NCBI RefSeq assembly: GCF_023736115.1
Contig: NZ_JAKQZC010000008.1
Location: 1 to 64,000 of the forward strand
DNA length: 64,000 bases
Reading direction: 5' to 3'
Source of the DNA: Salinicola avicenniae
Lineage (GTDB): Bacteria > Pseudomonadota > Gammaproteobacteria > Pseudomonadales > Halomonadaceae
Position numbers and translations under genes: made by a program. Below the pieces are notes generated by a model. The model was given only the letters and a program-made list of their open reading frames with translations, did no database searches and was not told the origin of the DNA. Of the stretch, positions 1 through 64,000 are shown one piece after another (within the stretch, counting starts at the first letter, position 1; each line of letters begins with the position of its first letter).

Positions 1-176
1 CGGGCGGGTAGCAGCGCGGGTAGCGAGGCCGGTGCGGCGGTCGCTACGAGCGACCCCGATCCCGTTAAGTTATCCCCAGCCGGTTCGATGTCAGGCGCGC
101 TAATCCGCTTGTGGATAAGGCGGGTGGGGGGAAGGGCGGCGCGTTGGGCCGCCTCTCGGTGTCGACAGAATTTCGG

Positions 177-182
177 TAGAAT
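177..182 (+). promoter_or_regulatory. possible -10 element for birA
   Basis: TAGAAT lies just upstream of birA, with no convincing -35 hexamer at the right distance. If it is used, transcription would begin near position 189, downstream of the first in-frame ATG (183). That favours the ATG at 210 as the real birA start. Confidence 0.35.
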
Positions 183-209
183 ATGGCTTTTCTTCATGGG
201 CGTGGCTTC

Positions 210-1190
210 ATGAGTATCGGTGAACTGATTCGGCTACTGAGCGATGGCCATTATCACTCTGGCCAGCAGTTGGGTGAGCGCCTAGGGGTTTCGCGGACGG
301 CCGTCTGGAAGCAGCTCAAGAAGCTCGAGGCGATGGACCTGGCGCTCGAGGCAGTTAAAGGGCGTGGCTATCGTCTGGCCGACCCAATCGAGTCCTTGGA
401 TGGGGCGGCGATCGTCTCGTCGCTGCCGGCGGCTCCGAGGCGCCATCTGTCGCGACTGTTTATCGAAGATCAGCTGGACTCGACCAGTACCTTTCTGCGT
501 GAGCGTTTCCGTCAGGGGGCCGGGCACGCAGAGGTCTGCCTGGCGGAGAGTCAGACGGCTGGACGAGGGCGGCGTGGCAAGGCCTGGAGCACGAGCTGGG
601 GACGTAGCCTGATTTTTTCCCTGGGGTGGCGTTTCGAGGGTGGCGTTGCGGCTCTGGAAGGGCTGAGTCTCGCGGTCGGTGTCGTCATGGCCGAGATGCT
701 CGAAGCCTTCGGTGCCGAGGTGGCATTGAAATGGCCCAATGACCTGCTGCTGTCGGTCGACGGCGAGTGGCGCAAGCTTGCCGGCATTCTGCTCGAAGTG
801 ACCGGCGATGTGGAGGGGCCCTGTGAGGTAGTCATCGGTATCGGTCTCAACGTGGCGCTGAGTGAAGCCGGCAGGGCGGCGGCAGGGCAGCCGGCGGGGG
901 CGCTCGCCGACGTGCTGCAGCCCGTTCCCTCGCGCAATCAGCTGGCAGCTCGCCTGATCGATGCGCTGCTTTCCCTGTTGCCGGCGTTCGAACGGGAGGG
1001 ATTCGTCGCCTGGCAGGCAGCCTGGAATCAGCGCCATGCCTATCGCGACCGACGCATACGGGTGCATCAGGGGCGTCAGAGTTTCGCGGGCGAGGCGAAG
1101 GATGTCGATGCCAGTGGTAACCTGCAGGTGGCAACGGAGAGCGGTATTCAGGCGCTGGCTGGTGGCGAGATCTCCATTCGGCCCGAGTGA
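210..1190 (+). CDS. birA: bifunctional biotin--[acetyl-CoA-carboxylase] ligase / biotin operon repressor BirA
   Basis: Activates biotin to biotinyl-AMP and transfers it to the biotin carboxyl carrier protein of acetyl-CoA carboxylase; family members with the N-terminal domain also repress biotin synthesis genes. The first ~60 residues form a winged helix-turn-helix aligning with E. coli BirA, followed by the ligase domain with the biotinyl-AMP loop GRGRRG (residues 127-132 counted from the upstream ATG) and the KWPND motif. The open frame extends to an ATG at 183, but homology begins at 210 (MSIGELIRLL) and a possible -10 box overlaps the upstream start, so 210 is preferred. Final length is 326 residues, close to E. 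coli. The coaX gene that often follows in pseudomonads is absent; a tRNA cluster follows instead. Confidence 0.93.
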   Translation: MSIGELIRLLSDGHYHSGQQLGERLGVSRTAVWKQLKKLEAMDLALEAVKGRGYRLADPIESLDGAAIVSSLPAAPRRHLSRLFIEDQLDSTSTFLRERFRQGAGHAEVCLAESQTAGRGRRGKAWSTSWGRSLIFSLGWRFEGGVAALEGLSLAVGVVMAEMLEAFGAEVALKWPNDLLLSVDGEWRKLAGILLEVTGDVEGPCEVVIGIGLNVALSEAGRAAAGQPAGALADVLQPVPSRNQLAARLIDALLSLLPAFEREGFVAWQAAWNQRHAYRDRRIRVHQGRQSFAGEAKDVDASGNLQVATESGIQALAGGEISIRPE

Positions 1191-1337
1191 ACGCACCCAG
1201 GCTTCGGGCGTCGTAGCCTGCTCGAGAAAAAGATGGCAAAGGGGCTTGCATTCCCAACCTGCCTTTGCAACAATGCGCCCCGCTTTGAGCGCAAGGCCAT
1301 CGTTGTGAAAGCCTGTAAATGTAGTAAAAACAGGTGC

Positions 1338-1365
1338 TTGACATCGATATGCGGCAGTGTAGAAT
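1338..1365 (+). promoter_or_regulatory. sigma70 promoter of the tRNA-Tyr-Gly-Thr operon
   Basis: A perfect -35 TTGACA (1338-1343) and a -10 TAGAAT (1360-1365) are separated by 16 bp. Predicted initiation is a few bases before the mature tRNA-Tyr 5' end at 1378. A strong promoter of this kind is expected for stable RNA. Confidence 0.8.
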
Positions 1366-1377
1366 CTGTCGCCGCAT

Positions 1378-1461
<84 letters not shown>

Positions 1462-1517
1462 GATTTGGTGGTAGCAGTATCCGGTCTGTCTTGGCAAGCC
1501 GGGATAAGAGCGGGTAG

Positions 1518-1591
<74 letters not shown>

Positions 1592-1608
1592 ATTCGGTGT
1601 TCGAATAA

Positions 1609-1683
1609 GCTCATGTAGCTCAGGGGTAGAGCACACCCTTGGTAAGGGTGAGGTCGACGGTTCAAATCCGTCCATGAGCTCCA
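1609..1683 (+). tRNA. tRNA-Thr (anticodon GGT)
   Basis: A 75-nt cloverleaf with acceptor stem GCTCATG/CATGAGC, anticodon GGT at 1641-1643 and an encoded CCA. In many gammaproteobacteria this tRNA is cotranscribed with tufB. Here it is followed by a terminator and no tuf gene. Confidence 0.97.
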
Positions 1684-1710
1684 TTGTTGGCATCGTCTTG
1701 CAGTTGTGTG

Positions 1711-1738
1711 AAAAAGGCGAGCGAAGGCTCGCTTTTTT
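1711..1738 (+). terminator. rho-independent terminator of the tRNA operon
   Basis: Stem GCGAGC/GCTCGC (1717-1722 and 1727-1732) with a GAAG loop, preceded by five A and followed by six T. It sits where tufB is normally found. Confidence 0.9.
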
Positions 1739-1764
1739 GGTGGCAAGAGAAAAATCGCGTGGGT

Positions 1765-1794
1765 TTGCTTTTACCTACCAATCTCCGCTATCAT
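1765..1794 (+). promoter_or_regulatory. probable promoter of tRNA-Trp-secE-nusG
   Basis: TTGCTT (1765-1770) and TATCAT (1789-1794) are 18 bp apart, downstream of the preceding terminator and 43 bp before tRNA-Trp. No terminator is visible between tRNA-Trp and secE, so all three genes are probably cotranscribed. Confidence 0.55.
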
Positions 1795-1837
1795 AGCGCC
1801 CTCCAAATTTCCGGGTGCTTCTCGGATGTTTAGATAC

Positions 1838-1913
<76 letters not shown>

Positions 1914-1985
1914 GTCTTCCCCAGGCTGGTAGATATTTGATACCTTGTCATGTTCGGTTTTCGCGCCTTGAGTCGAGGAGTTTTC

Positions 1986-2354
1986 ATGAAGCACAACGCC
2001 GAGGTGCAGGAATCCCGCCACGATACCCCCAAATGGGTGCTCGTGGTGTTGCTGCTTGCCGTTGCGGTCGGTGGTAATGCCTGGTTTGCCGATCAGGCGC
2101 TGCTCTACCGTGTGCTGGGTGTCGTCGTTCTCTGCGGTGCTGCCGCTGCCGTTGCTCTGACGACCGCCAAGGGGCAGGCATTGATGGATCTGGCCAAGGG
2201 TTCCAAGCGCGAGATTCAGCGCGTGGTCTGGCCGACTCGGCAGGAAACCGTACAGACAACCTTGATCGTCCTGGCTGCGGTGCTGATCGTCGGTCTGTTG
2301 CTGTGGCTTATCGATACCGCCCTCGGTTGGGCGATGTCCGGAATCATTGGCTAG
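1986..2354 (+). CDS. secE: preprotein translocase subunit SecE
   Basis: Essential inner-membrane subunit that clamps SecY in the SecYEG channel. The 122-residue protein has three predicted membrane segments as in E. coli and the conserved cytoplasmic stretch before TM3 (VVWPTRQET). An in-frame ATG at 1950 exists, but the ATG at 1986 has an AGGAG ribosome-binding site 5 nt upstream and matches the family start. Its stop codon lies inside the nusG Shine-Dalgarno sequence, so the two genes are tightly coupled. Confidence 0.95.
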
Positions 2355-2362
2355 GAGTTTTC

Positions 2363-2896
2363 ATGTCCAAGCGTTGGTACGTCGTTCACGCCTATTCCGG
2401 ATTCGAGAAGCAGGTGATGCGTTCGCTCAAGGAGCGCGTCAAGCTCTATGACGTCGAGGACCAGTTCGGCGAGATCCTGGTGCCGACCGAAGAAGTGGTC
2501 GAGATGCGCGACGGCAAGCGTCGTCGCAGCGAGCGCAAGTTCTATCCCGGCTATGTGCTGGTCGAGATGGACATGAACGAGCAGACCTGGCACCTGGTAA
2601 ACGAGACCCCTCGCGTGATGGGGTTTATCGGCGGCACGCCCGAGAAGCCGGCGCCGATCACCCAGAAGGAAGCCGATGCCATTTTGCGTCGGGTTCAGGA
2701 CGGCACCGACAAGCCGCGGCCGAAGACGCTCTTCGAGCCGGGCGAGACAGTTCGCGTCGTCGACGGCCCGTTTGCCGACTTCAATGGCGTGGTCGAAGAG
2801 GTCAATTACGAGAAAAGTCGCCTTCAGGTCAGCGTGTTGATCTTCGGGCGTTCGACGCCGGTCGAGCTCGAGTTCGTCCAGGTGGTCAAAGACTGA
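2363..2896 (+). CDS. nusG: transcription termination/antitermination protein NusG
   Basis: Binds the RNA polymerase clamp, increases processivity and links polymerase to Rho or to ribosomal protein S10. The 177-residue product has the N-terminal NGN fold beginning [12 protein letters not shown] and a C-terminal KOW domain (residues ~125-177). The start at 2363 is set by homology and by TAGGAG 5 nt upstream, which contains the secE stop. An upstream in-frame start at 2303 would add unrelated sequence. Confidence 0.96.
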
Positions 2897-2942
2897 ATGG
2901 CATTCCGCTGCGTCGCGCCTTGAGTGCGTCGCGGTGTTCGTG

Positions 2943-2991
2943 CCGGCCGCTGGCCGGTTGAATATCGGGGAGCCGAAAGGCGTTCGTACCC
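2943..2991 (+). promoter_or_regulatory. candidate L1-binding leader of rplK-rplA
   Basis: Two adjacent hairpins lie in the nusG-rplK spacer: CCGGCC/GGCCGG with loop GCT (2943-2957), and a bulged stem GGG-AGCC-GAAA-GGC-CCC (about 2967-2991) ending just before the rplK ribosome-binding site. In E. coli, L1 represses this operon by binding a leader that mimics its 23S rRNA site. The placement fits; the match to an L1 site is inference. Confidence 0.4.
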
Positions 2992-3006
2992 TCTCAGGAG
3001 TCTCAC

Positions 3007-3438
3007 ATGGCTAAGAAAGTCCAGGCCTACATCAAGCTGCAGGTCGCAGCTGGCAAGGCCAATCCGAGTCCCCCCGTCGGCCCCGCGCTGGGTCAGCACG
3101 GCGTCAACATCATGGAGTTCTGCAAGGCGTTCAACGCAGCGACTCAGGATGTCGAGCCGGGTCTGCCCACGCCGGTCGTGATCACGGTCTACAGCGATCG
3201 TAGCTTCACCTTCGTCACCAAGACGCCGCCCGCTGCCGTGCTGCTGAAGAAAGCCGCTGGCATCAAGTCCGGTTCTGGCGTGCCGAACAAGACCAAGGTC
3301 GGCACCGTGACCCGTGAGCAGCTCGAAGAGATCGCCAAGACCAAAGAGCCGGATCTGACGGCTGCCGATCTCGACGCCGCCGTTCGCACCATCGCTGGCA
3401 GCGCCCGCAGCATGGGCCTCAACGTGGAGGGCCTCTGA
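3007..3438 (+). CDS. rplK: 50S ribosomal protein L11
   Basis: Forms the base of the L7/L12 stalk and the GTPase-associated centre on 23S rRNA, and is needed for RelA activation. The 143-residue protein has the N-terminal proline-rich domain ([14 protein letters not shown]) and the C-terminal rRNA-binding domain. An AGGAG site precedes the ATG. It is followed 2 nt later by rplA. Confidence 0.97.
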
Positions 3439-3440
3439 TC

Positions 3441-4133
3441 ATGGCTAAGCTTTCGAAACGCGCTCAGATGATTCGCGAGAAGGTCGAGCAGGGCAAGGTT
3501 TACTCCCTCGAGGAAGCCGTCTCTCTGTTGTCCGACCTGTCGACCGTCAAGTTCAAGGAATCCGTGGAAGTCGCCATCAACCTGGGCGTCGATCCGCGTA
3601 AATCCGACCAGGTCGTGCGCGGTGCCACCGTGCTGCCCAACGGTACCGGTAAGGACGTTCGCGTCGCCGTATTTGCCCAGGGCACTGCCGCCGAGGCGGC
3701 CAAGGAAGCCGGTGCCGATATCGTCGGCATGGACGATCTGGCTGACGAGGTCAAGAAAGGTAATCTGGACTTCGACGTCGTCATCGCCGCACCGGACGCC
3801 ATGCGCGTCGTCGGGCAGCTGGGTCAGATCCTGGGGCCGCGTGGCCTGATGCCGAACCCGAAGGTCGGTACCGTGACGCCGGACGTGGCGACTGCCGTCA
3901 AGAATGCCAAGGCTGGTCAGGTGCGTTTCCGTACCGACAAGAACGGCATCATCCATGCCTCCATCGGTCAGGTCGACTTCTCCGCTGATGCGCTCAAGGG
4001 CAACCTCGAAGCGCTGGTCAACGACCTCAAGCGTCTGAAGCCGAGCACGTCCAAAGGCATCTATTTCAAGAAGCTGACCCTGTCCAGCACCATGGGTCCG
4101 GGTCTGACCGTCGATCACAGCACCTACGCGTGA
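3441..4133 (+). CDS. rplA: 50S ribosomal protein L1
   Basis: Builds the mobile L1 stalk that helps eject deacylated tRNA, and in E. coli is the translational repressor of rplK-rplA. The 230-residue two-domain protein has the signature [17 protein letters not shown]. It begins 2 nt after the rplK stop, consistent with translational coupling. Confidence 0.97.
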
Positions 4134-4149
4134 TCGATCGCCGAGCAAC

Positions 4150-4385
4150 AACTTTGCGGTCCCCGTGCGCTGTTTCGACAGAGTGGGGCGGGGCACCGTC
4201 AAAGACCGCAGGTGCCGATGTCTGAGTCGGCTTAATCTGTCCGGACCGCGTGTCCGGACTACCTGCGCAGATGGTGTGGCTCGCCGCTTGCGGTGTGCAG
4301 CCATCATCCAAGACTTCCGCTGCGGTTCGAGCGGAAGAGATGGTAACCACCGGGTAGCGACTATGTCGCCCCGGGCACGAAGGAG
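4150..4385 (+). promoter_or_regulatory. L10 leader (rplJL autoregulatory RNA)
   Basis: The 260-nt rplA-rplJ spacer holds strong stems, including GTCCGGAC-type pairing around 4240-4257, a long arm near 4270-4310 (GATGGTGTGGCT pairing with AGCCATCATC), and CTTCCGCT/AGCGGAAG at about 4314-4338. The AGACCGCAGG and CTGCGCAGATGGTGTG blocks resemble the gammaproteobacterial L10 leader, where L10-(L12)4 binds and blocks rplJ translation. Boundaries are approximate. Confidence 0.65.
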
Positions 4386-4393
4386 TAACCACT

Positions 4394-4900
4394 GTGCCAC
4401 TAGCTCTCGAAGGCAAAAAAGCGATTGTTGCCGAGGTCAGTGACGCGGCCAAGGACGCTCTTTCCGTCGTAGTTGCCGACTCTCGTGGTGTCACTGTCAG
4501 CGCAATGACCGATCTGCGCAAACAGGCTCGCGAGAATGGCGTGCAGTTGCGTGTTGTCCGCAACACACTGGCACGCCGCGCCCTGGAAGGCACTTCATGG
4601 GAGTGCCTGAACGAGACCTTCACTGGCCCGACTCTGCTGGCCTTCTCCTACGAGCACCCCGGCGCTGCCGCGCGGCTGTTCAAGGAGTTCGCCAAGGGCG
4701 AGAAGGAATTCGAAGTCAAGGCGCTGGCCTACGAAGGCGAGATGATCCCGGCCGCCGATATCGATCGTCTGGCAACGCTGCCGACTTACGAGGAAGCACT
4801 GGCCAAGCTGATGTCCGTCATGAAGGAAGCTTCTGCCGGCAAGCTGGCTCGTACCCTCGCGGCTCTGCGCGACAAGAAGCAGGAAGAAGAAGCAGCCTGA
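4394..4900 (+). CDS. rplJ: 50S ribosomal protein L10
   Basis: Stalk base protein that binds 23S rRNA and carries the L7/L12 dimers on its C-terminal helix. The 168-residue sequence aligns with E. coli L10 throughout ([20 protein letters not shown]). Translation starts with GTG at 4394, preceded by AAGGAG at 4380-4385. It is the expected repressor of its own leader. Confidence 0.96.
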
Positions 4901-4993
4901 CCGGCACTTCGTTCCCGCTTTACGTCGACCGTTGAATCAACGAGCACCCCGCCATCTTGGGCTGGGGCTCCGCAAAGTTTAGGAAATTGAAAA

Positions 4994-5368
4994 ATGGCAC
5001 TTTCTCAAGAAGATATCATCAACGCCGTTGCTGAAATGTCCGTCATGGAAGTGGCAGAGCTGGTTTCTGCCATGGAAGAGAAGTTCGGCGTTTCCGCCGC
5101 TGCTGCTGTCGTTGCTGGCCCGGGTGCCGGCGGTGAAGCGGCCGCAGCCGAAGAACAGACCGAGTTCGAACTGGTTCTGACTGGCGCCGGTGACAAGAAA
5201 GTCAACGTCATCAAGGTCGTCCGCGAAATCACCGGTCTGGGCCTGAAAGAAGCCAAGGGTGCCGTCGACGGCGCGCCGGCCACGCTGAAAGAAGGCATGT
5301 CCAAGGACGATGCTGAAGAAGCCAAGAAGAAGCTGGAAGAAGCTGGCGCGTCCGTGGAGCTCAAGTAA
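4994..5368 (+). CDS. rplL: 50S ribosomal protein L7/L12
   Basis: Multicopy acidic stalk protein that recruits translational GTPases. The 124-residue protein has an N-terminal dimerisation domain, an Ala/Gly-rich hinge (residues ~36-52) and the C-terminal factor-binding domain ([20 protein letters not shown]). It lies 93 nt downstream of rplJ with a weak AGGAA ribosome-binding site. Confidence 0.97.
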
Positions 5369-5406
5369 CTCCGTGTTCACGGCTTCACGCGCTGCGTAAG
5401 CGCCAC

Positions 5407-5449
5407 GGCTGGTGGCGGGCCTACCCGCTGCCGGCCTTTTTCTGTTTTT
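5407..5449 (+). terminator. attenuator between rplL and rpoB
   Basis: An imperfect GC-rich stem (GGCTGGTGGCGGG against CCCGCTGCCGGCC) with a CCTA loop is followed by TTTTTCTGTTTTT. In E. coli a partial terminator at the same place lowers rpoBC transcription relative to rplJL. Read-through is assumed because no clear promoter is seen before rpoB. Confidence 0.75.
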
Positions 5450-5631
5450 GCTAGCCTGGCGTCAGGGCTTCTGGTCCCGCGTTACCGGTCCCAGGGCTGT
5501 AGCCACTAGATGAATTCCGACGGCGAGCTCCCACTTTGGGACGCTTGCCGTCAGCGCCTAACGGGGATGCCCCCGTTGGGGAGCGCCGACCACGCACCGG
5601 TCACCCATGGTGAACAAGCTGGGGAATACAG

Positions 5632-9708
<4,077 letters not shown>

Positions 9709-9798
9709 GACCGGCACAGTCGATCGAAAGCGACGGTTTGCGGGGCCCGCGAGTGATTCGCGGCCCCGCTCATGACAACTCCGCAACGGAGCGATCCC

Positions 9799-12700
9799 AT
9801 GAAAGATTTGGTGAAAGTCCTCAAGTCACAGGCGCAATCTGACGAGTTCGACGCGATCAAGATCACGCTCGCGTCGCCGGAAATGATTCGCTCCTGGTCA
9901 TACGGCGAAGTTAAGAAGCCGGAGACCATCAACTACCGTACGTTCAAGCCAGAACGTGACGGGCTTTTCTGCGCCAAGATCTTCGGGCCGGTCAAGGATT
10001 ACGAGTGCTTGTGCGGCAAGTACAAGCGCATGAAGCATCGCGGCATCATCTGCGAGAAGTGCGGCGTCGAGGTCACCAAGGCCGCCGTGCGCCGCGAGCG
10101 CATGGGCCACATCGAGCTGGCCTCGCCGGTCGCGCATATCTGGTTTCTGAAATCGCTGCCGTCGCGCATCGGCATGTTCCTGGACATGACCCTGCGTGAC
10201 ATCGAGCGCGTGCTCTACTTCGAGTCCTTCGTGGTCATCGATCCGGGCATGACCACGCTCGAGCGCGGTCAGCTGCTCAACGACGAGCAGTACTTCGAGG
10301 CGCTCGAAGAGTTCGGCGACGATTTCGATGCGCGCATGGGCGCCGAAGCCGTTCAGGCGCTGCTCAAGGATATCGATCTGGAAGAGGAGATCGATCGTCT
10401 GCGCGAGGAGATCCCGCAGACCAACTCCGAAACCAAGATCAAGAAGCTCTCCAAGCGTCTGAAGCTGCTGGAAGCCTTCTACAAGTCTGGCAACGCGCCG
10501 GCGTGGATGGTCATGGAAGTGCTGCCGGTGCTGCCGCCGGACCTGCGTCCGCTGGTCCCGCTGGACGGTGGTCGTTTCGCGACGTCGGATCTCAACGATC
10601 TGTATCGCCGTGTGATCAACCGCAACAACCGCCTGAAGCGTCTGCTTGATCTCAATGCGCCGGATATCATCGTGCGCAACGAGAAGCGCATGCTGCAGGA
10701 GTCGGTCGATGCGCTGCTCGACAACGGTCGTCGTGGTCGTGCCATCACCGGTTCCAACAAGCGTCCGCTGAAGTCGCTGGCCGACATGATCAAGGGCAAG
10801 CAGGGTCGCTTCCGTCAGAACCTGCTGGGCAAGCGTGTCGACTACTCCGGCCGTTCGGTCATCACCGTCGGTCCGACGCTGCGTCTGCACCAGTGCGGCC
10901 TGCCGAAGAAGATGGCGCTCGAGCTGTTCAAGCCGTTCATCTACTCCAAGCTGCAGGGCAGCGGCCAGGCGTCCACGATCAAGGCCGCCAAAAAGATGGT
11001 CGAGCGTGAGCTGCCGGAAGTGTGGGACATCCTCGCCGATGTCATCCGCGAACATCCGGTCCTGCTCAACCGTGCGCCGACCCTGCACCGTCTCGGCATC
11101 CAGGCGTTCGAGCCGCTGCTGATCGAAGGCAAGGCGATCCAGCTACACCCGCTGGTGTGTGCGGCCTACAACGCCGACTTCGACGGTGACCAGATGGCCG
11201 TCCACGTGCCGCTGACGCTGGAGTCCCAGCTCGAAGCGCGTGCGCTGATGATGTCGACGAACAACGTGCTGTCGCCGGCCAACGGCGAGCCGATCATCGT
11301 GCCGTCGCAGGACGTGGTGCTGGGTCTTTACTACATGACCCGCGAGCGCATCGGCGCCAAGGGCGAGGGCAAGGCGTTCGCCAACCTGAACGAGCTGGAC
11401 CGCGCCTTCGCGACCCAGAACGTGTCGCTGCACGCGCGGGTCAAGGTCCGCCTGACCGAGCTGCTGTCCGAAGAGGATGACATCATCGGCGAGCTGGTCG
11501 AGCGTACCTCGATCAAGGAGACCACCGTCGGTCGCGCCCTGCTGTTCCGCATCCTGCCGAATGGCATGCCGTTCGAGCTGGTCGATCGCCCGATGAAGAA
11601 GAAGGCGATCTCCGGGCTGATCAACGAGGTCTATCGCCGTGCCGGCCTGAAGGATGCGGTCATCTTCGCCGACCAGCTGATGTATACCGGCTTCCGTCTG
11701 GCGACCTGGTCCGGGGCTTCCATCGGCGTCAACGACTTCGTCATCCCCGACGAGAAGAAGACGATCGTCGATGCGGCCGAGGAAGAGGTCAAAGAGATCG
11801 AGGACCAGTTCTCCTCCGGTCTGGTGACCGCGGGCGAGAAGTACAACAAGGTCATCGATATCTGGTCGAAGGCCAACGACAAGGTGGCCAAGGCGATGAT
11901 GGCCGGTATCTCGAAAGAGACCGCCATCGATCGCGACGGCAACGAGGTCGAGCAGGACTCGTTCAACAGCGTCTTCATCATGGCCGACTCCGGGGCGCGT
12001 GGTAGCGCCGCGCAGATTCGCCAGCTCGCCGGCATGCGTGGCCTGATGGCCAAGCCGGACGGCTCGATCATCGAGACGCCGATCACGGCCAACTTCCGTG
12101 AAGGTCTGAACGTACTGCAGTACTTCATCTCGACGCACGGCGCGCGTAAGGGCCTGGCGGATACGGCACTGAAGACCGCCAACTCCGGTTACCTGACGCG
12201 TCGTCTGGTCGACGTGGCGCAGGACCTCGTCATCACCGAGGAAGACTGCGGTACCGAAGAAGGCCTGACGCTGCATCCGGTCATCGAAGGTGGCGACGTC
12301 ATCGTCTCGCTGGCGCAGCGCGTGCTGGGTCGTGTCGTGGCGCAGGACGTGGTCGACCCGCAGACCGAAGAGGTGCTGATCGCCCGCGGTACGCTGCTCG
12401 ACGAAGCCTGGTGCGAGCGGCTCGACACCATGGGTGTCGACGAGATCATCGTGCGCAGTCCGATCAGCTGTGAGACCGCTCACGGCGTCTGCTCCTCCTG
12501 CTACGGTCGCGATCTGGCGCGCGGTCACCAGGCCAATATCGGCGAAGCGGTCGGCGTCATCGCCGCACAGTCGATCGGTGAGCCGGGCACCCAGCTGACC
12601 ATGCGTACGTTCCACATCGGCGGCGCGGCCTCGCGTGCCTCCGCGGTCGACAGCGTGCAGGTCAAGCATGGCGGTAGCGTCCGTCTGCACAATATCAAGT

Positions 12701-14022
12701 CGGTCGAGCGTGCCGATGGCAAGCTGATCGTGGTCTCCCGTTCCAGCGCCCTGGCCGTCGCCGACGACCACGGTCGCGAACGCGAGTATTACAAGCTGCC
12801 TTACGGCGCCGAGCTTTCCGTCAAGGAAGGCGACATCGTCGACGGTGGTCAGGTCGTCGCCAAGTGGGATCCGCATACCCACCCGGTCGTCGCCGAAGTG
12901 CAGGGTAAGGCGCAGTTCACGGACATGACCGAAGGTCTGACCATGACGCGCACCGTCGACGAGATGACGGGACTGTCGAACATCGAGGTGATCGAGGCCG
13001 CGGCGCGCCCGGCTTCCGGTCGCGACAAGCGCCCGATGATCATGCTGGTGGGCGAAGACGGTCAGCACGTGACGCTGCCGGGCTCCAATACGCCAGTGCA
13101 GTACCTACTGCCGGGTCGCGCCATCGTCTCGGTCGAGAACGGTGCCGAGATCGGTGTGGGTGAGGTCATCGCGCGTATTCCGCTTGAGGCGTCCGGCAAC
13201 AAGGACATCACCGGTGGTCTGCCGCGCGTTGCCGACCTGTTCGAGGCGCGCAAGCCGAAGGAGCCGTCCATCCTCGCCGAGATCAGCGGTACGATCTCGT
13301 TCGGCAAGGAGACCAAGGGCAAGCGTCGTCTGACGATCACGCCGGAATCCGGCGATCCGCTCGAGATGCTGATCCCGAAGTGGCGCCAGATCGGGGTCTT
13401 CGAGGGCGAGACGGTCGAGAAGGGCGAGGTGATCTCCGACGGCCCGAGCAACCCGCACGATATCCTGCGGCTGCTGGGCGTGGCGGAGCTGGCCAAGTAC
13501 ATCACCGTCGAGATCCAGGACGTCTACCGCCTGCAGGGCGTCAGCATCAACGACAAGCACATCGAAGTCATCGTGCGTCAGATGCTGCGCAAGGTCGAGA
13601 TCACCGACGCCGGCGATTCGACCTTCATTCCGGGCGATCAGGTCGAACTGGTGCGCGTGCTCGAAGAGAACGCGCGTCTCGAGAAGGAAGAGAAGTTCCC
13701 GGCCAAGTACGAACGTCTGCTGCTGGGTATCACCAAGGCATCGCTCGCCACCGAGTCGTTCATCTCCGCGGCCTCGTTCCAGGAGACGACTCGTGTGCTG
13801 ACCGAAGCGGCGGTGACCGGCAAGCGCGACTATCTGCGCGGCCTGAAGGAAAACGTGGTGGTGGGACGTCTGATCCCGGCCGGTACTGGCCTTGCCCATC
13901 ACGAAGAGCGGCGCCGCAAGCGCGAGGATTCGGAGCGCACGCTCGCCCCGTCGGCATTCGATGTCGAGCAGGAACTGGGCGCCCAGCTCACCGCGCTCGA
14001 CGCCGATGACGACGACCTCTGA
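9799..14022 (+). CDS. rpoC: DNA-directed RNA polymerase subunit beta-prime
   Basis: Largest polymerase subunit, carrying the catalytic magnesium. The N-terminal zinc ribbon uses C70, C72, C85 and C88, and the active-site loop NADFDGDQM places the metal ligands at D460, D462 and D464, the same numbering as E. coli. Length is 1407 residues. An in-frame start at 9772 would add nine residues; the ATG at 9799 (MKDLVKVLK) matches the family start and is chosen. Confidence 0.98.
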
Positions 14023-14037
14023 GTCGTGACCGTCGAC

Positions 14038-14063
14038 GCCGCCCGCCCACCGTGGCGGGCGGC
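14038..14063 (+). terminator. hairpin after rpoC, without U-tract
   Basis: A perfect 10-bp stem GCCGCCCGCC/GGCGGGCGGC with a 6-nt loop directly follows rpoC. No T run follows; instead the str promoter -35 begins two bases later. It may pause or protect the rpoBC 3' end. Confidence 0.5.
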
Positions 14064-14064
14064 C

Positions 14065-14094
14065 TTGACGGGTCTCGCGACAACTGATTAGAAT
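14065..14094 (+). promoter_or_regulatory. promoter of the str operon (rpsL-rpsG-fusA-tuf)
   Basis: TTGACG (14065-14070) and TAGAAT (14089-14094) are 18 bp apart, giving a predicted leader of about 70 nt before rpsL. Confidence 0.75.
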
Positions 14095-14171
14095 GCGCAG
14101 CCTTTATGTGTGGGGCGGTACAACCGTCGTGCGCGTAAGGCAAGGCAACCCATTGGAGTCAGCTAAAGACT

Positions 14172-14546
14172 ATGGCAACGATCAACCAGCTCGTGCGCAA
14201 GCCGCGCAAGCGCCCCGTCGAGACTAGCGACGTGCCGGCGCTGCAGGCCTGCCCGCAACGTCGTGGGGTCTGCACCCGCGTCTACACCACTACGCCGAAG
14301 AAGCCGAACTCGGCTCTGCGTAAAGTGTGCCGCGTGCGTCTGACCAACGGCTACGAAGTCGCCTCTTACATCGGCGGTGAAGGCCACAACCTGCAGGAGC
14401 ACTCCGTGGTCCTGATTCGTGGCGGCCGCGTCAAGGATTTGCCGGGTGTGCGTTATCACACCGTCCGCGGTGCCCTTGATACCTCCGGTGTCCAGAATCG
14501 TAAGCAGGGCCGTTCCAAGTACGGCACCAAGCGTCCCAAGGCTTAA
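14172..14546 (+). CDS. rpsL: 30S ribosomal protein S12
   Basis: Decoding-centre protein that controls accuracy. The 124-residue sequence keeps lysine in [13 protein letters not shown] and in GGRVKDLPG, the two positions where streptomycin resistance mutations arise, so it is wild-type there. An aspartate for beta-methylthiolation (VKDLPG) is present. First gene of the str operon. Confidence 0.98.
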
Positions 14547-14557
14547 TGCCCGGACGC

Positions 14558-14666
14558 CTTATCAATCCACTGTCGGTCCGATAAGAGTAAGGTCGGCCAG
14601 CATCGCCCCCGTGGCGAGCACCTGTGCCGGGTTTACCTGAACGACCCTTAGCATCGAGGGCTTATC
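14558..14666 (+). promoter_or_regulatory. rpsL-rpsG intercistronic region, candidate S7 control element
   Basis: In E. coli S7 represses its own translation by binding this spacer. Here CTTATC occurs twice, at 14558-14563 and at 14661-14666 immediately before the rpsG ATG. A single complementary GATAAG lies at 14580-14585, so only one pairing can form at a time. The second pairing would cover the region between the rpsG ribosome-binding site and start codon. Confidence 0.5.
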
Positions 14667-15137
14667 ATGCCAAGAAGAAGAGTCGCCGCTAAACGCGAGA
14701 TCCTTCCCGATCCGAAGTTCGGAAGTGAGCGTCTAGCCAAGTTTATGAACCATCTGATGATCAGCGGCAAGAAGTCCGTAGCTGAGCGCATCGTCTACGG
14801 TGCGTTGGACAGGGTTGCCGAGCGTAATAGCGAAGCGCCGCTGGACATCTTCGACAAGGCGCTGGAAGCCATCCAGCCGATGGTCGAGGTCAAATCCCGC
14901 CGTGTGGGTGGCGCGACTTACCAGGTTCCGGTTGAAGTCCGTCCGTCCCGCCGCCAAGCGCTGGCCATGCGCTGGCTGGTGGACGCCGCCCGTAACCGCG
15001 GTGAGAAGACCATGGTTCAACGTCTTGCTGGCGAAATGCTGGACGCCGCCGAAGGCAAGGGCGCTGCCGTGAAGAAGCGTGAAGATGTTCATCGCATGGC
15101 AGACGCCAACAAGGCCTTCTCGCACTACCGCTTCTAA
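14667..15137 (+). CDS. rpsG: 30S ribosomal protein S7
   Basis: Primary 16S rRNA-binding protein that nucleates assembly of the 30S head, and repressor of the str operon in E. coli. It has 156 residues with the N-terminal [20 protein letters not shown] segment and the beta-hairpin region. GAGGG lies 6 nt before the ATG. Confidence 0.97.
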
Positions 15138-15155
15138 TCAACGGGGACTATCAAC

Positions 15156-17279
<2,124 letters not shown>

Positions 17280-17308
17280 CCGTTAGCTAACGTAAAGAGG
17301 TTATAGCA

Positions 17309-18502
17309 GTGGCTAAGGAAAAATTTGAACGCTCGAAAATGCACGTCAACGTCGGCACCATCGGTCACGTCGACCACGGTAAGACGACGCTGACGGCTGC
17401 TCTGACTCGCGTTTCCGCGGAAGTTTTCGGCGGTGACTGGCGTGAATTCGACACCATCGACAACGCGCCGGAAGAGCGTGAGCGCGGTATCACCATCGCG
17501 ACCGCTCACGTCGAATACCAGTCCGAAGAGCGCCACTACGCGCACGTCGACTGCCCGGGACACGCTGACTACGTCAAGAACATGATCACCGGTGCTGCCC
17601 AGATGGACGGCGCTATCCTGGTCTGTTCCGCTGCCGACGGCCCGATGCCGCAGACTCGCGAGCACATCCTGCTGTCGCGTCAGGTCGGCGTGCCGTACAT
17701 CGTCGTGTTCCTGAACAAGGCTGACATGGTCGACGACGAAGAGCTGCTCGAGCTGGTCGAGATGGAAGTTCGCGAACTCCTGAACGAGTACGACTTCCCG
17801 GGTGACGACACCCCGATCATCATCGGCTCCGCGCTGATGGCGCTGGAAGGCAAGGACGACAACGGCATGGGTACCACCGCCGTTGCCAACCTGATCAAGG
17901 CCCTGGATGCTTACATTCCGGAGCCGGAGCGTGCTATCGACCAGCCGTTCCTGATGCCGATCGAAGACGTGTTCTCCATCTCCGGTCGCGGTACCGTTGT
18001 GACCGGTCGTGTCGAGCGCGGCATCGTCAAGTCCGGCGAAGAAGTCGAGATCGTCGGTATCCACGACACCACCAAGACGACCGTTACCGGCGTCGAAATG
18101 TTCCGCAAGCTGCTCGATGAAGGTCGTGCTGGCGAGAACATCGGTGCGCTGCTGCGTGGTACCAAGCGTGACGACGTCGAGCGTGGCCAGGTCCTGGCCA
18201 AGCCGGGCAGCATCACGCCGCACACCAAGTTCGAAGCCGAAGTCTACGTGCTGTCCAAAGAAGAAGGTGGTCGTCACACCCCGTTCTTCAAGGGCTACCG
18301 TCCGCAGTTCTACTTCCGTACCACCGACGTTACCGGTACCTGTGAACTGCCGGAAGGTGTCGAAATGGTCATGCCGGGCGACAACGTCCAGATGGTCGTG
18401 ACCCTGATCGCGCCGATCGCCATGGAAGACGGCCTGCGCTTCGCGATTCGCGAAGGCGGTCGTACCGTTGGCGCCGGCGTGGTCGCCAAGATCGTCGAAT
18501 AA
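17309..18502 (+). CDS. tuf: elongation factor Tu
   Basis: Delivers aminoacyl-tRNA to the ribosome as the GTP ternary complex. The 397-residue protein has [11 protein letters not shown] (G1), [12 protein letters not shown] (G3) and NKADM (G4), then beta-barrel domains 2 and 3. Translation starts with GTG at 17309. This is the only tuf in the window; the second copy normally found next to tRNA-Thr is missing. Confidence 0.97.
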
Positions 18503-18520
18503 GTTTCGATGATTGCATAG

Positions 18521-18547
18521 AAAAGGGGCGCCCCGGCGCCCCTTTTT
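18521..18547 (+). terminator. rho-independent terminator of the str operon
   Basis: A perfect stem GGGGCGCC/GGCGCCCC (18525-18532 and 18535-18542) with a CC spacer, flanked by A4 and T5. It lies 22 nt after the tuf stop. Confidence 0.93.
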
Positions 18548-18570
18548 CTGTGTCTGTTTGACGGCCCCGA

Positions 18571-18599
18571 TTGACACTCATTTGGGGCTCTCCTATAAT
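18571..18599 (+). promoter_or_regulatory. consensus promoter of the S10 operon
   Basis: Perfect TTGACA (18571-18576) and perfect TATAAT (18594-18599) with the ideal 17-bp spacer. The leader to rpsJ would be only about 57 nt, much shorter than the E. coli S10 leader. Confidence 0.93.
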
Positions 18600-18663
18600 G
18601 CGCGTCCTTTGAACGCGTGGGTCGACGGCTCGCGCCGTCAGCATCCAGTGGAGCATAAGGTAA

Positions 18664-18975
18664 ATGCAGAACCAGAAGATTCGCATCCGGCTGAAAGCGT
18701 TTGACCATCGCCTGATCGATCAGTCGGCTCAGGAGATCGTGGATACCGCCAAGCGTACCGGTGCTCAGGTGCGTGGTCCGATCCCGCTGCCGACCAATCG
18801 CGAGCGTTACACCATCCTGATCTCTCCGCACGTCAACAAGGACGCGCGCGATCAGTATGAGATTCGCACGCACAAGCGCGTTCTCGACATCGTCGAGCCG
18901 ACGGAGAAAACCGTTGACGCGCTGATGAAGCTCGATCTCGCCGCTGGCGTAGACGTGCAGATCAAACTCGACTGA
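18664..18975 (+). CDS. rpsJ: 30S ribosomal protein S10
   Basis: 30S head protein and, with NusB, part of the antitermination complex; it also contacts NusG. The 103-residue protein begins [19 protein letters not shown] and is colinear with E. coli S10. First gene of the S10 operon. Confidence 0.97.
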
Positions 18976-18980
18976 AACCA

Positions 18981-19099
18981 CACTAGACACTAGCGGAAGC
19001 TGCGTTCAACAGCGTCCGCCGCGTCGTGAGACGCCACACAATGTGCTAGTGGAATGCTCTGGAAAGGGCAGCCATAGCGGGTGATAGCCCCGTACACTA
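18981..19099 (+). promoter_or_regulatory. structured rpsJ-rplC spacer, candidate regulatory RNA
   Basis: An outer stem CACTAG (18988-18993) pairs with CTAGTG (19046-19051). It encloses three hairpins: CGGA-GCTG against CAGC-TCCG with a 7-nt loop (18994-19018), GCGTC-GTGA-GACGC (19021-19034) and CACA-CAA-TGTG (19035-19045). A second CACTAG copy at 18981-18986 offers an alternative pairing. The fold is visible in the sequence; a role in L4 or other feedback control is inference. Confidence 0.5.
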
Positions 19100-19112
19100 T
19101 AGGAGACTGAAC

Positions 19113-19751
19113 ATGACTATCGGTTTGGTCGGTAAAAAGGCGGGCATGACCCGTGTTTTCACCGAAGATGGCGCATCCGTGCCCGTAACCGTGATCGAGG
19201 TTGAGCCCAACCGCATCGCAGGCGTTAAGACCATCGAGTCTGACGGCTACCGTGCTGTGCAGGTCACAACCGGCTCCCGCAAAGCCAAACACCTCTCCAA
19301 GGCGATTGCTGGTCAATACGCCAAGGCAGGTATCGAGGCTGGCCGTTCCCTGATGGAATTCCGTCTTGCCGAAGGCGACGAGAATCCGGAAGTGGGCGGT
19401 TCCTTCACCGTATCCCTCTTTGAAGCTGGTCAGAAAGTCGACGTGACCGGTACCTCCAAGGGCAAGGGCTTCCAGGGTGCTGTCAAGCGCTGGAACTTCC
19501 GTACCCAGGACAACAGCCACGGTAACTCTTTGTCCCACCGTGCGCCGGGCTCTATCGGCCAGTGCCAGACCCCGGGCCGAGTTTTCAAGGGCAAGAAGAT
19601 GGCCGGTCAGCTGGGTAGCGAACGTGTCACCGTCCAGAGCCTGGAAGTGGTGCGTATCGATGCCGAGCGCAATCTGCTGTTGATCAAGGGCGCCGTGCCC
19701 GGTGCACCCGGCAGCAATGTCGTTGTGCGCAGTGCCGTGAAAGCTCGCTGA
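19113..19751 (+). CDS. rplC: 50S ribosomal protein L3
   Basis: Early 23S rRNA-binding protein whose long loop approaches the peptidyl transferase centre. The 212-residue protein begins [15 protein letters not shown] and contains the glutamine-bearing loop near [19 protein letters not shown] precedes the ATG. Confidence 0.97.
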
Positions 19752-19765
19752 GGGGACTGAGACCG

Positions 19766-20371
19766 ATGAATCTGAATCTCGCAGGTGCCGCTGGCACCGT
19801 CGAAGTGTCCGAAGAGACCTTTGGCAAAGACTTCAACGAAGCCTTGGTGCACCAGGTCGTTACCGCCTACCTGGCGGCTGGCCGTCAGGGCACTCGTGCT
19901 CAGAAGAACCGTTCCGACGTGCGTGGCGGCGGCAAGAAGCCGTGGCGCCAGAAAGGCACCGGCCGCGCTCGCGCCGGCACCATCCGTTCGCCCCTGTGGC
20001 GCAGCGGTGGCGTGACCTTCGCGGCTCGCCCGCAGGACTACACGCAGAAGGTCAACCGCAAGATGTATCGCGCGGCCATGCGTTCGATCCTGTCCGAACT
20101 GGTTCGCCAGGAGCGTCTGATCCTGGTCGAGGAACTCGCGGTAGACGCGCCGAAGACCAAGCAGCTGGTCGGCAAGCTCAAGGAGCTGAACGTCGAGAAA
20201 GGCCTGATCGTGACCGAAGAGGTCGACGAGAATCTTTATCTGGCCGCTCGCAACATTCCCCACGTCGACATCGTCGACGCTGCGGCCGCCGACCCGGTCA
20301 GCCTGATCGCCTTCGACAAGGTGCTGATGACCGTCTCCGCTCTGCGTAAATTCGAGGAGAAGCTGGGATGA
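19766..20371 (+). CDS. rplD: 50S ribosomal protein L4
   Basis: Lines the exit tunnel through its extended loop ([18 protein letters not shown]). In E. coli it also represses the S10 operon at both transcription and translation. Length is 201 residues. Its stop overlaps the rplW start (ATGA at 20368). Confidence 0.97.
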
Positions 20372-20664
20372 ACCAGGAACGCGTATACAAGGTTCTGCTC
20401 GGACCTCACATGACCGAGAAGGCCGCACGCGCCGCCGAGAACAATCAGTACGTGTTCAAGGTGGCTCAGGACGCGACCAAGCCCGAGATCAAAAAGGCCG
20501 TCGAGGCGCTGTTCGGCAAAAAAGTTGCCGGCGTTCAGGTGCTCAACGTCAAGGGCAAGACCAAACGCACTCGCTTCGGTACTGGTCTGCGCAAGGGTTA
20601 CCGCAAGGCGTACGTGACCCTGGCCGCGGGCGAGACGCTCGAAGACTTCTCTGGCGCCGAGTAA
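20368..20664 (+). CDS. rplW: 50S ribosomal protein L23
   Basis: Exit-tunnel rim protein and docking site for trigger factor and SRP. It has 98 residues, including [10 protein letters not shown] and the extended loop [15 protein letters not shown]. The start overlaps the rplD stop by 4 nt. Confidence 0.96.
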
Positions 20665-20680
20665 GGCAGGAGTACGGATC

Positions 20681-21508
20681 ATGGCAGTAGTCAAGACAAA
20701 ACCCACATCCGCCGGTCGTCGTCACCTGGTCAAGGTCGTCAACGACGAGCTCCACAAGGGTCGCCCCTACGCGGCGCTGACCGAGAAGCAGGCGAAGTCG
20801 GGTGGTCGTAACAACCATGGCCGCATCACCACGCGTCACGTGGGCGGTGGCCATCGTCAGCATTATCGTCAGATCGATTTCAAGCGTACCAAGGACGGCA
20901 TCAACGCCGTGGTTGAACGCATCGAATACGATCCGAACCGTAGCGCGAACATTGCGCTGCTGAAGTACATGGACGGCGAGCGTCGCTACATCATCGCGCC
21001 CAAGGGCCTGAAGGCCGGGGACGTGCTGGAGTCCGGCGTCAATGCTGCCATCAAGCGTGGCAACGCGCTGCCGCTGCGCAACATTCCGGTCGGTTCCACG
21101 GTGCATGGCATCGAACTGAAGCCGGGCAAAGGTGCGCAGATTGCTCGCAGTGCCGGTGCCAGTGCACAGCTGGTCGCGCGCGAAGGCAACTACGCGACGC
21201 TGCGTCTGCGCTCCGGCGAGATGCGTCGTGTGCTGTCCGAGTGCCGCGCTACGCTGGGCGAAGTGGGCAACTCTGAGCACAGCCTGCGTCAACTGGGCAA
21301 AGCCGGTGCGAAACGTTGGAGAGGGGTGCGCCCGACCGTTCGCGGTGTCGCGATGAACCCGGTGGATCACCCGCACGGTGGTGGTGAAGGCCGCACCAGT
21401 GGGGGTCGTCATCCGGTCAGCCCGTGGGGTATCCCCACCAAGGGCCACAAGACCCGCAAGAACAAGCGTACCGACAAGCTCATCGTTCGTCGCCGCAAGT
21501 CCAAGTAA
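20681..21508 (+). CDS. rplB: 50S ribosomal protein L2
   Basis: Primary 23S rRNA protein essential for subunit association and peptidyl transfer. The 275-residue protein carries the conserved [18 protein letters not shown] segment, including the histidine equivalent to E. coli H229. Confidence 0.98.
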
Positions 21509-21530
21509 CAGACATTAAGAGGTAACGGCT

Positions 21531-21806
21531 GTGCCACGTTCACTGAAGAAAGGTCCCTTTATCGACCTTCATCTGCTGAAGAAGGTCGAAGTCGCCGCTG
21601 AGAAGAACGATCGCAAACCGATCAAGACCTGGTCGCGTCGTTCGATGATCCTGCCGAACATGGTCGGGCTCACCATTGCGGTACATAACGGTCGCCAGCA
21701 TGTCCCGGTGCATGTTTCCGAGGAGATGGTCGGCCACAAGTTGGGCGAGTTCGCTGCTACCCGCACTTATCGCGGTCACGCTGCGGACAAGAAAGCCAAA
21801 CGGTAA
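21531..21806 (+). CDS. rpsS: 30S ribosomal protein S19
   Basis: Head protein near the A-site tRNA, forming a complex with S13. It has 91 residues beginning [19 protein letters not shown]. Translation starts with GTG at 21531 behind AGAGG. Confidence 0.97.
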
Positions 21807-21823
21807 GCCAAGAGGATTAAGAG

Positions 21824-22156
21824 ATGGAAGTCGCTGCTAAGTTGCGTGGCGCTAGCTTGTCCGCCCAGAAGGCCCGTTTGGTGGCTGACCAGGTGCGCGG
21901 TAAGCCGGTCGCCGAAGCGCTCGACGTGCTGACCTTCTCCCCCAAGAAGGCCGCCAAGCTGGTCAAGAAGGTGCTGCAGTCCGCGATTGCCAATGCGGAA
22001 GAAAACAACGGCATGGACATCGACGAGCTGCGTGTCTCGACCATCTGTGTCGATGAGGGCATGACGCTCAAGCGCATTCAACCGCGCGCCAAAGGCCGGG
22101 CGGATCGCATTCTGAAGCGTACCTGCCACATCACCGTCAAGGTAGCCGAGAAGTAG
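21824..22156 (+). CDS. rplV: 50S ribosomal protein L22
   Basis: Exit-tunnel protein with a beta-hairpin at the tunnel constriction ([17 protein letters not shown]), the region where macrolide resistance changes occur; the sequence looks wild-type. Length is 110 residues. Confidence 0.97.
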
Positions 22157-22167
22157 GAGTCGACCAG

Positions 22168-22869
22168 ATGGGTCAGAAAGTCAATCCAGTCGGGATTCGT
22201 CTCGGCATCGTCAAAGATCACTCGTCGGTGTGGTACGCGGAACGCGGTGCCTACGCTGACAAGCTGAACAACGATCTGGAAGTGCGTCGTTTTCTCGAGG
22301 AGCGTCTGAAGAACGCTTCCGTGAGCCGCATCACCATCGAGCGTCCGGCCAACAACGCCCGTATTACGATTCACACTGCCCGTCCGGGTATCGTGATCGG
22401 TAAGAAGGGTGAGGACGTCGATCGTCTGCGCCAGGATGTCACCCGCATGATGGGTGTGCCGGTGCACGTCAACATCGAGGAAGTCCGCAAGCCGGAACTC
22501 GACGCCGCCCTGGTCGCGCAGAACATTGCCGGTCAGCTCGAGCGTCGCGTGATGTTCCGTCGCGCCATGAAGCGCTCCGTCCAGAACGCCATGCGTCTGG
22601 GTGCCGGCGGTATCAAGGTGCAGCTCTCCGGTCGTCTCGGTGGTGCGGAAATTGCGCGTACCGAATGGTACCGCGAAGGTCGCGTGCCGCTGCATACGCT
22701 GCGTGCCGACATCGATTACGCCACCTATGAAGCTCACACCACGTACGGCGTCATTGGCGTCAAGGTGTGGATCTTCAAGGGCGAGATCCTCGGGGGCATC
22801 GAAGAGGTGCGTGCCAAGCAGAAGCAGCAGGCTCAGGCACCCGCACCCAAGAAGAAAGGTTCCAGGTAA
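22168..22869 (+). CDS. rpsC: 30S ribosomal protein S3
   Basis: mRNA entry-channel protein with helicase activity together with S4. The 233-residue protein has a KH domain with the IGKKGEDV signature and a Lys/Gln/Ala-rich C-terminal tail. It follows rplV by 11 nt. Confidence 0.97.
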
Positions 22870-22883
22870 GGGGAGACTGATCG

Positions 22884-23297
22884 ATGTTGCAACCCAAGCG
22901 TACAAAGTTCCGCAAGGTGCAGAAGGGCCGTAACCGCGGCCTGGCGCATCGCGGCAGCAAGGTGAGCTTCGGGGACTTCGGTCTCAAAGCCACCGACCGC
23001 GGTCGTATCACCGCACGTCAGATCGAAGCCGGTCGTCGTGCTATCACCCGTCACGTCAAACGTGGTGGCAAGATCTGGATCCGTGTATTCCCGGACAAGC
23101 CGATCACCAACAAACCTCTCGAGGTTCGTATGGGTAAAGGTAAGGGTTCCGTCGAGTACTGGGTGGCCCAGATCCAGCCGGGCAAGGTGCTCTACGAAAT
23201 CGAAGGCGTCTCCGAAGAGTTGGCGCGTGAAGCCTTCTCTCTGGCGGCCCAGAAGATGCCCATCTCCACCACCTTTGTGAAACGGACGGTGATGTGA
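22884..23297 (+). CDS. rplP: 50S ribosomal protein L16
   Basis: Organises the A-site and central protuberance of the 50S subunit. The 137-residue protein begins [19 protein letters not shown]. The segment near [10 protein letters not shown] contains the arginine region hydroxylated by YcfD in E. coli. The stop overlaps the rpmC ATG by one base. Confidence 0.97.
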
Positions 23298-23491
23298 TGA
23301 AAGCCAACGAAATGCGTGAAAAGTCAGTCGATGCGCTGCAGGAGCAGCTTCTCGAACTGCTTCGTGAGCAGTTCAACCTGCGCATGCAGAAGGCCACCGG
23401 CCAGCTGAGCCAGACGCATCTGCTCAAGCAGGTGCGTCGCGACATTGCTCGCGTCAAGACTGTGCTCAACCAGAAGGCAGGTGACCAATAA
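23297..23491 (+). CDS. rpmC: 50S ribosomal protein L29
   Basis: Small two-helix protein at the exit-tunnel rim. It has 64 residues, [19 protein letters not shown] onward, colinear with E. coli. A GTG at 23294 is also in frame, but the ATG at 23297, overlapping the rplP stop (TGATG), matches the family. Confidence 0.95.
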
Positions 23492-23751
23492 TGGCTGAAG
23501 CAAGCAAAGCACGTACGCTCACCGGCAAGGTCGTGAGCGACAAGATGGAAAAATCGATTGTCGTATTGATCGAGCGCCGCGAGCGTCATCCGATCTATGG
23601 CAAGTACATGAAGCGCTCCACCAAGCTGCACGCCCATGACGAGGCGAATCAGGCACGGCTCGGCGATACGGTTTCCATTCAGGAAAGCCGTCCGCTGTCC
23701 AAGAAGAAAGCCTGGACGTTGGTCGAGGTGGTCGAGCAGGCCAAGGGCTGA
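23491..23751 (+). CDS. rpsQ: 30S ribosomal protein S17
   Basis: Primary 16S rRNA-binding OB-fold protein of the 30S body. It has 86 residues with the signature KTVVSD-like segment [19 protein letters not shown]. Its ATG overlaps the rpmC stop (TAATG). It closes the S10 operon in gene order. Confidence 0.97.
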
Positions 23752-23804
23752 GCCCGACAGCGCCTTCTGAACCAGTGCAGTCAGATTAGGTTTGGAGAAA
23801 ACCA

Positions 23805-24176
23805 ATGATTCAGACGCAAACAATGCTGGATGTCGCCGACAACAGCGGCGCGCGCCGGGTGCAGTGCATCAAGGTGCTCGGTGGTTCCCACCGCCGTTAC
23901 GCGCGCGTTGGCGACATCATCAAAGTGACGGTCAAGGAAGCGATTCCGCGGGGCAAGGTCAAGAAAGGCCAGGTCCTCAAGGCCGTTGTCGTGCGTACGC
24001 GCAGCGGTGTCCGTCGTGACGACGGTTCGCTGATTCGCTTCGATGGAAATGCGGCGGTTCTGTTGAACAACACCAACGAGCAGCCGATCGGTACCCGTAT
24101 CTTCGGGCCGGTTACCCGCGAGCTTCGTAACGAGAAGTTCATGCGGATCATTTCCTTGGCGCCCGAAGTGCTGTAA
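23805..24176 (+). CDS. rplN: 50S ribosomal protein L14
   Basis: Interface protein forming bridge B8 and the binding site of the silencing factor RsfS. It has 123 residues, nearly identical in layout to E. coli L14. TTGGAGA precedes the ATG. First gene of the spc set; no strong promoter is evident in the 53-nt spacer, so read-through from S10 is likely. Confidence 0.97.
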
Positions 24177-24190
24177 GGAGCGGAGCGGAT

Positions 24191-24508
24191 ATGCACAAGA
24201 TCAAACGTGACGACGAAGTCATCGTCATCGCCGGCAAGGACAAGGGCAAGCGTGGCACGATCAAGCGCGTCCTCGAGAACGACCGTTACGTCGTTTCGGG
24301 CGTGAACATGATCAAGCGCCACACCAAGCCCAATCCTATGGTTGGCAACCCGGGGGGTATCGTCGAGCGTGAGGCTCCGATCCATGCGTCCAACGTGGCC
24401 ATCTTCAACGCGGAGACCGGCAAGGCCGATCGCGTCGGCTTTCAGGTGCAGGAAGACGGTACCAAGGTACGTATCTACAAGTCGACGCAGAAGCAGATCG
24501 ACGCCTAA
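24191..24508 (+). CDS. rplX: 50S ribosomal protein L24
   Basis: Assembly initiator binding domain I of 23S rRNA. The 105-residue protein contains a KOW motif ([18 protein letters not shown]). AAGGAG overlaps the end of rplN. Confidence 0.97.
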
Positions 24509-24526
24509 CGCGAGTCGGGTAGCAAA

Positions 24527-25066
24527 ATGGCGAACTTGAAAGAACGTTATCAAAACGAGGTGATGGCTCAGCTGCGAGAGCAGTTCAGCTACGCCAACGT
24601 GATGCAGGTGCCCCGGATCACCAAGGTGACCCTGAACATGGGCATCGGCGAAGCGACCAGCGACAAAAAGCTGATCGACAATGCCGTCGGTGACCTGGAG
24701 AAGCTCTCCGGTCAGAAGCCGGTGGTGACCAAGGCGCGCAAGTCCATCGCGGGTTTCAAAGTCCGCGAAGGCTGGCCGATCGGCGTCAAGGTGACGCTGC
24801 GCCGCGAACGCATGTGGGATTTTCTGGATCGCCTGGTCAACATCGCGATTCCCCGCGTGCGCGACTTCCGGGGCCTGAACCCGAAGTCCTTCGATGGCCG
24901 CGGCAACTACTCCATGGGCGTCCGTGAGCAGATCATCTTCCCGGAGATCGAATATGATAAGATCGACCGGATTCGTGGTCTGGATGTGACCATCACGACC
25001 AGCGCCAACACCGACGAAGAAGGTCGTGCGCTGCTTCGCGCGCTGAACTTCCCGTTCAAGCAATAA
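24527..25066 (+). CDS. rplE: 50S ribosomal protein L5
   Basis: Binds 5S rRNA and contacts P-site tRNA at the central protuberance. The 179-residue protein includes TLNMGIGEA and the AGFKVREG segment. Confidence 0.97.
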
Positions 25067-25076
25067 GGGTGGATTC

Positions 25077-25382
25077 ATGGCAAAGAAAAGCATGATTGAG
25101 CGTGAGCTCAAGCGCGCGAAGCTGGTCGACAAGTACGCCGCCAAGCGTGCCGCGCTCAAAAGCGTCATTTATGACGTCAACGCTTCTGACGAAGAGCGCT
25201 TCGACGCGCAACTGAAGCTGCAGTCGCTGCCGCGGGACTCCAGCCAGGTCCGTCAGCGCAACCGCTGCCGCGTTACCGGCCGTCCGCACGGTTACTACAA
25301 CAAGTTCGGACTGGCTCGTAACAAGCTGCGCGAAGCGGCGATGCGTGGCGATGTCCCTGGACTGAAGAAGTCCAGCTGGTAA
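25077..25382 (+). CDS. rpsN: 30S ribosomal protein S14
   Basis: 30S head protein. The 101-residue long form lacks the CxxC-CxxC zinc ribbon, so it is the zinc-independent type usual in gammaproteobacteria. It carries [20 protein letters not shown]. Confidence 0.97.
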
Positions 25383-25413
25383 GCCACGTCGAGGAATTCA
25401 GGAGCGCAATGTA

Positions 25414-25806
25414 ATGAGCATGCAAGATACTCTGGCGGATATGTTTACCCGTATCCGCAATGCGCAGATGGCCACCAAGGAGACGGTTACCATGCCGTCC
25501 TCCAAGCTCAAGGTTGAAGTGGCCCGCGTACTCAAGCAGGAAGGCTACATCACCGACGTAGCGGTCACCGAAGGCGCCAAGCCGGAGCTGACCGTGACCC
25601 TCAAGTACTTCGAGGGCAAGCCGGTCATCGAGCACATCCAGCGTGTATCCAAGCCGTCGCTGCGGATCTACAAGGGCAAGAGCGAAATGCCCAAGGTCGC
25701 CGATGGTCTGGGTGTCGCGATCGTGACCACCTCTCAAGGTGTCATGACCGATCGCGCGGCACGCCAGGCGGGTGTCGGTGGTGAAGTCATCTGCACCGTA
25801 TTCTAG
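25414..25806 (+). CDS. rpsH: 30S ribosomal protein S8
   Basis: Central 16S rRNA-binding protein. In E. coli it represses the spc operon by binding at the rplE start. It has 130 residues beginning [18 protein letters not shown] and ending GGEVICTVF. Confidence 0.97.
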
Positions 25807-25815
25807 GAGTGAGTA

Positions 25816-26346
25816 ATGTCTCGCGTAGCCAAGTATCCGGTTAAACTGCCCAGCGGCGTCGAGGTCAAACTCGACGGCGACCAGCTGTCCGTCAAGGGCA
25901 GCCAGGGCACGCTAGAGCTGACCGTACATTCCGACGTGAAAATCACTCAGGAAGACGGCCAGCTGACTTTTGCTCCCAGCGAGCAGGCCAAAAGCTGGGC
26001 CATGGTCGGCACGTTCCGTGCCCTGGTCCAGAACATGGTCACCGGCGCTTCCGAGGGCTTTACTCGGTCGCTGGAAATCAATGGCGTCGGCTATCGTGCC
26101 CAGGCAAGCGGCCAGACGCTGAATCTTACACTCGGTTTCTCCCACCCGATCGACTACAAACTGCCCGAAGGTGTCACGGCCGAAACGCCGAAGAACACCA
26201 CGATCGTGCTGAAAAGCGCGGACAAGCAGAAGCTCGGCCAGGTGGCTGCGGAGATTCGTGCCTTCCGTCCGCCGGAACCTTACAAAGGTAAGGGTATCCG
26301 GTACGGCGACGAGCACGTCCGCCGCAAAGAAGCCAAGAAGAAGTAA
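25816..26346 (+). CDS. rplF: 50S ribosomal protein L6
   Basis: Located near the sarcin-ricin loop. The 176-residue protein of two repeated folds ends with the conserved [12 protein letters not shown] segment followed by a basic tail. Confidence 0.97.
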
Positions 26347-26355
26347 GGCAGGGTT

Positions 26356-26706
26356 ATGAACGCGAAGAAAGAATCTCGTCTCCGTCGTGCCCGCCGCGCG
26401 CGCGCCAAGATCCGCGATCTGGGTGTGAATCGTCTGTGCGTCAACCGCACACCGCGTCACATCTATGCGCAGATCATTTCGCCGGACGGCGGCAAGGTGC
26501 TGGCCAGCGCTTCCACGCTGGACAAGGTCCTGCGCGAAGGTGCCACCGGTAATGCCGATGCAGCTGCCAAAGTGGGTGCTCTGATTGCCGAGCGCGCCAA
26601 GGATGCCGGCATCTCTCAGGTTGCCTTTGATCGCGCCGGGTTCAGGTACCACGGGCGTGTCAAGGCATTGGCCGATGCCGCACGCGAAGGCGGTCTGCAA
26701 TTCTAA
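26356..26706 (+). CDS. rplR: 50S ribosomal protein L18
   Basis: 5S rRNA-binding protein. It has 116 residues with a basic N-terminus ([17 protein letters not shown]) and the C-terminal [23 protein letters not shown] signature region. Confidence 0.97.
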
Positions 26707-26717
26707 AGGGTTTTACG

Positions 26718-27218
26718 ATGGCGAATAACGAACAGAAGGGCGGAGATCTGCAAGAGAAGTTGGTGCAGGTCAACCGCGTCGCCAAGGTGGTCAAGGGTGG
26801 CCGTATCTTCGGTTTCACCGCCCTGACCGTCGTTGGCGATGGCAACGGCCGGGTCGGCTTCGGTCGCGGCAAGGCACGTGAAGTGCCGGTCGCGATCCAG
26901 AAAGCCATGGACCAGGCGCGTCGCAACATGGTCAAGGTCAGCCTTAGCGGCAGCACGCTGCAGTACCCGGTCCGCGCCCGTCACGGCGCGTCCAAGGTCT
27001 TCATGCAGCCGGCGTCCGAAGGTACCGGCATCATCGCCGGCGGCGCCATGCGTTCCGTACTCGAGCTGGCTGGTGTCCATGACGTTCTGGCCAAGTGCTA
27101 CGGCTCCACCAACCCGGTGAACGTGGTTCGCGCGACCATCAAGGGTCTCGCGTCCATGCAGTCTCCGGAAGACATCGCCGCCAAGCGTGGCCTGTCTGTC
27201 GAAGAATTGGCGGGGTAA
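26718..27218 (+). CDS. rpsE: 30S ribosomal protein S5
   Basis: Decoding-fidelity and mRNA-entry protein. The 166-residue protein includes the N-terminal dsRNA-binding-like domain ([20 protein letters not shown]), the loop where spectinomycin resistance maps, with no obvious substitution. Confidence 0.97.
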
Positions 27219-27224
27219 GCGATC

Positions 27225-27407
27225 ATGGCAGAGACGATCAAAATCACCCAGACCCGCAGCACCATCGGTGTCCTGCAGAAGCACAGAGCGACGATGAAGG
27301 GCCTTGGCCTGCGTCGCATTGGGCACTCGGTCGAGCTGGAAGACACCCCCGCCGTTCGCGGCATGATCAACAAGGTGCGTTACCTTGTTCGAGTCGAGGG
27401 AGAGTAA
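27225..27407 (+). CDS. rpmD: 50S ribosomal protein L30
   Basis: Small accessory 50S protein of 60 residues, the usual bacterial length, beginning [14 protein letters not shown]. It lies 6 nt after rpsE and 3 nt before rplO. Confidence 0.96.
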
Positions 27408-27410
27408 TCC

Positions 27411-27845
27411 ATGAAACTCAATAGCTTAAGCCCGGCACCGGGTTCCAAGCATGCCGAGAAGCGCGTCGGACGCGGTATCGGCTCCGGTCTGGGTAAGACC
27501 GGTGGCCGTGGCCACAAGGGTCTGAAGTCCCGTTCTGGCGGCTCGGTCAAGCCCGGTTTCGAAGGCGGTCAGATGCCGCTGCAGCGCCGCTTGCCGAAAT
27601 TCGGCTTCACGTCGCACAAGGCGATGGTGTCGCAGGAAGTTCGTCTGGCGGAGCTGGCCAAGGTCGACGGCGACGTTGCCGATCTCGACAGCCTGAAGAA
27701 GGCCAACGTGCTCCGGAATGCTACCGAGTACGCCAAGGTCATTCTCTCCGGCGAGCTGACCAAGGCGGTTACCGTGCGTGGCCTCAAGGTCACCAAAGGG
27801 GCGCGTGCTGCGATCGAAGCAGCCGGCGGCAAGGTAGAGGACTAA
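27411..27845 (+). CDS. rplO: 50S ribosomal protein L15
   Basis: Late-assembly 50S protein. It has 144 residues with the Gly/Lys/Arg-rich N-terminal extension ([20 protein letters not shown]) that penetrates rRNA. The stop codon abuts the secY ATG with no gap. Confidence 0.97.
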
Positions 27846-29180
27846 ATGGCTAAGTCAGGAAACATGCCGGCGAACATGGGTAGTGGTCTCAGCGAGCTGT
27901 GGGCACGCCTGCGTTTCGTCTTCATCGCGATCGTGGTGTACCGCATCGGTGCCCACATTCCCGTACCCGGCATCGATCCTGACCAGCTGGCTGCCCTGTT
28001 TCGGGAGAACCAGGGCACCATCCTGGGCATGTTCAACATGTTCTCGGGGGGTGCGCTGCAGCGCATGAGTATCTTCGCGCTGGGGATCATGCCGTACATC
28101 TCCGCGTCGATCATCATGCAGCTTCTGACCGCGGTATCGCCTCAGCTCGAAGCGCTGAAGAAGGAAGGCGAGGCCGGGCGCCGGAAGATCAACCAGTACA
28201 CCCGCTACGGCACGGTGTTGCTGGCGTTGATCCAGGCGTGTGGCATGTCAGTTGGTCTGGTCAGTCAGGGCGTGGCCTATTCCGGTGACATCAGCTTCTA
28301 TTTCACCGCCGTCGTCACCTTCGTGGCCGGTGCGGTGTTCCTGATGTGGCTGGGTGAACAGATCACCGAGAAAGGCATCGGCAACGGTATCTCGCTGATC
28401 ATCTTCTCGGGAATCGTGGCCGGACTGCCGAGCGCGATTGGTCAGTCGTTCGAGCTCGCTCGCAACGATGGCGCCTGGAATGTGCTGCCGCTGCTGGCTC
28501 TGGCGCTTCTCGGCATCGCGACGATCGCCTTCGTGGTCTTTATCGAGCGTGGGCAGCGCCGTATCACGGTGAACTACCCGCGTCGTCAGGTCGGCAACAA
28601 GATGTACGCCGGTCAGAGCAGCTATCTGCCGCTGAAGGTCAACATGGCGGGCGTCATTCCGCCGATCTTCGCGTCCAGCATTCTGCTGTTCCCGGGGTCC
28701 ATCGGCCAGTGGCTGGGTCAAGGCGACGGGTTCGAGTGGCTGCAGGTTGCCTCGCAGCAGCTGGCGCCGGGTGCGCCGTTGTACATCATCCTGTTCGCCG
28801 CGGCCGTCCTGTTCTTCTGCTTCTTCTACACGGCGTTGGTGTTCAATCCCAAGGATGTCGCCGACAACCTGAAGAAGTCCGGCGCCTTCCTGCCGGGGAT
28901 TCGTCCGGGAGAGCAGACCGCGCGCTACGTCGACAAGGTGATGACGCGTCTCACGCTGTTCGGGGCGCTCTACATCACGCTGGTGTCGCTGATGCCGCAG
29001 TTCCTGGTGGTGGCCTGGCAGGTGCCGTTCTACTTCGGTGGGACCTCGCTGCTGATCGTGGTCGTGGTAATCATGGACTTCATGGCCCAGGTTCAATCCC
29101 ATCTCATGTCTCACCAGTATGAGTCGGTGATGAAGAAGTCGAACCTGAAAGGCTACGGTAGCGGCGGCCTGATGCGCTGA
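27846..29180 (+). CDS. secY: preprotein translocase subunit SecY
   Basis: Channel-forming subunit of the Sec translocon, with ten predicted membrane helices in 444 residues. Recognisable landmarks are the TM1 segment [13 protein letters not shown], the plug region after it, and the cytoplasmic loop [13 protein letters not shown]. Position after rplO and before rpmJ is the conserved spc arrangement. Confidence 0.98.
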
Positions 29181-29210
29181 GCCTCCGCGAGAGAGCATTT
29201 GGAGAGAACG

Positions 29211-29324
29211 ATGAAAGTTCGAGCTTCTGTAAAGAAAATGTGCCGTAACTGCAAGATTATTCGGCGCAACGGCGCGGTTCGCGTGATTTGCACCGAACCG
29301 CGTCACAAGCAGCGTCAAGGCTGA
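29211..29324 (+). CDS. rpmJ: 50S ribosomal protein L36
   Basis: Smallest ribosomal protein, 37 residues, beginning [15 protein letters not shown] and ending PRHKQRQG. The zinc ligands C11, C14, C27 and H32 are present, so this is the zinc-binding paralogue. GGAGAG lies 7 nt before the ATG. It is one residue shorter than E. coli L36 and easily missed by length cut-offs. Confidence 0.95.
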
Positions 29325-29363
29325 TTGCGCCCGACACGCTGAACGAAAGCGGGCCATGGCATT

Positions 29364-29396
29364 CCCCTTGCCTCGTGAGAGGTTAAGGGGTATGCT
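29364..29396 (+). promoter_or_regulatory. alpha-operon promoter overlapped by a dyad
   Basis: TTGCCT (29368-29373) and TATGCT (29391-29396) are separated by 17 bp, a fair sigma70 promoter for rpsM-rpsK-rpsD-rpoA-rplQ. The spacer plus the -35 is part of an inverted repeat: CCCCTT (29364-29369) with AAGGGG (29385-29390) outside, CCTC (29371-29374) with GAGG (29379-29382) inside. No U-tract follows, so it is not a normal terminator. Confidence 0.6.
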
Positions 29397-29452
29397 ATTG
29401 CGCCCTTTGTGGACGACTAACGAGCAAGCCGCTCAACATTCGGAGTAAGCTG

Positions 29453-29809
29453 ATGGCCCGTATTGCAGGCGTCAATATCCCGGACAACAAGCATGCGGCG
29501 ATCTCGCTGACCTACATCTACGGGATTGGCCACACACGCGCGCAGGATATCTGTGTCGCCGCTGGCATCGAGCCCACCACCAAGGTTCAGGAATTGTCTG
29601 GCGAACAGCTCGACATCCTGCGTACCGAGGTTGGCAAGTTCACCGTAGAAGGCGACCTTCGCCGTGAAGTCACGCTGAATATCAAGCGTCTCATGGATCT
29701 GGGTTGCTATCGTGGTCTGCGCCATCGTCGTGGTCTACCGCTGCGTGGTCAGCGTACTAAGACCAATGCGCGTACCCGTAAGGGACCGCGTAAACCGATT
29801 CGTAAGTAA
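29453..29809 (+). CDS. rpsM: 30S ribosomal protein S13
   Basis: Head protein contacting P-site tRNA and forming bridges B1a/B1b. The 118-residue protein begins [14 protein letters not shown] and has the C-terminal [19 protein letters not shown] tail. In E. coli S4 represses the alpha operon at a pseudoknot in the rpsM leader; I could not confirm a pseudoknot here. Confidence 0.97.
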
Positions 29810-29845
29810 TTAACGTCTCGACGTTAAATATTAGGAAACATCAAC

Positions 29846-30232
29846 ATGGCTAACCCGCGTAGCAACCGTAAAAAGGTTAAAAAGCAGGTCGTGGATGCCG
29901 TTGCGCATATCCATGCCTCTTTTAACAACACGATCGTGACGATCACAGACCGCCAGGGCAACGCGCTTTCTTGGGCGACTGCCGGTGGTTCGGGTTTTCG
30001 TGGTTCTCGCAAGAGCACCCCGTTCGCAGCTCAAGTAGCGAGTGAACGTGCAGCGACTGCTGCAGCCGAGTATGGTGTGAAAAACGTCGACGTGCTGGTC
30101 AAGGGCCCCGGCCCGGGCCGTGAGTCCGCCGTGCGTGCATTGAATGCCGCCGGCTTCCGTGTGCAGAGCATCACCGACGCGACGCCGATCCCGCACAACG
30201 GGTGCCGTCCGCCGAAGAAACGCCGCGTTTAA
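29846..30232 (+). CDS. rpsK: 30S ribosomal protein S11
   Basis: Platform protein facing the Shine-Dalgarno helix. It has 128 residues containing [21 protein letters not shown] and ending with [11 protein letters not shown]. Confidence 0.97.
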
Positions 30233-30244
30233 GGAGACAGACTC

Positions 30245-30865
30245 ATGGCTCGTTATCTTGGTCCCAAGTGTAAGCTGTCTCGTCGCGAGGGCACCGACCT
30301 CTTTCTGAAGAGCGGTGTGACTCCCTTCGAGAAGAAGTGCAAATCCGAGCAGATCCCGGGTGTGCATGGCCAGCGCCGTCAGCGTCTTTCCGACTACGGC
30401 TTGCAGCTTCGCGAGAAGCAGAAAGTGCGTCGTATCTACGGCGTACTCGAAAACCAGTTCCGCAACTACTACAAAGAAGCCGCGCGCCTGAAAGGGGCAA
30501 CCGGTGAAGTGTTGTTGCAGCTGCTGGAATCCCGGCTGGACAACGTGGTTTACCGCATGGGCTTCGGCTCCACGCGCAGTGAATCGCGTCAGCTGGTCAG
30601 CCACAAGGCGATTGCGGTCAACGGCCGTACCGTCAACGTGGCTTCCTATCAGGTGCGTCCCGGCGACGTCGTGTCCGTGCGTGAGAAGGCCAAGAACCAG
30701 GCCCGTATCCAGCAGGCACTGTCCATCGCTGCCAACCGCGGCGACGTGACGTGGATCGACGTCGATTCGAAGAAGATGGAAGGCACTTTCAAGGCTGTCC
30801 CGGAACGCGGCGACCTGTCTGCCGACATCAACGAAAACCTGATCGTCGAGCTGTACTCCAAGTAA
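30245..30865 (+). CDS. rpsD: 30S ribosomal protein S4
   Basis: 16S assembly initiator and expected alpha-operon repressor. The 206-residue protein begins [17 protein letters not shown] and has an S4 RNA-binding domain (residues ~96-156). Confidence 0.97.
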
Positions 30866-30871
30866 GCCTGA

Positions 30872-30897
30872 GGCCGGGCCGCTCACGCGGCCCGGCC
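30872..30897 (+). repeat. 11-bp perfect GC hairpin between rpsD and rpoA
   Basis: GGCCGGGCCGC (30872-30882) pairs perfectly with GCGGCCCGGCC (30887-30897) around loop TCAC. No U-tract follows, so termination is unlikely. It may act as an RNA processing or stability element that sets rpoA levels apart from the ribosomal genes. Confidence 0.7.
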
Positions 30898-30945
30898 TGG
30901 CACGGGAGTACCGATATTCGTTTGGCAGCCTGAGAAGGTGTTCAT

Positions 30946-31944
30946 ATGCAGCGTTCAGTGACTGAGTTTCTCCGTCCCCGCGACATCAAGGTCGAAGAGG
31001 TCAATGCACAGCACGCCAAGATCGTGCTGGAGCCCTTCGAGCGTGGTTTCGGCCATACCCTGGGGAATGCGCTGCGTCGCATCCTGCTCTCTTCGATGCC
31101 CGGCTGTGCCGTCGTCGAAGCGGAAATCGACGGCGTGCTGCATGAATACAGCGCCATCGAGGGTGTTCAGGAAGACGTCATCGAGATTCTTCTGAATCTC
31201 AAGGACGTGGCCATCAAGATGCACGGCCGCGACGAAGCCGTCTTGACCTTGAACAAGCAGGGCCCCGGTGTGATGACCGCCGGCGATATCGCCGTCGATC
31301 ACGACGTCGAGATCGTCAATCCGGATCACGTGATCGCGCACCTCAACGATGGCGGCGAGCTGAAAATGCAGCTCAAGGTCGTGCGGGGTCGTGGTTACGA
31401 GCCCGCGGATGCGCGGCTCTCCGACGAGGACGAATCCCGTGCCATCGGTCGTCTGCAGCTGGATGCGACATTCAGCCCGGTTCGTCGCGTGTCCTACGCG
31501 GTCGAGGCGGCGCGTGTCGAACAGCGCACCGACCTGGATAAGCTGGTCATCGATCTCGAAACTGACGGCACCTTGGACCCGGAAGAAGCGATTCGTCGCA
31601 GCGCGACCATCCTCCAGGAACAGCTGGCCGCCTTCGTCGATCTCGAAGCTGACCGAGAGCAGGAAGTCGAAGAGGAAGAAGATCAGATCGATCCGATTCT
31701 GCTGCGCCCCGTTGACGATCTCGAACTCACGGTGCGTAGTGCCAACTGCTTGAAGGCCGAGAACATTTACTACATTGGCGATTTGATTCAGCGCACGGAA
31801 GTCGAGCTGCTCAAGACGCCAAACCTTGGCAAGAAGTCCTTGAACGAGATCAAGGACGTGTTGGCTTCGCGCGGTCTTTCCCTCGGCATGCGGCTGGAAA
31901 ACTGGCCGCCGGCGAGTCTGAAGGACGATAAGGCCTCCGCCTGA
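30946..31944 (+). CDS. rpoA: DNA-directed RNA polymerase subunit alpha
   Basis: Dimerises to nucleate polymerase assembly; the C-terminal domain binds UP elements and activators. The 332-residue protein has an N-terminal domain with the [18 protein letters not shown] motif, an acidic linker (residues ~230-248) and the C-terminal domain with RSANCLKAE, including the arginine equivalent to E. coli R265. Confidence 0.98.
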
Positions 31945-32009
31945 GGGCGGTGCCCGGGTCGAAACCAGTGTGCCGACTCGAATCACCAGTTTGGTAAGGA
32001 ATAGCAATC

Positions 32010-32396
32010 ATGCGTCATCGTAAGAGTGGTCGTCATCTGAATCGGACCAGCTCGCATCGGCACGCCATGTTCAAGAACATGTGCACCTCGCTGGTCGAGC
32101 ATGAAGTGATCAAGACTACCCTGCCTAAGGCCAAGGAGCTGCGTCGTCATATCGAGCCGCTGATCACCCTGGCAAAGCAGGATAGCGTGGCGAATCGCCG
32201 TCTGGCGTTCAGCCGCACCCGCTCCAAGGAAGCTGTCGGCAAGCTCTTCAACGAGCTTGGCCCGCGTTACGTCAATCGCCCGGGCGGCTACGTCCGTGTG
32301 CTGAAGTGCGGCTACCGCACTGGCGACAACGCGCCGATGGCCTACGTCGAGCTGGTTGATCGTCCGGTCGTCGAGGAAGCTGCCGGCGACGAATAA
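32010..32396 (+). CDS. rplQ: 50S ribosomal protein L17
   Basis: Tunnel-exit region protein. It has 128 residues beginning [21 protein letters not shown]. Last gene of the alpha operon, followed at once by a terminator. Confidence 0.97.
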
Positions 32397-32416
32397 GTCG
32401 CCGCGCTTCCCGCGCC

Positions 32417-32455
32417 AAAACCGGCTGCCCGATATTTCGGGCAGCCGGTTTTTTT
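32417..32455 (+). terminator. rho-independent terminator of the alpha operon
   Basis: A 13-bp region AACCGGCTGCCCG pairs with CGGGCAGCCGGTT around an ATATTT loop, flanked by A4 and T7. It is strong and ends the 30-kb ribosomal block. Confidence 0.95.
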
Positions 32456-32568
32456 ATGGCGGAAAGTTGGGTGGCGTCGCATCACACGGTTGGACCTTGG
32501 CACTATCCGCAACCGTGGTGAGGCGAGCGCTTGCTGAGACAGGTGGAGGCAGGAAGTCTGGCTGAACG

Positions 32569-32595
32569 GGCGACGACGCCTGACGCGTCGTCGCC
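32569..32595 (-). terminator. hairpin downstream of uvrA
   Basis: An 11-bp perfect stem GGCGACGACGC/GCGTCGTCGCC with loop CTGAC lies 8 bases beyond the uvrA stop. No T-run follows on the minus strand, so termination efficiency is uncertain. Confidence 0.45.
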
Positions 32596-32602
32596 GAGCG
32601 AC

Positions 32603-35452
32603 TCAGGCGCGCTTGACGCGAGTGTCTTGCGTTGGCAGCAGCGGCGACAGAAAGCGGCCGGTGTGCGAGGCGTCGAGCGCCGCGACCTGCTCCGGTGTGC
32701 CTTCGGCAATGATTTGTCCGCCACCGGAGCCGCCTTCCGGCCCCAGGTCGATCAGCCAGTCGGCGGTCTTGATCACGTCGAGGTTGTGCTCGATCACCAC
32801 CACGGTGTTGCCGTGATCGCGCAGTCGATGCAGTACGCCGAGCAGCTGACGGATGTCCTCGAAGTGCAGTCCGGTGGTCGGTTCGTCGAGAATATAGAGC
32901 GTCTGGCCGGTATCGCGCTTGGCCAACTCCCGTGCCAGCTTCACTCGCTGCGCCTCACCGCCGGAGAGCGTGGTCGCACTCTGGCCCAGGCGGACGTAGG
33001 AAAGACCGACATCCATCAGCGTCTGCAGTCGGCGCGCGATCGCCGGCACCGGGCTGAAGAACTCGAGCGCCTCCTCGATGGTCATTTCGAGGACCTCGTG
33101 GATCGTCTTGCCCTTATAGTGAATATCCAGCGTCTCGCGGTTGTAGCGCTTGCCCTTGCAGACATCGCACGGCACGTAGATATCCGGCAGGAAGTGCATC
33201 TCCACCTTGATCATGCCTTCGCCCTGGCACGCTTCGCAGCGGCCGCCCTTGACGTTGAAGCTGAAACGTCCCGGCTTGTAGCCGCGAGCGCGTGCCTCCT
33301 GGGTGCCGGCGAACAGCTCGCGGATCGGCGTGAAGATACCGGTATAGGTGGCCGGATTGGAGCGAGGCGTGCGTCCGATCGGGCTCTGGTCGATATCGAT
33401 GATCTTGTCGAGCTGATCGAGCCCCTCGATGCTGCGGTAGGGCGCCGGTGACAGCGTCGTGGCTCGGTTCAGCTCGCGGGCGGCGATTGGCATGAGGGTC
33501 GAGTTGATCAGCGTCGACTTGCCCGAGCCGGAGACGCCGGTGACGCAGACGAACAGACCCAGCGGTAGCGACAGATCGACATTCTGCAGGTTGTTGCCGC
33601 TGGCGCCGCGCAGATGGAGCTGCTTGTCCGGGTTGACCGGAATCCGGTGCGGCGGTACCTCGATGCGGCGTTTGCCCGAGAGGTACTGACCGGTCAGGGA
33701 GTGGGACGTGGCCTCGACCTCGGCCGGCGTGCCCTGGGCGACCACTGTGCCGCCATGAACGCCAGCGCCCGGGCCGATATCCAGCACGTGGTCCGCGGCA
33801 CGAATGGCATCCTCGTCGTGTTCGACCACGATGACGGTGTTGCCGAGGTCCCGCAGGCGCGTGAGCGTGCGCAGCAGGCGATCGTTGTCGCGCTGGTGAA
33901 GGCCGATGGAGGGTTCGTCGAGGATGTACATGACCCCGACCAGGCCGGCGCCGATCTGGCTGGCCAGGCGTATGCGTTGCGCTTCGCCGCCGGAAAGCGT
34001 GTCGGCGCTGCGCTCCAGCGTCAGATAGTCGAGCCCGACGTTGACCAGGAACTCGAGTCGCGCATGGATCTCGTGCACGATCTTGGCCGCGATCTCGCCC
34101 TTGCGCCCTGGCAGCGTGAGCGCGTGGAAGTAGTCCCAGGCCTCGCCCACCGGCATGCGCGCGAGAGCCGGCAGATTGTGGTTGTCGACGAAGACGTGGC
34201 GCGCTTCGCGCCGCAATCGGCTGCCGTCGCAGGTGGGGCAGGGGCGCACGGCGAGGTACTTGGCCAGATCGTCACGGACCATGGAGGATTCGGTCTCGCG
34301 GTAGCGCCGCTCGAGGTTGGGCAGTACGCCCTCGAAGGGGTGTTCGCGAGTGACCTTGCGTCCGCGGTCGTTGACGTAGCTGAAGGCGATCTCGTCCTTG
34401 CCGCTGCCGTTGAGTACGATCTCGCGCTCATGTCGGGCCAGCTCGTTCCACGGCGTGTCCAGCGCGAAGCGGTAGTGCTCCGCCACGGCCTGCAACTGGC
34501 CAAAATAGTAGATGCTGCGGCGATCCCAACCCTTGATCGCCCCCTCGGCCAGAGACAGTTCCGGATGGCTGATCAGCTTGTCGGGGTCGAAGTACTGGCG
34601 CACGCCGAGCCCGTCGCAGGTGGGGCAGGCACCGGCCGGGTTGTTGAACGAAAACAGCCTCGGCTCGAGCTCGGAGAGCGAGTAGCCGCAGATGGGGCAG
34701 GCGAAGCGCGACGAGAAAGCCAGATCCGCTCGTTCGTCATCCATGAAATGGATAATGGCGGTACCGTCCGCCAGCCCCAACGCGGTTTCGAAAGACTCTG
34801 CCAGGCGCTGCTGCAGATCCGGGCGTACCTTGATGCGATCCACGACCACGCTGATATCGTGCTTGCGCTTCTTGTCGAGCGTCGGCAGGTCATCCAGCTC
34901 CACGGTTTCGCCGTCGATGACCGCGCGCACGTAACCCTGGGCGCGCAGCTCCCCGAGCAACTGCTGGTGTTCGCCCTTGCGCCCGTTGACGACCGGCGCC
35001 AGGAGCATCAGGCGGCTGCCTTCCGGCAGTTCCATCACCTGGTCGACCATCTGCGAGACGGTCTGCGCTTCCAGCTCCTCGTCGTGATCCGGGCAGCGTG
35101 GCGTGCCGGCCCGCGCGAACAACAGACGCAGGTAGTCATAGATCTCGGTGATGGTGCCGACGGTCGAGCGCGGATTGTGCGAGGTCGATTTCTGTTCGAT
35201 CGAGATCGCCGGTGACAGCCCCTCGATGTGATCGACGTCCGGCTTCTCCATCATCGAGAGAAACTGGCGGGCGTAGGTGGAGAGCGACTCCACGTAGCGC
35301 CGCTGGCCCTCGGCATAGAGCGTGTCGAAGGCGAGCGAAGATTTTCCGGACCCCGACAGCCCGGTTACCACGATCAGCTTGTCGCGTGGCAGTTCGACAT
35401 CGATGTTCTTCAGGTTATGGGTGCGAGCGCCCCTGACCAGAATGCTGTCCAT
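32603..35452 (-). CDS. uvrA: excinuclease ABC subunit A
   Basis: Damage-recognition ATPase of nucleotide excision repair that loads UvrB. The 949-residue protein has two ABC ATPase modules, with Walker A GLSGSGKS at residues 31-38 and GVSGSGKST in the second half. Both LSGGEAQR signatures and the CxxC zinc modules are present ([23 protein letters not shown]). The open frame continues to 35530, but homology starts at [15 protein letters not shown] with GAGG upstream, so 35452 is chosen. Divergent from the MFS gene; no canonical LexA box (CTGT-N8-ACAG) is seen upstream. Confidence 0.97.
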
Positions 35453-35524
35453 GACTACCTCATGATGCGACGCGGGAAACGACCAGTATAGGTCGCGGGC
35501 CAATCTGGCAGCAAAGCCGGTTGC

Positions 35525-35553
35525 TTTCACTGGCGCGAAGCGGGGGGTAAAAT
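35525..35553 (+). promoter_or_regulatory. probable promoter of the MFS-ssb genes
   Basis: TTTCAC (35525-35530) and TAAAAT (35548-35553) are 17 bp apart. On the opposite strand TATACT at about 35485-35490 lies inside an inverted repeat CGACC-N6-GGTCG (35480-35495) and is a possible uvrA -10. Confidence 0.5.
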
Positions 35554-35613
35554 ACGCCGCTCATCCCGAACCATCCTCGGCACTGCCGAGTTCATCTGAC
35601 GTTGTGATCCCCC

Positions 35614-36996
35614 ATGAGTTCTCGTTTTCTCGGTACCGAACGGCGTGCCATCGTTGGCCTTGCCGGGCTGTACGCCTCGCGCATGCTGGGCCTGTTCATG
35701 GTCCTGCCGGTGCTGGCGCTATACGCCGACCATCTGGACGGCGCCACCCCCTTTCTCGTCGGCCTGGCGCTGGGCGGCTACGGCCTGACCCAGGCTATCC
35801 TGCAGATCCCCTTTGGCTTGCTCTCTGACCGAGTCGGCCGCAAGACCGTAATCGCCGGGGGGCTGCTGCTGTTCATCATCGGCAGCATCGTCGCCGCCAC
35901 CGCCACCTCGATCAACGCGATCATTATCGGCCGCTGCCTGCAGGGTAGCGGCGCGGTCGCCGGCGCGATCATGGCGCTGCTGGCCGATCAAACCCGCGAA
36001 GAGATTCGCACGGCGGCGATGGCGACCATCGGGCTGTCGATCGGCGTCGCCTTCGCCGTGGCGATGGTCTGCGGCCCGCTGATCGCCGATCTGGGGGGGC
36101 TCGCCGGTGTCTTCTGGTTCACCGCCGGGCTCTCTGTCTGCGGTCTACTGATCCTGTGGAAGCTGGTGCCGGCGGCGCCGCGCCAGCGGCCGCACCGGGA
36201 TGTCGGCCTCGACCGCAGCCAGCTGCGGGCTACGCTCGGCCGCGGCGACCTGCTGCGTCTCGATTTTTCGATCTTTGCGCTGCACCTGATTCTGACCGCC
36301 TGCTTCACCGCGCTGCCGTTCCGGCTCGAGGCGCTGGGCTTTGCCCCGGCTCACCACGGCTGGGTCTATCTGCCGGTGATGGCGCTCGCTTTTATCGGCA
36401 TGGTGCCGCTGGTGATCGTCGCGGAGAAGTATCGTCGGATGAAGCCGATCTTCATCGGTGCCGTGGCGGCAATGACGCTGATCCTGCTCGGCTTCGGCGA
36501 GCTGGCGCAGGACCGAATTACCCTGGTCGGCCTGCTCTGGGGCTTCTTCGTGGTCTTCAATCTGCTGGAGGCGACGCTGCCGTCGATGATCAGCAAGCTG
36601 GCGCCCGCCGGTGCCAAGGGTACCGCCATGGGAATCTACTCCACCAGTCAGTTCCTGGGTGCGTTTCTCGGTGGCACGCTGGGGGGCGCGCTATCCCAGT
36701 CGCTGGGGATCCAGAGTGTATTCCTGGGGGCGGCAGTGATCGCCGCGGTGTGGCTGGCAGTGGTCTGGAAGATGCCGGCGCCGCGCCATCTCTCCAGCGA
36801 AATCATCGCGCTCGACGCGCATTCAATGGGCATGATCGATACACTACTCGAACGGTTTGCCTCGGTTGCCGGGGTCGAGGACGTCGTGGTCGTGCCCGAG
36901 GAACGGGTCGCCTATCTCAAGGTCGACCGTCAGCGTCTGGATGCCGAGGCGCTGGCAAGTATTGCAGGCAATCAATGGCAACGAACCGACGCCTGA
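35614..36996 (+). CDS. MFS transporter of the YajR type with C-terminal ferredoxin-like domain
   Basis: Predicted proton-driven inner-membrane exporter of 460 residues with about twelve membrane helices. The MFS motif A DRVGRK follows TM2 and motif GRCLQGSGA lies in TM4. The last ~65 residues (from about 393) form a soluble beta-alpha-beta module ([20 protein letters not shown]) like the YAM domain of E. coli YajR. Substrate unknown. It lies between divergent uvrA and codirectional ssb, an arrangement also seen in pseudomonads. It is not a repair protein by sequence. Confidence 0.85.
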
Positions 36997-37030
36997 AGGC
37001 GTCGCAACGCAGGAATGCGAGGAGACAACG

Positions 37031-37603
37031 ATGGCCCGAGGTGTGAACAAAGTCATCCTGATCGGCAACCTGGGACAGGATCCGGAAGTCCGCTTCCTGC
37101 CGTCGGGTAATCCGGTGTGCAACCTGCGCATCGCGACCACGGACAGCTGGACCGACCGCCAGAGCGGTCAGCGTCAGGAACGGACCGAATGGCACAGCGT
37201 GGTGCTGTTCAACAAGCTGGCGGAAATCGCCCAGCAGTACGTCAAGAAGGGCTCGCGTCTCTATATCGAAGGGCGTCTGCAGACGCGCAAGTGGCAGGGG
37301 CAGGATGGCCAGGATCGTTACTCGACCGAGATTGTCGCCAACGACATGCAGATGCTCGACTCTCGCAGTGGTCAGGGTGGCGGCGCCGACTACGGCCAGC
37401 AGCCGCAGAACCAGTACGGCGGCGCGCCGGCACCGCAGCAGGGCGGCTACGGGCAGCAGCCGGCCTATGGCAACCAGCCGCAGCAGCAACCGCAGCGTCC
37501 GCCGCAGGGGCAGCCCGCGTCGCAGCCCAACCAGCAGAATCCGAACTACGGCGCCCCCAACCCCGGCAGCTTCGACGACTTCGACGACGAGATTCCGTTC
37601 TGA
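37031..37603 (+). CDS. ssb: single-stranded DNA-binding protein
   Basis: Homotetrameric SSB protecting single-stranded DNA in replication and repair. The 190-residue protein has an N-terminal OB fold (residues 1-~110), a long Gln/Pro/Gly-rich linker and the acidic tail DFDDEIPF that recruits partner proteins. The start at 37031 has GAGGAGA upstream; an open frame reaching to 36857 overlaps the MFS gene and lacks homology. Confidence 0.97.
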
Positions 37604-37635
37604 GTCGGTGACACGCTCCGACGTTCGGCGTCTTC

Positions 37636-37662
37636 AAAGCCCTGCACTCGCAGGGCTTTTTT
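37636..37662 (+). terminator. rho-independent terminator of ssb
   Basis: Stem AGCCCTG/CAGGGCT (37638-37644 and 37651-37657) with loop CACTCG, flanked by A3 and T6. Confidence 0.92.
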
Positions 37663-38154
37663 GTGGGCGAGGGGGTAAAGGGCGGAAAGCGGAGAAAGGG
37701 GACGCGCGACAGCATCACTGACCGTCTCAAGGCGTCGTTAGCGCCAGTGTCGTGACGATCACATTTGTCAGCCATGGCGGAATTTTGCGTACGAATTTTT
37801 CTTGGAGAAGTGTGCGAGATATCGGACTGTTTTCCTTTCATTCCTGTGCGGCTGTCGGTCCTGCTTTCTTATGAGACTGGCTGCTTGCTGCCAATGTGTT
37901 CTTAGGTATCTCAACAATCGTGCCGAACCCCGGTTCTGGAGGGAAGTGCGACGGGAAACTCTTCTTTATTGTTTCAGTATGTCTCATTTCTTTTCATTGT
38001 GAACTAACGTAAATAATGCTCTCCGCGACGCTGGCACCGGTTTGCCGGAAGCGAACGCTTGCCCTAAGGTCGCTTCGCTTTTGCGACTGCCCGGACGCGT
38101 GGGGCTGTGCGCAACCGCACAACTTCATGAACCTAACGGTGGCCGCTGTTTCGA
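37663..38154 (+). other. 492-nt AT-richer pga upstream region
   Basis: No gene is supported here. From about 37780 to 38020 the sequence is clearly richer in A/T than its surroundings and contains several poor promoter-like hexamer pairs, the best ending in TAAATAAT near 38009-38018. A hairpin GTCGC/GCGAC spans about 38069-38087. GGA motifs near 37938, 38047 and 38092 could be CsrA sites, by analogy with the E. coli pgaA leader; this is inference. Confidence 0.4.
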
Positions 38155-40365
38155 ATGTGTATTTGCCGCATTCGCGATCGGGCCGTGGGAGTCCTCGGCA
38201 ATCGAGTCTTCTCCGGTGCCTATCGCGCCCGTTTCCGGACGCATCACAAGATTCGCCTCTCGCTGACAATTGCCAGTGTCGTCCTATGGCATGCGGGGCT
38301 CTCGCAGGCCAATGATCGCTTTCCCGATGGCCGGCTGCCGCCCATCGATGCGCCGGCCGCCGCCTACGGTGACGATGTCCGCCATGGCTCGGACGGCCAT
38401 CCCAATGCCGATGACCTCGCGGGCATTGCCGAGCGCGAGCGCCAGGCCGGTAGGCCCGGGCTGGCGCTTCAGCTGGCCCAGCGGGTACTCGACGACGCGC
38501 CTGACAACCCGCAAGCGATCCGTACCCGCATTTCCAGTCTTGCCAATCTTGGTGCCTATCAGCGTGCCGAGACGCTAACCCGACAGCAGCGGCCCGACTT
38601 CAGTGCGTCGGTCGAGGCGCGACTGCGTGCGGATAGCAGTGTCAGTCGCGTTCGCAACGCTGTCCAGGAGCAGGCCCGACACGAGCGCCGGCAGCGCTAC
38701 GCCGGTCGGGATCGAGCACTCGAGGCATCGCTCGCCCGCTTGAACGCCAATCTGGAGCGATTCCCCGCGCAGAGCCAAGCCTATCGACGTACGCGCTTTG
38801 ACCGGCTCGTGGTGCTGCGTCAGCTACGACGTTTCGACGCGATGATCGCCGATTACGAGGCGCTGGCCGCGCAGGGCATCGAGGTACCCGCCTATGCGCT
38901 GGCGCCGGTGGCCGATGCCTACCTCGCTCGACGTCGACCCGCGCACGCCGAGGCGCTTTATCGGCGTGTTCTCGAGGCCGACCCTCAGGCGCCGCTGGCA
39001 GTACGTACCGGCTACTACTATGCGCTGATCGAGAGCGAGGATTACGAGGTGGCGGCCAAGGTTCTCGCCGAGCTCGATGCCAATACGCCGATATGGCGCT
39101 CGCGATTGAACCCGAAGACGCCACCGGTCCCCAACTGGGAACGCAGTGAAGTCGATCGTTTGCGAGTGCTCGATGCCTCGTATCGCAATCATGAAGCGCA
39201 GGCGCTGACGCGAGCGCAGCGTCTCTACCGCCAGGCGCCACGCAATACCGATGTGATCAACGGCCTGGCGACCGCACAACGTGCCCGTGGCTGGTATGAA
39301 GAAGCCCAGGCGACCGCCGAGTTGGCCGCCGCCTACGCACCGAGCGATCGGGCCACACGGCTCGGCATCGCCGAAAACGCTCAGGACCTCGAAAACTTTC
39401 CGCGCTGGCAACACACCATCGAGCCCTTGGCGGCCCAGTTCCCCACCGACAGCGCCATTCGACGCAATCATAGGGAATGGCGGGATCGACAGCACTTTTC
39501 CCTCGAAGGGCAGGGCAATGTCGGCCGTTCCGACGGCGGCAATGCCGTCAACGGCAGCCGGGATAGTGAGTACCAACTGCGCTTGAACTCGCCCTGGAGC
39601 GAAGGCGGCTACCGGGTCTACATCGAGCAGACCTATCAATGGAGCGACTACGAAGAGGGCGCCGAGCGCTACGACCGCCAGGGCGTCGGTGTCGAACGTC
39701 AATGGCTGCGCCGGCATTGGTGGGCGGCGCTGAGTGGCGAGCGCTTCAGCGACGATATCGGCCTCGAACTTGGCTGGTCGCAGTGGCTCGACGATCGCTG
39801 GCAGTACCAGCTGCGCACTCAGACCCAGTCGCCGGAGACGCCGCTGCGAGCCGAGCGTGACGATCTCGACGGCCGCCTCTATCAGGGGCAGCTGACCTGG
39901 CGGCAGAACGAATCCCGCGAGGCAACGCTGACGCTTGGTGCGCTCGATATCAGCGACGGCAACCTGCGTAGCGACGTCGCCGCCGATCTCACCCAACGAA
40001 TTCAGGCCAGCGCCCACCACCAGACGCAGCTAATCGGCTCGCTCTCCGCCGAGCACAACAGCCAGACCGATACCGACTACTACAACCCGCAAGACACCCG
40101 CACCGCGGGGCTGACCCTCGAACACGACTGGCTCACCTGGCGACGCTACAACCACTCGCTGACGCAGAACGTGTCGCTGGGTGCGGCTTCGGAGTGGGAA
40201 AGCGGTTATGGCAGCGCACCGGGCTATGACGCGCTCTACGGTCACACCTGGCAGCTGACGCGCACCTGGTCGATCAACTATGGCATCGGCTGGGGCAGTC
40301 GCGAGTACGAAGGGGAGCGCGAGAAGCGCTGGTACGGACAGTTGGGTTTCGAGGGAGTGCTGTGA
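38155..40365 (+). CDS. pgaA: poly-beta-1,6-N-acetyl-D-glucosamine export porin PgaA
   Basis: Outer-membrane exporter for partly deacetylated PNAG biofilm polysaccharide. Of 736 residues, roughly 75-440 form tetratricopeptide repeats in the periplasm and the last ~280 are amphipathic strands of a beta-barrel (WSEGGYRVYIEQTYQWS onward). A signal-like hydrophobic segment (RLSLTIASVVLWHAGLSQA) sits at residues ~34-52 behind an unusually long basic N-terminus. The ATG at 38155 has only a weak distant GGTGG, so the start is uncertain (GTG 38185 is the alternative). The stop overlaps the pgaB ATG. Somewhat shorter than E. coli PgaA (807). Confidence 0.88.
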   Translation: MCICRIRDRAVGVLGNRVFSGAYRARFRTHHKIRLSLTIASVVLWHAGLSQANDRFPDGRLPPIDAPAAAYGDDVRHGSDGHPNADDLAGIAERERQAGRPGLALQLAQRVLDDAPDNPQAIRTRISSLANLGAYQRAETLTRQQRPDFSASVEARLRADSSVSRVRNAVQEQARHERRQRYAGRDRALEASLARLNANLERFPAQSQAYRRTRFDRLVVLRQLRRFDAMIADYEALAAQGIEVPAYALAPVADAYLARRRPAHAEALYRRVLEADPQAPLAVRTGYYYALIESEDYEVAAKVLAELDANTPIWRSRLNPKTPPVPNWERSEVDRLRVLDASYRNHEAQALTRAQRLYRQAPRNTDVINGLATAQRARGWYEEAQATAELAAAYAPSDRATRLGIAENAQDLENFPRWQHTIEPLAAQFPTDSAIRRNHREWRDRQHFSLEGQGNVGRSDGGNAVNGSRDSEYQLRLNSPWSEGGYRVYIEQTYQWSDYEEGAERYDRQGVGVERQWLRRHWWAALSGERFSDDIGLELGWSQWLDDRWQYQLRTQTQSPETPLRAERDDLDGRLYQGQLTWRQNESREATLTLGALDISDGNLRSDVAADLTQRIQASAHHQTQLIGSLSAEHNSQTDTDYYNPQDTRTAGLTLEHDWLTWRRYNHSLTQNVSLGAASEWESGYGSAPGYDALYGHTWQLTRTWSINYGIGWGSREYEGEREKRWYGQLGFEGVL

Positions 40366-42524
40366 TGCGAATACCCCAAAACCTGGCGACGACGACGCTG
40401 TTGCTGATAGCGCTGCTGACGTGGACAAGCGGCGTGTGGGCCGGAGAAAAGGACCGCTGGGCGACGGTGACTACGTCTGATCAGGGGCCCGGTGGCACCG
40501 TGCAGATCCCCGCCGGCCATTTCGTCACGCTCGGCTTTCACGACGTTCGCGACGATACCCAACCGGCAGTGGATCGCGACCCCTACGTCGTCAGTACCCA
40601 GCGGCTGGCGGCGCTGTTCGACTGGCTGGCGGCCAACGACTGGCATCCGATTTCACTGGACGATGTGAAAGCCGCTCGAGATGGCGGGGCGTCGCTACCG
40701 CACAACGCCGTGCTGCTGAGCTTCGACGACGGTTTGGCCAGTTTCTACAGCCGGGTCTTTCCGCTGCTGCAGGCGTTCGACTACCCGGCGCTGTTTGCCG
40801 TCGAGACCGGTTGGATCGAGACAGTCGGTCGCGGCGATACCATCGCGGCGGACGATACCGATCCGGTCGCGGCACAACCGGAAGAAGGGGCGATCGTTCG
40901 CAGCGACAGTGCGTCGGCGCCGACCAACGAGGTGCGCTACAACGGTCGCGAGCGCGGCCAAGCCGGTTTCGTCGATTGGGCTCAGGTGCGTGAGATGCAG
41001 GGGTCCGGACTGGTGGAAGTGGCCTCCCACACCGACGATCTCCACCACGGCTTACTGGCCAACCCTCAGGGCAACGTCGAGCCGGCGGCGCTGGTGCGGG
41101 AATACGACGGGGTCAGCGGTCGCTATGAAAGCGATGCCGATTACCGGCAGCGGGTTCGTGACGACCTGAAGCGCAGCGCCGAGATCATCGAGCACCATAC
41201 CGGCATCCGCCCGCGCACGCTGGTCTGGCCCTACGGGGCGACCAATGGCGAGACCGAGTCGCTGGCGCGCGAGGCCGGCTATCGCTACACCTTCAGTCTC
41301 AACGATCAGCGGATCTCGACGCCCGAAAGCGGTCCGGATTTCGGCCGCTTTCTGATCATGGACGACCCGGATCCGGTCGCCGTCGAGAGCCAGATCGCGC
41401 AGACGGTCGCCCCGCCCCGGCGCGTGCAGCGCGCGGTGCAGGTGGATCTCGATTATATCTATGATCCCGATCCGGCCCAGGTGAATGCCAATCTGAGCGC
41501 GCTGCTTGATCGCATTCAGGCGCTGCAGGTGCGGACGGTCTATCTGCAGGCGTTCGCCGATTCCGACGGCGACGGTACCGCGTCCGAACTCTACTTCCCC
41601 AATACCATGCTGCCGATGCGTGCCGATCTCTTTAACCGGGTCGCCTGGCAGCTCAAGACACGCGCCGGCGTCGAGGTCTACGCCTGGCTACCGCTGCTCG
41701 CCTTCGATCTGCCGGACGACGCACGCCAGCAGCGCCTTGCCGTTCGCGCACGCGGTGCCGGTGGTGAGAGTCACGTCGCCGATCGCGATTACCGCCGCTT
41801 GAGCCCGTTCCGGCCGGCGTCGCTGGCGATCGTTCGAGGCATCTACGCCGACCTGGCGCGTAACACGCCGGGCATCAACGGCATCCTGATCCACGATGAC
41901 GCCTATCTGGCCGCCGACGAGGATGCCCAGGCCTGTGCCCCCGAAGCGCGATGGCCCGGCAGTGAGCGAGCGATCACAGACTGCGATCTGAGCGCTCGCG
42001 ACAAGACCCGTGCGCTGATCGATTTCAGCCATCGAGCGGTCGATGGCGCCCGCGAATACGTCAATCTCAGCAACCGCTTCCGGGTCGCGCGCAACCTGTA
42101 TCCGCGCGTCGTGCTCGATCCTGCGGCCGAGGCGCGCTTCGCCCAGGCGCTGGGGCCGTTTCTGGAAAGCTATGACGAAGTGGCGCTGATGGCGATGCCC
42201 TACCTCGACGACGCGGAGATGGCGCGTGACGCCGACACGGCAAGCGAATGGCTGGATGGGCTGGTCGACCAGGTGATGCGCCATCCCCAGGGCCTGAACC
42301 AGACAGTATTCGAGCTGCAGTCCTACGACTGGGCGCGCCAGCGCTGGATCGAACCATCGCGTTTCAAGGGCTGGATGCGGCAGCTGGTGCGACGCGGGGC
42401 CTTGAATCTCGCTTACTACCCGGACGACTTCATCAGCGGCAAGCCGGCCTTTCAGCCCACCTTCGAGGGCATGAGCCTCAATGAATTTCCCTATTCAACC
42501 TCGCATCTCCGGAGTCAGCCATGA
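40365..42524 (+). CDS. pgaB: poly-beta-1,6-N-acetyl-D-glucosamine N-deacetylase PgaB
   Basis: Periplasmic enzyme that de-N-acetylates PNAG before export. The N-terminal CE4 domain shows LLSFDDGLASFYSRVFPLLQ with the catalytic Asp pair, EVASHTDDLHHG with two metal-binding histidines and VWPYG. The C-terminal domain (from about residue 365, VDLDYIYDPDP) is the glycoside-hydrolase-like PNAG-binding domain. The signal peptide ends GVWAGE and has no cysteine, unlike the lipoprotein E. coli PgaB. An acidic insert of ~30 extra residues follows ETGW. ATG at 40365 overlaps the pgaA stop (TGATG), behind GAGGGAG. Length 719. Confidence 0.93.
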   Translation: MRIPQNLATTTLLLIALLTWTSGVWAGEKDRWATVTTSDQGPGGTVQIPAGHFVTLGFHDVRDDTQPAVDRDPYVVSTQRLAALFDWLAANDWHPISLDDVKAARDGGASLPHNAVLLSFDDGLASFYSRVFPLLQAFDYPALFAVETGWIETVGRGDTIAADDTDPVAAQPEEGAIVRSDSASAPTNEVRYNGRERGQAGFVDWAQVREMQGSGLVEVASHTDDLHHGLLANPQGNVEPAALVREYDGVSGRYESDADYRQRVRDDLKRSAEIIEHHTGIRPRTLVWPYGATNGETESLAREAGYRYTFSLNDQRISTPESGPDFGRFLIMDDPDPVAVESQIAQTVAPPRRVQRAVQVDLDYIYDPDPAQVNANLSALLDRIQALQVRTVYLQAFADSDGDGTASELYFPNTMLPMRADLFNRVAWQLKTRAGVEVYAWLPLLAFDLPDDARQQRLAVRARGAGGESHVADRDYRRLSPFRPASLAIVRGIYADLARNTPGINGILIHDDAYLAADEDAQACAPEARWPGSERAITDCDLSARDKTRALIDFSHRAVDGAREYVNLSNRFRVARNLYPRVVLDPAAEARFAQALGPFLESYDEVALMAMPYLDDAEMARDADTASEWLDGLVDQVMRHPQGLNQTVFELQSYDWARQRWIEPSRFKGWMRQLVRRGALNLAYYPDDFISGKPAFQPTFEGMSLNEFPYSTSHLRSQP

Positions 42525-43807
42525 TCGTCGATATCGAAGCGTGGCTCGCGGCCATCGATTGGCGGAACGTGATGTTCGGATTCGCCTTCTACTATCCGAT
42601 CTTCATGGCGTGGATGTGGATCATCGGCGGACTCTGGTTCTACCTGCGTCGCGAGCGCGGCAAGGACATGACACCGCGCCTCGAGACACTGGGGCCGGAC
42701 GCGCCGCACGCCAGCATCATCATCCCCTGCTTCGATGAGGCGGAGCAGGTCGAACAGACGATCGACTACGCGCTGGCGACGCGCTATCCGGATTTCGACG
42801 TGATTGCTATCAACGATGGCAGTCACGACGATACCGGCGAGATTCTCGATCGTCTGTCCGAGAAGTACGCACGCCTGCGCGTGATCCATTTCGCCACCAA
42901 CCAGGGCAAGGCGGTGGCGCTGCGGGCGGGGGCGCTGGCCGCGCCATCTGACTATCTGGTGACCATCGATGGCGATGCGCTGCTGCATCCGGATGCGGTC
43001 TACTGGATGATGCAGCACCTGACCGGCGGGCCGCGGGTCGGCGCGGTGACCGGCAATCCGCGCATTCTCAACCGGTCGAGCCTGCTGGGCCGGATCCAGG
43101 TCGGCGAGTTCTCCTCGATTATCGGTCTGATCAAGCGCGCTCAGCGCACCTACGGCCGAATCTTCACCGTCTCCGGCGTGATCACCGGTTTCAATCGCGC
43201 TGCGCTGGACAGCGTCGGCTACTGGCGTGCCGACATGGTAACCGAGGATATCGATGTCTCCTGGCGTCTGCAGATGCAGCACTGGGATATCCGCTACGAG
43301 CCGGAAGCGCTCTGCTACATCTATATGCCGGAGACGTTCAGGGGGCTCTGGAAACAGCGGCTGCGCTGGGCGCAGGGCGGCGTCGAGGTCATGCTGCGTT
43401 ACGGTCCGCGTCTGCTGGCCTGGCGCCAGCGCCGGTTCTGGGGCGTGGCCCTGGAATATTTCACCAGTCTGATTTGGGCCTACGTGATGCTGGCGATCAT
43501 GGCGCTGTTCGTCGTCGGTCTCGTGGCCCCCCTGCCGCCGCGCTGGCACGTGGCCACGCTGCTGCCGCAGTGGAATGGCCTGCTGCTGGGCGCGACCTGC
43601 CTGATCCAGTTCCTGGTCAGTCTCGGTATCGACCAGCGTTACGAACGCGCCGGCTTTCTACGTCAGTACTGGTGGGTGATCTGGTACCCGTTGATCTACT
43701 GGCTGCTGTCGACGCTGACGGCCGTCGTCGCGCTGCCAAAGACCCTGCTGGCATCGAAACGTCAGCGAGCCCGCTGGCAGAGCCCGGATCGTGGTATCCG
43801 CCCGTGA
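42521..43807 (+). CDS. pgaC: poly-beta-1,6-N-acetyl-D-glucosamine synthase PgaC
   Basis: Inner-membrane processive GT2 glycosyltransferase polymerising UDP-GlcNAc. The 428-residue protein has an N-terminal membrane helix, the GT-A core (ASIIIPCFDE, INDGSHDD, DGDALLHPDA, TEDID) and the QRLRW motif, then C-terminal membrane helices (residues ~310-415). In E. coli, activity needs PgaD and cyclic di-GMP. The ATG overlaps the pgaB stop (ATGA), behind GGAG. Confidence 0.96.
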   Translation: MIVDIEAWLAAIDWRNVMFGFAFYYPIFMAWMWIIGGLWFYLRRERGKDMTPRLETLGPDAPHASIIIPCFDEAEQVEQTIDYALATRYPDFDVIAINDGSHDDTGEILDRLSEKYARLRVIHFATNQGKAVALRAGALAAPSDYLVTIDGDALLHPDAVYWMMQHLTGGPRVGAVTGNPRILNRSSLLGRIQVGEFSSIIGLIKRAQRTYGRIFTVSGVITGFNRAALDSVGYWRADMVTEDIDVSWRLQMQHWDIRYEPEALCYIYMPETFRGLWKQRLRWAQGGVEVMLRYGPRLLAWRQRRFWGVALEYFTSLIWAYVMLAIMALFVVGLVAPLPPRWHVATLLPQWNGLLLGATCLIQFLVSLGIDQRYERAGFLRQYWWVIWYPLIYWLLSTLTAVVALPKTLLASKRQRARWQSPDRGIRP

Positions 43808-43832
43808 CACCTCGAAAAGGAGGCAAATAGAC

Positions 43833-44336
43833 ATGAGCCGAGAACGTCATCAGAGCCCCTGTGCCCGGTTACCCGAGATCATTCGTCGCCCCGATCTGCA
43901 GTCGCGACGTCAGCGCGGCCTGTGCGCGCTGGTTGCCTGCCTCGGCTGGCTGCTGTGGCTCTATCTCTTCCTGCCGTTATCGACGTTGGTTGCCTGGATC
44001 GCCGGGATTCAGCGCTTCGACGCCTATGTGATCGAGAGTCGCGAGCACAGCTGGAGTTCACTGACGGTTTACGCGCTCACCATTGCACTGGCCGGCTGTG
44101 CGCTGCTGCTGTGGGCGTTTTACAACTACCGTCGCTTTCGTCATGTCGACCGCCGCAGCCCCGCGACGGCGGTGACGACGGAGAAGCTGGCGCTCTCGTT
44201 CGGTATTGCTCAACACTCGGTCGACATTCTGCAGGATGACCGCTCCCTGACGCTCGAGCACGATGCGCGTGGCAATATCGTCGGCATCGTGCCGCGAACC
44301 CAATCTGCGGCCTCCCTAGGCGTGCCCGCGAGCTGA
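43833..44336 (+). CDS. pgaD: PNAG synthesis accessory protein PgaD
   Basis: Small inner-membrane partner that forms the PgaCD cyclic di-GMP-dependent synthase. The 167-residue product has two predicted membrane helices (residues ~30-55 and ~75-100) and a C-terminal cytoplasmic tail longer than in E. coli (137 residues). Sequence conservation is low, so the call rests on position and topology. The start at 43833 has a near-perfect AAGGAGG; the open frame extends further up inside pgaC. Confidence 0.88.
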   Translation: MSRERHQSPCARLPEIIRRPDLQSRRQRGLCALVACLGWLLWLYLFLPLSTLVAWIAGIQRFDAYVIESREHSWSSLTVYALTIALAGCALLLWAFYNYRRFRHVDRRSPATAVTTEKLALSFGIAQHSVDILQDDRSLTLEHDARGNIVGIVPRTQSAASLGVPAS

Positions 44337-44342
44337 CATCAC

Positions 44343-45224
44343 CTACAGGCCAGAGGTGGTGGGTAGATGAATCGGCGTTTCGGCCAGGCCGCCGATATCG
44401 GTCACGATCTCGAACAGGGCGCCGGCCAGCGGTTCGTCGGGGCAACCGGTCGCGGCCGAGGTGACGAACAGACGCTCGAGATTGTCGCCGCCGAAGGCGC
44501 ACGAGGTCGGGCGCGAGACCGGTAGCGAGACTTCACGATCCAGTTGTCCGTCGGGGCGATAGCGGGCGACACGAGCGCCATCCCACAGGGCGATCCAGAG
44601 ATTGCCCTCGTGGTCGCAGGTCATGCCATCGGGGAAGCCGCGGCCGCTCGGCAAGCGGATCAGCTCGCGCTTGCCGGAGAGTTCACCGGCGTCGTTCAGA
44701 TCGAAGGCGAATACGGTCTGGCGCGCACTGTCGTTATGGTAAAGTGTGCGACCATCGGGCGCGATCGCGGGGCCGTTGGTGATGGCGTAGTCACGGTCGA
44801 CTTCGCTCAGACCGCGACCGTCGAGACGGTAGAGGTAACCGTTGGCATGCGTTTCGGCGTTGTCCATGGAGCCGAACCAGAGACGTCCCTCCCGGTCACT
44901 CTTGGCGTCGTTGAGGCGATCGCCTTCGGGCAGCCAGTCGATAGGCGTGAGGCGTTTGCCAGGGTGCGGGCCGGTCGCGTCCAGGCTCAGCTCGACAATC
45001 CCCGAGCGCAAGCCGGCGACGAAGTCACCGCCCTCCCGGGGCAGCAGCCAGCAGCAGGCTTCGTCCAGTGTCCAGCTCTGGCGTTCATCGCTGTCGGGGT
45101 GCCAGGCGTGGAGGCGGGCCCGACGAATGTCGACGAACAGCAGCGCGCGGTGTTCGGGGGACCAGACCGGCCCTTCGCCGAGTTCGGCGTTGGCAGGCCA
45201 GATGACAGTCGCGTCCTGGGGCAT
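44343..45224 (-). CDS. SMP-30/gluconolactonase family protein
   Basis: Calcium-dependent six-bladed propeller lactonase family acting on sugar lactones such as gluconolactone. The 293-residue protein shows the expected metal ligands: Glu in ELGEGPVW near residue 15, Asn in RLNDAKSD, Asn in TNGPAIAPDG and Asp in FPDGMTCD. The true substrate is unknown, because no sugar dehydrogenase or transporter gene is adjacent. Start at 45224 is chosen for its AGGAGAG and the family N-terminus; the open frame continues upstream to 45530. It converges on pgaD with a 6-nt gap and diverges from the next gene. Confidence 0.88.
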   Translation of the reverse strand: MPQDATVIWPANAELGEGPVWSPEHRALLFVDIRRARLHAWHPDSDERQSWTLDEACCWLLPREGGDFVAGLRSGIVELSLDATGPHPGKRLTPIDWLPEGDRLNDAKSDREGRLWFGSMDNAETHANGYLYRLDGRGLSEVDRDYAITNGPAIAPDGRTLYHNDSARQTVFAFDLNDAGELSGKRELIRLPSGRGFPDGMTCDHEGNLWIALWDGARVARYRPDGQLDREVSLPVSRPTSCAFGGDNLERLFVTSAATGCPDEPLAGALFEIVTDIGGLAETPIHLPTTSGL

Positions 45225-45286
45225 GAACGAAGCTCTCCTGAATCGGTGCATGGGGAAAGGAAGCGTTGGCCTGATCCGAAGCGTCT

Positions 45287-45331
45287 CTTCAATACCAGAC
45301 CCTTCAATGTTAGCCCCTTCAGTGTTAGACA
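45287..45331. repeat. three 15-bp tandem repeats in a divergent promoter region
   Basis: Units begin CTTCAATACCAGACC (45287), CTTCAATGTTAGCCC (45302) and CTTCAGTGTTAGACA (45317), an exact 15-bp period. They lie between the SMP-30 gene (minus) and the RmlD-like gene (plus). Confidence 0.7.
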
Positions 45332-45412
45332 ATAGTGCCCTGATCGCGCGTCGAGCGCAGTTCCCCAAAAGGGTAAGGATTCCATAGCGATGCAGCGTGT
45401 CGAGGTAGCAAC

Positions 45413-46315
45413 GTGAAGTGTCTGTTGATGCAGCCGGAACACTGTTTGAGTCTGGCGTTGGTGCAGTCGACGGCCGCGCGCGGGGACATCGCGTATGAGC
45501 CGGTGACGTCGCTCGCGGCGATGACGCCACTGCTGTCGCCGGTGCCGGATGCGATCCTGATGCCGCCGCTCGCCGATCCCGGGCGCTGCGAACCGGCCGA
45601 GGTCTACGCTCACGCCGATCAGGTCGAGGCGCTGCTCGATATCTGTCAGGCGCGTCACATTCCGCTGATCTGGTGTGTCTCGGATGCGCTCTACGAGGAG
45701 GGCGCCGACGGCACCATCGATGAGGCGGTGGCGCCCCGTCCGCGTGACGAGACGATGCGTCGACTTGTCGAGGTAGGCGAGCGTGTGCGCCGTCATCCGC
45801 AGCACGTGGTGCTGCGCCTGGGGCCGCTGTTCGGTTTGGTGGGCGACGATGCCTGGCTGAGCGGCCTGGTCGACGCTTTGCTGCGCGGCGAGACGCTGCG
45901 CGCGCCGCAGGATCTGGTGCTCTGTCCGACCTCTGCCCGGTCGGTCGCGCGCGCGCTGACCGGCATGCTGCTGCAGTTTGGCAGCGGCGCGCATGCCTGG
46001 GGGACCTATCACCTTTGCGGTACCGAACCCGTCAGCGCCTACACCTTCGTGTCGACGGTGCGGACCCAGCTGGCGACACGCCTGGAAGGGGCTGGCGCCA
46101 ATGCTGAACTCGGCGAGCTGCAGGCGCTGAATCAGCACCATGACACGCCGTTGCGGCGGGTACTCAACTGCCGCCGATTACTGGATGTGTTCGGCATTCA
46201 TCAGAAATCCTGGCGACTCGAGCTCGACCTGATGCTCGACGACTGGAGTCAGCAACACTTCTCGCAGGACGCGGACGCGCCGCGGGGTAGCAACGAGGCA
46301 GCGGCCGACGCATGA
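45413..46315 (+). CDS. degenerate RmlD-like sugar-nucleotide-binding protein
   Basis: A 300-residue protein resembling dTDP-4-dehydrorhamnose reductase in its overall layout (ICQARHIPLIWCVSDALYEE, VVLRLGPLFG, GTYHLCGTEPVSAYTFV). The N-terminus lacks the glycine-rich NAD(P)-binding motif, and no YxxxK catalytic pair is visible where RmlD has one (DETMRRLVEVGE instead). It may be a non-catalytic binding protein. Start is GTG at 45413 behind CGAGG. It overlaps plsC by 4 nt (ATGA), so the two are translationally coupled, hinting at a lipid or surface-polysaccharide role. Function not known. Confidence 0.6.
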   Translation: MKCLLMQPEHCLSLALVQSTAARGDIAYEPVTSLAAMTPLLSPVPDAILMPPLADPGRCEPAEVYAHADQVEALLDICQARHIPLIWCVSDALYEEGADGTIDEAVAPRPRDETMRRLVEVGERVRRHPQHVVLRLGPLFGLVGDDAWLSGLVDALLRGETLRAPQDLVLCPTSARSVARALTGMLLQFGSGAHAWGTYHLCGTEPVSAYTFVSTVRTQLATRLEGAGANAELGELQALNQHHDTPLRRVLNCRRLLDVFGIHQKSWRLELDLMLDDWSQQHFSQDADAPRGSNEAAADA

Positions 46316-47070
46316 AACCTCTTCGTAGTCTGATCTTTTATCTCGGTTATTTTCTGGCAATCCTGGTGTCAGGACTGCTGATGCTGCCGCTCGGCATGGC
46401 GCTGCCACTGCGCGCGCGTTTCAAGCTGTTCAATTGCCACAATCGCTTCATCGTGCGCTGGCTGTCGCTGACTTGCGGCATTCGCTACCGCCTGCGCGGG
46501 CAGGCGAACGTGCCGCCGGGGCCCTGTGTGGTTCTCGCCAATCATCAGAGCGAATGGGAAACCGTCTATCTGCAGCTGCTCAAGTCACCGATCTGCACGG
46601 TGCTGAAGAAGGAGTTGCTTGAGATCCCGCTGTTCGGCTGGGGCGTAAAGCTGCTCAAGCCGATTCCGCTGGATCGCTCGAAACCCGCCACGGCGATGCG
46701 TCAGGTGCTGTCGCACGGCAAGCAGCGTCTGGATGAGGGGCTCTCGGTGCTGATCTTTCCCGAGGGGACGCGAGTCGCGCCCGGTCAACGGCGGCGCTTC
46801 AACAAAAGCGGGGCGGTGATCGCTTGTCGTGCGGGAGTGCCGGTGCTGCCGGTCGCCCACAATGCCGGCGAATTCTGGGGGCGGCACTGGGTCAAGCAGC
46901 CCGGCACCCTGGATCTGGTGGTGGGCGAGCCGGTCGAAACCGCCGGTCGTCGCCCGGAGGATGTCCTGGCCGAAGTCGAAGCCTGGATTCAAGCCACGCT
47001 CGACGAGATCTCAGGGGTGCCGCGCCCGCCGCAACCGGCACGCGAGGCGCCGGCCGAGCTGCCCTCCTGA
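46312..47070 (+). CDS. plsC: lysophospholipid acyltransferase, PlsC family
   Basis: 1-acyl-sn-glycerol-3-phosphate acyltransferase type enzyme making phosphatidic acid at the inner membrane. The 252-residue protein has an N-terminal membrane helix (residues ~8-33), the acceptor motif NHQSEWE near residue 78, FPEGTR near 150 and the VPVLPVAHN block near 181. The NH-x4-D/E catalytic dyad is NHQSEWE. A separate plsC may exist elsewhere, so the symbol is by family. Confidence 0.87.
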   Translation: MKPLRSLIFYLGYFLAILVSGLLMLPLGMALPLRARFKLFNCHNRFIVRWLSLTCGIRYRLRGQANVPPGPCVVLANHQSEWETVYLQLLKSPICTVLKKELLEIPLFGWGVKLLKPIPLDRSKPATAMRQVLSHGKQRLDEGLSVLIFPEGTRVAPGQRRRFNKSGAVIACRAGVPVLPVAHNAGEFWGRHWVKQPGTLDLVVGEPVETAGRRPEDVLAEVEAWIQATLDEISGVPRPPQPAREAPAELPS

Positions 47071-47160
47071 GGCGAACGGGCCGTCCAGGTACGCTTCGAC
47101 TTCTAGGCCCCGCCTTGATTTGACTTCGCGCCGACCTGACTGTGCGGCGACCCGACATGC

Positions 47161-47186
47161 AAAAGGCGCCCCGTGGGGCGCCTTTT
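47161..47186. terminator. bidirectional terminator between plsC and fabB
   Basis: A perfect 8-bp stem GGCGCCCC/GGGGCGCC flanked by A4 on one side and T4 on the other. It can serve both the plus-strand plsC transcript and the minus-strand fabA-fabB transcript. Confidence 0.9.
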
Positions 47187-47226
47187 GTCGTTCGGTCAGC
47201 TCGATGCGGTCGAGCCGCGTCGTCGG

Positions 47227-48444
47227 TCAGTCGGTGTAGCGGTCCAGTACCAGACAGGCGTTGGTGCCACCGAAACCGAAGCTGTTGGAGAGCACGCGCC
47301 GAATATCGACCTCGTCACGCCGCTGGCGAACGATATCGAATCCGCTGGCCTGGTCATCGAGGTTGTCGATGTTGGCCGAGGCACAGAGAAAACGATGTTC
47401 CATCATTAGCAGGGAATAGATCGCTTCCTGCACGCCGGTCGCGCCCAGCGAGTGTCCGGTCAGCGATTTGGTCGAGCTCATCGCCGGGGTCGAATCGCCG
47501 AAGACGCTGCGAATCGCCTGCAGTTCGGCGACATCTCCCACTGGCGTCGAGGTGCCGTGGGTATTGATGTAGTCGACGCTGCCGTCGAGGCCAGCCAGAG
47601 CCTGCTGCATGCAGCGCGCCGCGCCTTCGCCCGAGGGGGCCACCATGTCGTGGCCGTCGGAAGTTGCGCCGTAGCCGGTGATTTCGGCGTAGATCTTGGC
47701 ACCGCGCGCCTTGGCGTGCTCCAGCTCCTCGATCACCAGCATGCCGCCGCCACCCGCGATGATGAAGCCGTCACGGTCGACATCGTAAGGCCGAGAGGCC
47801 TTGTCCGGCGTGTCGTTGTAGTGCGTGGTCAGGGCACCCATGGCATCGAACAGGCACGATAGCGTCCAGTGCTCCTCTTCGCCGCCACCGGCGAAGACCA
47901 CGTCCTGCTTGCCCAGCTGGATCTGCTCGACGGCGCTGCCGATGCAGTGCGCCGAGGTGGCGCAGGCCGAGGAGATCGAATAGTTGACGCCCTTGATCTG
48001 GAACGGCGTCGCCAGGCAGGCGGAGACGGTGCTGCCCATGGTGCGCGTGACCCGATAGGGACCGACGCGGCGCAGGCCTTTCTCGCGCATGACGTCCGCG
48101 GCTTCGACCTGATTGGCGCTGGAAGCACCGCCGGAGCCGGCGATCAGACCGGTACGCGGGTTGGAGATGTCGCTCGGCTCGAGCCCCGAATCCGTGATCG
48201 CCTGCTGCATGGCGATGTAGGCGTAGGCGGCCGCATCGCCCATGAAACGCAGCTGCTTACGATCGACCAGCGATTCGATATCGATATCGACAACGCCGGC
48301 GACCTGGCTGCGGAATCCCAGCTCGGCATACTCCGGTTTGAAGCGAATGCCAGAGCGTCCCTGGCGCAGAGAGTCGAGCACCTGTTGGGCGTCGTTGCCC
48401 AGGCAGGAAACGATACCCAGGCCGGTGACTACCACTCGTCTCAT
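47227..48444 (-). CDS. fabB: 3-oxoacyl-ACP synthase I (FabB)
   Basis: Condensing enzyme that elongates unsaturated acyl chains in fatty acid synthesis. The 405-residue thiolase fold has the catalytic triad C161 (SSACATSAH), H296 ([11 protein letters not shown]) and H331 ([12 protein letters not shown]). The start at 48444 has GGGAGG upstream; an in-frame extension to 48525 overlaps fabA and is not homologous. It lies 13 nt after fabA, a conserved fabAB operon. Confidence 0.97.
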
Positions 48445-48457
48445 GGAAGCCTCCCGC

Positions 48458-48973
48458 TCAGAAATTCTCAGTATTGGTGAACAGGCCGACACGCAAGTCC
48501 TTGGCCTGATAGATATCCTGGCCATCCACCGACAGCGTGCCGTCGGCGATGCCGAGGATCAGACGGCGCGTGATCACGCGCTTGATCTCGATATGATAAG
48601 AGACCTTGCCCGCATTCGGCAGGATTTGGCCGGAGAACTTGACCTCGCCGCAGCCGAGGGCGCGTCCGCGACCAGGGTTGCCCAGCCAGCCGAGATGGAA
48701 GCCGACCAGCTGCCACATCGCGTCCAGACCGAGGCAGCCCGGCATTACCGGGTCACCGGGAAAATGGCACTGGAAAAACCACAGGTCGGGGTGGATATCC
48801 AGTTCTGCGATGATCTCGCCTTTCTGGTATTTCCCGCCGTCCTCGTTGATCTCGGTAATGCGGTCGAGCATCAACATGTTGGGCGCGGGCAGTTGGGCGT
48901 TGCCGGGGCCGAACAGTTCCCCCCGGCTGCATTTCAGCAGATCGTCGTGGCTGAAAGAGTGCTGTCTGGTCAC
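48458..48973 (-). CDS. fabA: 3-hydroxydecanoyl-ACP dehydratase/isomerase FabA
   Basis: Dehydrates 3-hydroxydecanoyl-ACP and isomerises the trans-2 to the cis-3 product, the branch point to unsaturated fatty acids. The 171-residue hot-dog fold has catalytic H70 in [15 protein letters not shown] and D84 in CLGLDAMWQ. Homology begins at [13 protein letters not shown], which requires a GTG start at 48973 (weak GGAA upstream); no ATG fits. Confidence 0.95.
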
Positions 48974-49404
48974 TAGATCGTTCCGAGAATCGAAAAAGAG
49001 TGTGCCTTGGTCGGGCCGAGGCGCGGCCAGTCTAATAGTTGCGCGCGCCGAATGCACGTCGCCGGGTCCGAGGCCCATCCGGGTGTCGCCGCTAGGCAAT
49101 GGCGCTGCGTTTCCGGGAGCATCGCGTCGGCCAGCGTTACTCGCATGCCGGCATCCCGGCTGTGACCGTGGCGGCGAGCGAGCCTTTCCGCCGCATCGCT
49201 GTCCTGTGGGCGGCAGGCCTTGAAGCCTAGACCGGTGCCCCGGATGGCGCAATGACGGGGGCTGGACTTGCCCTGTTGATCGTCGACGGGGCATGATGCT
49301 GGCGGGAACGAGAAAATGATGCCCTCGTCTCCGCGGCCGCTACAGTGGCTCGAGCCCGGCATCGTGCCTGACGGCAATCCAATAACGACGATAACCGACA
49401 ATCT
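48974..49404. other. 431-nt fabA/GGDEF-EAL divergent spacer
   Basis: No gene is supported here. It must contain the fabA promoter (minus strand) and the promoter of the cyclic di-GMP gene (plus strand), but I see no clear hexamer pairs and no obvious FabR-like palindrome. Confidence 0.4.
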
Positions 49405-51240
49405 ATGTGGCCATCCTTTTCGCTGAATCGACCGCTGGTCTGGTTGGGACTGGCGGCGTTGACCGCGGCCAGTCTGTTGCCGCTTCTGCCGCTGCGCCTG
49501 GCTGCGCTTAGCCTTGTCGTGCTGGGTCTGCTCGACGCCTGGCGCCAGATTCGACGCGAGCACCAGCGCCGGCGCCTGAGCGAGCAGGCCCTCGAGCTTT
49601 CCCAGGACGGGATGATGATCAGCGATGCCGACAATCGTATCGTCACCGTCAACCCCGCCTTCACGCAGATTACCGGCTACACCCTGGAAGAGATCCGTGG
49701 CATGGATCCGTCCGCCCTCTCCTCGGGGCGCCAGGACAAGGCCTTCTACGACCGCTACTGGCAGACGCTGAAGACCACCGGGCGCTGGGAAGGCGAGATC
49801 TGGAACCAGCGCAAGCATGGCGATCAGTATCCGGAATGGCTGCGCGTCCAGGCCTGGCACGACCCCAAGGGGCGGGTCACCCACTATGTCGGCCTGTTCA
49901 CCGATATCAGTCGACACAAGGCGCGGGAGCAGGACCTGCGTCGCATCGGCTTCGAGGACCCGCTGACCGGACTGCCCAACCGGCGTCGCCTGCATGATCT
50001 GCTGGCTTCGCGGTTGCGTCATCTGCGTGCCGGCGAGGGGCTGGATCTGGCCCTGATCGATATCGACGGCTTCAAGGCGATCAACGACAGTCTGGGTGTC
50101 GACAGCGGCGACCGCCTGCTGGCGCGCTTCGGCCAGCGTCTCGCGGCTCAGGTGGCGGGGGGCATCGTCGGTCGCCTGGGCGGCGACGAGTTTCTGGTCA
50201 TCCGCACCACGACTTTTGACGATCATGAAAAGTGGGTATCGAGCCTGCGGCAGCACCTGAGCGAGCCGTTCGAGATCGAAGGCAGCTCGCTGCGCCTCGG
50301 TCTGACCATCGGTAGCTGTCGCGCACCGGAGGATGGTCGGGAGGCCAATGTGCTGTTCCAGCGTCTGGAGTCGGCGCTCTACAGCGCCAAGCGCCACGGG
50401 CGCAATCACGACCGGCGTTTCCGGCCGTCGCTGGAGGTCGAGAGCGACCGCCACCTGACCATTCTCAACGAGCTGCGTCAGGCGCTGGCGCAGGGATCTC
50501 AGCTCGAAGTCTACTATCAGACCCAGCATCGTCTCGACGACGGCGAAATGGTCGGCATGGAAGCGCTGCTGCGCTGGCACCATCCCGACTATGGGATGGT
50601 GCCCCCGACCGAATTCATTCCGCTGGCCGAACGTCATGGCCTGATGCCGGCGCTTGGCGGCTGGGTCATCGACCAGGTGGTCGCGCAGATCTCGCTGTGG
50701 CGCGGCAAGGGGCTGGGGGTGCTGCCGGTGTGGGTCAATCTGTCGGCGCTGCAGCTGATCCAGGGCGATCTGGAATCACGCCTGCTCTCGACGCTCAGAC
50801 AGTATCGCGTTCCGACGCCGCTGCTTGGGCTGGAGTTGACCGAGTCGGTATTGCTCGACGAACGGGCCGGCGACATTTCGCCGAGACTGGAGGCGCTGCG
50901 TCGCGAAGGTCTCCAGATCGCGATCGACGATTTCGGTACAGGCTACTCATCGATGGCCTATCTGAAACGTCTGCCGGTGGATAAGCTCAAGCTCGACCGG
51001 GAATTCATCCGGGCCCTGCCGCACGACAATGCCGATGCCGCCATCACCTCCGCGGTGCTGGCGATGGCTCAGGGGCTCAACCTAGACGTTATCGCCGAGG
51101 GTGTGGAAACGACCGAGCAGCGTGACTTCCTGCTGGCCCGCGGTTGTCGCCACGTGCAGGGCTATCTCTATGCTCGCCCGCAGCCGGCGAGTGCCGTCGA
51201 GGCGCGCCTGCGCCAGATCGAGGTACCGGCACTCTCCTGA
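49405..51240 (+). CDS. membrane PAS-GGDEF-EAL cyclic di-GMP enzyme
   Basis: 611-residue signalling protein: two short hydrophobic segments (residues ~10-45), a PAS domain (~60-170), a GGDEF domain with intact GGDEF at 259-263, and an EAL domain starting at EAL 386-388. The EAL domain keeps the metal and catalytic residues (NLSAL, ELTES, IDDFGTGYS, KLDREF, AEGVET), so phosphodiesterase activity is expected. No RxxD inhibitory site precedes GGDEF. Net activity cannot be read from sequence. It may affect PgaCD, which needs cyclic di-GMP in E. coli; that link is inference from proximity. Start ATG has a weak ribosome-binding site. Confidence 0.92.
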   Translation: MWPSFSLNRPLVWLGLAALTAASLLPLLPLRLAALSLVVLGLLDAWRQIRREHQRRRLSEQALELSQDGMMISDADNRIVTVNPAFTQITGYTLEEIRGMDPSALSSGRQDKAFYDRYWQTLKTTGRWEGEIWNQRKHGDQYPEWLRVQAWHDPKGRVTHYVGLFTDISRHKAREQDLRRIGFEDPLTGLPNRRRLHDLLASRLRHLRAGEGLDLALIDIDGFKAINDSLGVDSGDRLLARFGQRLAAQVAGGIVGRLGGDEFLVIRTTTFDDHEKWVSSLRQHLSEPFEIEGSSLRLGLTIGSCRAPEDGREANVLFQRLESALYSAKRHGRNHDRRFRPSLEVESDRHLTILNELRQALAQGSQLEVYYQTQHRLDDGEMVGMEALLRWHHPDYGMVPPTEFIPLAERHGLMPALGGWVIDQVVAQISLWRGKGLGVLPVWVNLSALQLIQGDLESRLLSTLRQYRVPTPLLGLELTESVLLDERAGDISPRLEALRREGLQIAIDDFGTGYSSMAYLKRLPVDKLKLDREFIRALPHDNADAAITSAVLAMAQGLNLDVIAEGVETTEQRDFLLARGCRHVQGYLYARPQPASAVEARLRQIEVPALS

Positions 51241-51361
51241 GTGTCCGGTACTCTCCCACGTGCGTCGCATGGCGTGGCGCCCGTACCGAGTTCGGGCTCT
51301 GGCTGGCCGTTGTCGCCGGTGCTGTTGTACCGCGATCGCGGGTCCCGCCGATAGCACGGTC

Positions 51362-52774
51362 TCATTCGAGATTCTTGAAGGCATCCAGCGCACGCTGGCG
51401 TGCCTGCTTGTGATCGACGATCGGGTCAGGGTAGCCGAGCTGGCGCCGTTGTGTCGCATTCGGCTGATGGCGGGCCTTCGCTTCCAGTTGCTCGAAGGCC
51501 GGCAGCCAGCGGGCGATGAACGCCCCCTCGGGATCGAAGCGCTGCGATTGGGTCGTCGGGTTGAAGATGCGGAAGTAAGGCGCCGCATCCGTACCGGTCG
51601 AGGCTGCCCACTGCCAGCCCCCATTGTTCGAGGCGAAGTCGCCGTCGACGAGGTGCTGCATGAAGAATGCCTCGCCGCGCCGCCAGTCCAGCAGTAGATG
51701 CTTGCTCAGAAACATCGCTGTCACCATGCGCAGGCGATTGTGCATCCAGCCTGTTTCCACCAATTGGCGCATGGCGGCGTCGACCAGCGGAAACCCGGTC
51801 TTGCCCTCGCACCAGGCCTGGAAATCCTTGTCACTGTAACGCCAGGCAAGCTTGTCGGTGGCAAGCTGGAAGGGGCGGTGCCGACAGACGCGGGGAAAGC
51901 CCGCGGCGATGTGCTGATAGAACTCCCGCCACACCAGTTCGTTGACCCAGCTGGCCAGTCCGGCGTCGCCGTCAGCCAGGTGCCCGCCATTGTCGCTCAT
52001 CACCGCTTGCAGGCATTGACGGAAAGAGATCATGCCGGTGGCGAGATAGGCCGAGAGCCCGCTGGTACCGGCCACGGCGGGCAGATCGCGCTGCGACTGG
52101 TAACGCCGCGCCCGCTGGCGCAGGAACTGTGAGAGTCGGTCGGCGGCTGCCTCCTCGCCCGCCGGCCAGCGGTTGTCATCGATCAGCGGAGAGCGGTCCT
52201 TTTTCGGCAGTTCGGGGATGGGATCGCTGTCCGTCGGCGGCCGCTGCTTCGCCGGCGTATCCCGGATGGCCAACTGTTCGGCCGAGATGCGCTGATGCCA
52301 GGCTTTCGAGAATGGTGTGAAAACCTTGTAGAAATCGCCCTGACCCGTGCGCAGATCCCCGGGTTCGAACGCAATCAGGTCGGTGTAGTCGTGAACGGTG
52401 ATCGCCGCCTGCTGAAAGCGGTCACTGACGGCCTCGTCGCGCGCCCGCTCATCGAGAGGGTATTCGCGGTTGAAGTGCAGAGCCTCGACCTCGTGCTCAC
52501 GCGCGATCTCGAGCAGGGCGGCGGGGGCCGCGTCGAAATCCTGGACATCGCGATAGAGCAGGGGAATGCCGAGGTCGTCGAGTGATTCGCGCAGTGCTTG
52601 AACGCCGGCATGCACAAAGGTGAGGCGGGCCTCGCCGTGACCATGAGCCCGCCATTGGCGGCGGCAGGCGAGAAAGACGGCGACGACCGGGCCGCGCTCG
52701 GCGGCAGCGCTGAGCGCGGTGTTGTCCCGGAGTCGCAGATCGTTGCGGAACCAGACCAGCTGGGTCGAAGGCAT
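51362..52774 (-). CDS. phrB: deoxyribodipyrimidine photolyase (CPD class I)
   Basis: Flavoenzyme that uses blue light to split cyclobutane pyrimidine dimers. The 470-residue protein has the N-terminal Rossmann antenna domain (VWFRNDLRLRDNTAL) and the C-terminal FAD-binding helical domain with WVNELVWREFYQHI, TGFPLVDAAMRQL, GWMHNRLRMVTAMFL and DGDFASNNGGWQWAASTGTD. AGGGA precedes the ATG. It lies 100 nt behind the LitR-like regulator, same strand, and is probably its cotranscribed target. Confidence 0.96.
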   Translation of the reverse strand: MPSTQLVWFRNDLRLRDNTALSAAAERGPVVAVFLACRRQWRAHGHGEARLTFVHAGVQALRESLDDLGIPLLYRDVQDFDAAPAALLEIAREHEVEALHFNREYPLDERARDEAVSDRFQQAAITVHDYTDLIAFEPGDLRTGQGDFYKVFTPFSKAWHQRISAEQLAIRDTPAKQRPPTDSDPIPELPKKDRSPLIDDNRWPAGEEAAADRLSQFLRQRARRYQSQRDLPAVAGTSGLSAYLATGMISFRQCLQAVMSDNGGHLADGDAGLASWVNELVWREFYQHIAAGFPRVCRHRPFQLATDKLAWRYSDKDFQAWCEGKTGFPLVDAAMRQLVETGWMHNRLRMVTAMFLSKHLLLDWRRGEAFFMQHLVDGDFASNNGGWQWAASTGTDAAPYFRIFNPTTQSQRFDPEGAFIARWLPAFEQLEAKARHQPNATQRRQLGYPDPIVDHKQARQRALDAFKNLE

Positions 52775-52874
52775 GACATTTCCCTGTCGGCGAAAGTGAG
52801 GCGGCGTGATCGGGCGGCTCGGGCCCGCGCGCGTCCTTGCGTCGTCGGGTCGGGTGGATGCTGCAAGCCGCCGG

Positions 52875-53798
52875 TTATGCCTGCGGGTCGGCGTCGATCA
52901 TCGAGCGCAATCGGCTCAAGGCCTGACTCATGTCTTCACCGAGAATGGCGACGGCGGTGTTCTCCACGTCGCTGGCGCGAATGCGTGCGACCGGCCCTGC
53001 CAGGCAGATCGGCACTTCAGTCTGATCGGCCAATCTTGGTAGCTGGCGCCGGATAACATCGCTGCGCTCGGCGTGTCCGCTGGCCAGGAGCAGGGCGCGT
53101 ACACCAAGCCGCTCGATCGCCAGCGGAAATTCGCTCAACGGTAACTCGCCATCGAGCAGTTGCACGCGATAGCCCGACGCGGATACCGCCAGCCCCATCA
53201 GCAAGGCCCAGAAGCCGCTACTGTCGTCGGGCAGGCGCGCGATCATCACTTCATCGGCGTTGCTGAGCTGATTCGCATGGTAGATACGGGTGCCGATGCG
53301 CGTGCGCAAGAAGGTCTCCAGCAGGCGTCGCTGCAGCGATGCCCCGAACTGATCGCCCCAGCGCTCCTCCAGCTGCTGGATCACGGGCTGCCAGAGTTCG
53401 GAGATGCACAGGCTGACTGGATAGAGCGCCAGACTCTGGTTGAACAGCACTTCCAGGCGTCCCAGATCCAGTACATCGACTGCGTGAATCACGTGCTGGC
53501 GCTGGCTGGCCCAGTCGCCCATCTGGGGAGCCGGCGTCTCGACCGCTTCGGGCTGATCGAGCAGTTCACGTACCTGGCTGACGGGGACTCCGCGGTTAAG
53601 CCACTGCAGAATGCGCTCGACGCGCTCGATATCGTCGCGTGCGTAAAGTCTGTGCCCCTTGGGTGTTCGCTGCGGGCGGATCAGGCCGTAGCGGCGTTCC
53701 CAGGCACGTAATGTGACGGAGTTGACACCAGTGAGGCGCGAAACTTCACGAATTGGATAGAGCGGCGCGGCACTGGAATCCAAGGCCTTGAAAGTCAT
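52875..53798 (-). CDS. MerR-family regulator, LitR/CarH type without cobalamin-ligand residues
   Basis: 307-residue predicted repressor. An N-terminal MerR winged helix (IREVSRLTGVNSVTLRAWERRYGL, residues ~16-39) is followed by the helical and Rossmann-like domains of LitR/CarH light sensors. In CarH a W-x9-EH motif and DxHxxG bind adenosylcobalamin. Here W147 is followed by RR at 157-158 and the second site reads LPDDSSGFW (189-197), with no histidine. This corresponds to the class II LitR group, in which a separate short LOV protein supplies light sensing in P. putida (established knowledge as I recall it). Upstream of phrB; a matching operator lies at 54058-54081. Confidence 0.85.
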   Translation of the reverse strand: MTFKALDSSAAPLYPIREVSRLTGVNSVTLRAWERRYGLIRPQRTPKGHRLYARDDIERVERILQWLNRGVPVSQVRELLDQPEAVETPAPQMGDWASQRQHVIHAVDVLDLGRLEVLFNQSLALYPVSLCISELWQPVIQQLEERWGDQFGASLQRRLLETFLRTRIGTRIYHANQLSNADEVMIARLPDDSSGFWALLMGLAVSASGYRVQLLDGELPLSEFPLAIERLGVRALLLASGHAERSDVIRRQLPRLADQTEVPICLAGPVARIRASDVENTAVAILGEDMSQALSRLRSMIDADPQA

Positions 53799-54057
53799 GC
53801 AAATCCTCCTGCGAGGTCTCTGCGTGCGCCGTCTCGTCGAATAGAGGTCTTGTCGGTGTTGCGAATCTTCACCACGAGCTACAGGTCCACTGTGCGTGCC
53901 AACGGGGTCGGGCTGGAAAGTCGGTTGTCAATTCTGCCCTGCCAACGCGCTGGCGTCATCCGGCATCGGTGGTGTCGTGTCGCTCGAGGTCGCAGACTTC
54001 GACGAGCCGTAACGAGCATGAAAGTAATGTCTATACATTCAGGATGGTGTATTGCGT

Positions 54058-54081
54058 TGTACAGATCAAGGGTTTTGTACA
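54058..54081. promoter_or_regulatory. putative LitR operator TGTACA-N12-TGTACA
   Basis: Two perfect TGTACA palindromes (54058-54063 and 54076-54081) are separated by exactly 12 bp. This fits the consensus I recall for P. putida class II LitR regulators, TRTACA-N12-TGTAYA. The right copy overlaps a TACAAT -10-like hexamer (54078-54083), placing the site across a promoter. A half-site TATACA and a TGTATT lie nearby at 54032 and 54048. Confidence 0.65.
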
Positions 54082-54294
54082 ATTTGCATGTAACATCTCT
54101 TGGCTCATACCGGACAGCGATTCGGCTAGGAACGCCATGCGCGGGTGTCTCTGGCACCGCCCTGATGCGGTCTTGGCGTGGTAGATGGCCACGATCGGCG
54201 AGCATCTCGACGACAACAAGGGATGGCCCTTCCTGCATCCAGTCAGCACCATTCCTATCCGGACAGCGCCGCGAGTGGCTGCTACGGTGAAAGT

Positions 54295-54329
54295 TATACA
54301 GTCTTCGTAAAACAGCTTCGTATAACAGG
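54295..54329 (+). repeat. short 13-bp direct repeats before the TIGR01777 gene
   Basis: TATACAGTCTTCG (54295-54307), TAAAACAGCTTCG (54308-54320) and the partial TATAACAGG (54321-54329) follow head to tail, immediately before the ribosome-binding site. Confidence 0.55.
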
Positions 54330-54340
54330 GGGGATCCGTC

Positions 54341-55249
54341 ATGCGCTTGTTGATCACGGGCGGTACAGGCTTTGTCGGTCGTCGTCTGGTCGAGCGGGCG
54401 CTCGCCGCCGGCCACGAGCCGATGGTGGTATCGCGGGATCCCGAGCGGGCCCGCTCGCGGTTGCCCGAAGGCGTCAAGATCGCTGCCAGTGCGACGGCGT
54501 TGGCCGAGGCGCGTCCGCAGGCCATCGTCAACCTCGCCGGAGAGCCGATCGCGGATCGCCGCTGGAGCGAAGCGCAGAAGGCTCGTCTGATCGCATCGCG
54601 CTGTGACACGACCCGCGACGTGGTCGAGCTGTGTCGGCAGTTGGACGCGGTCGGCGCGGCCCCCGGTGTTCTGGTCTCGGGGTCCGCGATGGGCTTTTAC
54701 GGCGATCAGGGTGAGCGCGATGTGACCGAGGAGACGCCGCCTCACGAGGAGTTCGCCCATCAGCTGTGTCAGCGCTGGGAGTCGGAGGCGCAAAAGGCCG
54801 AGGCGTATGGCGTGCGTGTCGCGCGGCTGCGCATCGGCCTGGTGCTGGATGCCGGCGGCGGCACGCTGGCGAAGATGTTGCCGGCTTTTCGACTGGGTCT
54901 GGGGGGGCGGCTGGGCGACGGTCGCCAGTACATGCCCTGGGTGCACCGTGAGGATCTGGTCGGCATGCTACTGTTTCTGCTCGAGCGCGATGACCTTGGT
55001 GGGGCTTTCAACGGATCGGCGCCGAACCCGGTGACCAATGCCGAATTTACCCGCGCGCTGGGCCGGCATCTGCACCGACCGACCCGACTGTGCGTACCGG
55101 CACCCCTGCTCAAGTTCGGTCTCGGCGAGATGTCGAGGCTGCTGCTGACCGGCGCCCGCATGCGCCCTGCACGGCTGCAGGACGCCGGATTCACTTTCCG
55201 CTACGCGACGCTCGACGAGGCGCTGGCAGCCATTTTCGCTCAGCGCTGA
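54341..55249 (+). CDS. TIGR01777-family NAD-dependent epimerase (YfcH-like)
   Basis: Extended short-chain dehydrogenase-like protein of 302 residues with an N-terminal NAD(P)-binding motif TGGTGFVG (residues 6-13), a VSGSAMGFYGD active-site segment and the C-terminal DUF1731-type region (PAPLLKFGLGEMSRLLL). The reaction is not known for this family. In pseudomonads a homologue sits close to photolyase and LitR-type genes, as here. GGGGGG precedes the ATG. The 3' end overlaps rapA by 10 bp, tail to tail. Confidence 0.85.
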   Translation: MRLLITGGTGFVGRRLVERALAAGHEPMVVSRDPERARSRLPEGVKIAASATALAEARPQAIVNLAGEPIADRRWSEAQKARLIASRCDTTRDVVELCRQLDAVGAAPGVLVSGSAMGFYGDQGERDVTEETPPHEEFAHQLCQRWESEAQKAEAYGVRVARLRIGLVLDAGGGTLAKMLPAFRLGLGGRLGDGRQYMPWVHREDLVGMLLFLLERDDLGGAFNGSAPNPVTNAEFTRALGRHLHRPTRLCVPAPLLKFGLGEMSRLLLTGARMRPARLQDAGFTFRYATLDEALAAIFAQR

Positions 55250-58179
55250 TCGTTGTCCACGGTCACGATCACGCGCACGGCGTCCAGCCGCAGCGTGGTG
55301 CCCTCGATGGCGGCATCCAGCGCGCCCCGTTCTTCGCGCAAGGCTTCGAGTTCGGTCTCGCGAATGGCGCCGTTATGCGCGGCGAGGGCCTGCAGCCGGC
55401 TCAACTCGCCATCCAGGGTGTCGCGCATCTGACGCTGAGCCTTTTCCACCAGCGTCGGCAGTTCGCGCTCGGCCTCCTGCTCGCCACGCTTGAGCAGGTT
55501 GCGCAGCTGGTCATGGCGGGTCTTGAGCAGCTCGCGCGACACGCCTTTCTTGACCCGTTGCAGGTTGCGCGACAGGCCGCTGAACGTGACCTTGTCCGAC
55601 AGGTTGCTGCCGCTCTCGTCGAGCAGGACGCGAATGCCGGTATCGGGCAGGAAACGGCCCAGCTGCAGGTGTTTCGGCGCCGGACAGTGGGTGCGGAAGA
55701 TCAGCTCTGCCATCAGTCGGCCGCCGGGAATGCCGGGATGCTTCAGCAGCGCCAGCGCGGTGTTGCCGAGGCTGGAGTCGAGCACGCGTTCCAGCACGCC
55801 GGTGACCAGCGGATGTTCCCAGGAGAGCCGCTGGACATCGTCGCGCGCCAGCGCCCGCGGACGCGAGTAGGTGGCGGTAAAGCCTTCGTCGTCCTTGGCC
55901 AGCCCCGGCAGGCTGTCGAGCATGTGCGAGCCGGGGGCGAGATGCATCAGACCGTTGCCGAGATCGCGGCTGTCGATACCGAAGATATCCAGCGCCTGGT
56001 CGACGTAGCGCGGCAGCGCGGCATCGTTGTCCAGCTCGACGACTTCGCGGATCACCGCATCGGCGCGTGCCGGGCGGCAGGCGTTCCACTCCAGTAGGCG
56101 ATTGCGGCCCGCCTCGCGCTCGGCCAGGCGGGCGTCGTTGAAGGTGCGGGTCTCTTCGATCACCGCCTCCAGGCCGCTGGCATCGTCGAGGCACTCCGCG
56201 AGCGCTTCGCCGAAGGCATCGAGCACGTCGCCGCCGGCCGCATGCGGTGCCTGGAAGGCATCGAGGCCGTCGCGATACCAGCGCAGCAGCGTCTCGACCG
56301 GCGCCTCGGCGAGCAGCGGTACGTGGATATCGATCGGATGCCGTTGGCCGATACGGTCCAGGCGCCCGATACGCTGCTCCAGCCGGTCGGGGTGCCAGGG
56401 CAGGTCGAACATCACCAGGTGATGACAGAACTGGAAGTTGCGTCCCTCCGAGCCGATTTCCGAACAGATCAGCGCCTGACAGCCGGATTCGTCATCGGCG
56501 AAGGCGGCCGCGGCGCGGTCGCGCTCGACCAGGCTCATGCCTTCATGGAAGACCGGTGCGGTGAGACCGCCGCGGACGCGCAGCGCTTCTGCCAGATCGA
56601 TGGCGGTCTGGCGAAAATGGGCAATGACCAGCACCTTAGTGTCGCTGCCCTGCGCGGCCAGCAGCGCCAGCAGCCAGTCGATACGCGGGTCGAGCTGCCA
56701 CCAGGGCGTATCGCGCTGCAGCACGACATCGTCCAGCGCGCGGTAGGCGGCTTCCGGATAGAGTCGGGCGTCGCGGGTATCGAGATCGGCGGCAGTCAGG
56801 CGGGCGGCGACATGATCGTTGCCGTCGCGCAGCTCCGCCAGCGGCTCGCGGTAGGCATCCGGCATCGCCAGCGTCGTGGTGTGAAGATGCCGTTCGGGAA
56901 AGCCGCCGACATGGCGACGACTGTTGCGGAACATCACGCGACCGGTGCCGTGGCGATCCAGCAGCTGTTCGCGCAGCTGGCGCCGGGCCGCCTCGCGCTG
57001 GGCTTCGTCGCTTTCGGCCTCGACCAGGGTCGCCAGCAGGGCGCGACTGTCGGCGTCGTCGATCACCGCGGCGACCGTGGTCGCGGCTTCGGTGGCGGCC
57101 GGCAACTGCTCGAGCGCATCGATGGCGTCGGCAACCGCGGCGTAGCCGGTCTCCTCGGCGCGGAATCGCTCGAGATCGTGATAGCGGTCGGGGTCGAGCA
57201 GGCGCAGGCGCGCGAAGTGGCTCTCCAGCCCCATCTGCTCTGGCGTCGCGGTCAGCAGCAGCAGGCCGTCGATCTGCCGTGCCAGCCGCTCGACGCAGGC
57301 ATAGCCTGTCCCCGCGGCGTCTGCCGACCACTCGAGATGATGCGCCTCGTCGACGATCATCAGGTCCCATTCGCCCGCTTCGGCCTGACGTTGGCGCTGC
57401 GGGTTGGCGAACAGCCAGTCCTGGCTGGCGAGAATGCACTGACCGCTATCGAACGGATTGTCGTCGCCCCAGGCGCTGCTCTGGGCTTCGTCGAGCAGCG
57501 TGACCGACAGCGAGAAGCGGCGCAGCAGTTCGATCAGCCACTGGTGGGTGAGACTGTCGGGGACCAGGATTAGCGCCCGCGAGGCGCGCCCGGTCAGCAG
57601 CAGTCGATGCAGGATCAGGCCGGCTTCGATGGTCTTGCCGAGTCCGACCTCGTCGGCCAGCATCACGCGCGGGGCGTGGCGGCGCGACACTTCGTCGGCA
57701 ATGTATAGCTGATGCGGGATCAGGTCGATGCGCGGGCCGGCAAGGCCCAGCGCCGGACTGCGCGCGATACGCTGATGATGGTGCAGCGAGCGATAGCGCA
57801 GTTCGAACCAGTCGTTGCGATCGACCTGGCCGGTCAGCAGGCGATCCTGCGCCTGGTGAAAGCGCATGCTGTCGGAGAGCTTTGCCTCCGCCAGCGTGAC
57901 GCTTGTGCCGCTGTCATCCTCGCCGTGGTAGACCACGCAGCCGTCGTGCTCCTCGACCTCGGTGACGTCGATGTGTCGGCCGTCGGCGGCATCGATGCGA
58001 TCCCCCGGGGCGAATACCACGCGGGTCAGCGGCGCCTGGCGGGCGCTGTAGGTACGGGTTTCCTGACTGGCCGTGAACAGCACCGTTACGCTACGCGCGT
58101 CGACGCTGAGAATGGTGCCGAGCCCCAGCTCTGTCTCGCCGTCGCTGATCCAGCGCTGGCCGGGAGTGAAATCGCTCAT
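55240..58179 (-). CDS. rapA: RNA polymerase-associated SWI2/SNF2 ATPase RapA
   Basis: Swi2/Snf2 ATPase that binds RNA polymerase and promotes its recycling after transcription. The 979-residue protein has N-terminal Tudor-like domains (FTPGQRWISDGETELGLG), Walker A DEVGLGKT (176-183), DEAH at 277-280, the helicase C-terminal lobe (LEQRIGRLDRIGQ) and a long RapA-specific C-terminal domain. Length matches E. coli RapA (968). It separates the LitR-like region from the crt cluster. Confidence 0.96.
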   Translation of the reverse strand: MSDFTPGQRWISDGETELGLGTILSVDARSVTVLFTASQETRTYSARQAPLTRVVFAPGDRIDAADGRHIDVTEVEEHDGCVVYHGEDDSGTSVTLAEAKLSDSMRFHQAQDRLLTGQVDRNDWFELRYRSLHHHQRIARSPALGLAGPRIDLIPHQLYIADEVSRRHAPRVMLADEVGLGKTIEAGLILHRLLLTGRASRALILVPDSLTHQWLIELLRRFSLSVTLLDEAQSSAWGDDNPFDSGQCILASQDWLFANPQRQRQAEAGEWDLMIVDEAHHLEWSADAAGTGYACVERLARQIDGLLLLTATPEQMGLESHFARLRLLDPDRYHDLERFRAEETGYAAVADAIDALEQLPAATEAATTVAAVIDDADSRALLATLVEAESDEAQREAARRQLREQLLDRHGTGRVMFRNSRRHVGGFPERHLHTTTLAMPDAYREPLAELRDGNDHVAARLTAADLDTRDARLYPEAAYRALDDVVLQRDTPWWQLDPRIDWLLALLAAQGSDTKVLVIAHFRQTAIDLAEALRVRGGLTAPVFHEGMSLVERDRAAAAFADDESGCQALICSEIGSEGRNFQFCHHLVMFDLPWHPDRLEQRIGRLDRIGQRHPIDIHVPLLAEAPVETLLRWYRDGLDAFQAPHAAGGDVLDAFGEALAECLDDASGLEAVIEETRTFNDARLAEREAGRNRLLEWNACRPARADAVIREVVELDNDAALPRYVDQALDIFGIDSRDLGNGLMHLAPGSHMLDSLPGLAKDDEGFTATYSRPRALARDDVQRLSWEHPLVTGVLERVLDSSLGNTALALLKHPGIPGGRLMAELIFRTHCPAPKHLQLGRFLPDTGIRVLLDESGSNLSDKVTFSGLSRNLQRVKKGVSRELLKTRHDQLRNLLKRGEQEAERELPTLVEKAQRQMRDTLDGELSRLQALAAHNGAIRETELEALREERGALDAAIEGTTLRLDAVRVIVTVDNDQR

Positions 58180-58344
58180 GGTGCCTCGGTGGTGTTGTCG
58201 CTGCGGGGGTCGAATGGGCGACGCATTCTAGCGTAAAGCGAAGGCGGCCTTAAGCGCTCCGTGATCGCCCGGATCATCACTCGGCGTGCCGCCTCGGCAA
58301 CGTTACACTGGGCGGGCAACGACAATCGAGACGAGGCAGGGAGC

Positions 58345-58566
58345 ATGGCAGCAGACAGCAGGGATGACTTGCGGCGTATCGCGATCGCCAGTCAGGCCAG
58401 CGGGTTTGTCCTGATCATCGCGCTGGAGACCTGGCTGGGCGACGCCGCGAGGCCCTGGCAGGCGGTGACGCTGGCGCTGATGCTGGCGACCGCCGGCTGG
58501 CTGGCGCTGGTGCGTCGCTACCGGCGCAATCGCCGCCGCCGGCGGGCCGATGGTGAAGACGAGTGA
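58345..58566 (+). CDS. small two-helix membrane protein, hypothetical
   Basis: A 73-residue protein with two hydrophobic helices (ASGFVLIIALETWL and AVTLALMLATAGWLALV) and a strongly basic then acidic tail (RRYRRNRRRRRADGEDE). The start at 58345 has GGGAG upstream; the frame is open to 58261. Divergent from rapA and 78 nt upstream of crtZ on the same strand. I do not recognise it; it may simply be a lineage-specific inner-membrane protein. Confidence 0.6.
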   Translation: MAADSRDDLRRIAIASQASGFVLIIALETWLGDAARPWQAVTLALMLATAGWLALVRRYRRNRRRRRADGEDE

Positions 58567-58644
58567 GAGAACCGCTGTGCGACTGGCGTGCCGGCGCCAA
58601 GCGATTACGCTCAGAGGAGATGTCGTGAACCGGGGAGAGCCTCC

Positions 58645-59172
58645 TTGCTGTGGAATACCTTGATCGTCCTGTTCACCATTGCCGGCATGGAGATCTTCGC
58701 CGCGCTGACGCACCGCCATGTCATGCATGGTTTTGGCTGGGGTTGGCATCGTTCCCATCACCAGCCCCGGCGGCAACGCTTCGAGCGCAACGACCTCTAC
58801 GCCGTGGTCTTCGCCACGATCGCCATCCTGCTGATCGCCTTTGGCACCCGTGGTGCCTGGCCGTTGCAGTGGATCGGTGCGGGCATGACCGCCTACGGGC
58901 TGCTCTATTTCATCGTCCACGATGGTCTGGTGCACAAACGCTGGCCGTTTCGTTACGTGCCGCGGCGCGGCTATCTGCGTCGTCTCTACGTCGCGCATCG
59001 CCTGCATCACGCGGTCAAGGAGCGCGAGCACGGCCTCTCCTTCGGTTTCCTCTATGCGCCGCCGACCGAGCGGCTGAAGGCCCAGCTGCGTCGGCGACAG
59101 GCCGCCGGCGCTAGCGGGGACGCTGCCACAACGCCTCGGGACGAGGACACGGCCGGTGTCGGCGAGCGCTGA
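58645..59172 (+). CDS. crtZ: beta-carotene 3-hydroxylase CrtZ
   Basis: Membrane di-iron hydroxylase converting beta-carotene to zeaxanthin. The 175-residue protein is very close to Pantoea CrtZ: histidine boxes HRHVMH, HRSHH, HDGLVH and HRLHH, and the segment MTAYGLLYFIVHDGLVHKRW. The frame is open to a GTG at 58588, but a strong GGGGAGAG ribosome-binding site (58632-58639) stands 5 nt before TTG 58645, giving MLWNTLIVLF like Pantoea. It converges with crtB and overlaps it by 62 bp. Confidence 0.94.
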   Translation: MLWNTLIVLFTIAGMEIFAALTHRHVMHGFGWGWHRSHHQPRRQRFERNDLYAVVFATIAILLIAFGTRGAWPLQWIGAGMTAYGLLYFIVHDGLVHKRWPFRYVPRRGYLRRLYVAHRLHHAVKEREHGLSFGFLYAPPTERLKAQLRRRQAAGASGDAATTPRDEDTAGVGER

Positions 59173-60046
59173 GTGCCACGCCGCCGCCTGCGAGCAGCAG
59201 GCCGAGCTTTTCCGCCTTGCCGGTGCCTTGGCGCGTTGACCAGGCGTTCTCGCCGGCCACCGCCACCTTGAGGCCGATCCGCCGATAGACGCCACGTGCG
59301 GTGGCAATGGCCCACGCGGATCGCAGCGGCAGAGCGGGTAGGCCCTCGCGGGCGGAGGCGTAATAGGGCTCGGCGACGGCCACCAGGCGCCGTGCCATCT
59401 CGCCTAGCGCCGGTCGGTGTTGAGGTGCCGCGAGCTCGGCGCGTGGTACCGCGAATTCCTCAAGCCACGCCAGCGGCAGGTAGCAGCGATCCATCTGCGC
59501 ATCGTCGACGATGTCGCGAGCGATATTGGTGAGCTGAAAGGCCAGCCCCAGGTCGCAGGCGCGATCGAGCACGGCGTCATCCCGCACACCCATCACGCGC
59601 GCCATCATCAGCCCCACCACGCCGGCGACGTGGTAGCAGTAGCGCAGCGTGTCGGCGAGATGCGGATAACGGTCGCCGCGCACGTCCATGGCGTAGCCGG
59701 TCAGGTGGTCGAGCGCCTGCGATTCGGGAATCTCGTGACGCAGCGCCACCTCCTGAAAGGCGGCGAAGGCGGGATCGGACATCGGCTCTCCGGCGCAGGC
59801 GCGGCGGGTCTCGGCCTCGAGTCGCGCCAGTCGCTGAGCCGGGCCGTCGGCGGCGTCCGCACCGGAACAGCCGGCCGCGAATCCAAGCTGCTGGCCGTCG
59901 ATGACGTCGTCGCAGTGACGACACCAGGCGTAGAGCATCAGCGCGCTGCGCCGGGTGGCGGGATCGAAGAGCCTGGCGGCGGTCGCGAAACTCTTCGAGC
60001 CTGCGGCCATGGTCTGCGTCGCATGATCGAGTAACGGTTCGCTCAT
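59111..60046 (-). CDS. crtB: 15-cis-phytoene synthase CrtB
   Basis: Condenses two geranylgeranyl diphosphates to phytoene. The 311-residue protein has both aspartate-rich motifs, DDVID in LMLYAWCRHCDDVIDG (near residue 45) and DIVDD in FQLTNIARDIVDDAQ, and DTLRYCYHVAGVVGLMMA. The ATG overlaps the crtI stop (ATGA). Last gene of crtXYIB; its 3' end is antisense to crtZ. Confidence 0.97.
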   Translation of the reverse strand: MSEPLLDHATQTMAAGSKSFATAARLFDPATRRSALMLYAWCRHCDDVIDGQQLGFAAGCSGADAADGPAQRLARLEAETRRACAGEPMSDPAFAAFQEVALRHEIPESQALDHLTGYAMDVRGDRYPHLADTLRYCYHVAGVVGLMMARVMGVRDDAVLDRACDLGLAFQLTNIARDIVDDAQMDRCYLPLAWLEEFAVPRAELAAPQHRPALGEMARRLVAVAEPYYASAREGLPALPLRSAWAIATARGVYRRIGLKVAVAGENAWSTRQGTGKAEKLGLLLAGGGVALSARRHRPCPRPEALWQRPR

Positions 60047-61539
60047 GCCGGCCTCTCCCGTTGGCCGATATCCTCGATCATCAGCCCCGCCGTTGCCTGC
60101 GCGGAGCCGATCACGCCCGGGATGCCGGCGCCCGGGTGCGTGCCGGCGCCTACCAGGTAGAGATTGTCGATCCGACTGTCGCGGTTATGCGGTCGAAACC
60201 AGGCGCTTTGGGTCAGAATCGGCTCGAGCGAGAATGCCGAGCCCTGATAGGCATTGAGCTGATCGCGGAAGTCGAACGGCGTGAAGTGCCGGTGTGTCAC
60301 CAGCTGACTGCGCAACCCCGGCAGGTAGTGCTGCTCCAGGTAGTCGAAGATCCGCTCGCGCAGACGCGGCCCTTCGACGTCCCAGTCGAGAGCCGCCGTG
60401 CCCAGGTGCGGCACCGGCGCCAGCACGTAGTAGGCCCCGCTGCCCGCCGGCGCCAGCGTCGGGTCGGTGACGCAGGGGGCGTGGAGATAGAGCGAGAAGT
60501 CCTCGGCGAGCGCTGGCGCGTGGAAAATCTCGTCGATCAGCTCGCGGTAGCGGGGGCCGAAGCAGACCGTGTGATGCGCCAACTGGGTGTGGTTATGGTC
60601 GAGGCCAAAGTAGAGCACGAAGAGCGAGTTGCTCATGCGCTTGCGCTGGAGCCCCGCCGCGACCCGACGGCCGCGCGGATGATGGCCGAGTAGCCGCGCG
60701 TAGGTGTGCACGACATCGGCGTTGGAGGCGACCGCGCGTGCCGGTCGATAGTCGCCGTTGGCCAGGGTCACGCCGCGAATGCGATCGCCGCTCGTTTCGA
60801 GGCGTTCCACCGGGGCGCTCAGTTCGAGCTCGCCGCCGATATCGGTGTAGAGCTTCACCATGGCCTGAATCAGGGCGCCGGTGCCGCCACGCGGAAACCA
60901 GACGCCCCATTCGCGCTCGAGGGCGTGGATCAGGGTATAGATCGACGAGGTCGCGAACGGGTTGCCGCCCACCAGCAGCGAGTGGAAGGAGAACGCCTGA
61001 CGCAGATGCTCGTCCTCGACAAAGCGGGAAACCTGCGCGTAGACGCTGCGCCAGGCCTTGAGCCTCGCCAGCTGCGGCGCGGCGCGGAGCATGTCACGGA
61101 AGGCCAGGAACGGCTTGGCACCGAGCTCGAGATAGCCTGCCTGGAAGACCTCGCGGGAGTAGTCGAGAAAGCGACGGTAGCCCGCGACGTCCGCGGGGTT
61201 GAGGCGCGCGATCTGCTGCTCCAGGTGCGTCTGATCGTTGTCGTAGTCGAAGCGCTCGCCGTTCTCCCAGCAGAGACGATAGAACGGCGTGACCGGCAGC
61301 AGCTCCACGTAGTCTTCCAGCCGTCGTCCGGCCAGCGTGAACAGCGCTTCCAGCGCGCTGGGGTCGGTGATCACCGTGGGGCCGGCATCGAAGGTGAAGC
61401 CGGCGTCTTCGTAGACATAGGCGCGTCCGCCGGGCTTGTCGCGGCTCTCCAGCAGCCGCGTCGGTATGCCGGCGGCCTGCAGGCGGATGGCCAGGGCCAG
61501 ACCGCCGAAACCGGCACCGATAACGATCGTCTCGTTCAT
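60043..61539 (-). CDS. crtI: phytoene desaturase CrtI
   Basis: FAD-dependent desaturase making lycopene from phytoene in four steps. The 498-residue protein has an N-terminal dinucleotide motif GAGFGGLALAIRL (residues 8-20), FDAGPTVITDPSALEAL, and the C-terminal signature NLYLVGAGTHPGAGIPGV. The start at 61539 has AAGGAAGG upstream; the open frame continues to 62229 but only as crtY antisense reading. It overlaps crtY by 4 nt. Confidence 0.97.
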   Translation of the reverse strand: MNETIVIGAGFGGLALAIRLQAAGIPTRLLESRDKPGGRAYVYEDAGFTFDAGPTVITDPSALEALFTLAGRRLEDYVELLPVTPFYRLCWENGERFDYDNDQTHLEQQIARLNPADVAGYRRFLDYSREVFQAGYLELGAKPFLAFRDMLRAAPQLARLKAWRSVYAQVSRFVEDEHLRQAFSFHSLLVGGNPFATSSIYTLIHALEREWGVWFPRGGTGALIQAMVKLYTDIGGELELSAPVERLETSGDRIRGVTLANGDYRPARAVASNADVVHTYARLLGHHPRGRRVAAGLQRKRMSNSLFVLYFGLDHNHTQLAHHTVCFGPRYRELIDEIFHAPALAEDFSLYLHAPCVTDPTLAPAGSGAYYVLAPVPHLGTAALDWDVEGPRLRERIFDYLEQHYLPGLRSQLVTHRHFTPFDFRDQLNAYQGSAFSLEPILTQSAWFRPHNRDSRIDNLYLVGAGTHPGAGIPGVIGSAQATAGLMIEDIGQRERPA

Positions 61540-62702
61540 GTTGCAGCCTTCCTTGGCTTGTATTGCCACAGGGCGCCAAGCGCCTCGTGGAGGGGAACCG
61601 GCGGCTTGCCGACCAGAATCCGGGCCTTGTCGGCGAGGCGCGGATGGCCGGCGTAGAAGCGCGCGATCAGGTCTGCATCGAGCGTGTAGAAGCGCTGCAT
61701 GACGCGCCAGCGCGACTCGGCGTCGCCGGCCAGAAACAGCATGCGATTGAGCATGCGGAAAAAACGCTGCTCGCGCCAGTGACCGGCGGCGAAGCGCTCG
61801 ATCAGCGCTGTCAGCGCCGGCGCCTCGAGCGGCATCGCGGCGGCGATGCGCTCGGCCAGCGCCATGGCCACCGGCAGCGAGTAACCGGTCGTGGCGTGAA
61901 ACAGGCCGGCGCGCAGGCCGCTTGTCGGCTGGGCGGCGAGCGCGGTCCGGAAGGCGGCCGGATCGCCCGCCAAGGTGATCGGCAGGTGGCCACGCTCTTC
62001 GCGCTCCTGCGTCGCCAGCTGCCAGCCCTGGGCAGTGGCGTAGGCGGCGATATTGCGCCGCGCACGCACGACATCCAGCGTCGCGTTGTCGACGTAGTGT
62101 GTGTCTTCGATCAGCAGGCACGTCGGCGACAGCGGCAGGGTGTAGACAAAGCGATAGCCGCCCTGCTGCTCGACGGTGGCATCCATCAGGATCGGCCGCG
62201 TCAGCCCGTGCGGGGCGGCGAGCTGCCACTGCTGGCCAACGAAGGCCTGCCAGCCGACGCGCAGGTGCGGCGAAGGCCGATAGCCGCGACCGTCGATCAC
62301 CGCCGCCGCCTCGAGCCGCTCGCCGCTGTCGAGGATGACGTGGTCGGGGGCGACCTCGGCGACAACAGCGCGCGTGCGCAGCGCCTCGCCAAGCCGATTT
62401 TCCAGCTCGGCGGCGAAGCGTGCCGCGCTGATGCTGAGATAGCCGCCCTCGAGCGTGCGCGTGACGCGGGGAAAGCGGACGTCGTAGCCCGTCCAGCGGT
62501 GGGCCATCAGCGGCGCGATCGACGCATGCTGCGCCGGCGTGAGATCGCTTTGGTGAAACGACCAGGTGTGGTTGCCGCCGGCATGGGGGCCGGCCTCGAG
62601 CAGCAACACGGCCAGCTCGGGACGCTGCTGGCGCAGCTGCCAGGCGATCAGGCCGTTGGCGAGTCCGGCGCCGACCAGTATCAGATCCCAGCGCTTGCGC
62701 AT
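61536..62702 (-). CDS. crtY: lycopene beta-cyclase CrtY
   Basis: Cyclises both ends of lycopene to beta-carotene. The 388-residue protein has the NAD/FAD-binding motif LILVGAGLANGLIA (residues 8-21), AGGNHTWSFHQSDL, VIDGRGYRPSPHLRVGWQAF and the QRFFRMLNRMLFLA block. It starts inside the 3' end of crtX (22-bp overlap). Confidence 0.97.
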   Translation of the reverse strand: MRKRWDLILVGAGLANGLIAWQLRQQRPELAVLLLEAGPHAGGNHTWSFHQSDLTPAQHASIAPLMAHRWTGYDVRFPRVTRTLEGGYLSISAARFAAELENRLGEALRTRAVVAEVAPDHVILDSGERLEAAAVIDGRGYRPSPHLRVGWQAFVGQQWQLAAPHGLTRPILMDATVEQQGGYRFVYTLPLSPTCLLIEDTHYVDNATLDVVRARRNIAAYATAQGWQLATQEREERGHLPITLAGDPAAFRTALAAQPTSGLRAGLFHATTGYSLPVAMALAERIAAAMPLEAPALTALIERFAAGHWREQRFFRMLNRMLFLAGDAESRWRVMQRFYTLDADLIARFYAGHPRLADKARILVGKPPVPLHEALGALWQYKPRKAAT

Positions 62703-63976
62703 CTCGCGACCTCCGGTGTCGATGATGACAGTCGCGTCTCGATCAGCTCGGCCGCACGCTGGCTGCCACCGAACGAAGGCTTCGCGGCGGCCAGGCGTTG
62801 CCGGTAGGTGGGCATCGTCAGCAGGCGCTCGAGCGTCGCCGCCAGACGCTGTCGACCCGCCCGGCGCGAGGCGCGTTCGCCGTAGCCGTGATAGACCACG
62901 CGGGCGGCCACGCCGGGCTGGTCAAAGGCGATTGGCAGTACCAGTGGCGGCGTACCGGCGGCGATGGCATCGAGCACCGTATTCAGGCCGCCGTGGGTGA
63001 TGACGGCCTCCGCATGTGCCAGGGCGGTGCGCTGATCGACGAAGTCGGTGACGCAGCAGCCCTCGCGGGAGGCCAGGCGTGCGGCACGCTTGGCATTCAG
63101 ACCACCACAGTGGGCGATCAACAGGCGGGCGCCGAGTTGCCGACAGGCCCCGGCGAGAGTATCGAACAGGCGGTAGCGATGCCCCTGCAGGGTGCCGAGC
63201 GAGGCGAACACGCGCGGCCGGCCGTCGGCGTCAAGCCAGGCGGCCGGGAGACCCGCTTCTGGCGTACCGTTGTCCGCTTGCGGGCGACGCAGGGCGCCAA
63301 CGGCATGATAGCGCGCGGGGCGGGCGTGACGAGGGAAATCGAGCTCGGCGCCCGCCTGGCTGATCTGCAGCCGTGGCGACAGGCACTCGTGGAGGCTGCG
63401 ACGCGGCGGTAGCCCAAAGCGCTCGGCGTGTCCGGCGATGACTCGGCCCAGGGGGCGCATCAGGTAGTCGTGAATCGACTCGCTGGTGCGGTACAGGCGC
63501 TGGGCCTTCTCGTCCTGCGCATAGCGAAACGGCATGACCGGCAGCGGCAGCCCCGGCTCGCGATTGATCGGCAGCGCGCAGGCCACCGACACATAGGGCA
63601 ACTGCAGTGCTTCCGCGACCAGGCCGCCGGCGGCTTCCATCTGATCGGCGATCACGGCGTCGATATCGAGCCGCTCGAGCAGCGGTGGCAGCGTGCGGCA
63701 GAGTTGATCGGTGGTCGCTGCCATGTCGGCGATCAGCCGGCGGATCGATAGCCCCGATGCCCGGCGTGGACTGCGCACCGGTGCGCTGGGAGCGACGAAG
63801 CTGCCCTGACCGTCGACTGCGACGAAGTCGATATGCGGGTCATGCAGCAGACTGTCGGCACCGGCCTGATGCAGAAAAGTGACGCGATGGCCGCGGGCGA
63901 TCAACGCCTCGGCCAGCGCTTGCAGGGCGGCGAAGTGGCTATAGAGTGCCGGTGCGATCACGGCGTAGTGGCTCAA
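62681..63976 (-). CDS. crtX: zeaxanthin glucosyltransferase CrtX
   Basis: UDP-glucose-dependent GT1 enzyme glucosylating zeaxanthin. The 431-residue protein begins SHYAVIAPALYSHFAALQAL like Pantoea CrtX and carries the C-terminal nucleotide-sugar signature HGGLNTVLDAIAAGTPPLV (residues ~327-345) ending in FDQ. Translation appears to start with TTG at 63976, behind GAGGGAG. First crt gene seen on this strand; crtE (GGPP synthase) and perhaps idi, which precede crtX in Pantoea, would lie beyond the window edge. Confidence 0.94.
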   Translation of the reverse strand: MSHYAVIAPALYSHFAALQALAEALIARGHRVTFLHQAGADSLLHDPHIDFVAVDGQGSFVAPSAPVRSPRRASGLSIRRLIADMAATTDQLCRTLPPLLERLDIDAVIADQMEAAGGLVAEALQLPYVSVACALPINREPGLPLPVMPFRYAQDEKAQRLYRTSESIHDYLMRPLGRVIAGHAERFGLPPRRSLHECLSPRLQISQAGAELDFPRHARPARYHAVGALRRPQADNGTPEAGLPAAWLDADGRPRVFASLGTLQGHRYRLFDTLAGACRQLGARLLIAHCGGLNAKRAARLASREGCCVTDFVDQRTALAHAEAVITHGGLNTVLDAIAAGTPPLVLPIAFDQPGVAARVVYHGYGERASRRAGRQRLAATLERLLTMPTYRQRLAAAKPSFGGSQRAAELIETRLSSSTPEVARCASAGI

Positions 63977-64000
63977 TCTCGCTCCCTCTCGTGAATCAGT

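Follow-up and report, generated by a model that had tools for sequence, protein, structure and literature searches.

The locus between a LitR-like regulator gene and a divergent epimerase-like gene contains a perfect 24-bp repeat, and the question it raises is which genes this repeat controls and in response to which signal. We studied the repeat within a stretch of 64,000 nucleotides of Salinicola avicenniae DNA (hereafter, the window) and in relatives from the same genus and family. The initial annotation predicted a light-inducible unit, with a litR-like gene and phrB on one side of a LitR-type operator and the TIGR01777 gene on the other. Its description of the neighbors, a MerR-family regulator and a photolyase on the minus strand and a divergent TIGR01777 gene on the plus strand, agrees with the genes identified here:

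51362–52774, minus strand: phrB, a deoxyribodipyrimidine photolyase gene that follows litR in the same orientation (NF007955 above cut-off)
52875–53798, minus strand: litR, MerR/CarH-type regulator of 307 aa, class II-like, with the B12 histidines replaced
54341–55249, plus strand: TIGR01777 (yfcH-like) NAD-dependent oxidoreductase, the divergent gene (TIGR01777 above cut-off)

The placement of the regulator ahead of the photolyase also holds beyond the window: litR followed by phrB on one strand is found in 69 of 73 family loci (including L048, in which phrB is a fragment), and phrB was not found in the examined stretch of the other four (L026, L032, L116, and L134).

The operator repeat and its conservation

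54058–54081, no strand assigned: operator TGTACA-N12-TGTACA (half-sites 54058–54063 and 54076–54081)

Both half-sites are present with a gap of exactly 12 bp, and the consensus given for them in the initial annotation, TRTACA-N12-TGTAYA, agrees with section 7 of PMC9758184. The window genome (a 4,027,897-base assembly in 11 contigs) contains the exact consensus at this one place only, against 0.13 occurrences expected per genome from base composition and none for a reversed-pattern control. Summed by hand over 81 family genomes, there were 64 exact places versus 16 for the control. When up to two mismatches were allowed, the window genome had 52 places versus 80 for the control; because of this, degenerate matches are treated as noise and the near-exact site alone as informative. 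The genome scan that had been proposed for defining the regulon returned one exact place, but the regulon could not be defined by degenerate matching, and a genome-wide set built on two-mismatch sites was dropped. Within the window, the sole further match (two mismatches) is at position 17694. Carotenoid genes, the kind of target that class I LitR/CarH proteins control, lie at 59111–64000 (crtB above its NCBIfam cut-off, with neighbors that are crtI-, crtY-, and crtX-like by eye), and no operator match with up to two mismatches was found near them in a search of the whole window.

Conservation was assessed in 73 loci (72 relatives and the window) drawn from the 81 family genomes; a strong LitR (E-value under 1e-30) was required, which left out eight genomes. 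In 41 of the 73, the 350 bp upstream of litR contain the operator at zero or one mismatch (28 exact, 13 with one mismatch), and at the same stringency the reversed pattern was found in 0/73 loci and the operator in 0/72 downstream stretches. The 32 loci without a site inside 350 bp count against the operator reading; with an 800-bp limit, 28 of the first 29 relatives had the operator. Each of the 18 genus genomes searched carries TGTACA-N12-[T/C]GTACA at 263–325 bp from the litR ATG, and four of them, the window included, have the exact operator. When spacings from 0 to 34 were compared, N12 occurred in 40/73 loci, any other spacing in at most four, and 100 shuffles gave at most three. Among 80 named loci, an N12 site (at most one mismatch) is present in the upstream flank of 59, including all 43 of the Pseudomonas group (reversed control: 0); in the other 21, which include the four named Vreelandella, the flank examined contains none, and these loci count against. 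The nearest named relatives by LitR identity are Salinicola salarius (87%) and S. endophyticus (82%), in a comparison from which the window's own records are possibly absent.

The alternative that the repeat is a chance match, or the site of an unrelated factor, could draw on the deficit of two-mismatch sites relative to the reversed control. However, the rarity expected of an exact site and its retention upstream of litR across the family and in every genus genome make this explanation very improbable.

The litR promoter and leader

The following features were placed on the litR-facing strand:

53799–53842, minus strand: genus-conserved 5′ leader block adjoining the litR ribosome-binding site (closely similar in 17/18 genus genomes)
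54041–54046, minus strand: putative −10 hexamer CATCCT of the litR promoter, 17-bp spacer (conserved as CATcCT in a 41-site profile)
54064–54069, minus strand: putative −35 hexamer TTGATC for litR, located within the N12 of the operator (placed by comparison)

Read toward litR, the N12 spacer holds a TTG (T in 34, T in 36, and G in 32 of 41 aligned family sites), complete in 30/41 family sites and in 18/18 genus sites; its absence in full from 11 of the 41 counts against. CATcCT follows 17 bp past the TTG hexamer; its second, third, and sixth bases are A in 38, T in 34, and T in 35 of the 41 sites. TTGACT occupies the same spacer positions in 38 of the 43 named Pseudomonas-group loci. Section 7 of PMC9758184 describes the light-inducible P6650 promoter of P. 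mendocina, footprinted and mapped at its 5′ end, as TTGACT-N16-TATGAT, with TGTACA-N12-TGTACA (Site 1) over the −35. Since the spacer TTG lies in the register of P6650, we infer a promoter directed at litR-phrB, not at the epimerase gene, whose −35 is spanned by the operator. A scan with the sigma-70 consensus found no promoter at litR, and the putative −10, CATCCT, fits that consensus poorly. The arrangement typical of class II operators, TRTACA-N12-TGTAYA overlapping the −35 of the target, is present here with a promoter that is predicted by comparison and missed by the consensus scan. The overlap with a −10-like hexamer noted in the initial annotation stands insofar as TACAAT exists on the plus strand (54078–54083), but its last base is not conserved (position −2 among the 41 aligned sites: T16, A11, G11, C3), and the conserved promoter-like pattern is on the minus strand.

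The predicted litR leader is ~235 nt long. Its conserved block has no counterpart by eye in other family loci, and no Rfam match to the leader was found. By eye, the block is partly complementary to a second one (53995–54016) that is kept in some genus genomes only; a conserved RNA structure was set aside because this second block is missing from several of the 18.

Further candidate targets

A second type of photolyase gene, cryB, is found in 50 of the 81 family genomes, and 30 of these loci were examined. N12 sites with at most one mismatch lie upstream in 26 of the 30 (reversed control: 0), and in a test of spacings from 4 to 20, those other than N12 occurred in at most one locus. In the window genome, 4 bp separate the end of a one-mismatch operator from the cryB ATG, and a ferrochelatase gene lies on the opposite side. 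Around further exact sites, 4 of 27 loci (L303, L305, L306, and L308) have an exact N12 at 43–75 bp upstream of folE, based on the longest reading frame (GTP_cyclohydroI confirmed for L303, L305, and L308); folE was not recognized at any site with up to one mismatch in the window genome. According to PMC9758184, phrB, cryB, and folE are among the light-inducible genes of P. putida.

Other one-mismatch sites of the window genome were not accepted as targets: L006 falls within a gene, no clear target was evident for L007, and L004 and L005 are upstream of DUF6482-like genes (Pfam match just below the cut-off for L005, none for L004). The N12-like sites of L004, L005, and L320, from two genus genomes, precede DUF6482-like genes and have a common right half, TTCTTGTACAA; they possibly represent further regulon members or another motif. 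Exact N12 sites also occur near a small gene that is NIF3/YqfO-like by eye in three genomes (L307, L310, and L097), at 35 bp upstream in L307 and 125 bp in L310; the L307 protein has no Pfam match.

The regulator resembles class II LitR

The class II-like assignment of the regulator was borne out by its CarH-like fold, by replacement of the B12 histidines, and by its grouping with the phrB-linked LitRs of Pseudomonas. The protein matches Pfam MerR_1 and combines a MerR-type HTH with the C-terminal fold of LitR/CarH. Its predicted structure (pLDDT 89) has CarH proteins as the best Foldseek matches (5c8e, E-value 1.3e-15), aligns to full CarH 5c8e with Z 18.2 (273 residues, rmsd 8.0), and aligns to CarH cobalamin domains with Z about 18 (rmsd 2.7–2.9). 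CarH is not alone in scoring at this level: photocobilins (Z 18.8) and the SCHIC domain of AppA (Z 17.2) do so too, and for this reason the fold match alone is not specific. In an alignment to Thermus LitR, the residues GERHEIG and EEH, which we take to contact B12, correspond to DDSSGFW and QRR; the window's LitR therefore lacks these cobalamin residues, and the ligand histidine of class I CarH was not found in the same alignment. It scores 108 bits against the CarH profile NF052513, which has a cut-off of 400.

In a midpoint-rooted tree of 34 rows, from which classes I and III–V are absent and in which PplR and PmlR are not identified by name, the window's LitR groups with those of other Halomonadaceae and then with phrB-linked Pseudomonadaceae LitRs (support 98/98), and the LOV-adjacent LitR paralogues form a separate group (100/100). 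Only one LitR was found in the window genome; the other MerR match is weak (E-value 9e-8). Class II LitR is described in PMC9758184 as not requiring B12; section 31 of PMC11417400, contrary to this, calls class II LitRs adenosyl-B12-dependent.

A short LOV protein as the predicted light sensor

The LOV pattern NCRFLQ had no exact match in the window genome; one mismatch gave three places, among them DCRFLQ in a short PAS protein (L020). This short LOV protein (155 aa in its longest reading) is encoded at G000:C8:421414–421881. In the PDB, it is matched best by ‘sensory box’ proteins, including 3sw1 and 7a6p, known as PpSB1-LOV and PpSB2-LOV. Across the family, a short LOV (E-value under 1e-50) is present in 63/73 genomes with LitR versus 1/8 without (Fisher’s p-value 4e-5, with cut-offs picked after viewing the tables and relatedness not corrected for). 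It is absent from the other 10 genomes with a strong LitR (G004, G005, G023, G029, G043, G044, G056, G067, G074, and G078), of which G043 belongs to the window's genus.

The proposed mechanism starts from what is directly established, i.e., the sequences, their conservation and promoter register, the synteny, the predicted fold, the replaced B12 histidines, and the presence of a LOV gene. From the work on Pseudomonas we infer repression, release by LOV, and induction by light. In the dark, LitR would occupy the half-sites that flank the −35 and exclude RNA polymerase; in blue light, the short LOV photoreceptor would bind LitR and cause its release, and the regulator and the photolyase would then be made. 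The cryB gene would respond through the same type of site, and the divergent TIGR01777 gene is probably a further member of this regulon, by way of a distinct element beside its start codon. We regard it as highly likely that a class II LitR repressor acts on its own litR-phrB promoter with the 24-bp sequence as operator and is released in blue light through the short LOV, that cryB is controlled in the same way, and that TIGR01777 is probably controlled through a separate element.

Light-activated LOV inhibits DNA binding by PmlR2 in P. mendocina (PMC9758184), and by analogy the phrB-linked type of LitR may be inhibited too. It counts against this step that the known LOV partner in that account, PmlR2, is the paralogue and not the phrB-linked type seen here, and that the LOV gene is unlinked to litR. 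LitR could also bind the site and answer to a cue other than light, or to another anti-repressor. The ten LitR genomes without a short LOV, the unlinked position of the LOV gene, and a LitR without B12 histidines would all fit such a signal, whereas the co-occurrence of LitR and LOV across the family speaks for light, as do the targets (photolyase, cryB-type photolyase, and, in relatives, folE), which are all in the P. putida light regulon as given in PMC9758184. No BLUF protein was found in the window genome (PF04940, 0/1; E. coli control positive), and a non-light signal appears unlikely to us.

The TIGR01777 gene has a candidate element of its own

Two features lie directly upstream of the divergent gene:

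54283–54288, plus strand: possible −10 hexamer TACGGT of a TIGR01777 promoter (weak; matched visually to TAxACT-like hexamers in relatives)
54295–54324, plus strand: degenerate 11-bp direct repeat, TATACA(54295)-N5-CGTAAA(54306)-N7-CGTATA(54319), compared with TGTAYAA-N4-TGTATAA of relatives

Within 150 bp upstream of TIGR01777, half-sites 5 bp apart, which form an 11-bp repeat, were found in 24 of 42 family loci, whereas every other spacing occurred in at most two and 100 shuffles gave at most one at the 11-bp spacing. Of the 18 genus genomes, 15 have the repeat. The window is not one of these: its copy is degenerate and partly duplicated, which counts against control of TIGR01777 through it. 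A 13-bp tandem duplication (54298–54328) lies within it, and a similar one was seen in L022. With a looser half-site, the repeat is found in 30/42 loci, although this pattern itself biases the positions that it covers; the A that follows each half-site (26 and 29 of the 30) is free of this bias. A direct reading of the two tandem repeats is preferred over an inverted one because this A is conserved after both half-sites and there is no conserved T before the first. A stricter pattern, TGTAYAAC-N3-TGTAYAAC, was rejected, being found in only 3/81 genomes, in each case on the litR contig at the TIGR01777 gene.

A single bidirectional operator with direct control of both TIGR01777 and litR-phrB would account for the two-sided unit as it was first drawn. 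In Pseudomonas-like genomes (f21), an N12 site takes the place of the 11-bp repeat: 7 of the 8 loci that contain the divergent TIGR01777 gene have it about 120–205 bp upstream of this gene (two of the seven with one mismatch), and the f35 locus L175 has a single N12 between phrB and TIGR01777; TIGR01777 therefore looks like an old member of the regulon. In the window, however, 259 bp separate the site from the TIGR01777 start, a distance that reaches about 560 bp in genus relatives, and a gene intervenes in several of them. The start codons of litR and TIGR01777 are as far as 877 bp apart in these relatives, several of which have a gene between them that is cbiX-like by eye. Furthermore, the plus-strand −10-like hexamer is not conserved, the site lies on the putative −35 that faces litR, and TIGR01777 has its own conserved element by the ATG. 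Direct control of both sides by one operator is thus improbable, and the earlier claim is retained as a statement about a regulon, probably correctly, but not as one about a single operator. The cbiX-like gene, a chelatase by its resemblance, is seen between litR and TIGR01777 in L021, L022, L023, and L026, and is gone from the window.

Judged from the sequence comparisons, TIGR01777 probably belongs to the same regulon through this separate candidate element. A broader and more tentative reading, to which we give slightly less than an even chance, is that the half-site TGTAYAA serves a single class II LitR in two geometries, as an N12 inverted pair at the −35 of litR-phrB and at the cryB start and as an 11-bp direct repeat at TIGR01777, with the phrB-linked LitR acting as the LOV effector and the geometry at TIGR01777 having switched between Pseudomonas (N12) and Halomonadaceae. 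Under this reading the role of LOV effector has to fall to the phrB-linked LitR, since no other LitR was found in the genome.

Comparison with known light switches

The closest known system is the litR-phrB cluster of PplR1/PmlR1 in Pseudomonas (PMC9758184), with which the locus shares the clade of the regulator, a phrB gene that follows in the same orientation, TRTACA-N12-TGTAYA with the −35 inside its spacer, a divergent TIGR01777 gene, a short LOV in the genome, a cryB-type target, and a folE target (the latter in the window's relatives). Four differences were noted: the Pseudomonas group has two N12 sites 40–60 bp apart in 38/43 loci, whereas the window has one; the sites there are mostly about 1 kb from litR, with room for a PME6650-type gene, whereas no gene lies there in the window; the second, LOV-adjacent LitR was not found in the window genome; and TIGR01777 is preceded here by an 11-bp direct repeat and not by N12. 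The overall fold of the regulator and a half-site that fits TnnACA are shared with class I CarH/LitR of Thermus, Bacillus, and Myxococcus (PMC9304148), and the TIGR01777 element, in the relatives that have the repeat, shows the 11-bp direct-repeat spacing published for operators of class I CarH. Unlike class I, the B12 histidines are replaced, two repeats are present where class I operators have three or four, and the targets seen are photolyases and not carotenoid genes. The proposed MerR repressor freed by a separate blue-light receptor also resembles BluR-BluF of E. coli (MerR with BLUF, named in PMC9758184), except that the window genome has no BLUF match and the receptor would be a LOV protein.

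Judged by titles, none of the open-licence papers listed in the searches is an operator study in Halomonadaceae, and neither the Halomonadaceae promoter register nor the second spacing at TIGR01777 was found in the open-licence literature searched. The type of switch has already been worked out in Pseudomonas, and the window's operator is very probably the class II LitR operator in a salt-loving relative. This would extend the light-switch regulon of Pseudomonas to Halomonadaceae, with litR, phrB, cryB, folE (in relatives), and TIGR01777 as likely targets. With one LitR and one short LOV, the genome may offer a less complex setting in which to study how a MerR repressor is freed by a LOV protein, and the two spacings of one half-site would allow a clean test of how the LitR family reads inverted versus direct repeats.
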